Shown here piece after piece: positions 1 through 64,000 of a stretch of DNA of 64,000 nucleotides. Both the position numbers and the translations under genes were made by a program. Under the pieces are notes generated by a model. That model was not told where the DNA came from, did not search any database, and saw only the letters and a program-made list of their open reading frames with translations. Source of the stretch: Saccharothrix sp. ALI-22-I (GTDB taxonomy: Bacteria; Actinomycetota; Actinomycetes; Mycobacteriales; Pseudonocardiaceae); the NCBI RefSeq assembly GCF_001984175.1, contig NZ_MTQP01000055.1:1-64000 (forward strand), written 5' to 3'. The stretch's first letter is position 1; every line of letters begins with the position of its first letter.

Positions 1-124
1 GGACGTGTCGTTCGAGTCGCAGAACGTCCCCGGCCGGTACATCCGCCACAACGGGACGACCGTCAACCTCACCACCACACCCGACACCGTCGCCCGCGCC
101 GACGCGACCTTCATCCTGGAGTGA
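1..124 (+). CDS. 3' end of a secreted hydrolase, AbfB-like (CBM42) domain (partial)
   Basis: Bases 2-124 read as the last 40 residues of a protein whose start lies outside the window. The stretch VSFESQNVPGRYIRHNG followed by a final RADATFILE resembles the end of an AbfB (CBM42) repeat, in which an SFxSxNxPxxYIRH block and an A-x-F block recur. AbfB domains bind arabinofuranose side chains and are attached to secreted arabinofuranosidases and related hydrolases. The TGA stop at 122-124 is 50 bases before the sugar-binding lipoprotein start, which suggests one carbohydrate locus. The catalytic domain cannot be seen. Confidence 0.6.
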   Translation, partial: DVSFESQNVPGRYIRHNGTTVNLTTTPDTVARADATFILE

Positions 125-174
125 CGTCCCAAAGTGACACCGCCCCGATCACCGCGCCCAGTGAGAGGAACTCC

Positions 175-1467
175 ATGACGTCGACCAAGCGGACACCACG
201 TGTGCGTCGCAGGTGTGCGATGGTCGCCATCGCCGCTGTCGTCGGCCTGATCGGGGCGGTCGGGTGCGGCACGGCCGACACCGGTTCGGCCGGCCGTGTG
301 GTCCGGTTGTCGTTCTGGAGCGGTTACGCCGGTCCGGTCCCGGAGGCGTTCGAGACCATCGTGGCCGAGTTCAACGCGGACAACCCGGACGTCCGGGTCG
401 AGATGAACTTCATGCCCTGGGACGTCTTCTTCGGCAAGCTGCTGCCGGCGTACGGCTCCGGGGGCGGTCCGGACCTCGCCGCCTTCGACAGCACGCACCT
501 GGCCCAGTACGCGAAGAAGGGCGTGCTGGCCCCGGTGGACGACTGGTTCGAGTCCGACCCGGCGTCGAACGTCCTCGTCACGGCCGCCACGGAGGCCGTC
601 ACGTACGACGACACCAAGTACGCCGTGCCGATGACGTTCAGCAGCCTCAAGCTGTTCTACAACCGCGCGATGTTCGTGGAGGCCGGTCTCGACCCGGACC
701 GGCCGCCCACCACGTGGGACGAGTGGCGGAACGCGATGGTCAAGTTGACCAAGGACGAGGATCGCGACGGCACGCCCGAACAGCACGGCATGGCGCTGCC
801 CGACCACGACGCGATCCCGGTGTGGCCGATCCTGTTGTGGGGCAACGGCGGGGACGTGCTGGAACCCGACGGCTCGAAGTCCGCGCTCACCCGCCCGGAG
901 ACGATCCACGCGGTCCGGAGCTGGATCGACCTCGTGCACAAGAAGAAGGTCTCACCGGTCGGCCTCACGGGTGCGGACGCGGACGAGCTGTTCCAGACCG
1001 GCAAGGCCGCGATGACGATCGCCGGCCCGTGGGTGACCACCGGTCTGGACGGCGTCGACTTCGACGTCGCACCGGTTCCGTCCGGCCCCACTCGGCAGGC
1101 GACCTTGGGTTCGACCACTTCCGTCGCGCTCAACGCCAAGGTGACCCCGGAGAAGAAGCAGGCCGCGCACCGGTTCCTGTCCTACTGGGTCAGCGAGGAG
1201 GCCCAGGAGAACTGGATGAAGGGCTCCGGTCACCCATCGATCCGCGTCGACCAGAACGCGTTGGCGGACAACCCGTTCGTCGCCGAGTTCGCCGCGGACG
1301 CGCGCATCGCGCAGCCGCTCATGCCCGGCGTGGTCGAGTTCGACAAGATCTACAACGACGTGTTCGAGTCCGTGATCCAGGACATCGGTGCCGGCGAGGT
1401 CGGCGTGGACGAGGGCTTGGCGAACGCGGCCCGCCGGACGGACGAGATCCTCGCCGGGTCACGATGA
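175..1467 (+). CDS. ABC transporter sugar-binding lipoprotein (family 1)
   Basis: This 430-residue protein is the extracytoplasmic substrate-binding subunit of a carbohydrate ABC importer. After a basic start (TSTKRTPRVRRR) comes a hydrophobic stretch ending in a lipobox-like AVGC. The mature part has the family order: an LSFWSGYAGP strand, a PDLAAFDSTHLAQYA hinge segment, YAVPMTFSSLKLFYNR, and a TGKAAMTIAGPWV segment near the C terminus. ATG 175 is preferred over the in-frame GTG at 121 because it follows an AGAGGA ribosome site and leaves a normal signal peptide. No permease or ATPase genes lie downstream. The mutarotase that follows suggests a pentose or deoxyhexose substrate, which is an inference. 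Confidence 0.9.
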   Translation: MTSTKRTPRVRRRCAMVAIAAVVGLIGAVGCGTADTGSAGRVVRLSFWSGYAGPVPEAFETIVAEFNADNPDVRVEMNFMPWDVFFGKLLPAYGSGGGPDLAAFDSTHLAQYAKKGVLAPVDDWFESDPASNVLVTAATEAVTYDDTKYAVPMTFSSLKLFYNRAMFVEAGLDPDRPPTTWDEWRNAMVKLTKDEDRDGTPEQHGMALPDHDAIPVWPILLWGNGGDVLEPDGSKSALTRPETIHAVRSWIDLVHKKKVSPVGLTGADADELFQTGKAAMTIAGPWVTTGLDGVDFDVAPVPSGPTRQATLGSTTSVALNAKVTPEKKQAAHRFLSYWVSEEAQENWMKGSGHPSIRVDQNALADNPFVAEFAADARIAQPLMPGVVEFDKIYNDVFESVIQDIGAGEVGVDEGLANAARRTDEILAGSR

Positions 1468-1533
1468 GCACCGAATCACGATGAGCCCCGGACACCCGGG
1501 TTCCACCGTCATCACATCGAGAGGTCGTCAGAA

Positions 1534-1950
1534 GTGCTGCGCTACCCCTTGCTGCACCCGCCGCTGCTCCACGCCCTGGCCACGGCAGGCCACGGGTCGA
1601 AGGTCCTGATCGCGGACTCCAACTACGCGCACCGCACCAACGTCCACCACCGGGCCGAGGTGATCCACCTCAACCTGCGCCCCGGCCTGGTCACGGTGGA
1701 CGAGGTGCTGGAACCGGTGCTGTCGGCGATCCCGGTCGAGGCCGTGCACACCATGCGGCCGGACGACGGGAGCACCCCGGAGGTCTGGACGGACTACGCC
1801 CGCCTCCTCGGCCCGGACCTGCCGTTGCAGCCGTTGGCGCGCCAGGACTTCTACACGGCGTGCCGGGAGCCCGAGCTCGCGGTCTGCGTGGCCACCGGCG
1901 ACGGCCGGCTCTACGCGAACCTGCTGCTGACCGTCGGTTTCGTGGCCTGA
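1534..1950 (+). CDS. RbsD/FucU family sugar mutarotase/pyranase
   Basis: A 138-residue protein of typical RbsD/FucU length. These cytosolic oligomeric enzymes interconvert anomers or ring forms of free sugars (ribose pyranase, fucose mutarotase), feeding the sugar kinase or isomerase. Family marks are the PLLHPPLLHALATAGHG start with its catalytic His region, KVLIADSNY, HLNLRPGLVTVDEVLE and the C-terminal DGRLYANLLL. The GTG start at 1534 follows a GAGAGG site. It is 66 bases after the sugar-binding protein gene and probably in the same operon. The NLRPGLVTVDEVL form is closer to FucU than to RbsD, but the exact sugar cannot be told. Confidence 0.9.
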   Translation: MLRYPLLHPPLLHALATAGHGSKVLIADSNYAHRTNVHHRAEVIHLNLRPGLVTVDEVLEPVLSAIPVEAVHTMRPDDGSTPEVWTDYARLLGPDLPLQPLARQDFYTACREPELAVCVATGDGRLYANLLLTVGFVA

Positions 1951-1997
1951 CCTGTCGGCTCCGACCCGCACGGACCACGTGCGGGTCGGAGCCGGTC

Positions 1998-2207
1998 TCA
2001 CCGCCGTGCGGACTCCGTGGACAGCCACTCCGCGACCAGGTCGGCGATGATGGCTCCACCCCGGTCGCTGAGGTGGATGTGGTCCACCAACAGGTCGAGG
2101 CCGTTGCCCCGGGCCACCTCGTCCCAGTCCCGCCCGAACAGGTAGTGCTCGGACGCCGCGCCGAACGCCGGCGCGAAACCGAACCCGAACGGCGTCGGCT
2201 CCGTGCG
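1998..2207 (-). pseudogene. C-terminal remnant of an SGNH/GDSL hydrolase
   Basis: About 70 codons on the minus strand end with HIHLSDRGGAIIADLVAEWL, the DxxH-type C-terminal catalytic block of SGNH/GDSL esterases. No nucleophile Ser block (GDSL) or oxyanion Asn block precedes it. The open frame continues upstream only into low-quality sequence that overlaps the start of another gene on the same strand. An intact enzyme would need about 150 more residues, so this is a 3' fragment left by a deletion. Confidence 0.7.
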
Positions 2208-2257
2208 CTGACCCCGCCGGTCCACCGGTTGGTTTTCGCGGCCGTTACCGCTGCTGT

Positions 2258-2419
2258 TTACCGGGTTTCGTCGGTCGGTGTGATCTCGTCGTCCGTCGGC
2301 GACTCGGGGTCGCGCCACTCCTCGGCCCGACTGGGGCCGTTGCCGCGCAGGGTTCCTTGCAGTTCGTGCTTGAGTTCGTCGTCCTTGAGCGGGCCGTGCT
2401 TGCTGCTCTCGCGGTGCAT
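2258..2419 (-). CDS. Small hydrophilic stress-associated protein (KGP-like, 53 aa)
   Basis: A 53-residue charged protein beginning MHRESSKHGP and containing DDELKHELQG and RAEEWRDPE. This pattern (start with SKHGP, a middle DDEL/M-KHE block, then AEEWRDPE) matches a small, uncharacterised protein family common in actinobacteria. The ATG at 2419 has a strong GGAGGAGG site 8 bases upstream. An alternative in-frame ATG lies six codons earlier. It is predicted to be disordered with no membrane segment. It is divergent from the Hsp20-like gene. Function is unknown; a general-stress role is inferred from the neighbourhood. Confidence 0.7.
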   Translation of the reverse strand: MHRESSKHGPLKDDELKHELQGTLRGNGPSRAEEWRDPESPTDDEITPTDETR

Positions 2420-2615
2420 GGGCGGGTCCTCCTCCATGCTCCTCGGGGATCTCGGTACTTGCCCGGATGGAGTACCCGTGGGCGGTTCGGCCGAATCACG
2501 CTCGGCGGCGGACGCCGTCGTGGACGCAGTGCGTTCACCCGTTCGCCGGAGAGTGAGCCTCCGTGGCCAGGGTACTTCCCAGTGAGACGTCCGGCTAAAC
2601 GGAAAGGGTGACGTC

Positions 2616-3047
2616 GTGGTCGAGCGGCTGACGGTGCGGCGGCGGAATCCTTGCCCGGGCACGGAGTCCGGCCCGGGGACGGACCCGGTGGGCGAGATGG
2701 ACGTGTGGTGGGACCGGATAGGCAAGACGTTGGGGCGGGAGTGGGACCTGACCACCGCCGACGACCGCCCGCTGTTCGTGGACGTCGCGGTGACCGAGCA
2801 GGCCTACTTCTTCGCCACGCTGCTGGAGGACGTGCGCCGCGAGGACGTCCGGGTGGAGATCCGCGACCACGACGTGCGTCCCGACGGCACACCGGTCAGA
2901 CGCGACCGCGTCGGCATCACGGTCCGCCCGACCAAGTCCCTGCGCACTTTCTACTACTGCGCGACCGTCCCGGCCCTGGTGGACGTCGAGCGGATCGACG
3001 CCTGGCTGCTCGACGGCATGGTCATCGTCCGCGTGCCGATCTGGTAG
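2616..3047 (+). CDS. Hsp20/alpha-crystallin-like protein
   Basis: This 143-residue protein ends with an alpha-crystallin-like beta sandwich. VDVAVTEQAYFFATLLEDV, then a TFYYCATVPALVDVERIDA strand pair and a final LLDGMVIVRVPIW match the small heat-shock pattern of a VPxxVDVxxIxAxLxDGVLxVxVPK edge. The canonical terminal IxI/V tail and a clear second half-sandwich are weak, so it is a divergent member. Such proteins act in the cytoplasm as ATP-independent holdases. The GTG start follows AAGG by 8 bases. The first 30 residues look unordered. Confidence 0.65.
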   Translation: MVERLTVRRRNPCPGTESGPGTDPVGEMDVWWDRIGKTLGREWDLTTADDRPLFVDVAVTEQAYFFATLLEDVRREDVRVEIRDHDVRPDGTPVRRDRVGITVRPTKSLRTFYYCATVPALVDVERIDAWLLDGMVIVRVPIW

Positions 3048-3080
3048 GTCGGGGGCCGGGTCGTGTTGTTGTCGCGCGGC

Positions 3081-3105
3081 GTTTTGCGGCCCTGGTCGCG
3101 GGTAT
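3081..3105 (+). promoter_or_regulatory. Stress sigma (SigB/SigF-type) promoter for the DUF2795 gene
   Basis: GTTT at 3081-3084 and GGGTAT at 3100-3105 are separated by 15 bases. This is the GTTT-N13-15-GGGTA pattern recognised by the SigB/SigF/SigH group in actinobacteria. It lies 32 bases before the start of the downstream gene. The same pattern with the same spacing occurs before hldE. Confidence 0.65.
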
Positions 3106-3136
3106 CGCACCGACAGCCGAGAGAACTGGAGGAGCC

Positions 3137-3346
3137 ATGGCCTCGACGCTGACTCGGGATCACCTGAAGGAGTGCCTGAAAGAGATCGACTACCCCGCGA
3201 GCAAGGAAGACCTGGTCGACGCGGCGATCCGCAAGAGCGATGGCCTTGCGCTCAAGGCGCTGCGGGCCATCCCGCCGGCCGACTACGCGAACCTCGCCGA
3301 GGTGTTCGGCGCGGTCAAGTTCGAGGACGACAACAAGCCCGGGTAA
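3137..3346 (+). CDS. DUF2795 family protein (69 aa)
   Basis: A 69-residue protein, MASTLTRDHLKECLKEIDYP..., with the DUF2795 layout: a helix-rich fold ending in LKALRAIPPADYANLAEVFGAV (two segments seen as RAIPPADYANLAEV and FGAVKFEDD). DUF2795 proteins are small, cytosolic and uncharacterised in actinobacteria, and often belong to stress regulons. The start is fixed by GGAGG just upstream of ATG 3137. The stress-type promoter upstream supports that role. Function is unknown. Confidence 0.8.
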   Translation: MASTLTRDHLKECLKEIDYPASKEDLVDAAIRKSDGLALKALRAIPPADYANLAEVFGAVKFEDDNKPG

Positions 3347-3470
3347 CGGGACGGCGTCTTCCACCGATGCCGCCGATGCGTCGGACATGCCGGGGAGCAC
3401 GTCGAGGCCTACCGTGGGGACTCGCCGGTCCGGCTGGGTCCTCGACGTCCCCCGAGGAGGTCATCGACCG

Positions 3471-3620
3471 ATGATGAAGCTCCGGGTCGCTGTCGTGGTG
3501 GACAGCGATACATTCGGCGGCGCGGAGGCGTGGTGGCGCAGCTGACCAGGCAGAGGGCCTGGATCTGCTGCTGGAGTCCGTGCGTCACCTGATAGTGGAG
3601 GGGTGGCCACTGAGGGTGCT
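3471..3620 (+). pseudogene. Decayed family-4 type glycosyltransferase (start plus internal scrap)
   Basis: A good ribosome site (GAGGAGG) leads into ATG 3471 and MMKLRVAVVVDSDTFGGAE, a typical start of a GT-B glycosyltransferase, but the frame stops at 3545. Directly after, in another frame (about 3548-3610), comes EGLDLLLESVRHLIVEG, which resembles the segment that normally lies some 200 residues further on in such enzymes. A deletion plus a frameshift therefore removed the body of the gene. Alternative: chance similarity of a short ORF. Confidence 0.5.
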
Positions 3621-3628
3621 CATCACGG

Positions 3629-4729
3629 TCAGGCGTCGGTCGTGCCGATCAGCTCCAGCACGTCGTCGCGCACCGGCCCCACCCGCACGTCGGTCAGGAA
3701 CGACACGTCGTGCGGGCAACGCGGCGCGTCGAGGCCGCTGCAGTCCGCGCCGCACACCGGGCACGCCACCGTGGTGGACACGTGCACCCGGTGCCGTGCC
3801 CGGACGAACGGCGCCGCCGTGATCACGTTGCCGATCCAGAACACGCTCACCGTCGGCGTGCCGACCGCCTGCGCCAGGTGACGGGGTCCGCTGTCGTTGG
3901 CCAGCAGCACGGCACTGCGCGACAGCACGCCCAGCACACCGGACAACGCCAGCCGCCCGGCCAGCGAGCGGATCGCCGAACGCCGCCCACGAGCCGCCCG
4001 CACCACCTCGTCCGCGAGCTCGCCATCGCCCGGCGAACCGAGCACCACCGCACTCGCGCCCGCCGACACCGCCTCGCCCACGACCTCCCCGAATCGAGAA
4101 GTGGGCCACCGTCGTCGTGGATCGCGCGCACCGGGGTGCACGGCGAGCACCGGCGGCTCCAGCCCCTCCAGTGCGGCATCCGCGGCGGCCAGGTCGGTCT
4201 CGGTCACGTCGAGGGCGGGTAGTCGCCGGGTCGGCGCCGCGCCCGCCTGCCCGACCACCTCCAACGTCCGGAACACCTCGTGCTGGTACAGCTGGTACGG
4301 GATGCTCCGGTCCAGCCGCTCGACCCCGTCGGTGTGCGAACCGACCGTGCACCGCGCCCCGAGCCGTCGCACGAACGGGTTGGACCAGCGCCCACCGCCG
4401 TGCAGCTGAACGGCGAGGTCGAACCGGCTCTGCCGGGCCCACGAGAAGAACCGCTCCTCCGCGACGGGGTCGGCGGGCGTGTCGGAGGGCTCGTACACCC
4501 CCTTGGCCACCGGCAGCACCCGCACCTCGCTCACCGGACCGGGACGGTCCCGGAACAGCTCCTCGTGCGCCTCCGTGCCGAGCAGCACGATGCCGGCGTC
4601 CGGATATGCGTCCGACAGCGACCCGATCGCGGGAAGCGTGGAGACCATGTCGCCGATCCCGCCGCCGCGCAGCACCGCGATGCGACGCACGTCGGGTAGC
4701 ACCTCGCCCAGCGGGCCGAATTCCTCCAC
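3629..4729 (-). CDS. Glycosyltransferase family 9 (heptosyltransferase-like)
   Basis: A 366-residue GT-B enzyme of the GT9 family, which transfers heptose from ADP-heptose. The N-terminal RRIAVLRGGGIGDMVSTLPA is the acceptor-domain signature. PPVLAVHPGARDPRRRWP and ANDSGPRHLAQAVGTPTVSVFW form the C-terminal sugar-nucleotide pocket (GPRHLAQAVGTP is the conserved GT9 block). A Cys-rich tail (ACPVCGADCSGLDAPRC) is also usual. GTG 4729 is preferred, preceded by AAGGG, because the frame upstream to 4891 has no family similarity and would overlap the divergent hldE promoter. Divergence from hldE, which makes ADP-heptose, strongly suggests that the donor is made by its neighbour. Confidence 0.85.
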   Translation of the reverse strand: MEEFGPLGEVLPDVRRIAVLRGGGIGDMVSTLPAIGSLSDAYPDAGIVLLGTEAHEELFRDRPGPVSEVRVLPVAKGVYEPSDTPADPVAEERFFSWARQSRFDLAVQLHGGGRWSNPFVRRLGARCTVGSHTDGVERLDRSIPYQLYQHEVFRTLEVVGQAGAAPTRRLPALDVTETDLAAADAALEGLEPPVLAVHPGARDPRRRWPTSRFGEVVGEAVSAGASAVVLGSPGDGELADEVVRAARGRRSAIRSLAGRLALSGVLGVLSRSAVLLANDSGPRHLAQAVGTPTVSVFWIGNVITAAPFVRARHRVHVSTTVACPVCGADCSGLDAPRCPHDVSFLTDVRVGPVRDDVLELIGTTDA

Positions 4730-4801
4730 CGCACAACCCTTCCGCCCGCCGACCGGTTCTCCCCGTTCCAAGTACCCGCTCTGCCGCCGGGCATCCCCGT
4801 C

Positions 4802-4826
4802 GTTTGCCGGGGTACCGCTCGGGTAT
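4802..4826 (+). promoter_or_regulatory. Stress sigma (SigB/SigF-type) promoter for hldE
   Basis: GTTT at 4802-4805, 15 bases, then GGGTAT at 4821-4826, 64 bases upstream of the hldE ATG. It matches the spacing and sequence of the promoter before the DUF2795 gene. A possible minus-strand GGGTAC lies at 4777-4772 for the divergent glycosyltransferase, but its -35 is weak. Confidence 0.6.
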
Positions 4827-4889
4827 CGCCTCAGGTAGCCGGAACCGCGAGCCGCGCTCCGCGCTCCGACCGGAAAGGACAGACGGGAC

Positions 4890-6359
4890 ATGACCGGTGA
4901 GCGTCACACCCTCACACCGGAGCTGCCGCACCGGCTGGCCGAGGCGGGACCCGAGGTCGTCGTGATCGGGGACGCGATCCTCGACGAGTGGCTGCACGGT
5001 GAATGCCACCGGCTGTGCCGGGAGGCGCCCGCCCCGGTCGTGGACGTCAAGGTTCACCGCAACACAGCCGGTGGCGCGGCGAACACGGCCCGCAACCTGG
5101 CCGCTCTCGGTGCACGAGTGCGGTTCGTGTCGGTGGTCGGTGAGGACGACGCGGGCTCGACCGTGCTGGACATGTTGGACACGGCAGGCGTGGACACCAG
5201 CGGCGTGGTCCGGGACGCGCACCGCAGGACCACCACCAAGCAACGCGTGGTGGCGGGGGAGCAGGTGCTGGTCCGCATCGACGAGGGCGAACACCGTCCG
5301 CTGGACGACCTGACCCAGCGTCGTGTCGTGGACGCCCTGCTTGCCGCCGTCGTCGGTTGCGACGCCGTGCTGGTCTGCGACTACCGCGCCGAAGTGCTCG
5401 GCCCAGTCGCCCACCGGGCCCTGCTCGACCTCCGCGCGGACCTCCCGTTGCTCCTGGTCGACGCGCACGACCTGTCCCGCTGGGCGGCCGCGGAACCGGA
5501 CATCGTCACCCCCAGCGCACTGGAGGCGGAGGCGCTGCTCGGCACTCGATTGGGTGAAAACCGGGCCGCCGCCGTCGACCGGCACCGCGCGGAGCTGCGC
5601 GCGGCCACCGGCGCTCGGCACGTCGTCGTCACCCTCGACCGGGACGGTGCCGTGCTGCTGCCGGGGGACCAGCCGTCGCACCGCACGTGGGCGCGGCCGG
5701 CACCGGAGAACCGCGCCTGCGGCGCCGGTGACACGTTCATGGCCGCGCTGGCGGTCGGCGCGTCGGTCGGCCTGCCGCTCCAGACCGCGGTGGAACTGGC
5801 GCAGACGGCGGCCGACGTCGTCGTGCACGAGCCGGGCACCACGGTGTGCGACACGGACCGGCTCGCCGACCGCCTCGGGCGCTACCGCGACTGCGCCCTG
5901 CCGGTCGAGGAGCTGGTGCGACGGGCCGAGGAACACCGCGCGGCCGGCAGGCGGATCGTGTTCACCAACGGCTGCTTCGACGTCCTGCACCGCGGCCACG
6001 TCGCCTACCTCAACCAGGCCAAGGACCTGGGTGACGTCCTGGTTGTCGCGGTGAACAGCGACGACAGCGTCCGCAGGCTCAAAGGCTCCGACCGCCCGGT
6101 GAACCCCGCCGTCGACCGCGCCGCCGTCCTCGCCGCCCTGAGCTGCGTGGACCACGTGACCGTGTTCGACGACGAGACCCCGATCAGGCTGCTGGAGCTG
6201 GTGCGCCCCGAGGTCTACGCCAAGGGCGGTGACTACACCCGCGACATGCTCGCCGAGACCCCCGTGGTGGAGGCGGCGGGTGGGCACGTCCGCATCCTCG
6301 ACTACGTGCCCGACCACTCCACCTCGGGCGTGATCGAACGCATCCGCGCCGGAACGTAG
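4890..6359 (+). CDS. hldE: Bifunctional heptose-7-phosphate kinase / heptose-1-phosphate adenylyltransferase
   Basis: This 489-residue protein has both halves of HldE. Residues 1-320 are a PfkB-type sugar kinase: NTAGGAANTARNLAALG for sugar binding, and the catalytic CGAGDTF loop near residue 280. Residues 345-489 are a cytidylyltransferase-like domain with GCFDVLHRGHVAYL (HxGH near residue 370) and a KGGDYTRDMLAETPVV region. The enzyme phosphorylates D-glycero-D-manno-heptose-7-P at C1 and, after GmhB acts, adenylylates it to ADP-heptose. Length matches the usual 475-490. GmhA and GmhB partners are not in the window. The start overlaps nothing and follows GGAAAGGACAG. Confidence 0.92.
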   Translation: MTGERHTLTPELPHRLAEAGPEVVVIGDAILDEWLHGECHRLCREAPAPVVDVKVHRNTAGGAANTARNLAALGARVRFVSVVGEDDAGSTVLDMLDTAGVDTSGVVRDAHRRTTTKQRVVAGEQVLVRIDEGEHRPLDDLTQRRVVDALLAAVVGCDAVLVCDYRAEVLGPVAHRALLDLRADLPLLLVDAHDLSRWAAAEPDIVTPSALEAEALLGTRLGENRAAAVDRHRAELRAATGARHVVVTLDRDGAVLLPGDQPSHRTWARPAPENRACGAGDTFMAALAVGASVGLPLQTAVELAQTAADVVVHEPGTTVCDTDRLADRLGRYRDCALPVEELVRRAEEHRAAGRRIVFTNGCFDVLHRGHVAYLNQAKDLGDVLVVAVNSDDSVRRLKGSDRPVNPAVDRAAVLAALSCVDHVTVFDDETPIRLLELVRPEVYAKGGDYTRDMLAETPVVEAAGGHVRILDYVPDHSTSGVIERIRAGT

Positions 6360-6371
6360 GCGGACGACCCC

Positions 6372-6452
6372 GTGAGCGCGGACGAACTGCTGGAACACAA
6401 GGGGCGCATACCGCGGCGCAAGTGCCGCTTGGAAGAGCGCCGGATGACTTGA
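6372..6452 (+). CDS. Possible 26-residue basic microprotein
   Basis: Twelve bases after hldE, a GTG-started frame reads VSADELLEHKGRIPRRKCRL and ends EERRMT. It is strongly charged and ends 14 bases before the next start. It may be a microprotein co-transcribed with hldE, or a remnant. No family is recognised, and the short length makes coding status uncertain. Confidence 0.25.
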   Translation: MSADELLEHKGRIPRRKCRLEERRMT

Positions 6453-6466
6453 GTGGAGGTCCGATC

Positions 6467-6712
6467 ATGAACCGCGAAGACGACAGCCGGGGGACCAAGC
6501 ACGTGCGCATGCCCGTCCCGCCCGGCGGCGACGCGGACCGCCACCCCGGCAGCCCGCGCATCGGCAGGCCCGACCCCGACCCGGACCCGTCGGAAGGAAC
6601 CGAGAGCAGCGGCCTCCCCCACGCCGGCCGTCGCCACGAGGTCGAGGACGACGAGCAGTTGCCGGGCGAATGGCAGCAACACCGGGAGATCAAGCCGCCC
6701 GAGGAACACTGA
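6467..6712 (+). CDS. Hypothetical acidic disordered protein (81 aa)
   Basis: An 81-residue hydrophilic protein starting MNREDDSRGTKHVRMP, followed by proline/aspartate-rich stretches (GRPDPDPDPSEG) and ending EIKPPEEH. No domain, membrane segment or cysteine is seen. The ATG at 6467 has GGAGGT seven bases upstream, which supports it over the frame's earlier methionine. Third-position GC is high, as for real genes here. It lies downstream of hldE on the same strand and may be part of the same stress-linked unit. Function unknown. Confidence 0.6.
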   Translation: MNREDDSRGTKHVRMPVPPGGDADRHPGSPRIGRPDPDPDPSEGTESSGLPHAGRRHEVEDDEQLPGEWQQHREIKPPEEH

Positions 6713-6752
6713 CCCCCGCCACCTCCACTCGACCCGGTGGCGGCGCCGGCGG

Positions 6753-6782
6753 TCGGCGTGCACAGGCTGCCGTGCACGCCGA
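6753..6782. terminator. Perfect 11-bp hairpin
   Basis: TCGGCGTGCAC at 6753-6763 pairs with GTGCACGCCGA at 6772-6782 across an 8-base loop. It lies between the convergent genes ending at 6712 and 6965 and has no clear U-tract, as is usual in actinomycetes. The rest of the 6713-6964 gap shows nothing else. Confidence 0.55.
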
Positions 6783-6964
6783 TCGCCGCCACTTCCAGCC
6801 TGCCGAGCGCTGATGTCCGGGTGCTGGCGGTGCGGGGAGCAGGGGCGCTGTGCCGTCCGGTTCGGCGTTGGCCTTTCGCGGGGAGGTCGGAGCCGTTGGC
6901 GTCCCGGAGCCGTTGGCGTCAGCGAAGAACAGTTTTGTCCTTTCCGGCCGCGTCAGCCGCCCGG

Positions 6965-7627
6965 TCAGCCGTGGTCCACCCACGTGGCCACGTCGACCTC
7001 GTTGCCCTCGGCGTCGGCGAGGGTCCACCACCCGGGCGCGTGCGCGTCGCTGACCAGCCGGCCACCGGCCGCGAGCGCCGCCGCGATCCGCGCCTCGGCC
7101 CGGTCGTGCGGTACCCAGACGTCGACGTGGATGCGGTTGCGCTGGGGGCGTGGCGCGTCCATCCGCTGAAACCACAGGTTCGCGCCACGGCCGAGCGGGT
7201 CGACCAGGTCCTCCGGGCTGTCACCGCGGTCGACGTACCCGAGCACGGCACGCCAGAACGGCATCACCTCGGGGGCGACGAGCGCGTCGATCGAGATCTG
7301 GACGGTCTGCACGGCGGACGGGTCGGCGGCGACACCCAGCCCGCGTGCGACCGCCGAGATCCGCCGGGCCGACTGGAGATCGCGCTCGGTCAGCCCCCAG
7401 TAGTCGTCCGCGGTCGTGATCAGCCGCACGTACACGCCCTCGCGCCGCACGTCGACGTCGGGCTGGTGGTCGTCCACCCCGGCCGACTCCCCGATCGCCG
7501 CCACCAGCCGCGCACCGGCCGCGAACGACCCGGTGCGGAAGTACGCGCACGCCCCTTCACCCAGCACGCGCCAGTCCTCGACACCGTCGGCCTCGTGGAA
7601 CTGCCGCGGCGAGATCCGTTCAGTCAT
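6965..7627 (-). CDS. Pterin-4a-carbinolamine dehydratase-like / VOC (glyoxalase-like) fusion
   Basis: A 220-residue two-domain protein. Residues 1-95 resemble PCD/DCoH: TERISPRQFHEADGVEDWRV at the start and DDHQPDVDVRREGVYVRL, the usual H-P-(D/E)-V active-site strand. Residues 105-220 are a VOC fold: VQISIDALVAPEVMPFWRAVLGY at the start, RIHVDVWVPHDRAEAR and a final GWWTLADAEGNEVDVATW. The start is ATG 7627. Such fusions occur in actinobacteria, but their substrate is unknown. The gene is separated by 134 bases from the oxidoreductase upstream on the same strand. Confidence 0.8.
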   Translation of the reverse strand: MTERISPRQFHEADGVEDWRVLGEGACAYFRTGSFAAGARLVAAIGESAGVDDHQPDVDVRREGVYVRLITTADDYWGLTERDLQSARRISAVARGLGVAADPSAVQTVQISIDALVAPEVMPFWRAVLGYVDRGDSPEDLVDPLGRGANLWFQRMDAPRPQRNRIHVDVWVPHDRAEARIAAALAAGGRLVSDAHAPGWWTLADAEGNEVDVATWVDHG

Positions 7628-7761
7628 GCACGCCAACGTACTGCCGGCCGGTCGTTGGACTGCCCGGATGGAAAGGGCGTGCGGGGACCGGACCTCTCCT
7701 CTTTGCCCCAGGCGATTCTCCGGCGTGACGGCCCTCGCCTCGCGCCACGTGCGCTACTCGG

Positions 7762-8871
7762 TCAGAGGCGTTCGAATCGGAACGCGGCCAAGGCGTCGCT
7801 CTGGTCCTCGCCCAGTGCCTCGGCCGCCACCAGGTCGCCGGCGTGCACGCTCAGGGTCGCGCCGCTGTGCGACACGGCGAAGTGGAAGTTGGGCAGGTCG
7901 ACCACCCGTCCCAGGACCGGCAGGCCGTCGCCGGGGATGGGGCGTTCACCCACCCGGACGCTCTCCACGGTCGCGGACCGCATCCCCGGGTAGAGCGCAC
8001 GGCCCGCTTCGACCACCCGGTCGACCACCGACTGGTCCACGCTGATCTCACCGGTGTCGGACACGTGGGCCGCGTCGTCGACGTCAGGGGTGTGCAGCAG
8101 CAGCCGTCCGGCGCCGTCCGGGCGCAGGTGGACGTGCGGTGCGTGGACGACACGGGACACCGAGACCGCGACCGGCGAGGTGTAGATGAGCACACCGAGG
8201 GTGTTGCGCATCGGCAGGGCCAGCCCGGCGAGTTCGGCGATTCGGGCGGCCTGTGGCCCCGCGCAGTTGACCACCGCGTCCACGGAGAGCCGCCGCCCCG
8301 AGGCGAGCCGAACAGCGCGCACGACGCCCGCGGTCACCTCAAGGTCGGTGACCGCGTCATCGCGAACCAGCTCGGCACCGCGGGAGACCGCGCCGGAGAG
8401 CAGGTGACCGATCAGCCGGGTCGGCTCGATCCACCCTTCGCGCGGGAAGTAGGCGATCTCGTCCGCCGGCAGCCCGCCGGGGTTCATGTCGGGTTCGAGG
8501 TCCAGCACCTCCGCCCGGCTGAGCCAACGCGCCTCGTACCCGTAGTCCAGGACGCCGGCGACCTTCTTGCGCAGCTCCTGGCGCCCGGCGTCGTCGGCGG
8601 CCCACTCCAGGTTGCCGCCCTCGTGGTACCAGTCGCCGTGGGGCACCTCCGCCGCCAGCCGCCGGTGCGCCTCCATGCTCACGACACTGAAATCGTGGTA
8701 CGCCCGCGGCTGCTTACCGCAGGAGTTGGTCCACGAGAACGTCGCCCCGGAAGTCCCGCCCGCCGGCGCGCCCGCGTCCACGACGGTGACCCGCGCACCC
8801 CGCCGCGTCAGCGAGGCGGCCACCGCCGCACCGTAGACCCCGGCACCGACGACGACGACATGCTCCACCAT
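7762..8871 (-). CDS. FAD-dependent oxidoreductase (DAO family)
   Basis: This 369-residue protein has the DAO/glycine-oxidase layout. An N-terminal Rossmann motif VVVVGAGVYGAAVA (GxGxxG) is followed by an E/D-type ribose contact VTVVDAG. GGTSGATFSWTNSC forms the flavin loop. A C-terminal RVGERPIPGDGLPVLGRV and FHFAVSHSGATLS match the conserved flavin-binding end. Such enzymes oxidise amines or D-/N-methyl amino acids in the cytosol. The start at 8871 (MVEHVVVVG) is chosen because the fold begins at once. The IclR regulator starts divergently 186 bases away and may control it. Substrate unknown. Confidence 0.85.
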   Translation of the reverse strand: MVEHVVVVGAGVYGAAVAASLTRRGARVTVVDAGAPAGGTSGATFSWTNSCGKQPRAYHDFSVVSMEAHRRLAAEVPHGDWYHEGGNLEWAADDAGRQELRKKVAGVLDYGYEARWLSRAEVLDLEPDMNPGGLPADEIAYFPREGWIEPTRLIGHLLSGAVSRGAELVRDDAVTDLEVTAGVVRAVRLASGRRLSVDAVVNCAGPQAARIAELAGLALPMRNTLGVLIYTSPVAVSVSRVVHAPHVHLRPDGAGRLLLHTPDVDDAAHVSDTGEISVDQSVVDRVVEAGRALYPGMRSATVESVRVGERPIPGDGLPVLGRVVDLPNFHFAVSHSGATLSVHAGDLVAAEALGEDQSDALAAFRFERL

Positions 8872-9020
8872 GCTGACCCCGGCTTCCGTTGTCTCGCAAG
8901 GACACATCCACGATCTTCGGAGATACCGCTGGATACACCCGAGTCGCGGAAGCCGTCAACCGGCACTCGGTTCAGCGAGTCGGGCGGGAAGCCGTTGGGC
9001 GTCAGTACACTCGGCCAGGT

Positions 9021-9035
9021 GTGCGCGATGCGCAC
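9021..9035. promoter_or_regulatory. Candidate IclR operator GTGCGC-GAT-GCGCAC
   Basis: A perfect 15-base dyad, GTGCGCGATGCGCAC, lies 22 bases before the chosen regulator start, in the divergent gap with the oxidoreductase. IclR proteins bind short dyads close to their own promoters. The site is therefore a candidate autoregulatory operator. Confidence 0.4.
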
Positions 9036-9056
9036 GCCCTGGGACTCGGAGGGGGA

Positions 9057-9851
9057 ATGGTCGAACCGCCGATCGGGCGACGTGAGGACCACGGACCGCA
9101 CTTCGTGCAGTCGGTGGCGCGGGCGCTGGCCGTCATGCGCTCCTTCACCGCGGCCCGGCCCAGGCAGACCCTCGCCCAGGTCGCGCGGGAGACCGGGCTG
9201 GACCGCGCGACCGCGCGCCGGCTGCTGCTCACCCTCGCGGACCTGGGTTACGTGGCGGGCGACTCCCGGGGGTTCGAGCTGACCCCGCGCGTCCTCGAAC
9301 TCGGCTACGCCTACCTGTCCGGCCTGTCGTTGCCCGAGATCGTGTACCCGCACCTGCGCAAACTCGCCGGCGAGCTGAACGAGACCGCCGCGCTGGCCGT
9401 GCTGGACGGCGACGAGATCGTGTACGTCGCACTCGTGCCCAGCACCCGACTGGCCACCGTGCGGATCAACATCGGCACCCGGTTCAAGGCCTACGCCACG
9501 TCGATGGGCCGGGTGCTGCTCGCGGGCCTGTCGCCGGCGGAACTGGACGTCTCCCTCTCCAGCCTGCACCTGGAGACCCGCACCGACCGGACGGTCCGCA
9601 CGGTGGACATGCTCCGCGAGGAGATCGACAAGGCCAGGGCGCAAGGCTGGGCGCTGGTCGACTCCGAGCTGGAGCACGGCCTGCGCGGCGCCGCCGCACC
9701 GGTCCGCGACCGGGCGGGCCGGGTCGTCGCGGCGGCGAACGTATCGGTGCACGCGGGCCGCACCACGCCGGAACTCGTGGAACGCGAGTACGTGCCCGCG
9801 ATCCTGCGCACGGTCCGCATGATCGAGGCCGACATGATGGGCCTGCACTGA
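9057..9851 (+). CDS. IclR family transcriptional regulator
   Basis: A 264-residue regulator. Residues 15-80 form the winged helix (FVQSVARALAVMRSF, then LAQVARETGLDRATARRLL and LTLADLGYV). Residues 90-260 form the effector domain (LSLPEIVYPHLRKLAGELNE, ATSMGRVLLAGL, then GLRGAAAPVRDRAGRVVAA). The effector half is most like the PcaR/PobR branch that controls aromatic-acid catabolism. ATG 9057 sits directly behind GAGGGGGA. The longer upstream frame would add 56 unmatched residues. Likely target is the divergent oxidoreductase. Confidence 0.9.
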   Translation: MVEPPIGRREDHGPHFVQSVARALAVMRSFTAARPRQTLAQVARETGLDRATARRLLLTLADLGYVAGDSRGFELTPRVLELGYAYLSGLSLPEIVYPHLRKLAGELNETAALAVLDGDEIVYVALVPSTRLATVRINIGTRFKAYATSMGRVLLAGLSPAELDVSLSSLHLETRTDRTVRTVDMLREEIDKARAQGWALVDSELEHGLRGAAAPVRDRAGRVVAAANVSVHAGRTTPELVEREYVPAILRTVRMIEADMMGLH

Positions 9852-9909
9852 CCGGCTCAGGCTTATCGCATCATGCTGACCGGCCCGCGCCGACCCAGGC
9901 CCGCATCGG

Positions 9910-10269
9910 CTACGCGGTGACGTCGATCCAGCACTTGCCTGCGGTAGAACGCACTGCGGCGAACGCGTCGGCCGTCGCGGAGAGCGGGAATCCCGGCCTC
10001 AGCACCCGGTGTGGGGCGACCGTGCCGTCCTCCAGCGCCGCGATGCTGCCCGCGAAGTCGCCCGGGTGGTCGTAGATCAGCGAGCCGACGAGCTTGAGCT
10101 GCCGGTAGACGATCGTCCACAACGTCAGGTCCAACGGCTGCGCGCTGATCCCGATCAGCACCGCCGTGCCGCCGGCCGTGAGCCGGGAGAGCGCGGGCGG
10201 CAGGGCGGCGGGCACGCCGGAGGTCTCGAACACGAAGTCCACGTCCTGCACCGCGTCATCGGCGACCAC
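9910..10269 (-). pseudogene. C-terminal fragment of a zinc-type alcohol dehydrogenase
   Basis: On the minus strand, about 119 codons encode the end of a medium-chain dehydrogenase/reductase: DFVFETSGVPAALPPALSRL, TAGGTAVLIGISAQPLDL and YRQLKLVGSLIYDHPGDFA, ending GKCWIDVTA. The zinc and Rossmann GxGxxG parts are absent. Upstream of about 10269 the frame runs antisense through another gene fragment, so the break is sharp. It is a truncated gene joined to an unrelated one. Confidence 0.8.
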
Positions 10270-10273
10270 CGAC

Positions 10274-10525
10274 GGGCTGTGCGTGCTCGGGCTGAGGTTC
10301 ACCGACGACCGGCAGTCACCGCCGGAGCGGTTCGAGACACTGCGGCGGACGCTGGGCGAGGCGTTCGAGGGCATCGAGATCGACTCGTCCCCCGGCAACC
10401 CGCACGGCATCCAGCAGCACGCGCACTCGGTGCTGACGGTCGACCTCGTCGACGAGCCCGGACACCCCACCCGGGAAGCGCTGGACCGGGTCCTCACTTT
10501 CCTCGGGACACGCCTCAAGTCGTGA
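10274..10525 (+). pseudogene. C-terminal fragment of a dienelactone-hydrolase family protein
   Basis: From about 10274 the plus strand reads GLRFTDDRQSPPERFETLRR, then EIDSSPGNPHGIQQHAHSVL and EALDRVLTFLGTRL before TGA 10525. This is the last third of an alpha/beta-hydrolase of the dienelactone-hydrolase type, including the SPGNPHG and catalytic-His region (AHSVLT). The nucleophile Cys/Ser part is missing. The fragment abuts the alcohol-dehydrogenase fragment tail-to-tail within about 5 bases. Confidence 0.75.
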
Positions 10526-10745
10526 CCTGCTCCTGCGCCGGCAGCTTCAACACGCCGGCGGCGTGCCCGATCCACGCGGTCAGGTACCGGTCCGCGTCGA
10601 TGTCACCGGGTGTGTGCCCGATGAGGGCGTTCAGCAGCGGGTGGTAGGTCAGCGATGCGATGAGAACGCTCGACGTCGCTTGGGGATCGGGGACGTCCAG
10701 GTCCTGCTCGGCGATCCAGGCGGCGAACCGTTGCCTGCCACACTT
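10515..10745 (-). pseudogene. C-terminal fragment of a TetR family regulator
   Basis: A minus-strand frame closed by the TGA at 10517-10515 and bounded upstream by a stop at 10754-10752 encodes RQRFAAWIAEQDLDVPDPQ, then SSVLIASLTYHPLLNALIGH and ADRYLTAWIGHAAGVL. This is the last two helices of a TetR ligand domain. There is no start codon and no DNA-binding domain. Its stop overlaps the end of the hydrolase fragment. The remaining 10755-10917 gap holds only short dyads (for example GAGGT-GCA-ACCTC at 10847-10859) before the protease gene. Confidence 0.65.
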
Positions 10746-10917
10746 GCCGGGTCAGTCGAGCGGCGGGTGCCGACATCGCCGCCGGGCAGGTCACAAACCG
10801 GATCCGAGTACACACCACCGGTCGGTGTGAAGATCCGTTTCGTGCGGAGGTGCAACCTCTGAGTGTCCTCGGGAGTCTCCCCCGGTGGAAAGCGCATTCA
10901 CTTCTGGGGGAGGACAC

Positions 10918-13900
10918 GTGCGTCAAGCACGATGGGTGGTGGTCGCCGCGTTGACCGCCGGGCTGGTGAGCCCGGTGGCGGCGCAGGCGGCCCCGGCGGT
11001 CCAGGAACAGGGCCAAGGGCAAGGCCAAGGGCCGCTCCGGGCCATTACGTTGATCACCGGTGACAAGGTGATGGTGGACGAGCAGGGTGCGCTGGTCGGC
11101 GTCGAAGGGCGGCCGGGCGCGCAGTTCGTCCGGTACGTCCAGGAAGACCACCAGTACGTCGTACCCGAGGACGCCCTCGACGACCTGGCGCAGGACCGGC
11201 TCGACAAGCGGTTCTTCGACGTCACCGCGATGAACGACTTCGGCTACGACGACACGAAGATCGACCGGATTCCGCTGCTCACCAACGGGTTGCGCGCCTC
11301 GGCCGCCATCCCGAAGGCCGAGGCCGCACAGCGGTGGGCGCAACGCCAGGTGGGCGTGCAGAGCGCGGACAAGATCTGGCTCGACGGCAAGGCCAGGATC
11401 ACGCTCGACCAGAGCGTGCCGATGGTCGACGCGCCGGGCGCGTGGCAGGCCGGGTTCGACGGCAGCGGCGTCACCGTGGCCGTGTTGGACACCGGCTACG
11501 ACCAGGAGCACCCGGAGCTCAAGGACGTCGTGGTGGCGGCCCAGGACTTCACCGGCGAGGGCGTCGTCCAGGACAGCGTCGGCCACGGCACGCACGTCGC
11601 GGCCACCGTCGCCGGGCACGGCGCGTACACCGGTGTCGCCAAGGGCGCGAAGCTCGCCATCGGACGGGTCTGCGGCACGTGGGAGTGCCCGGAGAGCGCG
11701 GTCATCGCGGGCATGGAGTGGGCCGCCCGCGAGGTCAAGGCCAAGGTCGTCAACATGAGCCTCGGCGGTGACCAGAGCGACGGGTCCGACCCGTTGTCGC
11801 AGGCCGTGGACCGGCTCACGGCCGAGACCGGCACGTTGTTCGTGGTGGCGGCGGGCAACGCCTACACCTTCCGCAAGGTGTCGTCGCCGGCTGCGGCGAA
11901 CGAAGCGCTGGCGGTCGCGAACCTCACCAAGCAGGGGGCGCTCGCCGAGTCGTCCTCACGCGGGCCGAGGTTCGGCGACTACGCGGTCAAGCCCGACATC
12001 GCCGCGCCCGGCACGGACATCGTGGCGGCGCGCGCGAAGGGCACGTTGCCGGACGAGGCGGTCGACGAGCTGCACGCGAGGCTCACCGGCACCTCGATGG
12101 CCGCGCCGCACGTGGCGGGCGCGGCCGCGATCCTGGCCCAGCGCAACCCCACGTGGACCGCGCGGGAGCTGAAGGCGCACCTGATGGCGTCGGTCAAGCC
12201 GGTCGCGGACACGTCGGCAAACGTCGGCACGGGCTTGCTGGACGCGCGGCGCGCGGTCGAGCAGCAGAACGTGCGCGCGGACGTCGGCAGCCTCTCGTTC
12301 GGGCTCGTGGCATGGCCGCACACCGCGGTGCACGAGAAGACGATCACCTACCGCAACGACGGCGACCAGCCCGTCACGCTGCAACTCCAGCACGACCTCG
12401 GCGCCGATTTCACCGTGCCGTCGAGTGTCACGGTGCCCGCGCACGGCACCGCGCCGGTCGTCGTGCAGCTCGACCCGCGCAAGGGCCTCGGCACGTTCTT
12501 CGGGCACGTCAAGGCGACCGCGGAGGGCGTCAGCCTGATCACGTCGGTCGGCGCGTACGTGCAGGAGGAGCGCTACACGCTCACCGTCAAGATGACCGGA
12601 CGGGACGGCAAGGCGCCGCTCAGCGGGTACGCGCTGCTCGTCGACCTGAAGACCGGCGAGTCCAGCGCGCTCAACGCGAACGCCGAGGGCGTCGGCACGG
12701 TCCGGCTGCCGGTCTCCGACTACGCCGTGCTCACCCGCATCAACGAGTACTCCCGGCTGGCGGGCTGGTACACGCCGGTCTCGGTCACCCAGGCCGCGGG
12801 CAAGGTGTCGATGACCAAGGACGTCGACGTCGAGCTGAACGCGAAGGACGGCAAGCCGATCACGATCGCGCTCGACGACGGCGCGGTGCGACCGCTGCAC
12901 CGCGAGATCGACCTGAGCGTGCCCAGGTTGCCGAGCAAGCACGGCGGCGTCAGCGGTTCGATCGAGGGCTCCACGCCGGTGTACGCCTTGCCGTTCGGCG
13001 ACCCGCTGCCGGAGCTGGACTACTCGACCACGCTCAAGGCCGCGCAGCCGCGGGTGTCGGTGGGCGAGTTCGGTTTCCCGGTGCGCTACACCGACTCCAG
13101 CCCGTTCCTCCCGCCGGGCGCGCACAAGTGGCGCACGGCAGCGCGCGACGGTGACGTCAAGGGTGCGCTCGTGGTCGTCGACTCCGGCGACGAAGACCTC
13201 TACACGCTGGCGCAGCAGCTGAAGGACGCCGGGGCCGCGGCCGTGCTGCTGCTCGGGCCGCAACCGTTCGGGGGCCCGCCGCAGACCGCGCTGCCGGTGC
13301 TGTCCGCGTCCGACCACGGCGCGGTGGAACTGGTGAAGCAGCTCGGCCGCGAGGTCACGATCAACGCGATCGACTCCTCGCCGATCAGCTACAACCTGTT
13401 CTACCCCGAACGCGGCACGCTCCCGTCCGGGAAGACGTACCAGGTGAAGAAGGGCGAGCTGGCCGAGGTCAAGGTCCGCTACCGCTCGTCCGGCGCGGAC
13501 GGCCTGGTCCGCCAGCGCCTGTACCCGATGCTCGACGGCACCGCGGCGGGTCGCATGGCCGTCCTGCTGGACGAGGCGCTGGTCGCGCCCGTCGCCCGCT
13601 CCGAGTACTACAGCGCGGGCAACGGCATCGGCTGGTACCAGGAGGGCTTCATCGGCCGCATGTTCGGCGAGGACGCGCGGGACCCGCTGGTCGGCGTCTG
13701 GTCGGACCTCGCGCCCGTCACGTTCCAGCCCGGCAAGCAGTACCGGCGTGACTGGGGCGCCGCGGTCGCCGCGCCGCGGCTCAACGGCACCAGCATGGTG
13801 CAGTGGGCGCTCGGCGGCGGTGTGACCCGCAGCGGCAACGGCATCCAGGCCGAGGTCTCGCCGTTCGCGACGGCCACCGCGGTCGAGTCGTGGGTGGCCA

Positions 13901-14403
13901 CCGCTTCCGGCAGCATGGAGCTCAAGCGCGACGGCGTCTCGCTCGGCACCGCGTACAGCCCGTGGGAGGGCTGGTGGGAGGCACCGGCCGAGCCGGGCCG
14001 CTACGAGCTGTCACTCAACGCGACCCGCAGCGCGCCGCAGCTGGAGCTGTCGTCGGACGTGTCCTCGACGTGGGGCTTCACGAGTGCCGCCACGGCGGAG
14101 GGCAAGCTGCCGCTGTTGCAGGTGGACTACGACATCCCGCTCGACATCCGCAACAGCGCCCGGGCCGGGGTGCCGCTGCCGGTGAGGTTCACCGTCGCGC
14201 GGCAGGCCGGGGCGGGCACGGCGACCGTGCGTGAGCTGAAGGCTTTCGCGTCGTTCGACCAGGGCGCCACCTGGGTGCCGTTCAAGTCCGTCGTGCCCCG
14301 TGGCGGGAAGCCCGGCGGCTACGTCTCGCTCCGAGTCGTCGCCTCCGACACCGAGGGCAACACGATCGACCAGACGGTCCTGAAGGCCTACCGCCTCAGG
14401 TGA
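10918..14403 (+). CDS. Large secreted S8 subtilisin-like protease (1161 aa)
   Basis: A signal peptide (RQARWVVVAALTAGLVSPV...AQA) is followed by an inhibitory pro-region (LRAITLITGDKVMVDEQ). The S8 domain spans roughly residues 165-440, with catalytic Asp191 (VAVLDTGYD), His223 (GHGTHVAATVAGHG), oxyanion Asn314 (VAAGNA) and Ser393 (GTSMAAPHVAGAA). A PA-type insert (GALVVVDSGDEDLY...AAAVLLLG) and several beta domains make up the long C-terminal part. It is exported and self-processed, probably for protein scavenging. GTG 10918 follows GGGGGAGG. The end of the protein provides the reference for the gutted pseudogene near 20 kb. Confidence 0.93.
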   Translation: MRQARWVVVAALTAGLVSPVAAQAAPAVQEQGQGQGQGPLRAITLITGDKVMVDEQGALVGVEGRPGAQFVRYVQEDHQYVVPEDALDDLAQDRLDKRFFDVTAMNDFGYDDTKIDRIPLLTNGLRASAAIPKAEAAQRWAQRQVGVQSADKIWLDGKARITLDQSVPMVDAPGAWQAGFDGSGVTVAVLDTGYDQEHPELKDVVVAAQDFTGEGVVQDSVGHGTHVAATVAGHGAYTGVAKGAKLAIGRVCGTWECPESAVIAGMEWAAREVKAKVVNMSLGGDQSDGSDPLSQAVDRLTAETGTLFVVAAGNAYTFRKVSSPAAANEALAVANLTKQGALAESSSRGPRFGDYAVKPDIAAPGTDIVAARAKGTLPDEAVDELHARLTGTSMAAPHVAGAAAILAQRNPTWTARELKAHLMASVKPVADTSANVGTGLLDARRAVEQQNVRADVGSLSFGLVAWPHTAVHEKTITYRNDGDQPVTLQLQHDLGADFTVPSSVTVPAHGTAPVVVQLDPRKGLGTFFGHVKATAEGVSLITSVGAYVQEERYTLTVKMTGRDGKAPLSGYALLVDLKTGESSALNANAEGVGTVRLPVSDYAVLTRINEYSRLAGWYTPVSVTQAAGKVSMTKDVDVELNAKDGKPITIALDDGAVRPLHREIDLSVPRLPSKHGGVSGSIEGSTPVYALPFGDPLPELDYSTTLKAAQPRVSVGEFGFPVRYTDSSPFLPPGAHKWRTAARDGDVKGALVVVDSGDEDLYTLAQQLKDAGAAAVLLLGPQPFGGPPQTALPVLSASDHGAVELVKQLGREVTINAIDSSPISYNLFYPERGTLPSGKTYQVKKGELAEVKVRYRSSGADGLVRQRLYPMLDGTAAGRMAVLLDEALVAPVARSEYYSAGNGIGWYQEGFIGRMFGEDARDPLVGVWSDLAPVTFQPGKQYRRDWGAAVAAPRLNGTSMVQWALGGGVTRSGNGIQAEVSPFATATAVESWVATASGSMELKRDGVSLGTAYSPWEGWWEAPAEPGRYELSLNATRSAPQLELSSDVSSTWGFTSAATAEGKLPLLQVDYDIPLDIRNSARAGVPLPVRFTVARQAGAGTATVRELKAFASFDQGATWVPFKSVVPRGGKPGGYVSLRVVASDTEGNTIDQTVLKAYRLR

Positions 14404-14410
14404 CCATCTC

Positions 14411-14447
14411 AGGGGGACCGTGGCCGGCACCCGGCCGCGGTCCCCTT
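14411..14447 (+). terminator. Strong terminator after the S8 protease gene
   Basis: A 17-base stem (14411-14427 with 14431-14447, two non-canonical pairs) and a 3-base loop start 8 bases after the protease stop. It is GC-rich, with only TT at the end, as usual in actinomycetes. Confidence 0.8.
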
Positions 14448-14539
14448 GTGGTGTCACAAGCTGCCGGATGCCCTGGTGGGGTCCACCATGGAGCCGCCAC
14501 CACGCACCGGATCGACCGCTGCACGAGGAGGAGGCGACC

Positions 14540-15253
14540 ATGCTCAACCCGACTGACTCCCGCAACTTCCACCGCACGTTCCAGGCGCTGGCCCTGATCG
14601 TGGGGCCGCTGCTGCTGCTGGCCGGGGTCCTGATCGACGCTGCGGTGTTCACCGGGGACAGCGCCGCCGAGCGGCTGCCCCAGATCCGCGAGAACGGCGG
14701 CCTCTACCTCACCTCGTCCTGGCTGTTCCTGCTCGCCGGCCTGGTGCTCGTGCCCGGCATCGTGGGTCTGATCCACGTGCTGCACGGGGCCCGCATCACC
14801 GTGGGCGAGGTCGGCGGCTGGCTGATGCTGCTGGGCATCATCCTCACCATCGGCTTCTTCGTGGCCAGCATGTTCGAATACACGCTGGCGAACAGCACGG
14901 CGGTGCCGGAGGGCACCGCGGTCGCGTTGCTCAACGAGTTCGACAACAGCCCGGCCGGCTTCCTGGTCTTCATCGCGTTCGCGGCGGGTATCGGACTGGG
15001 CGCCATCCTGCTGGCCATCGGCGCCTGGCGGCACGGCCTCCTGCCGGTGTGGGCCGCCATCGCGCTCGCGCTCGTCGGGCCGCTGGCCATGGTGCCGGAG
15101 GACTGGGGGCCCGTGGGCGCGCTGTCGATCGTGCTGCTGCTGATCGGCTTCGGCATGGCCGGGCTGCGCATGCTGCGCATGCCCGACACCCAGTTCGAGA
15201 AGTGGGAGCCGATGCCGGTGGTCAGTCGCACGGCTACCCCCGGACCCGCGTGA
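14540..15253 (+). CDS. Multi-pass membrane protein, unknown (237 aa)
   Basis: A 237-residue integral membrane protein with about six hydrophobic segments (for example LALIVGPLLLLAGVLIDAAV, WLFLLAGLVLVPGIVGLI, GGWLMLLGIILTIGFFVASM, FLVFIAFAAGIGLGAILLAI). It has the general look of DUF4386-type proteins, but no signature was certain. Start ATG 14540 follows GAGGAGGAGG. A GTGGTGTCACAA 12-mer at 14449-14460 upstream is shared with the sigma-factor remnant near 48.9 kb. Function unknown. Confidence 0.75.
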   Translation: MLNPTDSRNFHRTFQALALIVGPLLLLAGVLIDAAVFTGDSAAERLPQIRENGGLYLTSSWLFLLAGLVLVPGIVGLIHVLHGARITVGEVGGWLMLLGIILTIGFFVASMFEYTLANSTAVPEGTAVALLNEFDNSPAGFLVFIAFAAGIGLGAILLAIGAWRHGLLPVWAAIALALVGPLAMVPEDWGPVGALSIVLLLIGFGMAGLRMLRMPDTQFEKWEPMPVVSRTATPGPA

Positions 15254-15311
15254 AATGCCTGGTCGCGGGGCACAGCCGCGGCGCGGGATGATGCGGGGCC
15301 GCGCGAACGTT

Positions 15312-15332
15312 TGGTTGAGTGGGTATCAACCA
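15312..15332. promoter_or_regulatory. Dyad TGGTTGA-N7-TCAACCA before msrA
   Basis: A perfect 7-base inverted repeat with a 7-base spacer lies 23 bases before the msrA start. It could be an operator or a leader hairpin. No regulator is identified. Confidence 0.4.
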
Positions 15333-15355
15333 GACTTGAGGAGCGGAGCGACCAC

Positions 15356-15859
15356 ATGGCTACGGTGACCGAGAGGGCTGTCCTCGCGGGCGGTTGTTTC
15401 TGGGGCATGCAGGACCTGTTCCGCCGGCACCCGGGCGTCGTCTCGACCCGGGTGGGTTACACGGGCGGTGACGTCCCCAACGCCACCTACCGCAACCACG
15501 GCACCCACGCCGAGGCGATCGAGATCGTCTTCGACCCGGCGCAGCTGAGCTACCGGCAGGTCCTGGAGTTCTTCTTCCAGGTCCACGACCCGACGACGCG
15601 CAACCGCCAGGGCAACGACATCGGCACCAGCTACCGCTCGGCGATCTTCTACGACACCGACGAGCAGAAGCAGGTCGCGGAGGCGACGATCGCCGACGTG
15701 GACGCGTCCGGCAAGTGGCCGGGCCCGGTCGTCACCGAGGTCGCCCACGCCGGTGACTTCTGGGAGGCCGAGCCGGAGCACCAGGACTACCTGGAGCGCT
15801 ACCCGAACGGGTACACCTGCCACTACGTCCGGCCGGAATGGCAGCTCGGCGAGCGTTGA
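15356..15859 (+). CDS. msrA: Peptide-methionine (S)-S-oxide reductase
   Basis: A 167-residue cytosolic repair enzyme reducing the S-epimer of methionine sulfoxide with thioredoxin. The catalytic [11 protein letters not shown] motif (Cys near residue 13) is intact. [53 protein letters not shown] and the [16 protein letters not shown] tail are all classic MsrA blocks. ATG 15356 is preferred because GGAG precedes it. The stop overlaps the TTG start of a MOSC gene (TTGA), so the two were probably translationally coupled before the insertion. Confidence 0.95.
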
Positions 15860-16008
15860 GCACGACGGTCGAGATCGTGGCGCTGCACGTCTCGCCCGTG
15901 CACGCCTACGACGGACGGCCCGGCGACGGGCCGCGACCTGATCCGGAGCCGGTCTCCCGCGATCACGTCGTGGTCCGGGCCGGTCTCGGCCTGGTGGGCG
16001 ACCGCTAC
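15856..16008 (+). pseudogene. MOSC-domain gene, 5' part (split by an insertion element)
   Basis: From TTG 15856, 51 codons encode [19 protein letters not shown] and RDHVVVRAGLGLVGDRY, the N-terminal half of a single-domain MOSC protein (molybdenum-cofactor-sulfurase C-terminal type). The reading breaks exactly after the TAC codon at 16006-16008, where the IS begins. The remaining 117 codons resume in frame at 17778. Joining both sides gives GDRY-FNHAAHR with no base lost or gained. The start overlaps the msrA stop. Confidence 0.85.
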
Positions 16009-16085
16009 TCGAATGCGTGCCAGTGCGCCGGGCTTCAGTCGGTGGTGAAGGCCCGCGCGGGAGGTCGGTCACGGCCGGGCGTGTC

Positions 16086-16442
16086 CTAGGCGGGACGGTT
16101 CTGCTGTTCGATGTACTGGCGCAGCACGCTGGTCGGTGCTCCACCGACCGATCCGGCGAAGTAGGACCCAGACCACAGTCGTTGTGCCCGCCAGTAGTGG
16201 CGGGCCAGTTCGGGGAACTCCTGTCGCATCCTGCGGGACGAGACGCCCTTGAGGCTGTTGACCAGTTTCGGGACGGCGACCTTGGGTGGGAAGTTGACCA
16301 GCAGGTGCACGTGGTCGGCCTCGCCGTTCAACTCGACCAGCTCGCACTCGAAGTCTGCGCACACCGCCCGCATGATCTCCTCCAGCCGGGCCAGGTGCCG
16401 ATCGCCGAACACCTCGCGCCGATACTTCGTCATGAACACCAA
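16086..16442 (-). CDS. tnpA: IS200-type Y1 transposase TnpA (5' end frameshifted)
   Basis: The frame encodes 118 residues of an IS200/IS605 HUH transposase: TKYRREVFGDRHLARLEEI, the HUH pair ADHVHLLV (His44, His46), LVNSLKGVSSRRMRQEFPEL, and catalytic Tyr110 in LRQYIEQQNRP. The upstream coding continues as RAGRHCVSALHAHLVFMTKY without a start. An ATG with MADHE lies at 16501, but one base appears to be missing at about 16486, which separates it from the rest. The protein is thus made only from a GTG/TTG start about 25 codons late, or not at all. It shares a short divergent promoter region with tnpB. Confidence 0.85.
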   Translation of the reverse strand: MVFMTKYRREVFGDRHLARLEEIMRAVCADFECELVELNGEADHVHLLVNFPPKVAVPKLVNSLKGVSSRRMRQEFPELARHYWRAQRLWSGSYFAGSVGGAPTSVLRQYIEQQNRPA

Positions 16443-16527
16443 GTGTGCGTGAAGCGCGGAGACACAGTGTCGACCAGCACGAATACCTCATGATCGGCCA
16501 TGAGACCAACCCTAATAGGATGGGGCG

Positions 16528-17760
16528 GTGCAGCTGCGGTACAACTTCCGCGTCGAACCGACGCCGAGCCAGCAGCAGTTGCTGGCTCGGGCGTTCGGGT
16601 GCGCGCGGGTGGTGTTCAACGACGGGCTGCGCGCACGCCAGGCCGCCCGGGAAGCCGGACTGCCTTACATCCCGGACGGCGAGCTGTCCAAGCAGGTGAT
16701 CACCTGCGCCAAGGGCACGCCGGAGCGGGCGTGGCTGTCTGAGGTGTCGGCGGTGGTGCTGCAACAGGCCCTGGCCGATCTGAACGTGGCGTACCGCAAC
16801 TTCTTCGCCGCGATCTCGGGAAGGCGCAAGGGCCGCAAGGTCGCACCGCCGCGGTTCCGGTCCCGCAAGGACAACCGGCAGGCCATCCGGTTCACCGCCA
16901 ACGCCCGGTTCCGGGTGCTGGACAACGGCAGGCTGCGCCTGCCGAAGATCGGCGACCTCCGCGTGCGCTGGTCACGGGAACTTCCCGCCCCGCCGTCGTC
17001 GGCCACGATCATCAGGGACGCGGCGGGCAGGTACTTCGCCTCGTTCGTCGTCCGGGCATCCGACGCCCCGCTGCCCCTGGTCGAGCCGCGGGTGGACATC
17101 GACCTGGGCCTGACCCACTTCGCGGTGCTCTCGGACGGCACGAAGGTCGCCGCGCCGCGTTTCCTGCGGCAGGCCGCCCGCAGGCTCCGCACGTTGCAGA
17201 AAGCCCTGTCCCGCAAGGCCAAGGGCTCCAACCGTCGCCGCAAGGCCGTCGTCGCGGTGGCCCGTGCCCATGCCAGGGTCGCCGACACGCGCCGGGACTT
17301 CCACCACAAGCTGTCGACCACGATCGTCCGCGACAACCAAGCGGTGTACGTGGAAGACCTCGCGGTGGCGGGTCTGGCCCGCACGCGGCTGGCGAAGTCC
17401 GCGCACGACGCCGGATGGGCACGGTTCACGGCGATGCTGGAGTACAAAGCCGCCCGCCACGGGCGTGCCTTCGCCCAGGTCGACCGCTGGTTCCCCTCCA
17501 CCCGCCGGTGCTCGGCGTGCGGGGCGGTCGGCGAGAAGTTGCCGTTGAACGTCCGGTCGTGGACCTGTCCGTGTGGTGTGGTCCACGACCGGGACGTCAA
17601 CGCGGCACGCAACGTGTTGGCCGCCGGACGGGCGGACAACTCAAACGACCGTGGAGCGCGCGTAAGACCGGCACCCGTGTCGGCAGCGCGCAGGGAAGCG
17701 GTAACCCACCCGGACGCCGCGCGGGCCACGCGCAGCGTGGAGGGAATCCCCGTCCTCTAG
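16528..17760 (+). CDS. tnpB: TnpB RNA-guided nuclease (IS605 OrfB)
   Basis: A full-length 410-residue TnpB. The N-terminal helix-turn-helix/REC part (YNFRVEPTPSQQQLLARAFG) leads into a RuvC-like core with Asp192 (DIDLGLTHFAVLSDG), Glu276 (YVEDLAVAGL) and Asp in HDRDVNAARN (354/356). A four-Cys zinc finger lies between the last two (CSACG and CPCG). All three acidic residues are present, so it should be active. TnpB proteins use an RNA from their own 3' end to cut DNA next to a TAM, which helps keep the element in place. GTG 16528 is 26 bases from the tnpA start on the other strand. Confidence 0.93.
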   Translation: MQLRYNFRVEPTPSQQQLLARAFGCARVVFNDGLRARQAAREAGLPYIPDGELSKQVITCAKGTPERAWLSEVSAVVLQQALADLNVAYRNFFAAISGRRKGRKVAPPRFRSRKDNRQAIRFTANARFRVLDNGRLRLPKIGDLRVRWSRELPAPPSSATIIRDAAGRYFASFVVRASDAPLPLVEPRVDIDLGLTHFAVLSDGTKVAAPRFLRQAARRLRTLQKALSRKAKGSNRRRKAVVAVARAHARVADTRRDFHHKLSTTIVRDNQAVYVEDLAVAGLARTRLAKSAHDAGWARFTAMLEYKAARHGRAFAQVDRWFPSTRRCSACGAVGEKLPLNVRSWTCPCGVVHDRDVNAARNVLAAGRADNSNDRGARVRPAPVSAARREAVTHPDAARATRSVEGIPVL

Positions 17761-17777
17761 GACGGAGAGGATGTCAA
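17620..17777 (+). ncRNA. Candidate TnpB guide RNA (omega RNA), 3' end of tnpB to the IS right end
   Basis: In IS605 elements the RNA that loads TnpB covers the end of tnpB and the right end, with a guide copied from the flanking DNA. Here the scaffold would run through the end of tnpB and the hairpin at 17750-17765 to GGATGTCAA at 17769-17777. The guide would begin TTCAACCACGCCGCG at 17778. That guide matches the empty MOSC site itself. The 5' limit is a guess; position is inferred from known elements. Confidence 0.55.
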
Positions 17778-18131
17778 TTCAACCACGCCGCGCACCGCCT
17801 GGCCGCCGTCACGGTCTTCGCCGTCGAGGCGCTGGAGGACATCACGGACAGCCTCGGTCTGGCCGCCGTGCCCGATCCGCTGGTCGTGCGGCGCAACATC
17901 GTGCTGCGCGGGTTCGACGTGAACGGCCTCGCCCGGCACGACGTCTTCAGCCTGGACTCCGGCGACGGCCCGGTCCGGTTCGAGGCGCACCGGCCGGCGA
18001 ACCCGTGTGCGTGGATGAACGCCGTGATCGCCCCTGGAGCGTTCAAGGCGCTGCGCGGTCGCGGGGGAGTGCGGTGCGTCCCCGTGGACGACGGGCTGCT
18101 GCGCCTCGGCCCTGCGACCCTGGTTGCGTAA
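17778..18131 (+). pseudogene. MOSC-domain gene, 3' part
   Basis: In frame with the 5' part, 117 codons encode FNHAAHRLAAVTVFAVEALE, NIVLRGFDVNGLARHDVFSL, FEAHRPANPCAWMNAVIAPG and a final LRLGPATLVA. NPCAWM carries the conserved Cys of MOSC domains, proposed to bind sulfur or cofactor. The intact protein would be about 168 residues. No start or ribosome site exists after the IS, so this half is probably silent. Confidence 0.85.
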
Positions 18132-18177
18132 CGCTGCGTGCCGCGGGGTGAGAACGGGACTCCCGCGCGACGGGAGG

Positions 18178-18687
18178 TCAGGCGTTCTGCGGGGGGCACC
18201 CGGTTTCGGGTGGGCGTCCGTCCTCGATCCGCAGGACTGCCGTGCCGACGAGGTGCTGTAGCGCGGTCCTGAACGTCGCCCGCGACGGGCCGTCGAGGTC
18301 GGCGAGCAGGTTGTCCTCGATCATCGCGATGTCGTCGCGGGTGGCTTCGAGGGCGAGGCGTCCCTGCGGGGTGACCTCGATGATGCGGGCTCTGCGGTCG
18401 GCCGGGTCGGGCCGACGGACGACCAGGCCGGCGCTCTCCAGTTCGTCGAGGATCAGCACCAGCTTGCTCTTGTCGACCGACACCGCCTGGGCGAGGGCGA
18501 GCTGGTTGCGGGCGGGGGAGTCGACGATCGCCATCAGCACGGTGTAGCCCCAGTGGCTCAACCCGTGTCGCTCCACCACCCCGGCCTCCGCGGTGGCGAG
18601 TCCCTGCTTCAGGCGGGCGAACACCCAGTGCAGGTCCTCGTGCAGCCGACTGCCGTGGGCGCTCTCGGGGGTGCGAGAGGCGGTCAT
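18178..18687 (-). CDS. MarR family transcriptional regulator
   Basis: A 169-residue winged-helix repressor: GVVERHGLSHWGYTVLMAI, LALAQAVSVDKSKLVLILDE for the recognition region, then the wing DPADRRARIIEVTPQGRLAL (DxRxxxxxxTxxGR signature). MarR proteins act as dimers and usually release DNA on binding small aromatics or oxidants. It is divergent from an SDR gene through an AT-rich gap packed with dyads, so it probably represses both. Confidence 0.9.
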   Translation of the reverse strand: MTASRTPESAHGSRLHEDLHWVFARLKQGLATAEAGVVERHGLSHWGYTVLMAIVDSPARNQLALAQAVSVDKSKLVLILDELESAGLVVRRPDPADRRARIIEVTPQGRLALEATRDDIAMIEDNLLADLDGPSRATFRTALQHLVGTAVLRIEDGRPPETGCPPQNA

Positions 18688-18699
18688 GGGCTCATGATA

Positions 18700-18760
18700 G
18701 CAAGATCAAAATATCTTCTTGACTTGAGATTGTCTAATCTTAAACTGGTGGTGATTCAAG
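18700..18760. promoter_or_regulatory. AT-rich divergent promoter with MarR-type operators
   Basis: A standard plus-strand promoter, TTGACT (18719-18724), 16 bases, TAAACT (18741-18746), serves the SDR gene. Two dyads overlap it: AAGAT-CAAAAT-ATCTT upstream of the -35, and AGATT-GTCT-AATCT between -35 and -10. A looser CAAGACTATCT lies after. This AT-rich patch stands out against the GC-rich background. Confidence 0.6.
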
Positions 18761-18786
18761 ACTATCTGGGCATGGGGGTATTTCAC

Positions 18787-19575
18787 GTGGACACCGGACT
18801 GAAGGGTCGCGTCGTGCTGGTCACCGGCGCGACGACCGGGATCGGCGCCGCGACGGCTCGTGCCTACGGGCGGGAGGGGGCGCGGGTGGCGATCACCTAC
18901 CGGAACAACGCCGAGAAGGCCGAGAAGGTGGCCGCCGAGGTGGAGGCGGAGGGAGGGCAGGCGTTCGTCGTCCGGCTCGACCTCGAAGACCTGTCGAGCA
19001 TCGGTGAGGCCGCCGCGACGGTGGTCGAGCGGTGGGGCGGAATCGACGTCCTCGTCGCCAACGCCGTCCGGTGGGGCGGTGACGGGCCGCCGGACCCCGG
19101 TGTCCGCTTCGAGGACGTGCCGCTGGAGGAGTGGCAGGCGATGATCAACGCCAACCTGGTGGGTGCCGTCGCATCCGTGCGCGCGGTCCTGCCGGGTATG
19201 CGCGCCAAGGGCTGGGGGCGGATCGTGCTGATCTCCTCGGGTGTCGCGGAGGAAGGACTGCCCGGCCCCGGTCCCTACGGAACCGCCAAATCCGGCCTGT
19301 ACGGGCTCGCCCGCAGCCTCGCCTGGGAGGGCGGACGGGACGGAATCCTGGTCAACGTGGTGGCACCCGGCTTCACCCTGACCGACAACCGGCCGGACAT
19401 CCCGGAGTTCGTGGTCAGCGCCCTCGCCTCGGCCACACCCACCCGCAGGCTCTCGGACTCCGACGACGTGGCCAGGATCGTGGTGTTCCTCGGCTCGGCC
19501 GCCAACGGCAACCTCACCGGTGAGCTGATCCGGGACGGCTCTTCCGCGGCGCGCGCACCACACATCGGCGGGTAG
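18787..19575 (+). CDS. SDR family oxidoreductase
   Basis: A 262-residue classical short-chain dehydrogenase. RVVLVTGATTGIGAATARAY holds the TGxxxGIG cofactor motif, and AITYRNN suggests NADP(H). The catalytic Ser lies in IVLISSG and the Tyr/Lys in GPYGTAKSGLYG, with NVVAPGFTLTD after it. GTG 18787 (8 bases after GGGGG) fits better than ATG 18772, which overlaps that site. It lies divergent from, and is likely repressed by, the MarR gene. Substrate unknown. Confidence 0.9.
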   Translation: MDTGLKGRVVLVTGATTGIGAATARAYGREGARVAITYRNNAEKAEKVAAEVEAEGGQAFVVRLDLEDLSSIGEAAATVVERWGGIDVLVANAVRWGGDGPPDPGVRFEDVPLEEWQAMINANLVGAVASVRAVLPGMRAKGWGRIVLISSGVAEEGLPGPGPYGTAKSGLYGLARSLAWEGGRDGILVNVVAPGFTLTDNRPDIPEFVVSALASATPTRRLSDSDDVARIVVFLGSAANGNLTGELIRDGSSAARAPHIGG

Positions 19576-19689
19576 CCGACCACTGCCCGCGAACCGGTGC
19601 CCGCGACGGTGGCAGGGGTACGTGCCGGGTTCGGGAGTCGGTTCAACGGGTGCATCGAGACGCAGCGACCCGCGCTTGCGAGGGGTGCG

Positions 19690-20423
19690 CTAGCCCAGTT
19701 CCCAGGCCCTGATGGAGGTCTGCTCCGAGGTGTTGCCGGCGGCGTCGGCCGTGCGGGTTCGCACCGATACGTGGCCGGCCCCCGGCGGCGGCGTGAGCAC
19801 TGTGCGCCAACCGTCGTGAGCGGGGGTGACCCGGGCAGGCTGCCACGACACACCGTCGTCGTAGGAGACGTCCACGGCCAGTTCGGTCAGCCCGGTCGCG
19901 GGTACCGCCCAGCGCTGGTCCACCCGGATGGGGACGACCAGTTGTCGCCCGGCCGACGCCCGGTTGTGCGCGTCCAGCTCCGGGGTCGGCCACACGTTCG
20001 CGGCCGGCAGCAGGCCCTCGCCGGCGGGTGTGTAGCCGGAGGTGAACGTCCACGCCGCACGGAACTCCAGGGCGGGCAAGGGCGCGCCGCCGAGATCGAC
20101 GAACCGGCATCCGCCCCGGTCACCTCGAAAGCGGCCGGCTCGGCCAGGTCACCGGCACCCGCGGACAGCGACGCGTCGCGCGGGATCACGTAGTGCCGCC
20201 CACCGACCCGGTAACCGGCGACGGTGATCCGCTCCCGGTCGGGGCCCGGCCGCACCACCGATCCGCGGGCGGTGGCCAGGACCTGGTCACCGGTCGGCAG
20301 GGTCGCGGTGTGCGGCCGGATGTCACCGGCGACCGCTGTGTCGGGGACGTCCGCGCCCACGTCGGCAACCGGCACCAGGCCGAGTAAGAGCAGGGTGACG
20401 CCGACGATTCGCTTTCGGTACAA
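19690..20423 (-). pseudogene. S8 protease pseudogene with the catalytic core deleted
   Basis: The 5' part (20423 to about 20090) encodes a signal peptide and pro-region, HTATLPTGDQVLATARG and YRVGGRHYVIPRDASL, matching the pro-region of the protease at 10.9 kb. After a frameshift near 20.08 kb, the rest encodes only the last C-terminal beta domain, FRAAWTFTSGYTPAGEGLLP, then LAVDVSYDDGVSWQPARV and TSEQTSIRAWELG. The matching end in the intact protease is about 950 residues further on. The whole Asp/His/Ser domain is gone, so no activity is possible. Confidence 0.8.
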
Positions 20424-20440
20424 GGGGGTTCGCCTTCGGC

Positions 20441-21472
20441 TCAGGTGAGTGGTTGGGAAGTCCAGGTGGACTTGTCGCTTGGTGTCGGGACCATCCGCAC
20501 GGTCCGGGCGATGGTGAGCAGGGCGTCACTCGGACCCCGGACGTCGATGGCGAACTCGTCGGTGAACCCGAAGATGATCACGCTCTCGCCGTCGACCTTC
20601 GCCGGGTGACCGTCCACGGTCTGGTTCGCGCCGAGGTGCTGGGCCATCTTGGAGCCGTTCTCGACGGCCACCGAGACGGCGCCGACCTCCCGGTCCGGAT
20701 CGGAGGGGTCCTCGGTGGCGAAGACGAGCCCGGTCCGCACGAACGGGTTGTCGGGTGGGCGGATCTGAGTGGTGGCGCCGATCAGGCGGTGGGGCGTGGG
20801 CAAGGGGGGCGTGGGCAGGGGGAGCGTGAACGGCATGGTGACCGGTTCGCCGACGCCGACGCGCACGGCCTGCGCGATCCGGCGCATGGTGTCCCGATCC
20901 GCCTCGCTGTCCGTACCCGCGTCGCCGCCGGCCCCGGCGTACTCGACGGTGAGTAACGCCCAGGCCCCGTCGGTCCACTGCCAGGCGAGCAGCTCACCGT
21001 TTTCCCGACCGACCCAGTAGGCGGGGCGGCCGCCGATCGGCTCGGCCGGCGTTCCGGTCTCCGGCCGTATGACGCCCTGGCCGTCCGTGGCCTGTCGGCC
21101 CGGGGCGTACACGGTCGCCAACCCGAACCCGGTCTCCCCGATCTTCAGCATGATCCGTTGCCACCGCCGCGCGGTCGTGTAGGACTCGGGAGTCGCTCCC
21201 GGCACGTCGGCAACCGTGACCACCCGCCGCATCGGATCGAAGTCCTCGATGCCGACGGCCGACCCCGGCTGGGTGGCCGGGCCTACGGACGAACCGCCAC
21301 CGCCCGGCAACCCGAGGACGGGGACCAGGAACGCCACCGCGGCCACCACCGCCGCCGTGCCGACCCACCGCGCCCGGACCTGCCGCCGCCCGGCCACGAT
21401 CGCCCGGTCGATGTCCACTTCGGACGGCGGGAGCGGGTCCTCGTCGCGCAACGGGTCGAAGAGTCGTTCCAT
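20441..21472 (-). CDS. Single-pass membrane protein, probable anti-sigma partner
   Basis: A 343-residue protein starting MERLFDPLRDEDPLPPSEVD. A short cytosolic N terminus (about 35 residues) is followed by one membrane helix (WVGTAAVVAAVAFLVPVLGL), then a large extracytoplasmic region with a proline-rich linker (FTLPLPTPPLPTP). There is no HxxxCxxC zinc anti-sigma motif. ATG 21472 is only two bases after the stop of the sigma factor gene, so the two are co-translated. It is likely the membrane partner or regulator of that sigma factor, an inference from the pairing. Confidence 0.7.
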   Translation of the reverse strand: MERLFDPLRDEDPLPPSEVDIDRAIVAGRRQVRARWVGTAAVVAAVAFLVPVLGLPGGGGSSVGPATQPGSAVGIEDFDPMRRVVTVADVPGATPESYTTARRWQRIMLKIGETGFGLATVYAPGRQATDGQGVIRPETGTPAEPIGGRPAYWVGRENGELLAWQWTDGAWALLTVEYAGAGGDAGTDSEADRDTMRRIAQAVRVGVGEPVTMPFTLPLPTPPLPTPHRLIGATTQIRPPDNPFVRTGLVFATEDPSDPDREVGAVSVAVENGSKMAQHLGANQTVDGHPAKVDGESVIIFGFTDEFAIDVRGPSDALLTIARTVRMVPTPSDKSTWTSQPLT

Positions 21473-21474
21473 GA

Positions 21475-21987
21475 TCAGGCCTCCTTCGCGGCGGTGGGCA
21501 GCGGGCTCTCGTCGAGCAGCCGCCGCATGGTCGCCAGCCCTCGGGCGGTCTGGCTCTTGACCGTGCCGGGGCTGCAATCGAGCACTCCGGCGACGTCGTC
21601 GACCGACATGTCGAACAGGAACCGCAGCACCAGCACCGCGCACAACCGGCGCGGCAGCCGGTCCAGCGCGGCCCGCAGCGTGGCCCGGTCCTCGGCCCGC
21701 AGGTCCGGCTCGACGGCGACGTCGGGCGCGGAGGAGAACAACGAGACCCCCGCCCAACGCAGCCGGCGCTCGTCGAGGAACACGCGGACCAGGATTCGCT
21801 GGACGTAGGCGTCGGTGTTGTCGGCCGCCCGAGCCCGCCGCCAGTTCACGTAGAGCTTGGTGATCGCCTGCTGCACGAGGTCGTCGCCGCGGTGCGGATC
21901 GCCGCACAACCGGTACGCGGACTGGCGCAGCCAACTCAGACTGGTCCGCACGTAGTCGACGTACTCCCGCTCCAACGCCGCCTGCAT
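21475..21987 (-). CDS. SigE-family ECF RNA polymerase sigma factor
   Basis: A 170-residue ECF sigma factor of the actinobacterial SigE family. Region 2 (FYVDYVRTSLSWLRQSAYRL-type; here EREYVDYVRTSLSWLRQ and GDDLVQQAITKLYVNWRR) is followed by region 4 (LPRRLCAVLVLRFLFDMSVD and CSPGTVKSQTARGLATMRRL). ATG 21987 has AAAGGAG upstream. The longer frame to 22095 adds an unmatched extension. It directs polymerase to a small regulon, probably held back by the membrane protein encoded next. Confidence 0.9.
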   Translation of the reverse strand: MQAALEREYVDYVRTSLSWLRQSAYRLCGDPHRGDDLVQQAITKLYVNWRRARAADNTDAYVQRILVRVFLDERRLRWAGVSLFSSAPDVAVEPDLRAEDRATLRAALDRLPRRLCAVLVLRFLFDMSVDDVAGVLDCSPGTVKSQTARGLATMRRLLDESPLPTAAKEA

Positions 21988-22250
21988 CGCGCTCCTTTCG
22001 GCGTCCCTACCCTCACGACGGGCTCGGGGCACCGGATGGTTCTCGACGGGGCGGCCGGGAGCGCTCCCGGCCTCCGCGCGGTCGATCCGCCGCATCGACC
22101 TTTGGCGATCACAGAGTCGCCATCAGGTAAAACACCTGTGAGTAGTGCGTTACGTCATATTCGCCACACACGTGGACTATGGCGCTCGCGCGCGCCATCC
22201 CGCACGCTTCCCTCCGCAAAACAGCGGTGAGTCGCAACGGGGGGAAGCAC

Positions 22251-25200
22251 ATGGCCCAATCGGAGTCCTCGCGCGTCGTCAGACCGGTGGGCCGTGCGCT
22301 CGCGGCGGCGCTCGTGCTCGTCATGACGGCCTCGACGATCAACGCGATCGAGCCGGCCCGGGCGGTCGCCGCACCGCGGCCCGCGCAGAGCGGGCAGACC
22401 GAGCAGTTGCCGGCGAAGAACGAGGCCGCGGACATCCCGTCGGCCCGCGCGACCGCGGCCCTGCACAAGATCCGCGTCGAGGCGCTGAGCGAACGCACCG
22501 AGAACTCCTCGACCTTCGTCAACGCGGACGGCAAGCTCACCACCGACCTGCACGCGGGACCGGTGCGCACCAAGCGCGGTGACGCCTGGGTGCCGGTCGA
22601 CCTGACGCTGGAGAAGCGCGCGGACGGCACGATCGCGCCCAAAGCGCACCCGCGCGACCTGGTGATCGCCGGACCCGGCGGCAAGGCGGGTGAGAGCCGT
22701 GACCTGGCCGTGGTGCGCCACGGCGACGCCGAGGTCGCGTTGCAGTGGACCGGCGCGCTGCCCGAGCCGAAGCTGGAGGGCCGCAAGGCCACCTACCCCG
22801 ACGTGCGGCCCGGCGCCGACCTCGTGGTCGAGGCGACCCGCACCGGGTTCGAGCAGTTCCTGGTCCTCAAGCAGCGCCCGAAGGGCCCGGTCGAGCTGAC
22901 GCTCCCGCTGCGCACCAGGAACGCCACCCCGAAGCACAAGGACGACGGCAACACCGACCTGCTCGACGCGGCGGGCACCGTCGTCGGCTCCATCCCCAAG
23001 CCCGAGATGTGGGACGACAAGCGGCACGAGAAGACCGGCGAGCCGCTCAAGCGGGTGCCGCTCGGCCTGGACGTCAAGCCGGCCACCGCCGCGCGCTCGG
23101 CCCAGCCGGACAAGCAGGCCGCCACCGAGCTCAAGCTCACCGCGGACGCCGGTTTCCTGGCCGCCGAGGACACCCGGTACCCGGTGGTGATCGACCCGGT
23201 CGTCGACCTCGGCCCGGTCTACGACAAGTACGTCCAGACCGGCACGACGGCGGACACCGGCGGCTCGACCGAGTTGCGCCTGGGCACGTTCGACGGCGGC
23301 GCGACGGTGGCCCGTTCGTACTTCAACTTCGACCTGTCCCAGTTCCGCGGCAGGCGCATCCACAGCGCGCGGCTGAACCTGTACGAGTGGCACGCGTGGT
23401 CGTGCGACGCGCGTGACTGGCAGATCTGGGACACCGGCCTGATCGGGTCCGGCACCAACTGGAACGCCCAGCCGCCGTGGTACACGCACTGGTCCACCAC
23501 CAGCGAGACGAAGGGCTACTCGGCGTCCTGCAACGACGGCTGGGTCAGCGGCGACATCCGCGGGCTGGTGCAGTTGGCGGCGGACAACGGTTCCGGCATG
23601 GTCGGCGTGATGGCCAAGGCCGCCAACGAGAGCGACAACTACAGCTGGAAGAAGTTCGACTCGGCGCAGGCGGGCGGGGTCCCGCACATCACCGTCGACT
23701 ACAACTCCCGCCCCGACCCGGCGACCGGCTTGGACGTGTCCGACCGCGGCGACTCCAACGGCCAGACCTTCACCCGCTCCACCACGCCCACTCTGTCGTT
23801 CCGCCCGAGCGACCCGGACGGCGGCACGGTGCGGGCCGCATTCTTCGTCTACGAAGGCGACCGGATGATCCAGGACCACTGGCTCACCGGTGTGCCGTCG
23901 GGCAGTGTCGTCACCTGGAAGGTCCCGGCAGGCATTCTCCAGTCGGGTAAGAGCTACCGGTTCCGGGCGACCACTGTGGATGACCACGACTGGGCCGACG
24001 ACGCCTGGGTGACCATCCGCTCGGTCGGCTCGAACCAGAACATGGACCTGCCGAACTGCACGTCCGAGAACGGCAGGCAGTTCATCCAGTGGCCCGCCAA
24101 CGGCAGCGACTGCCAGCGGTTCGCGCTGTACAACACCGGTGACGGGCATTACGCGATTCCGACGATGGCCACGCTCAAGGCGCTGGACCTGCGCAATTGC
24201 GACAGCGCCGACGGCGCTGCGGTGCAGCAGTGGCCCTACAACGGCAACCCCTGCCAGCGGTGGCGGCTGGACCACGTCGGCAACGGCGAGTACAAGCTCA
24301 TCTCCCAGGCCAGCGGCAAGGCGCTGGACGTGCCGGGCTGCACGCAGAACCAGGGCAACGGCCTGTGGACGTGGACGTCCTTCGACACCGCGTGCCAGCG
24401 GTGGCGCCTGGACGTGTCGCCTGCGCGTGGCGCGCAGGTGCAGTGGCGGCAGTTCACCGTGGACACCCAGGATCCCGGTGCGCCGTTCGTGTCCTCGGTG
24501 GACTACCCGAACGACAACAAGTGGCACAAGGCGGCGGGGCAGGCGGGCACGTTCACCTTCACCCCGCCGGCGGGCACCGCTGACGTGCACTCCTACCTGT
24601 GGGCGTTGGACGCCGTGCCCACGACGGAGGTGGTGGCCGGCGCGGACGGCAAGGCCACGCCCGCGATCACACCGGCCACGGACGGCCAGCACACGCTCAA
24701 CGTCCGCACCAAGGACCGGTCCGGCCGGTTGTCCGGGATCAGCTCGTACACCTTCCACGTGGGCCGGGCCGGGTTGTTGCGGCCGGCGGAGGCCACCCGG
24801 GTGCCGCGGCGGCTCCAGTTGCAGGTGGACGGCGAGCCGGCGTTCACGCACGTCAAGTTCGCGTGGCGACGTGGTCCGGGCGCGGCGGTCGAGGCCGACA
24901 TCCCGTCCGCGAACCTGACCAGGGCGAACGGGGCGTCGTTGGGCGCGGGGTTCGTGCCGCTGTCCTCGTTCGGCGAGTTCGCGGTGTGGAACGCGGTCGA
25001 CACCCTGGGCGAGGCCGCCGGCGTGGTGCAGGTGAAGGCCGTGCTGGCCACCGACGCCGCCGGCACCGGCGCGTACTCGACCGCGTGGCGCACCGCGGTG
25101 GTCGACCCGAGCGCGGAGAACGCGGCCGGGACGTCGATCGGCCCCGGCTCGGTGAACCTGCTGACCGGTGACTACTCGATCGGCTCGACCGACGCCGAGG

Positions 25201-28200
25201 AGTTCGGCCTGTCGGTGTCGCGCACGTCGTCCTCACGCGACCCGCGGGCCGGCTTCCAGCTGCAACGGCAGCGGCTGACCGCCAACCAGCAGAAGGTCTC
25301 CGCGGACACGGCCGGGTTCCTCCCGGGCACCGCCACGATCGCCCGCAACACCGAACGCGGCCACGACAGCACCGACTCGCTGGAGGTCATCCCCACCGGG
25401 AACACCCAGTGGGGCAACGACACGTTCGCCACTGTCGAAGGCGACATGAACGGCGGTATGCGCCTGGGCATGAAGGCGGGCCGCACGTACCGCGTGAGCG
25501 GGTGGATCTACGTGCCCGCGGCCACCGGCCTGAACACCGAGCACTACCGCGGCCTGAGGATCACCGCGTTCGCGCGGACCCCGGCGGGGTACCCGGAGTG
25601 GTCCACGAAGCGGCCGACGGCCGTGGACGCGTGGCAGCAGCTCACGCTCGACTTCACCGTCCCGAACGACGCGACCGAGGCGTTCATCCGCCTGTACAAC
25701 GGTTTCGCGCCGGGCAGCGGCAAGAAGGTGTACTTCGACGACCTGTCCCTGCGCGAGATCACCGCGCCGTTCGGGCCGCACTGGGAGACCGGCGCGGAGG
25801 TCGACTCGGCGCAGATCGACTACACCCGCCTGACGTTCCCGCACCAGGACACCGTGCAGGTCGAGCAGGCCGACGGCTCCTCGATCTGGTTCACCGGCAC
25901 CCCGGACGGCCGGTTCTGGCCGGAGCCGGGCGCGGAGGACCTGGCGCTCACCAAGCAGGGTGACGCCTACCGGCTGTCCGAACTGGACGGCACGGTGACC
26001 ACGTTCGCCAAGCCCGCGGGCACGGACACGTACCTGGTGGACAGCGCGACACCGCCCGCGCAGGCCAACGTCACCCGCTACACCTACGAGAACATCGACG
26101 ACCAGCTGCGGATCAAGCGGGTGATCGCGCCCCAGGAGCCGGGCATCGGCGACTGCACCGCGACCACGCCCGCCCGCGGCTGCGAGGTGCTGGAGTACGA
26201 GTACGCCACCTCCACCACCGCGACCACCACCGCGCTCGGCGACATCACCGGCCAGATCCGGGCCATCGCGGCGTGGAGCACCGACCCGGCCACGGGCGCG
26301 GTGTCCAAGGCCGACGTCGTCCGCTACACCTACGACGACCGCGGCCGGTTGCGCGAGGTGTGGGACCCGAGGCTGGCCCAGCCGCTCAAGACGAGCTACG
26401 CCTACGACGACGCCGGGCACATCACCGAGATCGGTCAGCCGGGTGACCTGCCGTGGCGGTTCGACTTCGGCCGGGCCGGGTCGGGCGACGACAACACCGG
26501 GCGGCTGCTGAAGGTGCGCCGTGCGGCGCTGCGGGCGGGCACCAAGGACCAGTTGGACGGCGAGATCGCCACGACCGTGGTCTACGGCGTGCCGCTGACC
26601 CGTGCCGCCGGCGGCCCGTACGACCTGGACGGCGGCGCGATCGCGACGTGGGCGCAGGCCGACGCGCCGACCGACGCGGTGGCGGTGTTCGGCCCGGAGG
26701 ACCCGGCGTCGGTGCACACCGCGACCGGGCAGACACCCGGCGCGGACGGCTACCGGGCGGCCACGGTGCACTACCTCAACGCCTCTGGCCGTGAGGTCAA
26801 CACCGCGACGCCCGGCGGGCACATCGACACCAGCGAGTACGACCGGTTCGGCAACGTGGTGCGGCAGTTGGAGTCCGCCAACCGGGCCCTGGCCCTGGGC
26901 CAGTACCCGGACGGCGACACGCACCTGTCGACGTTGGGCCTGGCGCAGTACGACAGCAAAACCAGGGCCACCTGGCTGGACACCCGCAGCACCTACAGCA
27001 CCGACGGCCTGGACCTGGTCGAGTCGCTGGGCCCGCTGCACCGGATCGCCCTGGCCAACGACGCGACCAGGCTGGTCAACGCCCGTGCCGTCACCCGCAC
27101 CACCTACGACGAGGGCAAACCGGACGGCGTGGCCTACCACCTGCCCACCACCGAGCGCGCCGGCGCGCGGGTGGTCGGGGTGGACGGCGACCAGGACGTC
27201 CGGGTGAACAAGAACGAGTACGGCCCGCAGTACGGCGGGGCGTCCGGCTGGACGCTGCGCAAGGCCACCAAGGTCATCACCGCCGCGGAGACCACCGACC
27301 CGCTCGAAGCGGCCACCAAGTACGACGACCAGGGCAGGGCGCGGGAGTCGCGCAAGATCGGCTCGAACGGCGCCGACGCGGGCACCACCCGTTCCGTCTT
27401 CTACACGGCCGGCGCGAACCCCGACGACGCGGCGTGCGGCAACCGACCCGAGTGGGCCGGCCAGGCGTGCGTGGTGCGGGCGGTGGGTGCGATCACCGGG
27501 CACGACGCGGCGCGGATGGTCGGCGAGATGCCGGTGCGCCGGGTGGAGTCCTACACCCGGTTCGGCGAGCCGGACCGCATCGTCGAGACCGTGGCGGGCC
27601 GGACCCGCACCACGGTCAACACCTACGACGCCGCCGACCGGCTGGTCGGCACCCGCATCACCGGTGACCTCGGCGAGCCGATCCAGCAGGTCGGCACCGA
27701 CTACGACCCGGTCTCCGGTGACGCGCTGACCACCAAGTTCACCGACGGCACGACCGTGAGCGCGACCGTGTCGCGCGAGTTCGACCGGTTGGGCCGGCTG
27801 GTGCGCTACGCCGATGCCGACGGCGCCTGGACCACGACGGAGTTCGACCGGTTCGGCAAGCCGGCGAAGATCACCGACTCGTTGGGCACCAACCAGACCT
27901 TCACCTACGACCGCGCCGCCGAGCCACGTGGGTTCGTCACGTCCGTCGCCGACAGCGTCGGTGGCTCCATCAACGCCCACTACGGTCCGGACGGCCAGAT
28001 CACCAGCCTTGACCTGCCCGGCGGCGTGCGGATGGACCAGCAGTTCGACCCGGCGGGCGTGCCGGTGGCGCGCACCTACCGCAAGGACGGCACGGTCATC
28101 GCCGCCAGCGCGGTGGTCGAGAACGCCCAGGGCCAGTGGCTGCGGCACACCGGCCCCGGCTCGGACAAGCGGTACTCCTACGACGACCTGGGCCGGTTGA

Positions 28201-30074
28201 CCAGGGTCGAGGACACCTCCGCCGCCACCAGCGCGTGCACCGTGCGCACCTACGCGTTCGACCGGCGGACCAACCGCACCGGCAAGACGACCCGGGTCGG
28301 CACCACCGCGGGCGTGTGCCCGGGTGACTCGGAGCCGGCGCAAACCGAGTCCCACACCTACGACTCGGCCGACCGGCTCACCGACGCCGGCTGGGTGTAC
28401 GACGCGTTCGGCCGCATCACCGCCACCCCGGCGGGAGTGCAGAACAGCTACTACGTCAACGACCTGGTGCGCTCGCAGCAGACCGCCGACACGCGGATGA
28501 CGTGGACGCTGGACCCGGCGCTGCGGCAGCGGGCGTTCACCAGCGAGAAGCTGGTCAACGGCGCGTGGGCGAACGCGGTCACCAAGGTCAACCACTACGC
28601 CGACGACTCCGACGAACCGCGCTGGATCGCCGAGGACGTCACCCAGAACAACAACGTCACCCGCAACATCTCCTCACCCGAGGGCGACCTGGCGCTGACC
28701 ACGTCGCTGTCCGGTGACGTCAAGCTCCAGCTGACCAACCTGCACGGCGACGTGATGGCCACCGTCCCGGTCGTGTCCGGGCAGCTCGGCGCGGTCACCG
28801 TGCTCGACTACGACGAGTACGGCACGCCCGCCGAAGGCTCCACCGCCCGCTACGGCTGGTTGGGCGGCAAGCAGCGGTCCGCCGAGGCACTGGGCGGCGT
28901 GGTCCTCATGGGTGTGCGGCTCTACCACCCGGGCACCGGCCGGTTCTGGCAGGTCGACCCCGAGGACGGCGGCAACGCCACGGCCTACGACTACTGCGCG
29001 GGCGATCCGGTCAACTGCACCGACCTCGACGGCAGGTGGGGCTGGCTGAAGAAGGTCGCGAACGTGGTGGCCAAGGTCGCCGAGGTCGTGTCCTACATCC
29101 CGGGCCCGATCGGCGCCGTGGCGGGTGCGGTGTCGGCGGTGGCCTACGCCTCGACCGGCAACTACCGCAAGGCCGCCGAGATGGCCGTCACCGCGGCGGC
29201 CAACCTGGTCGGCGCGGGTGCGGCGGTCAAGGGCGGCATCGCGGCGGTCAAGGCCGCATCGAGAACCGTGCCGAAGGCGGCGTCCCGCGCGGTCAAGGCG
29301 GTCAGGTCCACGGCGACACGAGGCCGAGCGGGGTGCAACTCGTTCACCCCCGACACACCGGTGGTGATGGCGGACGGCACCGGGAAGGCGATCGGCGAGA
29401 TAGAGCCGGGCGACCTGGTGGCGGCCCGCAACCCGGAGACCGGCGAGGTCACCACCCAGCCGGTGCTGGACGTCATCGTCGGCTACGGCGACAAGTACCT
29501 GGTCGACCTGGACCTCGACCCGAGCACACCTCGGGCGCTCACCGCCACCGCCAACCACCCGATCTGGGTGGACGGCCGCGGCTGGGTAGACGCCAAGGAC
29601 GTCCGCGTCGGCGACCTGGTGGTCGGCTCCGATGGCGCCCCCACGGCTGTCCTGGCCGTGGTCGACCACGGCCTGCAGCGCGACACACTGGTCTACAACC
29701 TCAACGTGGCCAACGCGCACACGTTCCTGGTCGTCACCGACGGATTCGACCTCACCGTCCACAACGCGACCACCAGTTGCCCGGTGTGGGCCGGCCACAC
29801 GAGGCACGGGCTGAACCAGTCGATCGGGCGCAACGACGGCCGAGGGGTGAACCTGCGTGCCATGCGCGACGCGGTGCGCAATCCGAAGAAGGTCGTTCAG
29901 CAGGAGGGGGGCACGGTCAGGTACGTCGGCCGCAACGCCCAGGTCGTCCTCAACCGGGACCGGCAGATCGTCACGGCGTTCGGAAAGTCCCGCGGACCGA
30001 AGCCGGACGTTCGGCGATCGGCGCAAGGCAACGGCAACAAGGCAAAACGGCGTGCCGGGCGGTCCCTCAACTAG
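22251..30074 (+). CDS. Giant secreted RHS/YD-repeat polymorphic toxin with HINT and RNase-like tip (2607 aa)
   Basis: A signal peptide (residues 1-40) precedes a DNRLRE-type stalk domain (about 322-483), a ricin-type lectin (about 597-722; QQWPYNGNPCQRW repeats), a carbohydrate-binding-like domain (about 1035-1170), and a long YD-repeat shell (about 1270-2260) ending with the core block RLYHPGTGRFWQVDPEDGG. A hydrophobic helix region (2265-2330) and a HINT self-cleaving domain follow (Cys2362 in GCNSFTPDT, TANHPIWV, ending DLTVHN near 2503). The last 100 residues (HGLNQSIGRN, RAMRDAVRNPKKVV, VVLNRDRQIVTAFGK) are basic and resemble DUF4258/BECR-fold RNase toxins. ATG 22251 follows GGGGGAAG. 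It is likely a contact weapon released by self-cleavage. Confidence 0.88.
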   Translation: MAQSESSRVVRPVGRALAAALVLVMTASTINAIEPARAVAAPRPAQSGQTEQLPAKNEAADIPSARATAALHKIRVEALSERTENSSTFVNADGKLTTDLHAGPVRTKRGDAWVPVDLTLEKRADGTIAPKAHPRDLVIAGPGGKAGESRDLAVVRHGDAEVALQWTGALPEPKLEGRKATYPDVRPGADLVVEATRTGFEQFLVLKQRPKGPVELTLPLRTRNATPKHKDDGNTDLLDAAGTVVGSIPKPEMWDDKRHEKTGEPLKRVPLGLDVKPATAARSAQPDKQAATELKLTADAGFLAAEDTRYPVVIDPVVDLGPVYDKYVQTGTTADTGGSTELRLGTFDGGATVARSYFNFDLSQFRGRRIHSARLNLYEWHAWSCDARDWQIWDTGLIGSGTNWNAQPPWYTHWSTTSETKGYSASCNDGWVSGDIRGLVQLAADNGSGMVGVMAKAANESDNYSWKKFDSAQAGGVPHITVDYNSRPDPATGLDVSDRGDSNGQTFTRSTTPTLSFRPSDPDGGTVRAAFFVYEGDRMIQDHWLTGVPSGSVVTWKVPAGILQSGKSYRFRATTVDDHDWADDAWVTIRSVGSNQNMDLPNCTSENGRQFIQWPANGSDCQRFALYNTGDGHYAIPTMATLKALDLRNCDSADGAAVQQWPYNGNPCQRWRLDHVGNGEYKLISQASGKALDVPGCTQNQGNGLWTWTSFDTACQRWRLDVSPARGAQVQWRQFTVDTQDPGAPFVSSVDYPNDNKWHKAAGQAGTFTFTPPAGTADVHSYLWALDAVPTTEVVAGADGKATPAITPATDGQHTLNVRTKDRSGRLSGISSYTFHVGRAGLLRPAEATRVPRRLQLQVDGEPAFTHVKFAWRRGPGAAVEADIPSANLTRANGASLGAGFVPLSSFGEFAVWNAVDTLGEAAGVVQVKAVLATDAAGTGAYSTAWRTAVVDPSAENAAGTSIGPGSVNLLTGDYSIGSTDAEEFGLSVSRTSSSRDPRAGFQLQRQRLTANQQKVSADTAGFLPGTATIARNTERGHDSTDSLEVIPTGNTQWGNDTFATVEGDMNGGMRLGMKAGRTYRVSGWIYVPAATGLNTEHYRGLRITAFARTPAGYPEWSTKRPTAVDAWQQLTLDFTVPNDATEAFIRLYNGFAPGSGKKVYFDDLSLREITAPFGPHWETGAEVDSAQIDYTRLTFPHQDTVQVEQADGSSIWFTGTPDGRFWPEPGAEDLALTKQGDAYRLSELDGTVTTFAKPAGTDTYLVDSATPPAQANVTRYTYENIDDQLRIKRVIAPQEPGIGDCTATTPARGCEVLEYEYATSTTATTTALGDITGQIRAIAAWSTDPATGAVSKADVVRYTYDDRGRLREVWDPRLAQPLKTSYAYDDAGHITEIGQPGDLPWRFDFGRAGSGDDNTGRLLKVRRAALRAGTKDQLDGEIATTVVYGVPLTRAAGGPYDLDGGAIATWAQADAPTDAVAVFGPEDPASVHTATGQTPGADGYRAATVHYLNASGREVNTATPGGHIDTSEYDRFGNVVRQLESANRALALGQYPDGDTHLSTLGLAQYDSKTRATWLDTRSTYSTDGLDLVESLGPLHRIALANDATRLVNARAVTRTTYDEGKPDGVAYHLPTTERAGARVVGVDGDQDVRVNKNEYGPQYGGASGWTLRKATKVITAAETTDPLEAATKYDDQGRARESRKIGSNGADAGTTRSVFYTAGANPDDAACGNRPEWAGQACVVRAVGAITGHDAARMVGEMPVRRVESYTRFGEPDRIVETVAGRTRTTVNTYDAADRLVGTRITGDLGEPIQQVGTDYDPVSGDALTTKFTDGTTVSATVSREFDRLGRLVRYADADGAWTTTEFDRFGKPAKITDSLGTNQTFTYDRAAEPRGFVTSVADSVGGSINAHYGPDGQITSLDLPGGVRMDQQFDPAGVPVARTYRKDGTVIAASAVVENAQGQWLRHTGPGSDKRYSYDDLGRLTRVEDTSAATSACTVRTYAFDRRTNRTGKTTRVGTTAGVCPGDSEPAQTESHTYDSADRLTDAGWVYDAFGRITATPAGVQNSYYVNDLVRSQQTADTRMTWTLDPALRQRAFTSEKLVNGAWANAVTKVNHYADDSDEPRWIAEDVTQNNNVTRNISSPEGDLALTTSLSGDVKLQLTNLHGDVMATVPVVSGQLGAVTVLDYDEYGTPAEGSTARYGWLGGKQRSAEALGGVVLMGVRLYHPGTGRFWQVDPEDGGNATAYDYCAGDPVNCTDLDGRWGWLKKVANVVAKVAEVVSYIPGPIGAVAGAVSAVAYASTGNYRKAAEMAVTAAANLVGAGAAVKGGIAAVKAASRTVPKAASRAVKAVRSTATRGRAGCNSFTPDTPVVMADGTGKAIGEIEPGDLVAARNPETGEVTTQPVLDVIVGYGDKYLVDLDLDPSTPRALTATANHPIWVDGRGWVDAKDVRVGDLVVGSDGAPTAVLAVVDHGLQRDTLVYNLNVANAHTFLVVTDGFDLTVHNATTSCPVWAGHTRHGLNQSIGRNDGRGVNLRAMRDAVRNPKKVVQQEGGTVRYVGRNAQVVLNRDRQIVTAFGKSRGPKPDVRRSAQGNGNKAKRRAGRSLN

Positions 30075-30079
30075 AAGTG

Positions 30080-30355
30080 GTGAATCCTGGGGTGATGCAA
30101 GGTGAAATCCCGGACTGGTTCTCGGCAGGACGGCAACACTGGGAGCTGCTGAACGCCGTGCTCGCCACGCACGGCGTCCCGGTTCAGTGGAGCCCGGACC
30201 GACCTGAGCCGGCCACCGTGGAGGCGGTCCTCGACGTGCTCGGCTCGGAGCTGGCCGACACCGGATTCGACGAGGCCGACAAGGCAACGCCGCGCGGCCG
30301 GATGCTGGAGGAGTTGGTGGACGTATTCAGCGAGTGGCATCCCGACTACCGATGA
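30080..30355 (+). CDS. Putative immunity protein for the RHS toxin
   Basis: A 91-residue acidic protein starting 6 bases after the toxin stop: QGEIPDWFSAGRQHWELLN, VEAVLDVLGSELADTGFDEA and MLEELVDVFSEWHPDYR. It is helical with many Asp/Glu, which fits neutralising a basic RNase tip. Starts at GTG 30080, GTG 30092 or ATG 30095 are all possible; AGAAG precedes the first. No named family was recognised. The immunity role is inferred from position, size and charge. Confidence 0.7.
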   Translation: MNPGVMQGEIPDWFSAGRQHWELLNAVLATHGVPVQWSPDRPEPATVEAVLDVLGSELADTGFDEADKATPRGRMLEELVDVFSEWHPDYR

Positions 30356-30380
30356 GCGCTGTTCACAAGGGCTGATCCAC

Positions 30381-30430
30381 CCGCACCGCTCTCCCCACCG
30401 GGGCCTACGCCGGTGGGGAGAGCGGTGCGG
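30381..30430 (+). terminator. Perfect 21-bp terminator hairpin after the toxin-immunity pair
   Basis: Positions 30381-30401 pair exactly with 30410-30430 across an 8-base loop. It starts 25 bases after the immunity stop. The stem ends just before a scrap of RHS sequence (ACCGAGTCCCGCACCTACGA at 30428-30447), which nearly repeats 28343-28368 in the toxin gene. Confidence 0.85.
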
Positions 30431-30560
30431 ACCGAGTCCCGCACCTACGACTCGGCGACCGTCACGGACGGGGCGTGGAGTCGAGGGTCGGCTCCACCCA
30501 CGCCCGTGCCGCTCGAAACGGCTAGGCGACCAGCACCGACTGGTAGTCGGGTGCAAGGGC

Positions 30561-30860
30561 TTGGCGGCAGCGGTGGTGGAAGCACTGGAAGCCGCCTCGG
30601 CGGCGGAGTGCGAGGACTGGTTGCGCGAGAACGTCACCACCGAGCTGAACCGCGCCGACTCGTCTACTGTAGACAGACCGGTGGCGGGGACGCGCCTGCA
30701 CGCCGTGCGCCGTGCCGACGAGATGGCGGCGGCGACGGAGATGCTGGGGGAGCTGGGCGTGGAACCGGCCATCGCACGGGCGAGCCGGGACCTGCTCGCC
30801 CGACTCGCCGCCGCGAACGCGGTGCGAATCTCGGTCGCGGCGCCGCCCGAAGGCGAATAA
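30561..30860 (+). pseudogene. C-terminal remnant of a DUF1932 (phosphogluconate-dehydrogenase-like) protein
   Basis: The frame encodes AAAVVEALEAASAAECEDWL, then RLHAVRRADEMAAATEMLGE and LGVEPAIARASRDLLARLA. The RRADEM-x(n)-LGxxP pattern matches the helical C-terminal DUF1932 domain of NAD-binding phosphogluconate/hydroxyisobutyrate-type dehydrogenases. The N-terminal Rossmann domain is absent. Upstream lies a terminator and RHS debris. It is a fragment, ending 25 bases before rtcB. Confidence 0.65.
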
Positions 30861-30885
30861 CTTCTGCGTTGAGCAGAGGAGAACC

Positions 30886-32055
30886 GTGGAGCAGATCAAC
30901 AAGCGCCTGATGAACTGGGCGTCCATCCTCGACCCCGGCACCCGCGAGCAGGCCGAGAAGACGTCGAGGATGCCGTTCATCTTCCCGCACCTGGCGCTCA
31001 TGCCCGACGCACACCTCGGGAAGGGCGCCACGGTCGGCAGCGTCATCCCCACCCTGGGCGCGATCATCCCCGCCGCGGTCGGTGTCGACATCGGCTGCGG
31101 CATGATCGCCGTGCGCACCCAGTTCACCCGGGACGACTTCCGGCCGCGCCCGCTCGCCCCCCTGCGCGAGGCGATCGAGAAGGCCGTGCCGCTGTCGGCC
31201 GGGAAGTACAACAACCACCTGACCGGCACGGCGCGCGCGCGGGTCGAGCTGCTCGCCGACAGCGCGGAGAAGTCCGGCTTCGACCCCGGCTCCTACGTCG
31301 GCAACTGGCAGCTCCAGCTCGGCAGCCTCGGCAGCGGCAACCACTTCATCGAGGTCACGCTGGACGAGACCGGGCAGGTGTGGCTGTTCCTGCACTCCGG
31401 ATCGCGCGGTGTGGGGAACAAGATCGCCCAGAAGCACATCCGGATCGCCCGCGATCAGTGCGAACGCCGGTGGATCAGCCTGCCGGACCCGGACCTGGCC
31501 TACCTGGTCGAGGGCGAGGACGAGTTCTGGAGCTACATCCGGGAAATGCGCTGGGCCCAGGAATTCGCGTGGCTCAACCGCGAGGAGATGATGGACCGGG
31601 TGGTCGACTGCGTCTCCGACTGGATGGGTCGCGAGGTGGAACGGCAGGAGACGGTGAATTGCCATCACAATTACACGGAACAGGAAACCCACTTCGGTAA
31701 GAAGGTGTGGTTGTCCCGCAAGGGCGCCATCAATGCCGAGGAGGGCCGGCCGGGTCTCATCCCCGGTTCGATGGGCACCGCGTCGTACGTGGTGGTCGGC
31801 AAGGGCAACCGGGTCGGCCTGAACTCCTCGCCGCACGGCGCCGGCCGTGAGTACTCCCGTACGGCCGCTCGCAAGGCGTTCAACCGGGAGGACCTGCGCC
31901 GGGCGATGGTCGGCATCGAGTACCGCGACACCGACGCGTTCATCGACGAGATCCCGGCCGCGTACAAGGACATCGACATCGTGATGCACGACGCGCGGGA
32001 CCTGGTCGACGTGCGCCACACGTTGCGGCAGATCGTCAACGTAAAGGGTGATTGA
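30886..32055 (+). CDS. rtcB: RNA-splicing ligase RtcB
   Basis: A 389-residue RtcB. It joins RNA 3'-phosphate or 2',3'-cyclic-phosphate ends to 5'-OH ends with GTP and manganese. The metal and guanylate residues are all in place: Asp41 (MPDAHLGKG), Cys71 (VDIGCGM), His153 (LGSGNHFIEV), His170 (LHSGSRG), His261 (NCHHNYTEQE) and the guanylylated His317 (NSSPHGAGREYSR). Length is near the usual 390-480. GTG 30886 follows AGAGGAG. No archease gene is nearby. It heads a set of same-strand genes that includes an RNA-binding KH protein, which suggests RNA repair rather than tRNA splicing. Confidence 0.95.
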   Translation: MEQINKRLMNWASILDPGTREQAEKTSRMPFIFPHLALMPDAHLGKGATVGSVIPTLGAIIPAAVGVDIGCGMIAVRTQFTRDDFRPRPLAPLREAIEKAVPLSAGKYNNHLTGTARARVELLADSAEKSGFDPGSYVGNWQLQLGSLGSGNHFIEVTLDETGQVWLFLHSGSRGVGNKIAQKHIRIARDQCERRWISLPDPDLAYLVEGEDEFWSYIREMRWAQEFAWLNREEMMDRVVDCVSDWMGREVERQETVNCHHNYTEQETHFGKKVWLSRKGAINAEEGRPGLIPGSMGTASYVVVGKGNRVGLNSSPHGAGREYSRTAARKAFNREDLRRAMVGIEYRDTDAFIDEIPAAYKDIDIVMHDARDLVDVRHTLRQIVNVKGD

Positions 32056-32058
32056 CCA

Positions 32059-32096
32059 ACTCGGCGGCGGTGTGTATCGGCACGCCGCCGCCGAGT
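32059..32096 (+). terminator. Hairpin directly after rtcB
   Basis: ACTCGGCGGCGG (32059-32070) pairs with CCGCCGCCGAGT (32085-32096) over a 14-base loop, 4 bases after the rtcB stop. A second dyad, GCACAGG-G-CCTGTGC, lies at 32099-32113. The hairpin may end or weaken read-through into the next operon. Confidence 0.65.
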
Positions 32097-32167
32097 GGGC
32101 ACAGGGCCTGTGCGAATAGATCTGCCGGCTATGTAACGAACTCCCGTCGAACAGCCGATCACCACGT

Positions 32168-33544
32168 ATGTTGGTCAGCTTGACGCGGCTGGGCGCCGCC
32201 CGGCAGAGGTTCGACAAGGCATTCGCGGTGCTGGGTGTCGAACCGAACGCGATGGCGCGGACGTTCGCCACGGCCGATCTGCGCATTGGCGACACCCGGC
32301 TGCACATCGCCCCGCTTGAGGGCTCGCCGGGCCTGTTCACGATCGGTGTTCCGCTGTCGTGGCTGGGCAGCAGACCGGCCCGGGACGACCTGTTCACCGC
32401 GTTGGCCCACGTGGTGCGCCGGCTGTCCCAAATCGCGGGGAGAGCGGGCGGCGTCCTCGTGCCACCGGGGATCGCGACGACCAGGCAGGCCGGGATGCCC
32501 GGCGGTGACGTGCACACGATCGAGGTGTTGTCACCGGTGGAGCAGGAAGTGCTGTGCAACGTGTTGCGCAGCCGGGTCCCGGCGCTCATCGCGATGACCG
32601 GGCGCGGTGTCACCGCGAGCGGGCAACCCCTGGACCGGACGGGTTCGCGGTGGCTGGCCTCGTCACGGTCGCACCTCGCCGCCAGGTTCCTCGCCTCGAC
32701 CACGCACGAGCACCTGGACCGGGTCAAAGCGGAGCTGCGGCGTCGTGACGGCGTCGCACAGCTCGACCGGATGGACGTTTCCCCCGGCGAAGAACCGGAC
32801 GGCACCCTCACCGTCGTGGTCCGCTGCGTGGACTCCGCGGCCACCTTGGCGGCCGCCCGCGCACACGCCCTGGTACTCGCCGCACTGGCCATGCAGGTGC
32901 GCCGGATGGTGCGCGACGGCAGGCGGGCGGGACACGAACCCCAGCGCCTGCTGGAGGAGAACCGCGCCCGAGCGGTCGCGGACGGGCTGCGCGCCCGGCT
33001 GGCCGTGGAGGATCGCAGACCGGCGCAGCGAGGGCAGGGCAACGGTCGCGCCGCGCCCGCCGAGCCACGCAGACGTCCGGCGCGGGATGTGGTGCGCCAC
33101 CTGGTGAACGACGCCGCCGTCGAGTTCCGCAACCTGGACGCGGGGGTGGACGAGCTGGCGCCGGTCCTGCTCGCCCTCGACCTGCCGGATCTCGGCGTGA
33201 AGCACGGATCGACCGAAGCCGACCTGCTGGCGCACTGGGCGAGCGGTGGCGATGCCGAACTGCTCGGCCGCTGCCTCGACGCGATGACCGACGCCTCCCC
33301 GGGCGGGCCGCTGCTGGCCGTGCTCGACCAGTCGTTCCCAGGCCGGGTGTCGGTGGTGATGGGCACCTGGCGGACGCGATTCGCCGAGGCTGAACCGGCG
33401 AAGCCGGCCAAGCCGCCACAACGCCCGAACCGCCAGACCGCTCGGCGCGGCGGCAACGGCAGGAGCGGCGGCGACGGCAGGCGTGACGGCGACGGCAGGC
33501 GTGACGGGAACCGGCAGCGCGGCGACAGGAGGGCCGGCAGGTGA
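32168..33544 (+). CDS. Unknown protein of the RtcB-linked operon (458 aa)
   Basis: First gene of the overlapping operon. It is soluble, with no signal peptide or membrane segment. Residues 1-270 look folded: LRIGDTRLHIAPLEG, QIAGRAGGVLVPPGIATTRQ, GDVHTIEVLSPVEQEVLCNV, then DRTGSRWLASSRSHLAARFL and DGTLTVVVRCVDSAATLAAA. The xVHxxE, long helix, and SRWxxxRSHLxxR order weakly recalls the glutamine-synthetase/GCS2 ligase fold; this is tentative. Residues 270-300 are a charged linker, 310-410 a helical region (LVNDAAVEFRNLDAG, LLGRCLDAMTDA), and the end is very basic Gly/Arg/Asp-rich (GRRDGDGRRDGNRQRG), as in RNA-binding tails. There is no strong ribosome site before ATG 32168. Its TGA overlaps the next start. 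Confidence 0.8.
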   Translation: MLVSLTRLGAARQRFDKAFAVLGVEPNAMARTFATADLRIGDTRLHIAPLEGSPGLFTIGVPLSWLGSRPARDDLFTALAHVVRRLSQIAGRAGGVLVPPGIATTRQAGMPGGDVHTIEVLSPVEQEVLCNVLRSRVPALIAMTGRGVTASGQPLDRTGSRWLASSRSHLAARFLASTTHEHLDRVKAELRRRDGVAQLDRMDVSPGEEPDGTLTVVVRCVDSAATLAAARAHALVLAALAMQVRRMVRDGRRAGHEPQRLLEENRARAVADGLRARLAVEDRRPAQRGQGNGRAAPAEPRRRPARDVVRHLVNDAAVEFRNLDAGVDELAPVLLALDLPDLGVKHGSTEADLLAHWASGGDAELLGRCLDAMTDASPGGPLLAVLDQSFPGRVSVVMGTWRTRFAEAEPAKPAKPPQRPNRQTARRGGNGRSGGDGRRDGDGRRDGNRQRGDRRAGR

Positions 33545-34812
33545 GCGGCGAGGTCGAACTCGTGCTGGACGTGCGCGGACTGCGCAACGCGCCCACGTCA
33601 CCCGACGGTTTCGCGGAGCTGTGGGACGCCGTGGAACCGGTGCTGGTGGGCCGTGACCTCGGGCAACGCCCGGTGCACGAGCTGCACAGCCCCGACGGCC
33701 TGGTGCGGTTGGAGGTCGCCCGCCTGCCGGGTGGCGTGCGGGTCGTCGACGGGAACACCAGGTTCGCCATCGTCGCGGTGCGCGAACGGGCCCGCCTGCG
33801 CTACCGGTGCCGGCACTGCACGGCGGAGGGTGAAGCCACCTACGCCCCGTTCGTCTGCACGTCGTGCCCACCGGGTGACTCCGACAACCGGGTGTGCGAC
33901 CGGCACGTCGTGATCCTGGACGGCGCGCTGGTGGCGAACTGCCAGGACCACCACCCGACGTGCCAGGCGTGTTCGGCTCCGGCCGTGTTCCGCTGCGCGG
34001 GCCGTGTCTGTCGGCGTGAACGGGCCTGGTGCGCCGACCACCGCAAGCCGCACCCCCGTGATCCGGACGTGGACTACTGCCCGTCCTGCTACGACGACGT
34101 GTTCCCGCGTTGCGAGAACCGGTCGTGCACGGACATCGGCACGGTCCGCTGCGAGCACGTGTCGAGGGATCTGCGCCGCTGCGACCACCGGATCTGCACC
34201 CGGCACGCCCGCCGCTGGCAGGTGTTCGGCGGTGAGCGGATGGGCCTGGGCCGGTGTGAGCAGCACGGTGGGATGCGGGGCGTCAGCCCGGACGAGCTGA
34301 TGTTCCAGATCGTCGTCGGAGCGGCGGCGCGCAAGCGCAAGGAACGGTTGCCGAGCCTGCAGGGGTTCGCGCACAACCTGCGCAACAGCGGCCACCGGGA
34401 CCTGGCGCTGGACTACGACCGCATCCACCGGCTGCTCGGCGTGCTCGGCCGCGAAGTGGCCCGGGACCGTTCGGCGTCGAACGCGATGTCGGAGATGCGC
34501 CCGGTGTGGGATCGTCAGCTCGCGGCCTTGGCCACCACCTCCCAGGAGGGCATGAGGTTGGTCGAACGCCTCAAACGCCTGGTCATCGCGAACGACAGGC
34601 AGTTCGGTGCGGATATCGCGGCGGGGATCGAACTGGCCGAGTACAAACCGCCGCTCCAGCGCGACGGGGGCGTCGGCAGGCCGGCCAGGCTCTTCGTGAA
34701 GGTGCCCGAGCACCTGCGCGGCAGGTTCATCGGGCCGGGCGGGCAGAGCATCCGGGCCTACCGGGAGGGGCTCGGTGTGGAGGTGCAGATCGAAGGGGGC
34801 AGGCGCAAATGA
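33541..34812 (+). CDS. Multi-zinc-cluster protein with C-terminal KH domain
   Basis: A 423-residue cytosolic protein. Residues 90-242 carry a dense Cys/His array (RCRHC, CTSC, CDRH, CQDHHPTCQAC, CRRERAWCADH, CPSC, CENRSC, CDHRICTRH, CEQH), which suggests several treble-clef, RING or B-box-like zinc sites. Residues 255-370 are helical. Residues 384-420 form a KH motif: LFVKVPEHLRGRFIGPGGQS with the GPGG loop at 398-401. KH domains bind single-stranded RNA or DNA. The GTG start overlaps the upstream stop (GTGA) and its own stop overlaps the vWA start (ATGA), so these proteins are made together. It is the likely RNA sensor or adaptor. The exact zinc-fold class is uncertain. Confidence 0.85.
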   Translation: MSGEVELVLDVRGLRNAPTSPDGFAELWDAVEPVLVGRDLGQRPVHELHSPDGLVRLEVARLPGGVRVVDGNTRFAIVAVRERARLRYRCRHCTAEGEATYAPFVCTSCPPGDSDNRVCDRHVVILDGALVANCQDHHPTCQACSAPAVFRCAGRVCRRERAWCADHRKPHPRDPDVDYCPSCYDDVFPRCENRSCTDIGTVRCEHVSRDLRRCDHRICTRHARRWQVFGGERMGLGRCEQHGGMRGVSPDELMFQIVVGAAARKRKERLPSLQGFAHNLRNSGHRDLALDYDRIHRLLGVLGREVARDRSASNAMSEMRPVWDRQLAALATTSQEGMRLVERLKRLVIANDRQFGADIAAGIELAEYKPPLQRDGGVGRPARLFVKVPEHLRGRFIGPGGQSIRAYREGLGVEVQIEGGRRK

Positions 34813-36641
34813 CGCGCGTAGCGGACTCGACGTCGCACCGCTTGGCGGTCGTACCCGGTGGTGGCCCGATCGCGGGTAACCGCATCGGGTTGGCCGCCGG
34901 TGACGGCAGTGGCCCCTGTTTGATGAGCGTCCGCTCCACGACCGGGTGGCTGCGGACCGCGGTGTTCGCCGCGGAGTCGGACGCGGTGCCGCCGGGGCAG
35001 GTCGCGGTGGACGACGAACTGGCCGTGGCGTGGGACGTGGACGCCTCGGACCGCCCGGACTGGCTGCTCGACCGGATGACTCCCGTCCCGATCCGCCGCC
35101 TGGTCCTGGAACTGCCGACCGAGCGCGACCCCGCCGACGCCGCCCGCGACATCGCCAAGGCCGGTCTGGTGGGCACGCTGCTGTGGATTCCCGCCGGTGA
35201 CGTGGACGTGTCACTGCCGATCGACGGTGTGCCGCACCGGGTCCGCGAGATCGATCTCGGTGGCCGGACGGACGTCGTGGCGAGCCTGACCCGCGACACG
35301 GTCGTCGAGCTGCACGCGTCCGCGGTGCGTGCGGGTGTCGACATCGTGGTCCTGGCCGACTCCAGCAACTCCATGTCCGTGGACGACCTGCCGGTGGGCG
35401 TCGAATCGCGTCGGTTCTTCGGTTCCAGCCAGCGGTGGATCACGCGGATGGAGGCCCTCAAGCGCTCGCTGCAGGAGTTGCTCGACATCCGGTTGCAGAT
35501 CTCCGGCCGGGTGTCCCGGTTGGCGCTGCTGGAGTTCAACCACCAGGTGCGGCACCGGTTCCCCCGCCAGGGCGGGATGGCGCAGCTGGACGGGAGTTCC
35601 CCGGAGTCGCTGGTGCAGGACTTCCGCCACGCCGTGGCGCTGCTGCGCCCCAACGGCGGCACCAACATCGGCAACGCCCTGCACGAAGCGGCCAACCTGC
35701 TGTACCAGCACGGAAGACCGGGCAACGAGAAGCTCATCGTGCTGGTGAGCGACGGCGCGAACTGGACGCCGAGGGGTGATCAGGGCATCGGCGAGGTCGT
35801 GCACACCGTGGAGGAACCGGTGAGCCTGGTGGCGCACCTGCACCGCGACGTCGGCATCCGGTTGCACGCCATCGGGATCAGCACCGCCGAGCTGTTCCAC
35901 CGCCGCGGCCAGTACCAGCCCAACGAGACCATCGTGCCCAACCACGCCCTCCTGGAGGAACTGGTCAAGGTCGGCGGTGGCGACCCGACCACGGTCGGCG
36001 GCCTGGACGTGTTGGCCGACTACTTCGCCGGGCTCGGCGGCGGCATCATCCACCGGGTCGGTGAACGCCTCGGCGAGCCGGCCAGACCGGGGCCGCTGCC
36101 GGAGCGCACCCGACTCGCCCTCGATCGCCTGCGTTCCGTCGGGACCATCGACTGGGACCAACGGCGTGCCGAACTGAGCGGCCGGATCTCCGAGCTGGTG
36201 GGCCGGTGTGACACCGAGTCCCAGCGGGTGCTGGGCAGCCCGGCGTGGAGCGATGTGGACATCATGAGGTTGTCCACACGGGACCTCGGCAGGCTGGCGT
36301 CGGGGGACGGCGAACTGGTGCGGTTCCTCACCGGCCTGTCCGGGGGTCTGCGTCCCGGGCACGACTCGCCGCACTTCGGCGCGTTGCGTGCCGTGCTGGA
36401 CGAGCTGTCCGCGATCGCCGGGCGTCGGGCGGCCGACTACCCGAGGCTGAGCGAGGTGTCCGGCATCGCGGTCGACTCGCCCTCCAGTGCCCAGGTCGCG
36501 GTCATGCAGCGGGTGCACGATCTCCTGGTGGACCTGCACCGGACGATGGCCGGCGCCCAGCCGCACGTCGTGATCCCGGCGAACCCGGTGCCGGACGAGG
36601 CGCCCGCCCCGGCTCGCTCACGGTTCACCTACCGTGAGTGA
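34809..36641 (+). CDS. von Willebrand factor A domain protein (610 aa)
   Basis: An N-terminal domain (1-170) of unknown type leads into a vWA domain (about 178-400) with an intact MIDAS metal site: Asp184-x-Ser186-x-Ser188 in VVLADSSNSMSVDD, Thr285 (NGGTNIGNAL) and Asp315 (VSDGANW). A helical C-terminal half (430-600) contains a VDIMRLSTRDLGRLASGDGE segment. There is no signal peptide, so it is intracellular. Such vWA proteins assemble complexes through metal-dependent binding. Together with RtcB and the KH protein, the set recalls Ro/TROVE-RtcB RNA-quality loci, though no TROVE domain is visible. Start and stop overlap both neighbours. Confidence 0.87.
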   Translation: MTRVADSTSHRLAVVPGGGPIAGNRIGLAAGDGSGPCLMSVRSTTGWLRTAVFAAESDAVPPGQVAVDDELAVAWDVDASDRPDWLLDRMTPVPIRRLVLELPTERDPADAARDIAKAGLVGTLLWIPAGDVDVSLPIDGVPHRVREIDLGGRTDVVASLTRDTVVELHASAVRAGVDIVVLADSSNSMSVDDLPVGVESRRFFGSSQRWITRMEALKRSLQELLDIRLQISGRVSRLALLEFNHQVRHRFPRQGGMAQLDGSSPESLVQDFRHAVALLRPNGGTNIGNALHEAANLLYQHGRPGNEKLIVLVSDGANWTPRGDQGIGEVVHTVEEPVSLVAHLHRDVGIRLHAIGISTAELFHRRGQYQPNETIVPNHALLEELVKVGGGDPTTVGGLDVLADYFAGLGGGIIHRVGERLGEPARPGPLPERTRLALDRLRSVGTIDWDQRRAELSGRISELVGRCDTESQRVLGSPAWSDVDIMRLSTRDLGRLASGDGELVRFLTGLSGGLRPGHDSPHFGALRAVLDELSAIAGRRAADYPRLSEVSGIAVDSPSSAQVAVMQRVHDLLVDLHRTMAGAQPHVVIPANPVPDEAPAPARSRFTYRE

Positions 36642-38475
36642 GCCGGCGTTCCGGGACGGGGGCGGCACCGCGCCGTCCCGGTTCTACGTCGGTCCGCTGG
36701 ACGACCCGGACCAGTACCGGCTCGAAGAGCGGATCGGCCGTGGCGGCGAGGGCGAGGTGTGGCTGGCGACGACCGCGCGCCGTGACGGCAGTAGCAGGCA
36801 CCGGTGGGCGGTGAAGGTGCTGCACGCCGAGCACCTGCCGGCCGACCACGAGGAATCCGCGGCGCAAGCGTTGGCGCGGTGGCACGTGCGGGCGCTGGAC
36901 GCGTTGCGCGAGGCGAACCAGTTGCAGCGCGGTGTGACCGGGGTGGTCGGCGCCTCGGAAATCTTCATCGGTGCGCAACCACACCCGGCCGGACGGGAAG
37001 GCGACGTCCGCACGCTCTACGTCGTCTCACCGTGGATCGAAGGCGAGGACCTGGTCCGCTGGCTCAAGCGGCGGCCGGCGTTCGAGCAGGTGTGCGATGT
37101 CGTCTCACGGCTGGCCGAGGCCGTGGACGGCATCGCCGACGGCCCGCTCGCGGTCAGCCACCGGGACATCTCGCCGACCAACGTGATGGTCGAGCCGTCG
37201 GGGGCCGTGTGCCTCATCGACTTCACCTTCGCCGTGCCCACCCGCAGCGGCCCGGTCACCGCGATCCAGAACCGGGGTTACACCGCTCCCGAAGCGCGCA
37301 CCGGAAGGGGCAGCGCCGCGGCGGACCGGTATTCGTTCGGCGCCGTGGTCCACTACCTGCTCACCGGCCGACCACCGGACGAGTCGGACGCCGAGGCGGA
37401 CAGCCGCGCGATGCTGCTGCGGGCCAACTTCCCGACCGCCGTGGCCGACCACGTGGCCGCACTGCTGTCGGCCGACCCGGCCCGACGGCCGACCTCGCTG
37501 GTGCGCTGGGCAGCCGAGCTGGGCAGCAAGGGTGCCGTGGAGCCGGGCACCCTGCGCTACGGCGACCTCGACCTGGCCGTCGACGGTTCCGGCACCACCG
37601 TCGTCACCGCGGTCGGCACGACGGTGCTGTCCCAGGCCCGGTTGGGCGCCGGCGCGATGTGGGCCCTGGTCCCGGACGACAGTGCCCCGTTGGCCCCGGT
37701 GGCCGTCCGGTCGGTGACCGACGGCACGGGCACGACGGTGTGCTTCATGGTGGACAAGGCGGATCGGCTCTGGGTCGGTCGTGCGGGGGAGTGGCGGGAA
37801 GCCGGCGGCGCGAAGCTGGGCGGCGGCATCGCGGCGGTGCGGCTGCCCGGCGGTTCGACCGCGGCGTTCACCGCGGACCCGGACACCGACCGGCTGACCA
37901 CGGTCGAGTTCGGCCTCGACGGCTCGCTGCGGCGCACGACCGCCGGACCGCACGTCCGGCGCGTGCTGGCCGCGGCGAACGACCACGACGGCGAACCGGT
38001 GATCGCGGCCGTGTCACCTGCCGGCGAACTCGTCGGGGTGGACGCGCACGACCTGCGGCGACTCGGCCCGACCGGCGTGCTCACCGCCGACCTCTGCCTG
38101 AACACCTGGGGCGAACTCCAGTGCTTCGGCGTGCTCGCGGACACCCGGCAGGTGATCACCTTCGACCAGTTGTCCGGTATCTGGACGCCCGCCGGCGAGA
38201 TCCGGACACCGGGGCGGGTCGCGGACCTGGCCTGCATCGGCTATCGCGGCGGTGTGACGATCGCGGTGGCCTGCGATGAAGGGCTGTGGGTGGCGACCCA
38301 GTCCGATGACGGCCTGTCCGCGTGGCAGCAGCTCACCGACCAGCCGTGTCACCGGGTGACCCTCGGCGTCGGGGCGGCGTGGCGGCTGCGCTTGGCTGTG
38401 ATCGTCGACGGTCGCGTGGCGGTGTCGACCGAGGACTTCACCGGACGGTGGTCCACGGCGCTCAAAACACTCTGA
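36634..38475 (+). CDS. Cytosolic Ser/Thr protein kinase with C-terminal beta-propeller-like region
   Basis: Residues 25-300 form a Hanks-type kinase: Gly loop RIGRGGEGEVWLA (34-42), Lys61 (WAVKVL), catalytic SHRDISPTN (Asp178, Asn183) and metal-binding Asp196 in LIDFTFA, where DFG is replaced by DFT. GYTAPEA is the APE block. Residues 315-613 are beta-rich repeats ending in GLWVATQ-type strands, likely a propeller sensor. There is no membrane segment, unlike most PknB kinases. The GTG start overlaps the vWA stop by 8 bases. It probably phosphorylates or senses through the partner proteins. Catalytic residues other than the DFG glycine are intact. Confidence 0.88.
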   Translation: MSEPAFRDGGGTAPSRFYVGPLDDPDQYRLEERIGRGGEGEVWLATTARRDGSSRHRWAVKVLHAEHLPADHEESAAQALARWHVRALDALREANQLQRGVTGVVGASEIFIGAQPHPAGREGDVRTLYVVSPWIEGEDLVRWLKRRPAFEQVCDVVSRLAEAVDGIADGPLAVSHRDISPTNVMVEPSGAVCLIDFTFAVPTRSGPVTAIQNRGYTAPEARTGRGSAAADRYSFGAVVHYLLTGRPPDESDAEADSRAMLLRANFPTAVADHVAALLSADPARRPTSLVRWAAELGSKGAVEPGTLRYGDLDLAVDGSGTTVVTAVGTTVLSQARLGAGAMWALVPDDSAPLAPVAVRSVTDGTGTTVCFMVDKADRLWVGRAGEWREAGGAKLGGGIAAVRLPGGSTAAFTADPDTDRLTTVEFGLDGSLRRTTAGPHVRRVLAAANDHDGEPVIAAVSPAGELVGVDAHDLRRLGPTGVLTADLCLNTWGELQCFGVLADTRQVITFDQLSGIWTPAGEIRTPGRVADLACIGYRGGVTIAVACDEGLWVATQSDDGLSAWQQLTDQPCHRVTLGVGAAWRLRLAVIVDGRVAVSTEDFTGRWSTALKTL

Positions 38476-38487
38476 TGCGGAGCGATC

Positions 38488-39213
38488 TTGTACCAGGAGT
38501 ACGTCTACCTCTCGGACGCCAAGGTGCGCCAGTTCATCCCGACCGCGGCACCGTGGTGGCGGAAGATGCGCGCGAAGAAGCTGGCGGGCGGCGCGAAGAT
38601 CGGCGGCGTCGAGGCGTCGCTGGAGCTGGAGCCCTCGGAGGTGGCGCGCAAGTCCGAACTGTTGGACCAACTGGTGGACCACATCACCCTGGCCGGCCGG
38701 TGGTACACCGAGCCCGACCTGGTGCCCGGTGAATGGGTCTTCTTCGAGGGGCGGATCGGCTACCAGGTCACCGAGCACGACCCGGCGCGCGGCGCGGTGC
38801 TGTTCTGCGAAGCGGGGGAGGTCGCCGGCGCCGCACCGCGCATCGTGTTGCACGGCTCCGCCAAGCACCTGGTCGGGGGCTCCGGCCCGGTTCGCACACC
38901 CGCTCCGACAGAGCTCAACCGGTTCTCCGACCCGCAGAACGCCGGGGCCGTGGTGGATGCCGCGCACAGGTCCGCGCTGTCGCTGCCCGAACGGACGTTC
39001 TGGCGGCTGTTCGACCGGTCGACCGCTCAGGGCGAGGCCCTGCCACGGCACTTGGAGGTGCTGTTCCGGGAGATCGCCGGTACCGACGAGTACCTGGCCG
39101 CGGCACCGTTCCTGGGCGGGTGCGCGAAGGTGACCAGGGTGGTCCGATCGGCACGGTTGCCGTTCCCCGTGGTGGTGGCCTCGCCGCTGTACGTGCGGCA
39201 CGAACGGCCGTAG
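38488..39213 (+). CDS. Unknown small protein closing the operon (SAVMC3_10250-like, 241 aa)
   Basis: A soluble protein starting YQEYVYLSDAKVRQFIP, with PGEWVFFEGRIGYQV and a final FPVVVASPLYVRHERP. The YLSDxKVxQF opening and the SPLYVR end resemble actinobacterial proteins annotated as SAVMC3_10250 family. That naming is from memory and has no function attached. The start is TTG 38488, five bases after GGAG and 12 after the kinase stop, so it belongs to the operon. The middle (residues 60-140) may be a small beta barrel. Confidence 0.75.
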   Translation: MYQEYVYLSDAKVRQFIPTAAPWWRKMRAKKLAGGAKIGGVEASLELEPSEVARKSELLDQLVDHITLAGRWYTEPDLVPGEWVFFEGRIGYQVTEHDPARGAVLFCEAGEVAGAAPRIVLHGSAKHLVGGSGPVRTPAPTELNRFSDPQNAGAVVDAAHRSALSLPERTFWRLFDRSTAQGEALPRHLEVLFREIAGTDEYLAAAPFLGGCAKVTRVVRSARLPFPVVVASPLYVRHERP

Positions 39214-39284
39214 AAGTCTGACCCAACCGGGTGCCTACCACCCTGCGTGACCGGTGGGCGCTCCGGTTCCTTGCGGCCAAGCGA

Positions 39285-39319
39285 TACCTAGCAGTACTAT
39301 GCCTTGTACATCTAGGGTA
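39285..39319. promoter_or_regulatory. Inverted repeat TACCTAG...CTAGGGTA in the PadR promoter
   Basis: TACCTAG (39285-39291) and CTAGGGTA (39312-39319) face each other across 20 bases that include AGTACT and GTAC. They lie 19-53 bases before the PadR start and overlap a possible TTGCGG-N18-TACTAT promoter (-10 at 39295-39300). PadR repressors usually bind such sites at their own promoters. Confidence 0.5.
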
Positions 39320-39337
39320 CGGGTTAGTGGAGGTCGC

Positions 39338-39715
39338 GTGAAAGTCACCAAGGATCTCGTGGCCGCCTCGGCGACACCGATGGTGCTGGGCATCCTGGCC
39401 GAGGCGGACAGCTACGGCTACGCCATCCTCAGGCGGATCAACGAGCTGTCCGGTGGGGAGTTGGACTGGACCGAGGGCCTGCTCTACCCGTTGCTGCACC
39501 GGCTGGAACGCCTCGGACACGTCGAGTCCAGTTGGCAGGCGGTCGCCGGGGAGCGACGGCGCAAGTACTACCGGATCACCGAGAGCGGTCTGGCCGAGCT
39601 CGCCGATCAACGTCGTCAGTGGGACACGGTCGTGGAGGCGCTCAAGGAGATCTGGCACGGCGGCCACGGTGATTCCCGGCCGTTGATCGCGATCCCGTTG
39701 GGGGGCCACGCATGA
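39338..39715 (+). CDS. PadR family transcriptional regulator
   Basis: A 125-residue PadR repressor: KDLVAASATPMVLGILAEAD, SYGYAILRRINELSGGELDW, TEGLLYPLLHRLERLGHVES and KYYRITESGLAELADQR. The winged helix is complete and the C-terminal dimer helix is short. GTG 39338 follows GGAGG. The ATGA overlap with the next gene and the dyad upstream indicate that it autoregulates a two-gene operon whose second product is a membrane protein. This PadR plus permease-prefix pair is common in actinobacteria. Confidence 0.92.
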   Translation: MKVTKDLVAASATPMVLGILAEADSYGYAILRRINELSGGELDWTEGLLYPLLHRLERLGHVESSWQAVAGERRRKYYRITESGLAELADQRRQWDTVVEALKEIWHGGHGDSRPLIAIPLGGHA

Positions 39716-41070
39716 CCGACGACCTGGAAGCGCAGTTCGCCCAGTGGCGCCACTACGTGCAGCGCCGCCGGGAGCTGAGCCGGCCCGACGCCGAGGAGCT
39801 CGAAGACCACCTCCGGGGTTCCGTCGACGAGCTCGTCGCCGCCGGCCTCCACGCCGACGAGGCGTTCCTGGTCGCGGTCAAGCGCATGGGCAGCCTGGAC
39901 GACCTGTCCCGCGAGTTCGCCCGGGAGCACTCGGAACGGCTGTGGAAGCAACTGGTGCTGACCGGTGCGGCCGACAGCCCGGTGGCGGACACCCGGGCGC
40001 GGCGTGACCTGCTCGCGATGGCCGTCTGCGCGGCGGGCGCGGCGGCGTCCGTCAAGGCGCCGGAGCTGTTCGGCCTGAACTTCGAAGAGGACGCCGCGTT
40101 CTACGGGCCCAACGTGGGCCTGTTCGTGCTGCCCTGGCTGGCGGGCTTCCTGGCCTGGCGCCGTCAGGCCACCAAAGCGCTGGTCGGTGTGCTGCTGGCG
40201 TTGTTCGCGCTCGGTGCCGTGGCGGCCAACATCTATTCGCTCGCGGAAGACTCCCAGTCGGTGGTCCTGACCGCCATCCACCTCCCCATCGCACTGTGGT
40301 TCGTGGTCGGTCTGGCCTATGTGGCCGACGATGTGCGCGCGCCGCGCCGACGCATGGACTTCATCCGCTTCACCGGCGAGTGGTTCGTCTACTACGTCCT
40401 CATCGCGCTCGGTGGCGGTGTGCTGACCGCGTTCATGTTCGGGACGTTCGAGGCCATCGGGATCTCCCCGGAAGGCTTCATCTCGCAGTGGCTCATGCCC
40501 TGCGGCGCCGCGGCCGCGGTGGTGGTGGCCGGGTGGCTCGTCGAGGCGAAGCAGAGCGTCGTCGAGAACATCGCCCCGGTACTCACGAAACTGTTCACCC
40601 CGCTGTTCACCGCGGCACTGCTGGCCTTCCTGGTCACCCTCGGTTTCACCAGCGGCGGCATCGACGTCGAGCGGGAAGCGCTGATCCTGTTCGACCTGCT
40701 GTTGGTCGTGGTGCTGGCGTTGCTGCTCTACTCGATCTCGGCCCGCGATCCGCTGGCCCCGCCCGGTCTGTTCGACAAGTTGCAGCTCGCGCTCGTGGTC
40801 AGCGCCCTGGTCATCGATGTGTTGGTACTGCTGGAAATCACCGGCCGCATCACCGAGTACGGCACGACACCCAACAAGGCGGCGGCACTCGGGGAGAACA
40901 TCATCCTGCTGGCCAACCTCGCCTGGTCGGCGTGGTTGGTGCTGGGTCTCGTCCGCCGACGCGCACCGTTCGCGGCGCTCGAACGCTGGCAGACCACCTA
41001 CCTCCCGGTCTACGCCGTGTGGGCCTGGATCGTGGTCCTGGTCTTCCCCCCGCTGTTCAACTACCTCTGA
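39712..41070 (+). CDS. Multi-pass membrane protein with DUF1700-like/permease-prefix N terminus
   Basis: A 452-residue protein. Residues 1-85 form the cytosolic helical prefix (ELSRPDAEELEDHLRGSVDE and DEAFLVAVKRMGSLDDL), the pattern shared by DUF1700 and permease-prefix domains paired with PadR. About ten hydrophobic helices follow (VGLFVLPWLAGFLAW, ALVGVLLALFALGAVAANI, FIRFTGEWFVYYVLIALGGG and so on). It overlaps PadR by 4 bases. A role in envelope stress or transport is inferred from such pairs; substrate unknown. Confidence 0.8.
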   Translation: MTDDLEAQFAQWRHYVQRRRELSRPDAEELEDHLRGSVDELVAAGLHADEAFLVAVKRMGSLDDLSREFAREHSERLWKQLVLTGAADSPVADTRARRDLLAMAVCAAGAAASVKAPELFGLNFEEDAAFYGPNVGLFVLPWLAGFLAWRRQATKALVGVLLALFALGAVAANIYSLAEDSQSVVLTAIHLPIALWFVVGLAYVADDVRAPRRRMDFIRFTGEWFVYYVLIALGGGVLTAFMFGTFEAIGISPEGFISQWLMPCGAAAAVVVAGWLVEAKQSVVENIAPVLTKLFTPLFTAALLAFLVTLGFTSGGIDVEREALILFDLLLVVVLALLLYSISARDPLAPPGLFDKLQLALVVSALVIDVLVLLEITGRITEYGTTPNKAAALGENIILLANLAWSAWLVLGLVRRRAPFAALERWQTTYLPVYAVWAWIVVLVFPPLFNYL

Positions 41071-41178
41071 CTACCTCTGACCCCAGGCTAGATCGGGTGG
41101 AGCGGGGAAGGGTGGTCGTGCTACTCCTACCCAGGCGGCTCCGCCCCGGTGACCAGGCGATGCCCGTGCCACAAAACG

Positions 41179-41215
41179 GCCGTGGACCGCAGGGGCGATC
41201 CCTGCGGTCCACGGC
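41179..41215. terminator. Bidirectional terminator between convergent genes
   Basis: A perfect 16-bp stem (41179-41194 with 41200-41215) and a 5-base loop, GCGAT, lie between the membrane protein gene and the trypsin-like gene that ends at 41223. It can serve both strands. Confidence 0.85.
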
Positions 41216-41222
41216 CTCGCGC

Positions 41223-42104
41223 TTAGACGGGAGGCTGTCCGTCGCCCCACGGCTGGGCGATGAACGCGCCGATCTCCTCGTTGGCCAGTCGCGTCCAGAT
41301 GCCGGGGTAGCCGGTGGAACCGCAGCCCATGCCGCGGGACGTCACGCCCAGCTGGATGAAGGCCTGCCGGCCCGGCACCTTGACGAACAGCGGCCCGCCG
41401 GAGTCACCCTGGCAGGCGTCCTTGCCGGTACGGCCCGCGCACACGTCCAGCGCCGGGTCGATGGCGTCGTCGCCGAACTCGCCGTACGACACGGCGCACT
41501 CGGTGGCGGACACGATCGGCAGTTCGACCTCCTGCAACCGGTCCGGACCCTGCCACGCGCCCGAGTTCGGGAACGGGTCCTGCTGCACGAGGTTGCCCCA
41601 GCCGGTCGTGGTGACCTGGCGGCCGGGCCGCTCCAGCGCGTCGGTGCCGGGCGTCACCAGCTGGATCGGGGTCACGTCGGTCACCGGGGTGTCGAGGATC
41701 AGCACCGCCGTGTCGTAGCCCCCGTTGTCCTTGTACTTCGGGTGCACGTAGATGTTCTTGATCGAGCGCGACTGACCCCGGGTGTCATCGGTGAGCTGGG
41801 TCCGCCCGACGATCACGTTCCAGTCGACGACCCGGTCGGGGGTGATGGTCGCGACGCAGTGCGCGGCGGTCAGCACCGCGCTCGGGCCGATCAGCGAACC
41901 GCCGCAGTAGTGGCGGTCGTAGCCGGTGGCACCCCAGGGCTTGTACTGCAACGTGGCCATGAAGGGGTACGCACCGTCCGGCACCTCGGTGCCACCGATG
42001 ATGTCCGGCGTCATGGACGGGGGAGCGGCGGCAGCGGTGCCCGCGATCGTCGAGAGGCCGAGGGCGATCGCGAGCCCTACTGCCGCGACGCGTTTGGTGA
42101 ACAA
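41223..42104 (-). CDS. Secreted trypsin-like serine protease (S1)
   Basis: A 293-residue S1 protease. The signal peptide (FTKRVAAVGLAIALGLSTIA) is followed by a short pro-segment and the activation-type start IIGGTEVPDGAYPFMATLQ. The triad is complete: His in LTAAHCVA, Asp in YDTAVLILD, Ser in CQGDSGGPLF, with Asp at the S1 pocket (GKDACQGDSGGP), so trypsin-like Lys/Arg cleavage is expected. Six cysteines fit three disulfides. The start is TTG 42104, 8 bases after GAGGAG; the ATG in between is out of frame. Confidence 0.92.
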   Translation of the reverse strand: MFTKRVAAVGLAIALGLSTIAGTAAAAPPSMTPDIIGGTEVPDGAYPFMATLQYKPWGATGYDRHYCGGSLIGPSAVLTAAHCVATITPDRVVDWNVIVGRTQLTDDTRGQSRSIKNIYVHPKYKDNGGYDTAVLILDTPVTDVTPIQLVTPGTDALERPGRQVTTTGWGNLVQQDPFPNSGAWQGPDRLQEVELPIVSATECAVSYGEFGDDAIDPALDVCAGRTGKDACQGDSGGPLFVKVPGRQAFIQLGVTSRGMGCGSTGYPGIWTRLANEEIGAFIAQPWGDGQPPV

Positions 42105-42501
42105 GGGAGCATCTCCTCTTGCAGGGGAGCGGTCCGGGGAGTCGGACGACGGTCGTCGGGCATCTCCCCGTCACGCCGGAACGGGTCGAGGCCTGCGGTA
42201 GCCGATTGTGCGGAATCCACGCGCAGACCGCGCGTAGTCGATCTTGGCGGTCCGGTGCCGACGGGACCATCCGCTATACGAGGAAAGGAACATCCGCTAT
42301 ACGCGGAATCGGTCGCGATGTCGGCGCTGAAGAACAAACCGAGCCGAGATCGGCGACACGGCGGCGACGTCACGTCGGCGATCCCGGCTCGGGGTTCGTC
42401 CAGGTCCGGTTACGCGGGGAACTCCGGTGTCTTGTCGATGCGGACGATCTCGCCGCTACCCTTCTCCGCGACGACCTCGCCGCCTCCGCTTGACCAGCCG
42501 G
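42105..42501. other. Gene-free gap with 17-bp direct repeats and a short minus-strand remnant
   Basis: Two near-identical copies of CATCCGCTATACGNGGA lie at 42268-42284 and 42291-42307. The second is also a dyad (TCCGC-TATAC-GCGGA). At about 42510-42410 on the minus strand a frame ends GSGEIVRIDKTPEFPA, possibly the tail of a lost gene. No complete gene is seen. Confidence 0.5.
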
Positions 42502-42765
42502 ATGGGCCGGATGCGCTATTCCGAGCTCGCCGCGCGGATTGCCGGGGTGAGCCAGAAGATGCTGACCCAGACGGTGCGAGGTCTCGAACGAGACGGTCTG
42601 TTGACCCGCACGGTGACCCCATCGGTGCCCGTCCGCGTCGACTACGAACTCACGCCGCTGGGCCAGTCGCTCCTGGAGCCGATCCGCCACCTCAAGGAGT
42701 GGGCGGAAGCCCACACGTCCGAGGTCGATTCCGCACGGGCCGCGTACGACCGGAATCACGCTTGA
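42502..42765 (+). pseudogene. HxlR family regulator lacking its N terminus
   Basis: From ATG 42502 or 42511 the frame encodes MRYSELAARIAGVSQKMLTQ, TVRGLERDGLLTRTVTPSVP and VDYELTPLGQSLLEPI, the recognition helix and wing of an HxlR regulator. The usual first 35 residues, with the conserved Cys and the GKWTxxIL helix, are missing. The sequence just upstream does not encode them in any frame. It is likely nonfunctional, or at best an 84-87-residue partial DNA-binding domain. Confidence 0.65.
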
Positions 42766-42801
42766 CCCACCGCCCGGGAATCGCACCGGGCGTGGACATC
42801 G

Positions 42802-43215
42802 CTAGGGCTCGTTGGGCTTGTAGCAGTCCTTGAAGCCGTCCGGCTTGGGCTGGTTGCCCGCAAACGCGGTCACGACGTCCTGCTGCTTGAGGTTCTCCGG
42901 GTAGCCGGGCCAGTCCGGTTCCTGGCCGTTGACGTGCAGCTCGTCCAGCCAGTAACCGGACTGGCCGGACACCTTCGCGAACTCCAGGTCGCAGCCCTTG
43001 ACCCGGACCGTCACCTCAAGGACCTTCTGCGACGACTTGACGGTCCGCTTGCCGACCTTCTTGCTCTTCTTCTCGGACTCGCTGCGCGGCTCGCCGATGG
43101 TGCTGAAGCCCGCGGCCTTCAACTCCTCGACGAACTTGTCGTCACTGCTGGAGCACCCCACCAGGGATGCGGTGCAACCCAGGGCCAGCAGCACGGACAT
43201 GACCTTCGTGTTCAT
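42802..43215 (-). CDS. Small secreted lipoprotein, unknown (137 aa)
   Basis: It begins MNTKVMSVLLALGCTASLVG with lipobox LVGC, so Cys near residue 21 would be lipidated. The mature part is Lys/Ser-rich at first (SESEKKSKKVGKRTVKSS), then has VRVKGCDLEFAKVSGQSGYW and ends CYKPNEP. The two later Cys may form a disulfide. The ATG at 43215 was chosen because the longer frame puts charged residues ahead of the signal. No family recognised. Confidence 0.75.
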   Translation of the reverse strand: MNTKVMSVLLALGCTASLVGCSSSDDKFVEELKAAGFSTIGEPRSESEKKSKKVGKRTVKSSQKVLEVTVRVKGCDLEFAKVSGQSGYWLDELHVNGQEPDWPGYPENLKQQDVVTAFAGNQPKPDGFKDCYKPNEP

Positions 43216-43277
43216 GTCGCAAAGCAAACATGCGCGACCGGACCCCGTGCACCGGGCCGGCCAACCGTTATCGCGCT

Positions 43278-43424
43278 GTGACGTTGTCAGATGTGTCAGA
43301 CGTGCAGGTGGCATGGGCACTGCACGAACTTCCGGGTCTCGACGTCCCCGCTGCGGTAAGGGCGCAGGACCACCACAACCCCTTCACCCGGGGCCGCGAA
43401 CATCTGCACGCCCATGCCCGATGA
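43278..43424 (+). CDS. Possible 48-residue small protein
   Basis: A GTG-started frame reads VTLSDVSDVQVAWALHELPG, then PAAVRAQDHHNPFTRGREHL, before TGA 43424. It has no clear ribosome site and mixed codon quality, so coding status is doubtful. It lies between two minus-strand genes and could be a remnant. Confidence 0.2.
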   Translation: MTLSDVSDVQVAWALHELPGLDVPAAVRAQDHHNPFTRGREHLHAHAR

Positions 43425-43484
43425 TCGCACCTGACCCGCTGGACGCTACGCAAACCGGCGGGGTCTTGCGCGACGGTGTTCGGA

Positions 43485-44198
43485 TCAGGCTGCGGCGGGG
43501 GCGAGTCCGCTTGGCAGGGCGTCCTTCTTGACGCTGTTGCGCAGGAGGCAGGCGATCAGCCAGAGTTCCGCGACGACCGCGGGCACCAGCACGAACGGGG
43601 ACAGGGTCGGCGCCAGGTCGGGTAGCAGGAACTTGGCCACCAGGTCCGCCAGGTAGCCGAAGCACCCGACCACCAGCAGGACGCCGAGCGACCGGGGGAA
43701 CCAGCCCGAGTCGCGGACCAGGTAGCCGAGCGGGAGGAGCCACAGGCCGAAGAAGACCTGGGCGATCAGGTAGCCGTTGCGGTGCAGGTCGAGGAACATC
43801 AGCACCAGGGCGTCGGAGCCGTCGGGGCCGAAGGATGTCGCGAAGGACGCGTCGGTGGCGATCATCAGCGCGGCGAAGTGGTTGAGCAGGTTCGCACACA
43901 TCAGCGCGACGGCGACGGCAGAGAAGACGACCATGGCGGCGGCGGCGTTCTTGCTGACGTGCCGGAGCAACTGGTGCAGGGCCATGGCCACGAAGAGCAG
44001 GCAGGCGATGCCCACGAGGTCGGCCACGAAGCCGAGGCGGAACAGCGTGGCGTGCGCGACCACGTTGTCGGCCGTGGCAGCCGCGTCGCCGCGCTCGACG
44101 ATCGTGGCGCGCACGTACATCTCGGCCACGCCGTTGAGCACGGCGAGGAGGAGGTAGAGGGCGCCCGCGACTCTCGCCGCGCGCTTGGGTGAGTTCAT
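43485..44198 (-). CDS. DUF4386 family membrane protein (237 aa)
   Basis: A membrane protein with six hydrophobic segments and the DUF4386 look: NSPKRAARVAGALYLLLAVL at the start, a LLRHVSKNAAAAMVVFSAVA segment, FLDLHRNGYLIAQVFFGLWL, LPLGYLVRDSGWFPRSLGVL and a final LAPTLSPFVLVPAVVAELWL. The HRNGYLIAQVFFGLWLLPLG block is the best conserved. ATG 44198 follows GGGGAAG. Its promoter carries three stacked dyads, so it is tightly regulated. Function of the family is unknown. Confidence 0.87.
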   Translation of the reverse strand: MNSPKRAARVAGALYLLLAVLNGVAEMYVRATIVERGDAAATADNVVAHATLFRLGFVADLVGIACLLFVAMALHQLLRHVSKNAAAAMVVFSAVAVALMCANLLNHFAALMIATDASFATSFGPDGSDALVLMFLDLHRNGYLIAQVFFGLWLLPLGYLVRDSGWFPRSLGVLLVVGCFGYLADLVAKFLLPDLAPTLSPFVLVPAVVAELWLIACLLRNSVKKDALPSGLAPAAA

Positions 44199-44227
44199 GA
44201 CTTCCCCTTGCTCCATGTACAACATCT

Positions 44228-44278
44228 TTGACATGGTCAAGGTAAAGCGATGCTGACATCGTGTCAAGTTTTCTTGAC
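44228..44278 (-). promoter_or_regulatory. Promoter with three perfect dyads upstream of the DUF4386 gene
   Basis: On the minus strand, TTGACA (44267-44262), 17 bases, TACCTT (44244-44239) forms a consensus promoter. Three perfect dyads overlap it: GTCAAG-TTTT-CTTGAC (44263-44278), CGATG-CTGA-CATCG (44248-44261) and TTGAC-ATG-GTCAA (44228-44240). Outer sites share the TTGAC/GTCAA half-site, which points to one dimeric repressor. Confidence 0.7.
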
Positions 44279-44308
44279 TTCGTCGCCACGTCGAGGACCA
44301 CGATCGAC

Positions 44309-44371
44309 CGAAGCCCGGTCGGCATGACGTCCACCCGCGCGGGGGCGGAGCGTCATGCCGACCGGGCTTCG
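44309..44371. terminator. Perfect 21-bp hairpin behind the permease gene
   Basis: 44309-44329 pairs exactly with 44351-44371 across a 21-base loop. It lies 4 bases after the stop of the minus-strand permease gene (ends 44375) and also upstream of the DUF4386 promoter, insulating the two. Confidence 0.8.
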
Positions 44372-44374
44372 TCC

Positions 44375-45757
44375 TCAGACCGTTTCCACTGCCTCCACCA
44401 CCTTGGGCGGCACGGCGCGGCGGCGGCCGCGCAGTGCGCTCACCGCGATCACCACCGCCGCGACGAGCAGGCTCAGCAGCAGCTGCGACCGGGCGCCGGC
44501 GTCGAACAACATCCCCACCAGCAGGCCGACCATGCCGACGATCGTCGCCCACGTCAGGTACGGGTAGCCCCACATGCGCAGCGTGAGCCGACCCGGCGCC
44601 TCCTGCTCCATGCGGCGGCGCATCCGCAACTGGGACACCGCGATGGCCAGCCACACGAAGACCGCCACCGCGCCCGAGGAGTTCACCAGGAAGAGGAACA
44701 CGGTGTCCGGCGAGACGTAGTTCAACACCACCGTCACGAAACCGACCACAGTGGACGCCAGCACGGCGGCGGTCGGCACCCCGCGACGGGACACACGACC
44801 CAGCACCGCAGGCGCCTCGCCGCGCCGTGCGAGCGAGAACACCATCCGGGACGCGGTGAACAGGCCGGAGTTCAGGCAGGACAGCACGGAGGTCAACACG
44901 ACCACGTCCATGACCACGGCGGCGGACGGCAGCCCGATGGCGTCCAGCACCGCGACGTACGGGCTCTTGGCGACACTCGCGTCGTTCCACGGGATCAGCG
45001 TGACGACGACGGCGATGGAGCCGATGTAGAACAGGAGGATGCGCCACACCACGGACCGGACGGCGGTGCGGACGGCCTGGCCGGGGTTCTCCGATTCACC
45101 CGCCGCGATGGTGGCGATCTCCGCGCCGAAGAAGGAGAACACCACGACGAGCATGGCGGCGAAGATCGGCCCCGAGCCGTTGGGCAGGAACCCGCCGTGC
45201 CCGGTGAGGTTGGACAGTCCGGGCGCGGCGACGTTCGGCAGCATGCCGAAGATCGCGAGACCGCCGAGGACCAGGAAGATCGTGATGGCGGCGACCTTGA
45301 TACCGGCGAACCAGAACTCGAACTCACCGAAGGCGCGCACCGAGTACAGGTTGGTCAGCACGAGCAGGATGGTCAGCACCAGCGCCCAGGTCCACTGTGG
45401 AACCGCAGGTACCCACCGGTGCACGATGGCCGCGCCCGCCGTCGCCTCGATGCCCACCACGACGACCCAGAACCACCAGTACAGCCAGCCCACCGTGAAG
45501 CCCGCCCAAGGGCCGATCGCACGTTCGGCGTACGCGGAGAAGCTGCCGGTGTCCGGGTTGGCCGCGGACATCTCGCCCAGCATCCGCATCACCAGCACGA
45601 CGAGCAGTCCGGCAACGGCGTAGGAGATCAGCACACCTGGTCCCGCCGTGCCGATCGCCGCGCCGCTGCCGACGAACAGCCCGGCGCCGATGACCCCGGC
45701 GATGGCGATCATGCTGAGGTGCCGCTTGCGCAATGAGGGTTGCAGGTCCTGCGACAT
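44375..45757 (-). CDS. APC-family amino acid permease (GabP-like)
   Basis: A 460-residue permease with 12 predicted helices. The amino-acid/polyamine signature is at the start: LRKRHLSMIAIAGVIGAGLF and VGSGAAIGTAGPGVLISYAV. GEMSAANPDTGSFSAYAERA and SFFGAEIATIAAGESENP are substrate/cation-site segments typical of GABA, proline and D-Ala permeases. It imports amino acids with protons across the plasma membrane. GabT and a PucR regulator lie beside it, so GABA is the probable substrate (inference). ATG 45757 follows GGAGG. Confidence 0.9.
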   Translation of the reverse strand: MSQDLQPSLRKRHLSMIAIAGVIGAGLFVGSGAAIGTAGPGVLISYAVAGLLVVLVMRMLGEMSAANPDTGSFSAYAERAIGPWAGFTVGWLYWWFWVVVVGIEATAGAAIVHRWVPAVPQWTWALVLTILLVLTNLYSVRAFGEFEFWFAGIKVAAITIFLVLGGLAIFGMLPNVAAPGLSNLTGHGGFLPNGSGPIFAAMLVVVFSFFGAEIATIAAGESENPGQAVRTAVRSVVWRILLFYIGSIAVVVTLIPWNDASVAKSPYVAVLDAIGLPSAAVVMDVVVLTSVLSCLNSGLFTASRMVFSLARRGEAPAVLGRVSRRGVPTAAVLASTVVGFVTVVLNYVSPDTVFLFLVNSSGAVAVFVWLAIAVSQLRMRRRMEQEAPGRLTLRMWGYPYLTWATIVGMVGLLVGMLFDAGARSQLLLSLLVAAVVIAVSALRGRRRAVPPKVVEAVETV

Positions 45758-45895
45758 CGGCCCTCCTTCCTGCGTTGAGAGCTGCCGGTTGGTTGCGCAC
45801 CAGTCTGGGAGCGGCCGCTGCCGAGGTGACAGTGGACATTCCGGCGTAGTCGCGCGACGGCGTTGTACGGAATGGCCAGTTCCGCGCCGAAGAGG

Positions 45896-47356
45896 TCAAA
45901 CCCGTGTTTCCGGCAGGTCACCAGGCTCGTTCGCGGCTTGGTCGAGCAGGTGCAGGGCGAACCAGAACTCCGCCCGGGCGCCGGGCGAATCCAGGTCCCG
46001 GCCGGTGAGTTCGGCGATCTTGCCGATGCGGTTGCGCAGCGTGTGCCGGTGGACCCCGAGGCGGGCCGCCGCCGGATCCCACTGGCCGTGCCGCCGGAGC
46101 CATTCGGTGAGCGACACGATCAGGTCGCCACGGCCGTTCCGGTCGTGCTCCAACACCGGCCCCAGCAACGACCGCGCGTAGGCGTGGGCGTCCTCGACGT
46201 GCAGCAGGCCCAGCATCCCGGCGCCCGCCACGTCACCGAACCGCACCAGTTCACCGGGGTGCGCGGATTCGGCGGCCCGGACGGCGTGCCGGTGCGCACG
46301 ACCGAAGTCCGGGTAGTCGACGGGCTCGGACACACCACCGCGCAGCCCCGCCACGGCCTCCGGCCCCGGCCCCGGCCCCAGGGCCACGAGCCGGTCGTCG
46401 AGTTCGGCGCAGAAGACGTCACTGCTCTCCAGCAGCTCCAGCCCCCGTGCGCGGTGCGTGGTGGGTCCGGTGAACACGTGCACCTCGACCGGCTCGTCGG
46501 GCAGCGGCGACACCTCGGCGGCGAGCTCGTGGTGACCGGCCAGCAGCAGGCGCAGTGCCGCGCCGCGCAGCCGACGCCGGGCGGTGTCGAGGTCGCCGGC
46601 GCGGGCGATGGTCAGGGTGAGCACCGACGCGGCGGCGGTCAGGATCTGCTGCCCCACCCGGTCCAACGGCGAGGAGCGCCCGACGACCAGGAAACCGCGG
46701 CTGCCCAGGACGTGCACGGCGATGTGGTCCTCGCCGAGGGCGAAACCGGCACTGGCCACGCGGCGGCGCAGCCGGTCCAACTCGACCGACAACGCCGGGA
46801 CCCGCTGCACGGCGGCGGCAGGGGAGGCGGCCAGCACCGTGCCGGACTGCTCCAGCAGCAGCACCCAGCCGGCGAGCAGCCGGGACAGTCGCCGCACCAC
46901 CCGTTCCGGACCGGCCAGCGCCGCGGCCGTCAACTCGCGCTGCGCCGCGTTGGTCGCCGTGACCTCCGCATAGGAGTCCGCGGCCACGGCGCCGGACACG
47001 GCCTTGCTGATGGCGATGAACGGCGTCCGCTTCGGCACTTCGAGCAGCGGCAACCCGGCCTCGTCGGCCGCCGTGACCAGCGTCGGCGGAACGGTGTCGT
47101 GGCCGAGCCCGGTGCCGAAGCCCAGCCCGGCGACGCCGCGGTCGACCAGCAGTGCCACGAAGGCCCGGAAGTCGGTGTCCGCGTCCACCCGCAGGCCGGT
47201 GGTCAGCAGCAGTTCGCCGCCTTCGAGGAACGGGGTCGGGTCGTCCAGTTCGCTGACGTGGACCCAGTCGACGGGGCGGTCCAGCCGGTCGTGACCGGCC
47301 AGCACGCGCAGGCGCAGCGCAGGCTCCTGCCGGAGCCTGGCGAGGGTCATGGGCAT
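45896..47356 (-). CDS. PucR family transcriptional regulator
   Basis: A 486-residue regulator. The N-terminal PucR ligand domain (LRVLAGHDRLDRPVDWVHVS, FLEGGELLLTTGL) is followed by a GGDEF-like/middle region and the C-terminal HTH_30 (LTEWLRRHGQWDPAAARLGV, HRHTLRNRIGKIAELTGRDL). PucR proteins activate purine or amino-acid catabolic genes on sensing an intermediate. ATG 47356 or 47350 is best; the frame to 47506 runs into gabT. It sits between the permease (same strand, 138 bases away) and divergent gabT, so it probably controls both. Confidence 0.9.
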   Translation of the reverse strand: MPMTLARLRQEPALRLRVLAGHDRLDRPVDWVHVSELDDPTPFLEGGELLLTTGLRVDADTDFRAFVALLVDRGVAGLGFGTGLGHDTVPPTLVTAADEAGLPLLEVPKRTPFIAISKAVSGAVAADSYAEVTATNAAQRELTAAALAGPERVVRRLSRLLAGWVLLLEQSGTVLAASPAAAVQRVPALSVELDRLRRRVASAGFALGEDHIAVHVLGSRGFLVVGRSSPLDRVGQQILTAAASVLTLTIARAGDLDTARRRLRGAALRLLLAGHHELAAEVSPLPDEPVEVHVFTGPTTHRARGLELLESSDVFCAELDDRLVALGPGPGPEAVAGLRGGVSEPVDYPDFGRAHRHAVRAAESAHPGELVRFGDVAGAGMLGLLHVEDAHAYARSLLGPVLEHDRNGRGDLIVSLTEWLRRHGQWDPAAARLGVHRHTLRNRIGKIAELTGRDLDSPGARAEFWFALHLLDQAANEPGDLPETRV

Positions 47357-47379
47357 CCGCACCACCCGCCGATCCGGCC

Positions 47380-47398
47380 AGATTGGAGTGCTCAATCT
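47380..47398. promoter_or_regulatory. Dyad AGATTG-N7-CAATCT between the PucR gene and gabT
   Basis: AGATTGGAGTGCTCAATCT is the most AT-rich dyad in the 92-base divergent gap. A second small dyad, CCGATTCGG, follows at 47401-47409. It is a good candidate for the PucR binding site. Confidence 0.5.
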
Positions 47399-47448
47399 AG
47401 CCGATTCGGTCATTGGGGCCACCGGTCGCGTGGGCCGATCCTGGGCAC

Positions 47449-48783
47449 ATGACCACGACCACCTCCGCGAACCGGCTGCGCACCGAAATCCCGGGGCCCG
47501 CGTCACGCGCCCTCCAGGCCCGCCGCTCGGACGCGGTCGCGGCCGGGGTCTCCAGCACGTTGCCCGCCTTCGTCGACCGCGGCGGCGACGGGCTGCTCAT
47601 CGACGTGGACGGCAACGAGCTGATCGACCTGGGGTCCGGCATCGCGGTCACCTCGGTCGGCAACCCGGCGCCCGAGGTGGTCGACGCCGTGCGGCGGCAG
47701 GTGGAGCGCTTCACGCACACCTGCTTCATGGTGACGCCGTACGAGGAGTACGTGGCGGTGTGCGAGCAGCTCAACGCACTCACCCCCGGCGACCACGCCA
47801 AGCGGTCGGCGCTGTTCAACTCCGGCGCCGAAGCGGTGGAGAACGCGGTGAAGATCGCCCGGCACGCGACCGGCAGGCCCGCGGTCGTGGTGTTCGACCA
47901 CGCCTACCACGGGCGCACCAACCTGACGATGGCCATGACGGCGAAGAACATGCCGTACAAGCACCGGTTCGGCCCGTTCGCGGGCGAGGTGCACCGCGTG
48001 CCGATGTCCTACCCGTTCCGCGACCCGGCCGGGCTGACCGGGCCGCAGGCGGCGGCGCGGGCGACGGACCGGATCGAGAAGCACGTCGGCGCGGACAACG
48101 TCGCGGCCGTGCTGATCGAACCCATCCAGGGCGAGGGCGGGTTCGTGGTGCCCGCGCCGGGTTTCCTGCGCGCGCTGGCCGACTGGTGCGCGGCCAACGA
48201 CGTGCTGCTGGTGGCCGACGAGATCCAGACCGGGTTCTGCCGCACCGGCGCGTGGTTCGCCGCCGAGCACGAGGACGTCGTCCCGGACCTGGTCACCACC
48301 GCGAAGGGCATGGCGGGCGGGCTCCCGCTGGCCGCCGTGACCGGTCGCGCCGAGGTGATGGACGCCGTGCACGCGGGCGGCCTGGGCGGCACGTACGGCG
48401 GCAACCCCGTCGCCGCCGTGGCCGCGCTGGCGGCGATCGACACCATGCGCTCCCGTGACCTCGCGGGCGCCGCACGACGGATCGAGGCGTCCGTGCTGCC
48501 CAGGCTGCGCGCGCTCGCGGACGCCACCGGCGTCATCGGCGACGTGCGGGGTCGTGGCGCGATGCTGGCGGTCGAATTCGTCCGACCGGGCACGACCGAG
48601 CCGGACCCCGGGCTCACCGCACGCGTGGCCGCCGCCTGCCACCGCGCCGGGGTGGTCGTGCTCACCTGCGGCACCGACGGGAACGTGATCAGGCTGCTGC
48701 CGCCGCTGGTGATCCCGGACGCGCTGCTGGACGAAGGACTTGCTGTGCTGGAACGGGCCGTGTCGGCGGAATCGCGACTCTGA
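47449..48783 (+). CDS. gabT: 4-aminobutyrate--2-oxoglutarate aminotransferase
   Basis: A 444-residue class III PLP aminotransferase that converts GABA to succinic semialdehyde in the cytosol. Key blocks: RGGDGLLIDVDGNELIDLGS, NSGAEAVENAVKIAR, VVFDHAYHGRTNLTMAMTAK, LIEPIQGEGGF, VADEIQTGFCRTG (PLP-contact Asp), and the Schiff-base Lys in LVTTAKGMAGGLP. YGGNPVAAVAA is also diagnostic for GabT. A succinate-semialdehyde dehydrogenase gene is not in the window. ATG 47449 was chosen from the alignment of the start, with a weak site upstream. Confidence 0.93.
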   Translation: MTTTTSANRLRTEIPGPASRALQARRSDAVAAGVSSTLPAFVDRGGDGLLIDVDGNELIDLGSGIAVTSVGNPAPEVVDAVRRQVERFTHTCFMVTPYEEYVAVCEQLNALTPGDHAKRSALFNSGAEAVENAVKIARHATGRPAVVVFDHAYHGRTNLTMAMTAKNMPYKHRFGPFAGEVHRVPMSYPFRDPAGLTGPQAAARATDRIEKHVGADNVAAVLIEPIQGEGGFVVPAPGFLRALADWCAANDVLLVADEIQTGFCRTGAWFAAEHEDVVPDLVTTAKGMAGGLPLAAVTGRAEVMDAVHAGGLGGTYGGNPVAAVAALAAIDTMRSRDLAGAARRIEASVLPRLRALADATGVIGDVRGRGAMLAVEFVRPGTTEPDPGLTARVAAACHRAGVVVLTCGTDGNVIRLLPPLVIPDALLDEGLAVLERAVSAESRL

Positions 48784-48811
48784 ACAAACTCTTACCGGCC
48801 GGGGTTTGTTC
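48782..48811 (+). terminator. Small hairpin overlapping the gabT stop
   Basis: GAACAAAC (48782-48789) pairs with GTTTGTTC (48804-48811) across 14 bases. It starts inside the stop codon. It is weaker than others here, so its role is uncertain. Confidence 0.45.
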
Positions 48812-48984
48812 GGCGGGGTGCTGGAATTCCGGAGAATGCGGATGGAGGACGGCGCGCGTTGAGCTTCGACGACAAGTGGTGTTGATCATGTTCGGCACCT
48901 CTTCGCCGTCGTGGTGTCACAAAACGGTGGGCTCCGGAGCCTTGTGGGTGAGACACGATCCAGAGTGGAGAGACAGGAGCCACC

Positions 48985-49059
48985 ATGAGCGAGGACGGCC
49001 GTCCGGACCCCGCCACTGACGCGTTCGTCACCCACCGCAACCTGCTCTTCACCGTCACC
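48985..49059 (+). pseudogene. N-terminal remnant of a SigJ-type (ECF41) sigma factor
   Basis: After a good site (AGGAGCC) the ATG at 48985 starts SEDGRPDPATDAFVTHRNLL and FTVT, the opening of SigJ/ECF41 sigma factors (FxxHRxLLFTVAYEMLG...). It then runs into unrelated residues at about 49059, with no region 2.2 or 4. The promoter region still has TGTCACA (48915-48921), the -35 of that sigma group. The rest of the gene is gone. The 48812-48984 gap holds nothing else. Confidence 0.6.
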
Positions 49060-49145
49060 CGGCATCGTCCGCCTCGGGCGGCGGGATTCTGGGCAGGCGG
49101 CGAAATCCAGGTGCGGGTGCGGGGGAGGGCGGGTGTACTCCCCCC

Positions 49146-50090
49146 ATGGTCGAATACCGCCAGCGCCACACCGACGAGTGGCTCGCACACTTCGCCCGTC
49201 GCGGCCACAGCGCCCCGAGCACCCTCGCCGCCGGCGTCGAGGGCGCCGTCTACCGACTCGACGAGGGCCTCGTCGCCAAGGTGTGGAGCGGCCGGCCGCC
49301 GACTGATCTCGATCTCTCCCGCCGGGTCTACGCGGACATCGCCCGCCACCCGCTGCCCTTCGCCACGCCGGAGATCCTCGACACCGAGGTCCACGACGGC
49401 GTTTTCGTCACCTACGAGCGCGAGCTGACCGGATCGCCCTTCCGCTCCGAGCCCGTGATGACCTCCTCCGAACGCGACCTGCCCGCCACCGAGACCACCG
49501 CGCTCCTGACGGTCCTGCGCGCCCTCGCCGCCGTCCCGGGCACCGAGGCCATGCGCGGCCTCACCGTCCAGGGCGACGACCGCCCCCTCTGGCGGGGCCA
49601 CACGCGCTTCCCCGACGCGCTCGCCGCCCTCGTCCGGCGCGCCGCCCGCCGTCATGGCGACGTGCTCGCCGCCCACGTTCCGGGTCTTTCCGCTGCGGTG
49701 GAACGGGTCGTCGCCTCTCTCACAGCCCTGCCCGACTCACCGGTCACCGCCATCCACGGGGACCTCGCCCCGCCCAACATCCACGTGGACGACACCGGCC
49801 GTCCCACCGCCGTCCTCGACTTCGGCTTCTTCACCACCGCCGGCGATCCCGCGTTCGAGGCCGCTGTCACCGCCGCCGTCTGGGACATGTACGGACCACA
49901 CGCCGAACACCACGCCGCCACCCTCACCGGCCTGTTCGCCGGGGAGCTCGGTTACCCGGCCGACACCCTCGCGCTCTACCAGGCCGTCTACGCCCTCACC
50001 ACCTACGACCTGTTCTCCTCGGACGGCAGCGACGGCCACTTCCACTGGTGTGCCGCCCTTCTCCGGAGAAATCGGGTGGCGTGCGCTTAG
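49146..50090 (+). CDS. Aminoglycoside-phosphotransferase (APH) family kinase
   Basis: A 314-residue APH/choline-kinase fold protein. The N lobe has VEGAVYRLDEGLVAKVWSG with the ATP Lys in AKVW. The catalytic loop is TAIHGDLAPPNIHVDDTG (HGDxxxxN), and the metal Asp lies in TAVLDFGFF. The usual C-terminal helices follow. Family members phosphorylate aminoglycosides, other small molecules or sugars; resistance cannot be claimed from this. ATG 49146 is preceded by poor ribosome-site sequence. Regulator remnants flank it on both sides. Confidence 0.85.
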   Translation: MVEYRQRHTDEWLAHFARRGHSAPSTLAAGVEGAVYRLDEGLVAKVWSGRPPTDLDLSRRVYADIARHPLPFATPEILDTEVHDGVFVTYERELTGSPFRSEPVMTSSERDLPATETTALLTVLRALAAVPGTEAMRGLTVQGDDRPLWRGHTRFPDALAALVRRAARRHGDVLAAHVPGLSAAVERVVASLTALPDSPVTAIHGDLAPPNIHVDDTGRPTAVLDFGFFTTAGDPAFEAAVTAAVWDMYGPHAEHHAATLTGLFAGELGYPADTLALYQAVYALTTYDLFSSDGSDGHFHWCAALLRRNRVACA

Positions 50091-50214
50091 CACTCCGGTT
50101 GCGGCTTCGCGATCTTGCGTGGAGACCCGGCAGGGAATCGGGTGCGGCCACCTGGGCCGGCTCTCAAGCGTCGAGCGGAAGAACTGCTGGTGTCTTGCCG
50201 AACAGGCCGGCCCG

Positions 50215-50392
50215 GCCCGGCCCGATGCAGCGCCTGCTGCGATACGCGCGCACTGGACCCCCTGCAAGCCGGCGAGACCAGCCTCGCCACCCTCGCCGCC
50301 GACCTGGGCTTCGCCGACCAACCACACCTGTCCCGCACCATGCGGGACCACCTGGGCCACACCCCACCGCACTCCGCCGGCTGCTCACCTGA
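50215..50392 (+). pseudogene. AraC-family regulator remnant with frameshifts
   Basis: Three short stretches in different frames together read QRLLRYAR, then LDPLQAGETSLATLAADLGF, ADQPHLSRTMRDHLGHTP and finally TALRRLLT. This is the AraC-type DNA-binding domain, with two frameshifts. The stretch 50091-50214 before it shows nothing recognisable, and 50393-50541 after it shows nothing either. A complete gene would need about 200 more residues. Confidence 0.65.
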
Positions 50393-50541
50393 CCGACACG
50401 ACGCCCACAGACCCCCGCCGAGCAGGTGGCGTTCGACTCGACGTCGTACCGACAACGCCCTGATCCGTTGGAGGAACGCGTCGCCGACCGCCGCCACGAC
50501 CCGTGGTGCGGCCGGGCACGAGCTGTTCCGCCGACGGTGAG

Positions 50542-50585
50542 CCGGTGCCGGCGCGACCCGGTCGACAGGTCGCCGCCGGCACCGG
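50542..50585 (-). terminator. Terminator of the WGR/beta-propeller gene
   Basis: CCGGTGCCGGCG (50542-50553) pairs with CGCCGGCACCGG (50574-50585), extended by CGACC/GGTCG inside. It lies just past the stop of the minus-strand gene that ends at 50589. Confidence 0.75.
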
Positions 50586-50588
50586 TGC

Positions 50589-52013
50589 TCAGCGGAGGCG
50601 CTTGATCTCGCCGCGGGTGCGGTAGAACGACCCGCCGGCCGAGGTGACCACCTCCGTGACCAGGTACCGGGCGCCCGGCACCCGGATGTTCTTGGGGAAC
50701 TGCACGCCCCAGGTGCGGTCGTACCCGTCCGAGACGACGTGCACCCTGATCCGGCCGCCCTCCCGCACGCATTCGACGACGACGCCCTCGCCCGGGGCGA
50801 CGTGCGAGACGACCTCGACCTCGGCGGTCGCCTCGACGCGGTCGATGCTGCCGGCCTTGATGTCCTGGCGCGGCGGGAGCTGCCCCTGCTCGGCCGCGTG
50901 CACGGCGGCCGGACTGGCGTCGAGGCAGGCGAGCGAACCGTCCGTCGTCACCAGGTAGAGCCGCTCGTCGCGGTACTGCATGGAGAACGCCGAGCCGCAC
51001 CCGGTGGCGAGTTTCCACAGCCGGGTCCCGTCGGCGGCGAAGCAGTACACCGAGGACTGGTTGTCGCCCGCGAAGACGAACTCGCCGTCGGGCGAGGTCG
51101 CGCAGGAGAACACGGGTGCGTCGCAGCGGTAGTTGCCCGTCTCGCGCCCGTCCGACTTGGCGAACCGGTGCACCCGGCCCCGACTGGTGCCCGCGAAGAC
51201 CTCGGTGCGCTCCTGCCAGCCGAACAGCACCTGTCCGACGGTGTCGGCGTGCCACGCTTGGTGACCGCGGCTGGTGTAGTGGGTGACGCCCCGGGAGTGG
51301 CCGTGGAAGACGCCTTCCTGCGAGCAGCGGACCATCCAGGCGCTGTCGCCGGTGGCCGGGCGCGACCACTGGAACTCGTCCTCGTGGTCCACCACGGTCA
51401 CCCGACCTTGCCGGTCGGACACGCCGAGCACGCCGTCGTGGATGTCGAGCCAATAGATGTCGACGTCGTCGGCGATCTCGTAGGCCACCCGGGGCACCTT
51501 GGCGCCGAGGTCGTACACCTGGCCGTCGTCACACCCCGCGTAGATCCAGAAGTCGTCGGCCACGATGCACTTGACGGCGTCGGGCAACCCGAACCGCCCG
51601 GTGACCCGGCCGTCGTGGGTGAGGGTGTAGACATCGCCCTTCTCGTTGCCGACCCAGGCGTGGTCCTCGCCGATGAAGATCCCGAACGCCGGAGCCCCGG
51701 AGGCGAACCGCCACAGCACCGGTGCCTGGTGGGCGGTCGAGCGGGTGCTGACGATCTGCCGCCGGCTCACCGACCGGCGCTGACGCGCACCCTTGACGGC
51801 GGGGGCGTAACCCTTGCGCACCTTCTCGCCGATCTTCTTCTCGGCCGCCTTGAGCGCCTTGGCGTGGTCGGCGAAGGTCGCGCTCCTGACCTGCCCCTGT
51901 TCCCCGATGCGCCCGTAGGTGATGGTGACCTCGGTGTCGTTGACCAGCACCTCGTAGAACTTGTGCGCACCACCGTCGGCTTCGGACAGCTCCAGGTACG
52001 TCGTGGCGGACAT
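50589..52013 (-). CDS. WGR-domain protein with beta-propeller repeats (474 aa)
   Basis: Residues 1-75 are a WGR domain: TYLELSEADGGAHKFYEVLV, DTEVTITYGRIGEQGQ and ATFADHAKALKAAEKKIGEK. WGR modules bind nucleic acids in PARPs and also occur in bacterial proteins beside MolR-type factors. Residues 95-400 are WD40/PQQ-like blades (GEDHAWVGNEKGDVYTLTHD, PDGEFVFAGDNQSSVYCFAA), and the end is a small beta domain. There is no signal peptide. ATG 52013 follows GGGGGAG. Cytosolic role unknown; DNA or RNA binding is an inference from WGR. Confidence 0.85.
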   Translation of the reverse strand: MSATTYLELSEADGGAHKFYEVLVNDTEVTITYGRIGEQGQVRSATFADHAKALKAAEKKIGEKVRKGYAPAVKGARQRRSVSRRQIVSTRSTAHQAPVLWRFASGAPAFGIFIGEDHAWVGNEKGDVYTLTHDGRVTGRFGLPDAVKCIVADDFWIYAGCDDGQVYDLGAKVPRVAYEIADDVDIYWLDIHDGVLGVSDRQGRVTVVDHEDEFQWSRPATGDSAWMVRCSQEGVFHGHSRGVTHYTSRGHQAWHADTVGQVLFGWQERTEVFAGTSRGRVHRFAKSDGRETGNYRCDAPVFSCATSPDGEFVFAGDNQSSVYCFAADGTRLWKLATGCGSAFSMQYRDERLYLVTTDGSLACLDASPAAVHAAEQGQLPPRQDIKAGSIDRVEATAEVEVVSHVAPGEGVVVECVREGGRIRVHVVSDGYDRTWGVQFPKNIRVPGARYLVTEVVTSAGGSFYRTRGEIKRLR

Positions 52014-52275
52014 GCGTTCGCTCCCCCTTCACGTGAACTGCGCGCACGCTATCGAGGGACACCGACAGTTCCGGGCGTCGCGCCCGACGACCAGGGGATT
52101 CGAGGGACCAGCGCCCTCCACGCGCAGGACTTCCGCCGGGGCCGCGGTCGCGTGGGCGATGACGTCGAGGATGGTGTCCGGGTGCGGGCCGCTGAACCGG
52201 GCGGGGATATGTTCGGTCACCAAGTGCGGAATTCGCCGTTCAGGCTGTTCCGCATCGCGGGAGAGGAGCAGGGGC

Positions 52276-52914
52276 GTGGACCCTTCGTTGCTACCCCGGG
52301 TGCCGCCGGGTGCCTCGGATGGTGAACTCGTGGTGATCTGTGCCGCCGTAGCCGAGCACGGGGCCGCGTTGTGCCGTGTCTTCGGCACGCCGGAGCAGGT
52401 CGCCTGGGTGGACGGGGCGCTCGACCTCGTCTGGGCGGCGGCCTCGGGCGAGGCGGTCGAGGACGAGTGCGCCGAGGCGTTGGACGAGGTGGAGCTCGCC
52501 ATCGACGAGGAGGAGGCCGACACGGAGGACCCGGCCTTCTTCGCCGACCAATCCGTCGCCCTGGTCGGTCTCGCGCTCGAATCCGTGTTGCGGCCGTCCG
52601 TCGACAAGGCGGAAGACGCCTTGGAAGAGCTCAGGTCATCGCTGTCCAGTTTCGACTTCAAGCTGTCGGGAGCCCAGGTGGTGGTCGTGAAGTACGGGCA
52701 ACCACGTCCGCCGCCGGGGCCGCTTGAGCAGTCGGAGATCACGGCGCAGCGCGACGTGCTCGCCCAGCTCGCCTCGACGGTGGACGAGTCACGACGAGGC
52801 GTCGTTCCCCCGTCGGTTGTGGCGCGGATCCGTGAGTCGGCGGAGGCGTTCGCGGCGGAACTGGCCGGCTCCGTCGAGCAGGCCGCGGTGCTGCTGCGCG
52901 ACTGGGAGGCGTGA
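52276..52914 (+). CDS. Hypothetical acidic protein (212 aa)
   Basis: A helical, acidic soluble protein: GELVVICAAVAEHGAALCRV, FGTPEQVAWVDGALDLVWAA, EDECAEALDEVELAIDEEEA and SVEQAAVLLRDWEA. The pattern vaguely recalls small DUF416-like helical proteins, but this is not firm. GTG 52276 follows GGAGCAGGGG. The 52014-52275 gap before it has no recognisable gene or strong dyad. Confidence 0.65.
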   Translation: MDPSLLPRVPPGASDGELVVICAAVAEHGAALCRVFGTPEQVAWVDGALDLVWAAASGEAVEDECAEALDEVELAIDEEEADTEDPAFFADQSVALVGLALESVLRPSVDKAEDALEELRSSLSSFDFKLSGAQVVVVKYGQPRPPPGPLEQSEITAQRDVLAQLASTVDESRRGVVPPSVVARIRESAEAFAAELAGSVEQAAVLLRDWEA

Positions 52915-53054
52915 GTCAGGCCGGCTCTGAGCGCCGCCGCACTACGACGCGCGTACGGCCTGACCCGGTGGCGCTGAAGGTCGACTTCGGCGATCTTCAC
53001 CGTGATCGCTTCTCCGACCCGTTCGAACGCCCAGGCCGGACCTGGGCCGCTCCT

Positions 53055-53100
53055 GACGGGACAGGCCCACCACCGGTCGCGGTGGTGGGCCTGTCCCGTC
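53055..53100. terminator. Perfect 20-bp hairpin between convergent genes
   Basis: 53055-53074 pairs exactly with 53081-53100 over the loop GGTCGC. It lies between the hypothetical gene and the end of the GH43 gene, and probably ends transcription from both. Confidence 0.87.
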
Positions 53101-53109
53101 TTGCGGTTC

Positions 53110-56100
53110 TCAGAGTTGGTACTTCAGTTCCGCCGCGATGGTCCGCATCCGGGTCCGGACCCCTTCGTCGCGCACTTGGGCCGCCAGGCGCCCGAGGTTG
53201 TCCAGCATGGGGGCGGCGGCCTGGGGCAGGCCCGCCGCCTGGGCGGTCTCGGCGAGGGTCAGGTGCAGCTGGGCGAGCAGGGACACGATCGGGTTGATCC
53301 GGCCCGCCTTCTCGAAGTCCACGACCTCCGCCCTGGCCTGCGAGTAGGTCAACGGCTGGACCGCCAGCGTCCACACCTCGCTCCAGACGAGGTTGACGCT
53401 CTGGGCGCGGTACTCGACCGTGTGGCTGCCCTTGCCGACCGTGACCGGGCCCTGGTACTTCGTCCACGCCCCGCCGTCGACCCGGTGCTCGACGGCCGCC
53501 ACGCCCTGGCCGCCCGTCAGCGTGACCGTGCCGAGGCTCACCGCCGTCGTGATCGGGCCGCCGGTGTAGGTCAGCGGCTCGACGCTCTCCAACGTCGGCA
53601 CGACCTTCCGGATCGAGCCGTCGGGCTCGAAGTGCAGCCGGTCGATCGTGGTCTCCCGGTGCATGCCGTCCCCGCCGGGGATGGCGAACCGGTGGTAGGC
53701 GATGTACCAGTCGTCGGTCCCCGGCACCTGGACGATCGAGTGGTGGCCGGTCCCGAGGATGCCGTTGCCCGTGTCCTTGGTGAGGATCTCGCCGCGCGAG
53801 GTCCACGGGCCGGTCGGGCTCGGGCCGGTGGCGTAGCCGACCCGGTAGTTCTCACTGCGGGTGTCGTCGACGGACCAGGACAGGTAGTAGACCCCGGCCC
53901 GCTTGTTCAGGAACAGGCCCTCGCGGAAGTCGGTCAGCCCGCTGAAGGTCTTCTCGGTGCTCTTGTCCAGCGACACCATGTCCGCGTTCAGCTGGGCGAT
54001 GCGCGGGGTTCCGTTGCCCCACAACAGGTAGCTGCGGCCGTCGTCGTCGGTGAACACCGCCGGGTCGATCTGCTGGGCGTTGTTGTAGTCGGCCTTGTTG
54101 ACCAACGGCCGGCCCAACGGCTCGGTGAACGGCCCGAGGGGCGAGTCGGCCACCGCGACGCCGATGTTCTGGTCGGCGGAGAAGTAGAAGTAGTACTTGC
54201 CGTCCTTCTCGATCGCGGTCGGCGCCCACGCCCGGGAGTCGGCCCAGGACACGTCCGGTCCCAGGTCGAGGATCGTGCCGTGCTCGGTCCAGTCGAGCAG
54301 GTTCTTCGACGACCACACCTTGAACGACGAGCTGCTCCAGCCGGGGAACCCGTCGGTCGTGGCGTAGATGTAGTACGTGTCGCCGAACCGCACGATGTTC
54401 GGGTCGGCGTTGAAACCGGGCAGCACGGGGGAGCGCATCACCAGCGCCCGCACGGCCCACTGGCGTGACGTGCCGTCCTTCGCGGTGACCGTCACCGTGA
54501 CCGGCTTGGAGTAGTCCTGAGGGCCGGACGGCGTGACCGTCGACCCCGACGCCACGACGAACGCGGGGTCGAGCGCCTTCAGATCGGTGCCGGGGCGGAC
54601 CGGCAGCACCACGGTGCCCGCGGCCGAGTCGATCCGCGCGTCGACCTTCAGGCTCTCCAACCGGACCCCGATGACCCCGGTGGTGTTGTCGCTGAGCTCC
54701 GCCACGTCCTCGGCCGACAACGCCCTGGCGTACAGGGAGAAGTCGCGCACCTGGCCCTTGAGGTACTTGTCGGCGGAGTACAGGGACCGGCCGATGAAGT
54801 TGGCCGCCGTCCGGCCGCCGCCGATGTCGCCCGGATCGACGGTGACCCCGGTCTTGGTGCCGACGAGCACGCCGTCGAGGTAGACCTTGGCGGTGTCCGC
54901 CTTGTCCAGCGTGTAGGTCAGGTTCCGCCAGCCGCCGCGGGGGACGTCCGCCCCTGAGGTGACGGTCTGCTCACCGGTCCAGTTGCCCAGCGAGATGGAC
55001 GACCGGTAGTTGTTTCCGGTGGTGAACAGGTAGCCGTCACCCGCGTTGTTGGTCGTGTTGCCCAGGCCCCAGATGAAGTAGGGCGTCGGCTGCGTGGGGT
55101 CGATGTTGACGTCCAGCGAGACGGTGATCTCGTCCAGCCCGGTCATGATGTTGTCCGGCAGGCGCACGTGGCCGTTGGAACCGCCCAGCCGCAGCGCGCC
55201 GTCCGACCAGGTGGCGTCCCCGGACAGGGTGCCGTTGTAGCCGTTGCCGGACGTGTCGGTCACCTGGGTGCCGCTGGTCTGGTCGAGGTCGTAGTGGGCG
55301 ACCAGGCCGTTGGCGTCACGCTTGACCGGCTCCGGCGGGATCGGGCCGTTGAGCGCCTTGAGCAGCGCGGTGTGCTCGGTCGCGGTGACCGGCACGACGG
55401 TGCCGTGCCGCGGGCTGGCGGGCAGGTCGAACGCGGCCGGGACGCGCCAGTTGGGCGCCTCCAGGTCCGCCGTGCCCAACGGGATGTAGCCGCGGCCGCC
55501 GTACTCGTCCACGAACAGGTAGTACGGGGAGCCGGACTTGTCGCCCGGGTTGGCCTTGAACACCGTCGGGCCCTCTACGGCGGAAGTCCCCGCGTCCCGG
55601 CCGATGCAGCCCTTCTGGAACGCCCACGCCGGCGCGCCGGGCAGGTCGACCGCGGTCAGCGAGGTCGCCTTCTCCTGGATGATGTCCGAGCAGCCGGTGC
55701 CGCTCGCGCCCTCGTCCTTGGTGAACCGGTAGTAGATCCCGTTGTCCTTGATCACCGTGGAGTCGATGCGCGAGGACCCGCGGTCCTGCCAGATCTTCGG
55801 CTCGCTGAACGTCGTGAAGTCGCGCGTGGTGGCGTAGAGCATCCGGTTGTACACGTTGCCGGTGTGCTGCGGGTCGTTCTCCGCGTACAGCTTGGACGCC
55901 CAGAACACCACGTACTGCTTGATGGTGTCGTCCCAGTACGCCTCGGGCGCCCACGTGTTGCCGGCCGTGGGCGGGGAGATCTTCACGTGCCGCTGCTCGG
56001 ACCAGTTCACCAGGTCCGTGGACTCCCACACCTCCAGGTACAGGCTGCCCTGGCGCTGCGCCCGGTCCCAGTCGCCGTCACGGCCGATGGACAGGTCGGT

Positions 56101-57612
56101 GGCGATGAGGAAGAACCGGTCGCCCTCGGGCGAGCGGATCAGGAACGGGTCCCGCAGGCCCTGCGTGCCCTTCGTGGACGTCAGCACCGGGGCGCCGTTG
56201 TTGAGCTCGTCCCACTGCAGGGCGTTGTTGCCGCGGCTGGCGGCGAAGTAGATCTTCTCGCCGCTGACGGAGTTGCCGGTGAAATAGGCGAACGCGTAGC
56301 CCGCGTAGGGCTCGGCCTTGGGCAGTTGGCGCACGGTCAGGTCGAACGTCCTGCTCACCGTCGCGGTGCCGACGGTGACGGTCGCGGTGAGGCGGACCGC
56401 CGCGTCACCCGCGCCGGTGGCGGGCCGCGCCACGACCCCGTCCGGCGCGACCACGGCGGGCGCCGACGACGACCACGCCACGGTCGCGTTGTTCAGGCCC
56501 GTGGTCGGCAGGGTGAGGTGCCCGCGCACGTCATCGGCGTGCGCCACGCTCAGCGCGGCGGCGGCCTCCTCCGCCCTGGACCGGTCGCCGGGCAGGGGGA
56601 GCACGGTGGCCTGGAAGGACTTCTGCGCGGTCGAGCCACCGCGGGTCAGCGTCGCCGTGAGCGTGACCCGGGCCGGGTCGGCATCCGCCGCGGGCCGCGT
56701 GACCTTGCCGCTCGGCGCGATCACGGCGGTGTTGTCGGACGCCCAGGTGATCGTCGAACCGTAGGCGGCCTTGCCGGGCAGTGCCAGGTCGGCGGTGACG
56801 GCGGAGAGGTCGCCGAGCGCGAGACCGGTGACGTCGGCCTGCAACCGCTCGGCGTCGCTCAGCGCGATCGTGGCGACTTCGGCGTCGTCCAGCGCCCGGT
56901 TGTAGATCCGGAAGTTCTTGACCTTGCCGCGCAGGGTGTTGTCGGCGGCGTAGTTCGACTCGCCGAGCACGTTGACGGTCGTCGTGCCGTTGCCGATCTG
57001 CCCGGGCTGGGTCGTCACCGAGGTGTTGCGCCCGACGGCGACGCCGTCCTCGTAGAGGGTTCCGGTCGTGCCCGTCTGGGTGTAGGTCACCGACTTCCAC
57101 ACGCCCCGGTCGAGCCTGCCGCCGGAGGACCGTGCGGTCACCTGCTCGCCGGACCAGTTGGTCTTCGACGCGGCGGCCCGGAAGTTGTCACCGCTGGCGA
57201 ACAGGTACCCGTTGCCCGAGGAGGACGTCGCCGGGTTGCCCAGACCCCAGATGAAGTACGGCGTGGCCTGCGCGGGGTCGACCAGCACGTCCACCGAGAC
57301 GGTGATCGACGACAGTCCGGCGGCGATGTTGTTCGGGATCTTGACGTGGTCGTCCACGCCGTCGAGCGCGAGTCCTTCGGAGCCGGACCACGTGCCGCCG
57401 GCCAGGGTGCCGTTCCGGCCGTTGCCGGAACTGTCCGCGACCACCGAACCCGAAGCCTGGTCCAGGTCGTAGCGCAGGACGAGGCCGTCGGTGACGTCAT
57501 CCGACGCGCCGACGGCCTGCTGCGGTATGGCCGCTATGCCCAAGCACAACGTGACGGCCACGCCCGTGGCCAGTCGTCGGAACGTCGGTCTCTCACGGGC
57601 AAAGCGCAGCAT
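53110..57612 (-). CDS. Secreted double-GH43 enzyme with two LamG-like domains (1500 aa)
   Basis: After a signal peptide (LATGVAVTLCLGIAAIPQQA), residues 42-255 form a LamG-like domain (YDLDQASGSVVADSSGNGRN), followed by Ig-like segments (about 260-420). A first GH43-like five-blade domain (about 430-750; QGLRDPFLIRSPEGDRFFLI, AVEGPTVFKA) comes next, then a second LamG-like domain (about 775-975), and a second GH43 (about 1065-1340) with Asp in NADPNIVRFGDTYYIYATTD, Asp in QQIDPAVFTDDDGRSYLLWG and Glu in FREGLFLN. A helical C-terminal end follows. It cuts arabinan- or xylan-type chains outside the cell. The first GH43 lacks a clear first Asp, so it may be degenerate. ATG 57612 follows GAGGACCGC. 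Confidence 0.9.
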   Translation of the reverse strand: MLRFARERPTFRRLATGVAVTLCLGIAAIPQQAVGASDDVTDGLVLRYDLDQASGSVVADSSGNGRNGTLAGGTWSGSEGLALDGVDDHVKIPNNIAAGLSSITVSVDVLVDPAQATPYFIWGLGNPATSSSGNGYLFASGDNFRAAASKTNWSGEQVTARSSGGRLDRGVWKSVTYTQTGTTGTLYEDGVAVGRNTSVTTQPGQIGNGTTTVNVLGESNYAADNTLRGKVKNFRIYNRALDDAEVATIALSDAERLQADVTGLALGDLSAVTADLALPGKAAYGSTITWASDNTAVIAPSGKVTRPAADADPARVTLTATLTRGGSTAQKSFQATVLPLPGDRSRAEEAAAALSVAHADDVRGHLTLPTTGLNNATVAWSSSAPAVVAPDGVVARPATGAGDAAVRLTATVTVGTATVSRTFDLTVRQLPKAEPYAGYAFAYFTGNSVSGEKIYFAASRGNNALQWDELNNGAPVLTSTKGTQGLRDPFLIRSPEGDRFFLIATDLSIGRDGDWDRAQRQGSLYLEVWESTDLVNWSEQRHVKISPPTAGNTWAPEAYWDDTIKQYVVFWASKLYAENDPQHTGNVYNRMLYATTRDFTTFSEPKIWQDRGSSRIDSTVIKDNGIYYRFTKDEGASGTGCSDIIQEKATSLTAVDLPGAPAWAFQKGCIGRDAGTSAVEGPTVFKANPGDKSGSPYYLFVDEYGGRGYIPLGTADLEAPNWRVPAAFDLPASPRHGTVVPVTATEHTALLKALNGPIPPEPVKRDANGLVAHYDLDQTSGTQVTDTSGNGYNGTLSGDATWSDGALRLGGSNGHVRLPDNIMTGLDEITVSLDVNIDPTQPTPYFIWGLGNTTNNAGDGYLFTTGNNYRSSISLGNWTGEQTVTSGADVPRGGWRNLTYTLDKADTAKVYLDGVLVGTKTGVTVDPGDIGGGRTAANFIGRSLYSADKYLKGQVRDFSLYARALSAEDVAELSDNTTGVIGVRLESLKVDARIDSAAGTVVLPVRPGTDLKALDPAFVVASGSTVTPSGPQDYSKPVTVTVTAKDGTSRQWAVRALVMRSPVLPGFNADPNIVRFGDTYYIYATTDGFPGWSSSSFKVWSSKNLLDWTEHGTILDLGPDVSWADSRAWAPTAIEKDGKYYFYFSADQNIGVAVADSPLGPFTEPLGRPLVNKADYNNAQQIDPAVFTDDDGRSYLLWGNGTPRIAQLNADMVSLDKSTEKTFSGLTDFREGLFLNKRAGVYYLSWSVDDTRSENYRVGYATGPSPTGPWTSRGEILTKDTGNGILGTGHHSIVQVPGTDDWYIAYHRFAIPGGDGMHRETTIDRLHFEPDGSIRKVVPTLESVEPLTYTGGPITTAVSLGTVTLTGGQGVAAVEHRVDGGAWTKYQGPVTVGKGSHTVEYRAQSVNLVWSEVWTLAVQPLTYSQARAEVVDFEKAGRINPIVSLLAQLHLTLAETAQAAGLPQAAAPMLDNLGRLAAQVRDEGVRTRMRTIAAELKYQL

Positions 57613-57636
57613 GCGGTCCTCGCTACATTGCGATGG

Positions 57637-57650
57637 TGTTAGCGCTAACA
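57637..57650. promoter_or_regulatory. LacI-type operator TGTTAGCGCTAACA
   Basis: A perfect 14-base palindrome 25 bases before the GH43 start matches the LacI-family consensus seen before many actinomycete hydrolase genes. A second, one-sided copy TCGCTAACA (57705-57713) lies upstream. A minus-strand TTGACA (57684-57679) sits between them. Confidence 0.8.
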
Positions 57651-57894
57651 CGAGGAGTGTGAGAGGACCTACTGGGTATGTCAACAACGTCTCCGGCTGG
57701 AGTGATCGCTAACAACCGTCCGGACGTCCGGAGCGGATTCCCACCCCACGGCCTTCGAGGTCGGAAACGCGACCCGTCGGACCCGCGGAGCAGCGCCGGC
57801 TGATCGGTTCCACGGACGCCCGACGCGGCAGCCGTTCACGATGCTGCCGGGCACAGCATCGCCCGCCGCCCGCTCGGCGCGACCGCACGCCGCC

Positions 57895-58335
57895 TCACCA
57901 CGTGATCTCCTGCAGCGTTTCTTCTAGAGCTCTGGGCTGCGGCTGGAGGCCCTCCGGCGTGATGGCCGAGGTGTCCCGCACGGCTGCGGAAGTCGGCATC
58001 GACGTGCCCGTAGGGCTTCCGCGTCCGGCTGCCGCGACGGCCGCCGCGGCGACGACGAGCCCCGCGGCAGCCATGCCGGCGAGCAGTACCACGACCTTCT
58101 TGCGGCGATCCCAGGTTCTGCGATTCAAGCCGGTGAACACCGCCGCGCACAGCGTCGTGGCACTGAGCGCCACCAACAGTGCCACCGCGGCGCCTCCGAA
58201 CGTGGCGGCGGTTGCCGCGGCTGTGAGAACGGTGAACGCGCTGCCGAACACCTGTGCCCAGCCGGGCAGGTCTCGCGGGCTCGTCCGCTGCTCCCGGGTG
58301 GGTCGGTGGTCGTCGGGTGGCAGTCCAGATTGCAT
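57895..58335 (-). CDS. Small membrane protein, unknown (146 aa)
   Basis: It starts MQSGLPPDDHRPTREQRTSP, followed by two hydrophobic hairpins (VFGSAFTVLTAAATAATFGG and VALLVALSATTLCAAVFTGL) and another helix (VVVLLAGMAAAGLVVAAAAV), then a Ser/Thr/Pro-rich outer tail. ATG 58335 follows GAGGTC. It is 42 bases from the next membrane gene on the same strand, probably co-transcribed. The 57613-57894 gap holds the GH43 operators; nothing else is seen. Unknown function. Confidence 0.65.
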   Translation of the reverse strand: MQSGLPPDDHRPTREQRTSPRDLPGWAQVFGSAFTVLTAAATAATFGGAAVALLVALSATTLCAAVFTGLNRRTWDRRKKVVVLLAGMAAAGLVVAAAAVAAAGRGSPTGTSMPTSAAVRDTSAITPEGLQPQPRALEETLQEITW

Positions 58336-58377
58336 CGATGACCTCGGTGGTTCGCGTGGTGGGCGGTCGGCGTCGGG

Positions 58378-58944
58378 TCAGGACCGCGTCGGGTCCGGCG
58401 CCGACGGCCCGACCGTCCGCGCTGTCCGGCCACCGAGGGCCAGGGCCGTGGCGTTGTACGCCACCACGCCGAGCGTGAGCAGTAGCGCGAGCCAGAAACC
58501 GAACCGCGACTCGACCATGTCGCTCGCGGCGGCGGGGTCCAGGTTCTCGGCGCTCGACAGCCCTGAGGCGAGGAAGTCGTGGACCGAGACCTGGTTGGCG
58601 ATGAGGAAGAACGCCCCGAGCGCACCGACACCGGCCCCGAGCAGGTGCCCGGCCTTCGACCTGGACAACACGACGATGCCCGCGAGGAGGACGAGCAGGG
58701 CGACGACCATCAGCGGCTGCCCGGGGATCGCGCTCTTCGAGGCATAGGCCGACTCGTCGGCCTTGCCCGACATCTCGATCGTCGCCTCACCGCCGAACGC
58801 CAGGTCCCACCCGGTGTACTCGGCGCTGATGTTGGCCATCGGCGACTCGCACGACACCGCCGTGAACGGGAAAGCCAGGCACAGCAGGGTGAGGGCCAGC
58901 AGGGACAGGTTGACGGGTCTGCGCTTCGGCGAGTTGTTCGGCAT
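58378..58944 (-). CDS. Membrane protein, unknown (188 aa)
   Basis: Four hydrophobic segments (VNLSLLALTLLCLAFPFTAV, QPLMVVALLVLLAGIVVLSR, GHLLGAGVGALGAFFLIANQ, FGFWLALLLTLGVVAYNATA) with an outer loop ANISAEYTGWDLAFGGEATI. The first helix resembles a lipoprotein-like start (VSCE), but no full lipobox is certain. The start is ATG 58944. Near the PASTA-like gene (63 bases away, same strand), so it may be part of an envelope unit. Confidence 0.7.
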   Translation of the reverse strand: MPNNSPKRRPVNLSLLALTLLCLAFPFTAVSCESPMANISAEYTGWDLAFGGEATIEMSGKADESAYASKSAIPGQPLMVVALLVLLAGIVVLSRSKAGHLLGAGVGALGAFFLIANQVSVHDFLASGLSSAENLDPAAASDMVESRFGFWLALLLTLGVVAYNATALALGGRTARTVGPSAPDPTRS

Positions 58945-59007
58945 GCACCGAGTCTGGAACGGCGGCGAGGCCCTCTGGTACGGGAAGGGGTTCCCAACAC
59001 CGTTGGA

Positions 59008-61524
59008 TCAGAGAGCTCGCCACACGCAGCCCAAGGGCTCGTGATAGTCGAAGCCTGCCGGCGGCGCATCGAGGAAGTCCACTGTGTACCGCTCCTGGTT
59101 CCCGACCGGGATCCGGAACCGCGCGATCATGCGCTGGTCGGTGCGGCACTGGCCGTTCACCGGTTTGAGCACGAGGCCGACCCCGGATTCCAGTCGCCAG
59201 TCGGGCTTTTCGGTGCTGGTGTCCAGGGTGGAGTAGTGGTTCGGATCCAGGCCGCCGCACGCCCTGACGCTCGCGTTGCACATGAAGTCCCGGATCAGGC
59301 TCGCCGTGCCACCGTCGGGAATCGCTCCGACGGGGTACGCGTAGCCGAGAAATTTTTCGGCGTGGTACCGCTCTTGCACCGTCCCCTCGAAGCGGAGGAT
59401 GTAGACGGGGGACCCGTTGTCGTGCTGGTAACGCCACAGCGGTACGGCTTGGTAGGGCGAGTAGTGCACGATCACCACGCCGCCGCGCTGCAGGGTGCCT
59501 GGGGCGGGTTGCTGGTCGGAGACCACGGCTCGGGGGTGGACACCGTCCGGCCGGAGCTCGCACGTCCAGCCGCCTTCGGCCAAGGTCTGGCACGCCTGCT
59601 CCTTGGTCATGTTCCTGACGTCAGGGACCGGAGGTAGCGGGGCGGCTTGGCGGTACACGGTCAGCACGACGGCGTCCCCGATGCGGACCTGTGCACCGGG
59701 TGCGGGGGTCGACGACTCGACGGTTCCGGGAGCCGGGCCCTCATTGCCCTGCTCGATCCGGCACTGCACCTGGTCGTTCGACTCGGCGATGATCGCGCTG
59801 CAGGCCGCGTCACCGGCGTGCACCCCACCGCGGAGGTCGGGCATCGCCACGAAACCCCAGTGGCGAACGGCGACCCTGGTACCCGCGGTGACGAATTCGC
59901 CGCCCTTCGGTGACTGCTCGGCGACCACGCCCAGCGCGGCCCAGTTCGCCCCGGCGGTCGGCATGGCCTGCTCGTCGCAGACGTCACCGCCGGGCGGCGC
60001 CGCGGCGGCGTTGACCGAGTCGCACGCCGGCGTGACGAGCATGCCGACGACATCGGGGACGCGCACGTTGTCGCCGTAGACGTGAACGGTCACCGTCGAG
60101 CCCTCGGGCGCTTCTGTGCCGCCGCGCGGGTTGGTGTCGCGGACCGTCCCGGTGGCCCCACCCGGCCCGATCTCCACCACCTGGCAGCGCAGTGCGGCCG
60201 CCTCGACCAGCGTGCAGGCCTGTTGCCGATCCGTGCCGGGTGGGACGACCGGGACGGTGCGCTTGGGCACCTGTGGCGGGGTCACGGTCGCCGTCGGGGA
60301 AGTGGTCGCGGTGGGGCTTGCCGGTGAGGTTGGTCGGGTGGTCGACGGCGGCGGGGGCGTCGAGCTGCGGGGCGGTTCCGACGGTTGCACGGGTTCGGGG
60401 TTCTCGGTGTCGGTCTTCACACCGGGCGCCTTGCCCTTGTCGATCACGGTGCGCCGCCCGTCCGGGTCCACCGCGACCGTGCGGCGGTCCACCGGGTCAT
60501 TGGCCACCACGCGCTTGTCCTGCACCTCGACGGTGAACTTCTCCGACTTGCCCGGCACCGTGATCGACTCGGTGCGGGAGCCGGTGCGCAGGTCGAACGA
60601 CCGCAGCTCGTGCTCGGCGTAGTCGGGGACGTAGACGCGGTCCTCCAGCACGACCGGTGCGCCCAGGTTGTGGTCGACGCCCTTGGGCAGGTCGAATTCG
60701 CGCCGTTGGCCGGTGCGCGGGTCCACCGAGACGAGCTTGCCCCTGCGGTCCAGCACGAGCAGGTAGCGGCCCGCACCCTTGGCCGAGGGCACGGACACGG
60801 TGTCGCCGTGTGGCACCGGCTCGCGGCTGATCGACTTCAGCGGCGTCGCGGCGACGTCCAGCGCCTCACCGGACCGCGTGATGCCGATCGGCCGTCCGTC
60901 GGCCAGGGTCAGGTGCTCGATGGGCTCCGGTGCGGGGACGGTTCGCTCCACCTGTCCGCCGACCACGTGCACGGCCTTGCCGTCCTCGGTCAGCACCCAG
61001 ATGCCCGCTCCGCCGTCGCCCACCGCGGTCGGCGTGGCGCGGGGCACCGACACCGGGGTCTGCGGGGTGCCGTCGGGGTCGATCAGCTCGACGACGTCCT
61101 CGCCCGGCCGCAAGAGGTAGGCGGCCGAGGTGGCTGCGACGACGACGGGCACCTCGTCGGGGCGCGGCACGCCCGCGGACGACTGGTTGATCGGCGCACC
61201 CTGCTTGCCCAGGTCCTCGTTGAGCAGGAGCACCTGCCCGGTGGCGTGGTTGACCGACGCGGTGCGGCCGTCGGCGAGCCGGACCAGCTCCAGTTGCTGC
61301 CCACCCGTGGCCAAGGCCCGTGCTTCCGCCTCGACGCGTTCGGTTTCGGTGTTGACCTGCACCACCCCGTCACCGTGGTGCACGATGGCCTGAGCATTGC
61401 TCAATTCCGTGTCCGTCATGCTGTAACCAGCGCCGACCGATGCCGCGAACACCGCCGCGAGTACCGCGCCGACCAGCACGAGCAGGCGTGATGTGCTTTT
61501 TCGACGGGCTGGCGATTCACTCAC
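59008..61524 (-). CDS. Membrane-anchored beta-propeller and PASTA-like protein (838 aa)
   Basis: A short cytosolic N terminus (SESPARRKSTSR) and one membrane helix (LLVLVGAVLAAVFAASVGAG) lead to a large outer part. Residues 50-370 are propeller-like repeats (SGEALDVAATPL, LVSVDPRTGQRREFDLPKGV). A Thr/Pro/Ser linker follows (SSTPPPPSTTRPTSPASPTA). Several PASTA-like modules come next: VRVPDVVGMLVTPACDSVNA, VAMPDLRGGVHAGDAACSAI and PPVPDVRNMTKEQACQTLAE. A final 150-residue domain ends GFDYHEPLGCVWRAL. PASTA modules bind peptidoglycan or muropeptides. The GTG start at 61524 follows GGAGA. It is divergent from the FHA genes. Confidence 0.87.
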   Translation of the reverse strand: MSESPARRKSTSRLLVLVGAVLAAVFAASVGAGYSMTDTELSNAQAIVHHGDGVVQVNTETERVEAEARALATGGQQLELVRLADGRTASVNHATGQVLLLNEDLGKQGAPINQSSAGVPRPDEVPVVVAATSAAYLLRPGEDVVELIDPDGTPQTPVSVPRATPTAVGDGGAGIWVLTEDGKAVHVVGGQVERTVPAPEPIEHLTLADGRPIGITRSGEALDVAATPLKSISREPVPHGDTVSVPSAKGAGRYLLVLDRRGKLVSVDPRTGQRREFDLPKGVDHNLGAPVVLEDRVYVPDYAEHELRSFDLRTGSRTESITVPGKSEKFTVEVQDKRVVANDPVDRRTVAVDPDGRRTVIDKGKAPGVKTDTENPEPVQPSEPPRSSTPPPPSTTRPTSPASPTATTSPTATVTPPQVPKRTVPVVPPGTDRQQACTLVEAAALRCQVVEIGPGGATGTVRDTNPRGGTEAPEGSTVTVHVYGDNVRVPDVVGMLVTPACDSVNAAAAPPGGDVCDEQAMPTAGANWAALGVVAEQSPKGGEFVTAGTRVAVRHWGFVAMPDLRGGVHAGDAACSAIIAESNDQVQCRIEQGNEGPAPGTVESSTPAPGAQVRIGDAVVLTVYRQAAPLPPVPDVRNMTKEQACQTLAEGGWTCELRPDGVHPRAVVSDQQPAPGTLQRGGVVIVHYSPYQAVPLWRYQHDNGSPVYILRFEGTVQERYHAEKFLGYAYPVGAIPDGGTASLIRDFMCNASVRACGGLDPNHYSTLDTSTEKPDWRLESGVGLVLKPVNGQCRTDQRMIARFRIPVGNQERYTVDFLDAPPAGFDYHEPLGCVWRAL

Positions 61525-61648
61525 TTGAGGTCTCCGGTACGACGATTGGAGTAACGCGTCATTCGGGCGTGGCACGGGGTGCTTGTGGAGGGTACAAAAG
61601 CGCCGGGCGCCGTCAAATGGGAAGTACTCCCCAAGGGTCGGAGGATTT

Positions 61649-62329
61649 GTGAGCGGGCAACTGCCGGTGGAGGTCCGGGTGGGTGCGCGGGCCTACACCG
61701 TGTCACCGGGTGAGGAGTTCGAGTTCGGCCGTTCGAGGGAGTGCACGGTGTGCCTGGATCCCGACGACGCGGCGATCTCGCGCCGCGCGGGCGTGATCAC
61801 CTCGGAGAACGGCATCTGGTTCGTGGTCAACACGAGCGGCAGGCGCGGGCTCGAACTCGTCGACGACCGCGGGCTGCGCAGCCTGGTCGCACCGGGGAAG
61901 CGCTCTGTGCTGCAGGGATCGATGCGCGTTTACGTGCAGGGAAGTCGACCTCAACCGCACGTCGTGGAGATCGACGCCCATGAATTCGATTCCGCATTAG
62001 TGCGGGAATTGCCGACCGGGCAGCCCACCATCACCGGTGACGATGTCGTGCTCACCCGGGAGGAGAAGCTGGCACTGACCGCGCTGTTCGCCGGTTACCT
62101 GCAGAAGGGTGCGGCCTATGATCCCTACCCGCGCACTTATGACGCCGCCGCCAAGCGGTTGGGTTGGCCGCGCACCACGCTGCTGCGCAAGGTCGAATAT
62201 CTGCGCACCCGTCTGACGAAGGCGGGAGTGCCCAACATGAACGGCGCCAACGCGTTGATCAACCTCGCCGAGCACGTCCTGACCCGCGGCCTGATCACCG
62301 AGCACGACCTGCGCCTCGTCGGCCTGTGA
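61649..62329 (+). CDS. FHA domain protein with C-terminal HTH-like region (226 aa)
   Basis: An N-terminal FHA domain (residues 5-95): YTVSPGEEFEFGRSRECTVC (GRS core), LDPDDAAISRRAGVITSENG and FVVNTSGRRGLELVDDRGLR. It binds phosphothreonine peptides. The C-terminal part (130-226) has LTREEKLALTALFAGYL, AAKRLGWPRTTLLRKVEYLR and NLAEHVLTRGLITEHDLRLV, which looks like a winged or HTH region. It may turn kinase signals into transcription. GTG 61649 follows GGAGG. It is 124 bases from the divergent PASTA-like gene. Confidence 0.85.
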   Translation: MSGQLPVEVRVGARAYTVSPGEEFEFGRSRECTVCLDPDDAAISRRAGVITSENGIWFVVNTSGRRGLELVDDRGLRSLVAPGKRSVLQGSMRVYVQGSRPQPHVVEIDAHEFDSALVRELPTGQPTITGDDVVLTREEKLALTALFAGYLQKGAAYDPYPRTYDAAAKRLGWPRTTLLRKVEYLRTRLTKAGVPNMNGANALINLAEHVLTRGLITEHDLRLVGL

Positions 62330-62418
62330 CGCCGGTTTGGGAAGGGCTTCCGATTCCGTCGCGACAGCGGGCTGCCTAGCGTCCGGACCGACGGCGGAAC
62401 CGATCGCGGGAGCGGCAC

Positions 62419-64000
62419 GTGGTGGAGGTCGGGTTGGTGTGCGTCGGGCGCGACGGCGTCCGGCGCGCGGTCGTCGTGACCGTCGGGCCGGAGCACCGGG
62501 TCGCGGAGTTGGCTCGGGCGCTGGGCTGCCGTGAAGCCCTCTACCTGGGGCCGGTCGCGCTGCCGGGTTGGCTGCCGGTGAGCGGGTCGGGCATCGCGAA
62601 CGGCACGGTCCTCGGCCTGGACGCGGCACCGCCTGTCGACCGCGGCGCGGCGGTGGGCGGCGGCGCGCGGGAGGTGGCGGTCGTGGGCGGTCTGCACTGC
62701 GGGCCGAGCACGACTCTGTACCCGGTGGGGGAGTTGAAGATCGGTCGTGCGGCGGATGCCGACCTGGTCCTGGCCGACGCGGAGGTGAGCAGGCGACACG
62801 CCCGGCTGCGGATCTCTGCGGAAGCCGAACGCGTCCACCTGGAGGACGCCGGTTCGCGCAACGGCGTGAGGTGGCGCGGGTGGCTGCTGGAGGGTTCGGC
62901 GGAGCTGGTCCCCGGTGACGTCGCGGAGTTGGGCGAGACGGTGATCGGCCTGCGCGAGACCGTACCCGCCGATGCGGAGCTGACCGACGCGCCGGATGGG
63001 ATGAGCCGGGTGTTGCACCGTCCGGCCGAGCGCCCGACCACGGTGGCGTCCGGCGAGGAACGGGTGCTCCGCGCGCACGACCCCGATCCGACGATGCTGG
63101 TGAGCATCGCCTGCGGACCGTCCGCCCGGCTGTGGGAGCGTCGCCGCACCGATCCGGACTTCCTGCGCCTGCGCCTCGGGTTGCACGACCGGCCGGCCGA
63201 GGTCCGTTCGCCGTTCGCCGTTCCTGCGCCGATGCTCCACGCGGTGCCGGTCACGGCGGACCTGCACGAGGCCGGCGCGCTCGGCCTCGCCGGACCGCGT
63301 CCCGCGCTGCTCGCCTCGGCGAGGGCAGTCGTCGCGCAGGCCGCGGTGTTGTGCGCACCGGACGACCTGGTGATCGTGGTGGTGACAGGGCCGGGCGGAG
63401 CGTCGGATTGGGAGTGGGCCGGCTGGCTGCCGCACACCCGGCCCCCGATCACGGAGTTCGACTGCTCGCGGCTCGTCGCCACCGACGAGGACCAGGCTCG
63501 CGCCAGGCTCGGTGAACTGCGCGCTCTGGTGGTGCGGCGCCGTGCCGCGCCGCGGTCCGGCGGGAGCCGGGTGCTCGTCGTCCTCGACGGCGTGCGGCGG
63601 CTGCACGGGGTGCCCGGCCTGGCGGAGGTGCTGGCGGAGGTGCTGGCCGAGGGGCCGGCGGCAGGTGTCACCGCGCTGTGCCTGGAGGAGGACCCGGACG
63701 GGCTGCCCGGCGCCTGCGGCACGACCCTGGTGGCCGGCAACGAATCGGGCAGCCGTGCCGAGTTGCGGTACCGGGGGTTCCCCGCGGTGGCCGACGTGCT
63801 GGTGGACGGGCTCCTCCCGGAGCACGCGACGCGGCTCGGCTTGGCGCTCGCGCCGATCGTCATGCCGGGCGACGGCCCGCAGGAGCCGCGAGGAGCAGCG
63901 GGAGGTGACCTGTCCGTGCGACCGCGGCTGATCACCGACCTGGGGCGTGCGACCGGGAAGCCGGTGGAGGCCGAGGACGGCCGCACCGGCGTGGTGGTCA
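62419..64000 (+). CDS. FHA-FtsK/SpoIIIE (EssC-like) ATPase, 5' part
   Basis: The open frame runs off the window. Residues 1-95 are a beta-rich N-terminal domain, and residues 105-175 an FHA domain (TLYPVGELKIGRAADADLVL, DAEVSRRHARLRI, GSRNGVRW). A region (about 250-430) resembling the EssC/EccC pre-ATPase part follows: RLRLGLHDRPAEVRSPF, RAVVAQAAVLCAPDDLVIVV and WAGWLPHTRPP. This is the layout of the motor ATPase of type VII-like secretion in Gram-positives. No Walker motif is reached before the window ends. GTG 62419 follows GGGAG. Confidence 0.82.
   Translation, partial: MVEVGLVCVGRDGVRRAVVVTVGPEHRVAELARALGCREALYLGPVALPGWLPVSGSGIANGTVLGLDAAPPVDRGAAVGGGAREVAVVGGLHCGPSTTLYPVGELKIGRAADADLVLADAEVSRRHARLRISAEAERVHLEDAGSRNGVRWRGWLLEGSAELVPGDVAELGETVIGLRETVPADAELTDAPDGMSRVLHRPAERPTTVASGEERVLRAHDPDPTMLVSIACGPSARLWERRRTDPDFLRLRLGLHDRPAEVRSPFAVPAPMLHAVPVTADLHEAGALGLAGPRPALLASARAVVAQAAVLCAPDDLVIVVVTGPGGASDWEWAGWLPHTRPPITEFDCSRLVATDEDQARARLGELRALVVRRRAAPRSGGSRVLVVLDGVRRLHGVPGLAEVLAEVLAEGPAAGVTALCLEEDPDGLPGACGTTLVAGNESGSRAELRYRGFPAVADVLVDGLLPEHATRLGLALAPIVMPGDGPQEPRGAAGGDLSVRPRLITDLGRATGKPVEAEDGRTGVVV

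Follow-up and report, generated by a model that had tools for sequence, protein, structure and literature searches.

The cysteine/histidine-rich KH protein encoded in the window (the whole stretch of 64,000 nucleotides that was analyzed) is the product of the second gene of a tightly packed five-gene operon that is rare and patchily distributed, and this operon is a more informative context for the protein than the fusion of its two parts by itself. The initial annotation, which made no mention of the operon, had singled out the open reading frame at 33541-34812 for that fusion; its coordinates and frame were correct, and the gene is real, encoding a protein of 423 aa here referred to as Zn-KH. 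The operon is solid, while its function is not. The genes concerned are:

30910-32055, same strand as gene 1: RtcB ligase, 112 bases upstream of gene 1
32168-33544, + strand: gene 1, divergent YbdK/GCS2-like protein (carboxylate-amine ligase fold), 458 aa
33541-34812, + strand: gene 2, Zn-KH, putative zinc-cluster and KH protein, 423 aa; GTG start at 33541, stop codon at 34810-34812
34809-36641, + strand: gene 3, vWA protein, 610 aa
36634-38475, + strand: gene 4, Ser/Thr protein kinase, 613 aa
38488-39213, + strand: gene 5, DUF7019/SAVMC3_10250 family protein, 241 aa; TTG start

Operon composition and distribution

The gene order YbdK-like, Zn-KH, vWA, kinase, DUF7019 was identical in the window and in the loci L003, L019, L020, L021 and L022, and was thus intact in all six. 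With gene starts picked by the analyst, Zn-KH and the vWA gene overlap by 4 bases at all six loci, and the YbdK-like gene and Zn-KH by 4 bases at five of them, including the window, where the GTG start of Zn-KH overlaps the gene 1 stop. L003 is a contig of Goodfellowiella coeruleoviolacea, of the family Pseudonocardiaceae, and a further locus, L024, proved to be the same stretch.

Within the family, whole-genome searching located Zn-KH in seven of 390 genomes. Besides the window's copy there were five more of full length (80, 60, 60, 59 and 56% identical to that of the window) and one remnant (L023), of which the N-terminal part alone is left, next to a fragment of gene 1. The 24 other genus members searched gave no match. 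In the class sample, 10 of 394 genomes gave a match at E up to 0.01, namely the window's own and nine partial matches (best E 3.0e-4), six over residues 278-418 and three over residues 27-163. In the phylum sample there were four in 396 at E up to 1e-4, the own copy and three matches over residues 277-416 (E 5e-5 to 7e-5). No further full-length Zn-KH was found in these two samples, which overlap each other; at most four candidates were scored per genome in the family, class and phylum searches, so that distant relatives may be missed. The initial annotation had proposed comparing homologues with and without the KH domain: in the genome samples searched, no full-length homologue lacking either the zinc part or the KH part was found.

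A profile of the vWA protein matched three of 120 family genomes, all three Zn-KH carriers, and among 394 class genomes the protein was found in the own genome only. DUF7019 was found in five of 197 class genomes, the own included, and there was no Zn-KH, vWA or YbdK-like match near the other four genes; one of these separate DUF7019 genes adjoins a WD40 kinase, which weakly matched the profile of the operon kinase with filters off. Searches of plasmids and phages for Zn-KH, and of plasmids for the vWA and YbdK-like proteins, gave no match.

The individual proteins were compared to known families. Gene 1 matched TIGR02050 with E 4.4e-5 and 23 bits, missing the family cut-off of 176.4, and five of the six gene 1 homologues matched the same family at E up to 0.1. 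Residues 69-317 aligned as a profile with five YbdK paralogues from the own genome (E 9.5e-6, probability 83%), which supports a relationship to the YbdK/GCS2 carboxylate-amine ligases. Unlike these, gene 1 does not show the N-terminal GVE(E/Q)E(F/L) stretch of the paralogues, which falls outside the alignment, and it has GGDVHT where L038 has GCHVHV. Given the missing GVEEE-type strand and this substitution, the protein probably lacks the usual ligase activity and serves as a scaffold or a changed enzyme. The MIDAS residues of the vWA protein (D184, S186, S188, T285 and D315) are intact in all six homologues, as are K61, the HRD motif (176-178), N183 and D196 of the kinase, which has DFT in place of DFG. 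By eye, the C-terminal half of the kinase looks strand-rich and beta-propeller-like; in L020, this half of the gene is interrupted by a frame break. Gene 5 was assigned to its family by NF040893 (E 1.3e-49, 169.6 bits, above the 50-bit cut-off) and PF22880 (E 5.6e-9), and no paper under either family name was found in the literature searched.

Zinc-type modules and KH domain of Zn-KH

The initial annotation had described an unusual run of CxxC, CxxxxC and CxxH motifs at residues 90-242, with about nine clusters, and both the run and its count held up well: the region contains 19 Cys and 10 His, with nine CxxC/CxxH motifs (4+5) and three CxxxxC motifs. For comparison, 6 Cys is the highest count for a stretch of 153 residues among the 12 other window genes checked. 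The residues fall into three runs, each with eight potential Cys/His ligands in four pairs:

33808-33951, + strand: zinc-type module 1, residues 90-137, CxxC-x12-CxxC-x9-CxxH-x11-CxxH
33961-34089, + strand: zinc-type module 2, residues 141-183, CxxC-x7-CxxxxC-x6-CxxH-x12-CxxC; extra invariant H171
34111-34266, + strand: zinc-type module 3, residues 191-242, CxxxxC-x7-C-x9-C-x4-CxxH-x16-CxxH; extra invariant H206
34606-34791, + strand: KH domain, type II order (modelled), residues 356-417; GPGG at 34732-34743

In the six-sequence alignment of residues 85-245, 25 of the 29 Cys/His columns were invariant, as compared to 48 of 132 other columns, the exceptions being C109, H92, H138 and H216. Of these, only C109 is one of the module ligands; it is lost to a gap in L020, while the other seven ligands of module 1 are invariant in all six sequences. 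The module pattern, which was written after the sequence was seen and makes the following test descriptive, occurred at least twice in 0 of 20,000 residue shuffles and once in 173 of them. It finds three modules in five of the six homologues and two in L021, where a one-residue gap breaks the pattern in the middle module. Compared as profiles, the modules showed no convincing mutual similarity, so the repetition is one of ligand spacing.

With E up to 10 allowed, neither Pfam nor the sequences in the PDB linked the zinc region to RING, B-box or any other zinc family, a result still compatible with distant kinship; a known simple zinc-ribbon family, named in the initial annotation as a finding that would refute its proposal, was likewise not among the matches. 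For the full protein, NCBIfam and PADLOC (both at E up to 1) and PHROGs (at E up to 0.01) yielded no match, and a Pfam CxC3 match at E 2 was taken as noise. AlphaFold2, run from two sequences, gave the zinc region a mean pLDDT of 37.5 when modelled alone and below 50 in the full model. As the region has neither a profile match nor a confident model, it is the conservation of the Cys/His columns that suggests zinc binding by the three modules. Four pairs per module would suit folds that hold two zincs, for example RING, B-box or ZZ; the pairing of ligands on each zinc is putative, and as H171 and H206 are also invariant, more than one choice of ligands would fit. The eight-ligand spacing is compatible with the binuclear RING/B-box-like treble clefs treated in PMC4506424, from which Zn-KH differs by having three tandem runs and no detectable sequence match. 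That source already places B-boxes in prokaryotes, and a fold of this kind would not by itself be a novelty.

The KH domain was more amenable to the structure prediction that the initial annotation had proposed, and was modelled with confidence from the same two sequences. Ten-residue means of pLDDT were 79-89 over residues 341-420, except for 54 at 371-380, and 68 at 331-340. The helices said to follow directly on the zinc region are indeed modelled within residues 250-332, but with pLDDT below 50, and confidence starts at residue 333; a helix at 310-351, whose first part is not confident, precedes the KH core. The core consists of helix 356-362, strand 364-369, strand 383-387, helix 390-397, helix 399-411 and strand 414-417, with short strands at 372-374 and 377-380 between the first two strands. 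Zn-KH ends 6 residues past the last KH strand, and homologue tails are at most 6 aa longer. The modelled element order, alpha-beta-beta-alpha-alpha-beta, and a tail too short to hold the C-terminal strand and helix of type I identify the domain as type II in the model.

Type II is the prokaryotic KH form, while type I is the form of eukaryotic KH regulators. The resemblance to eukaryotic RING or B-box regulators with KH domains, raised in the initial annotation, is for this reason an analogy at most, and the zinc region showed no family match that would argue for such kinship. What stands is that a bacterial protein combining three zinc-type residue runs and a KH domain exists, the former conserved by column and the latter seen in the model, with zinc binding itself predicted from the conservation.

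Fold comparison of the Zn-KH model against 999 chains, with the listed matches mainly over residues 326-423, ranked 8csp_a first, a mitochondrial small-subunit assembly chain (Z 8.7, rmsd 3.0, 82 aligned), followed by NusA (2cxc; Z 8.3, rmsd 3.0, 69 aligned) and SirA (4tps_B; Z 7.7, rmsd 2.6, 74 aligned). Era (7c1o; Z 7.1, rmsd 3.7, 86 aligned), KhpB/EloR (9lrg; Z 6.5, rmsd 2.9, 71 aligned) and the S3 KH domain (1wh9; Z 6.2, rmsd 2.9, 71 aligned) came lower, in a range (Z below 8) that may reflect just a common arrangement. As SirA ranks third, the match to KH folds is not exclusive. Zn-KH resembles NusA, Era, KhpB/EloR and S3 in modelled element order and in its GxxG loop, and differs from these type II proteins in the fusion to zinc-type modules. 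By sequence, Pfam KH_1 was matched over profile positions 4-38 of 66 with E 3.1e-4 and 20.9 bits, slightly under the curated cut-off of 21.5, and matched four of six homologues at E up to 10. PDB sequence matches were weak (best E 0.0046); 16 of the 20 are to KH proteins, and the best ones (Nova-1, PCBP2, hnRNP K and others) are mostly to proteins of type I. The two types have just the core in common.

The GPGG loop reported for the window protein is intact (residues 398-401) and contains no basic residue. Five of the six homologues keep GxxG although the flanking residues drift, the motif being broken in L022. A Lys or Arg occurs among the two loop residues in five of six, with the window protein as the exception. 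Conservation is lower in the KH domain and linker than in the zinc part, with mean pairwise identities of 0.49 and 0.66, respectively.

Possible functions of the operon

We tentatively favor a reading in which Zn-KH is a nucleic-acid-binding adaptor, with RNA as the most likely ligand, of a five-protein signalling complex encoded by an accessory conflict-type, possibly anti-phage operon rather than a housekeeping one. The type II KH domain at its C-terminus would contact RNA, and the three zinc-type modules would together present a rigid surface for protein binding, on which the vWA protein (by way of its intact MIDAS), the YbdK-like scaffold, or both would dock. The kinase could then turn binding into phosphorylation and carry the signal, with DUF7019 as a candidate output or regulator. 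In favour of this proposal are the constant gene order and the gene overlaps, the occurrence of the vWA profile in Zn-KH carriers only, the patchy distribution with its one remnant, and the KH model with its fold and sequence matches. Counting against it are the lack of plasmid or phage matches, the GxxG broken in one of six homologues, the non-basic loop of the window protein, the less conserved KH part, the high rank of SirA in the fold comparison and the type I character of the best PDB sequence matches. No effector (nuclease, toxin or protease) was recognized in the operon, which counts against a role in defence, and of the five proteins only the kinase matched PADLOC well, in a generic manner.

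The flanks vary between operon loci, and contain a NACHT/STAND NTPase in L019, a caspase-like protein scoring under the Pfam cut-off in L003, an OLD-like ATPase in L020 together with weaker integrase and Mrr-like matches (both under Pfam cut-offs), a PP2C and a second vWA beside the operon in L021, and a second vWA in L022. Such conflict-type neighbours hint at a conflict role. The flanking frames scanned (10 and 9, with no match for 2 of the 10) were picked by eye from flanks that also contain metabolic, transposase-like and other frames, so their company is suggestive only.

The closest parallels are found among published vWA modules. PMC11090510, which describes the work of Anantharaman 2012 and Gao 2020, reports a link to defence for TerY-P-like modules in which a vWA protein and a kinase are joined by a nucleic-acid-binding or zinc part; the TerY-P triads are hypothesized there to be metal-sensing phosphorylation switches. 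The operon shares with these the combination of a vWA protein, a Ser/Thr kinase and a zinc or nucleic-acid-binding part. It differs in that its zinc and KH parts form a protein of their own instead of a kinase tail, and in having the additional YbdK-like and DUF7019 genes; the C-terminus of the kinase gave no Pfam match to a zinc ribbon or OB-fold at E up to 10. Pfam also found no PP2C among its five proteins, the one in L021 lying beside the operon, and the operon is therefore not a TerY-P triad, although it may work like TerY-P modules. The vWA-MoxR ternary and GAP1-N2 conflict systems (Kaur 2020, PMC7159879) have MIDAS vWA domains, kinases and actinobacterial hosts in common with the operon, and KH is among the domains listed there in the effector position, a likeness to the Zn-KH operon. 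Unlike these systems, the operon has no match to a GTPase or a MoxR AAA+ ATPase; among the seven proteins at 30561-39213 no MoxR/AAA+ was matched, and the sole ATPase-named hit was MABP1 (E 0.013), on the kinase domain. No description of the fusion or of the five-gene operon was found in the open-licence literature searched.

Nearly as likely as a defence role is a regulatory, non-defensive one, in which a vWA/kinase complex would sense or control RNA or ribosomes in the course of growth or development or under metal/redox stress; the zinc-type modules would then be its structural or metal-sensing part. It would agree with the operon having no recognizable effector gene, with NusA, Era, S3 and KhpB among the KH folds matched, with the intact vWA MIDAS and kinase residues, and with the metal-sensing switches hypothesized for TerY-P in PMC11090510. 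A presence in seven of 390 family genomes and none of 24 others in the genus, with one decayed copy, would be unusual for a core regulator. Somewhat more doubtful is an actinobacterial RNA-sensing module for anti-phage or stress responses, in which Zn-KH bound to foreign or damaged RNA would dock on the vWA protein and thereby signal to the kinase, with the ligase-like protein as scaffold and DUF7019 as output.

It is unlikely that Zn-KH is a protein-only scaffold, whose KH fold has lost RNA binding and holds the complex together with the zinc-type modules. The broken GxxG of L022, the KH domain and linker being the least conserved parts, and the KH_1 score just under its cut-off would all suit such a role, whereas the retention of GxxG in five of six homologues despite flanking drift, and the presence of Lys or Arg in as many loops (the window's not included), count against it.

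An RNA repair module built around RtcB, which adjoins gene 1 upstream on the same strand at 112 bases, is highly improbable, as synteny rejects RtcB as an operon member. None of the flanks fetched for the other five operon loci contained an RtcB match. The RtcB gene is single copy in the genome and 87-89% identical in four of five genus relatives (48% in the fifth); in those four, none of the five operon genes occurs in the 15-16 kb fetched around it, and DNA similarity with them ends at the RtcB stop or no more than 14 bases from it. Least probable of all is a RING-type E3 ligase of a prokaryotic ubiquitin-like pathway, which the four-pair spacing would allow for, but which finds neither a RING match at E up to 10 nor any hit to E1, E2, ubiquitin-like or JAB families in the seven proteins scanned at 30561-39213.

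If the favored adaptor reading is true, bacterial signalling modules of the vWA/kinase kind would gain an RNA-binding zinc protein, suggesting how a nucleic-acid signal could be read out without an OB-fold or zinc ribbon fused to the kinase. The fixed five-gene set makes a complex directly testable by co-expression, and the operon gives the DUF7019 family a context.

Upstream flank and left boundary of the operon

The synteny between the window and four genus relatives was found to break at the start of the operon, as DNA similarity spans the upstream RtcB gene and ends within 32057-32069, at or just past its stop codon. Upstream of RtcB, the window encodes the following:

22179-30074, +, RHS-repeat protein of 2631 aa, carrying ricin-type lectin domains plus one pretoxin HINT domain
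to 30355, short frame after the RHS-repeat gene, candidate immunity gene
30561-30860, +, 99-aa frame matching DUF1932 (Pfam, E 6.4e-12)

The RHS-repeat gene is of the polymorphic secreted toxin type, and the short frame 3' of it, for which a Pfam scan gave no match, could encode the corresponding immunity protein. The DUF1932 frame perhaps represents the C-terminal part alone of a longer enzyme, and is therefore perhaps a gene remnant.

Related loci in other genomes

L021, 355-4860, -, ZorA-like (weak) protein, small protein, vWA protein and PP2C
L023, 9400-10100, -, decayed operon copy

The L021 genes lie downstream of an intact operon and on the same strand. The copy in L023 comprises only fragments of gene 1 (YbdK-like) and gene 2 (Zn-KH). 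By eye, a frame adjoining the latter copy resembles an NTPase; a PADLOC scan of this frame gave no match. Among other genomes of the class, three weak partial matches to Zn-KH were found (L006, 1501-1704; L005; L009; E 3.0e-4 to 0.0052), covering its N-terminal or zinc region.

A second kinase association of DUF7019

L031, 6233-10291, -, DUF7019 protein and adjoining kinase with TPR and WD40 repeats

This pair is a second kinase association of the DUF7019 family.
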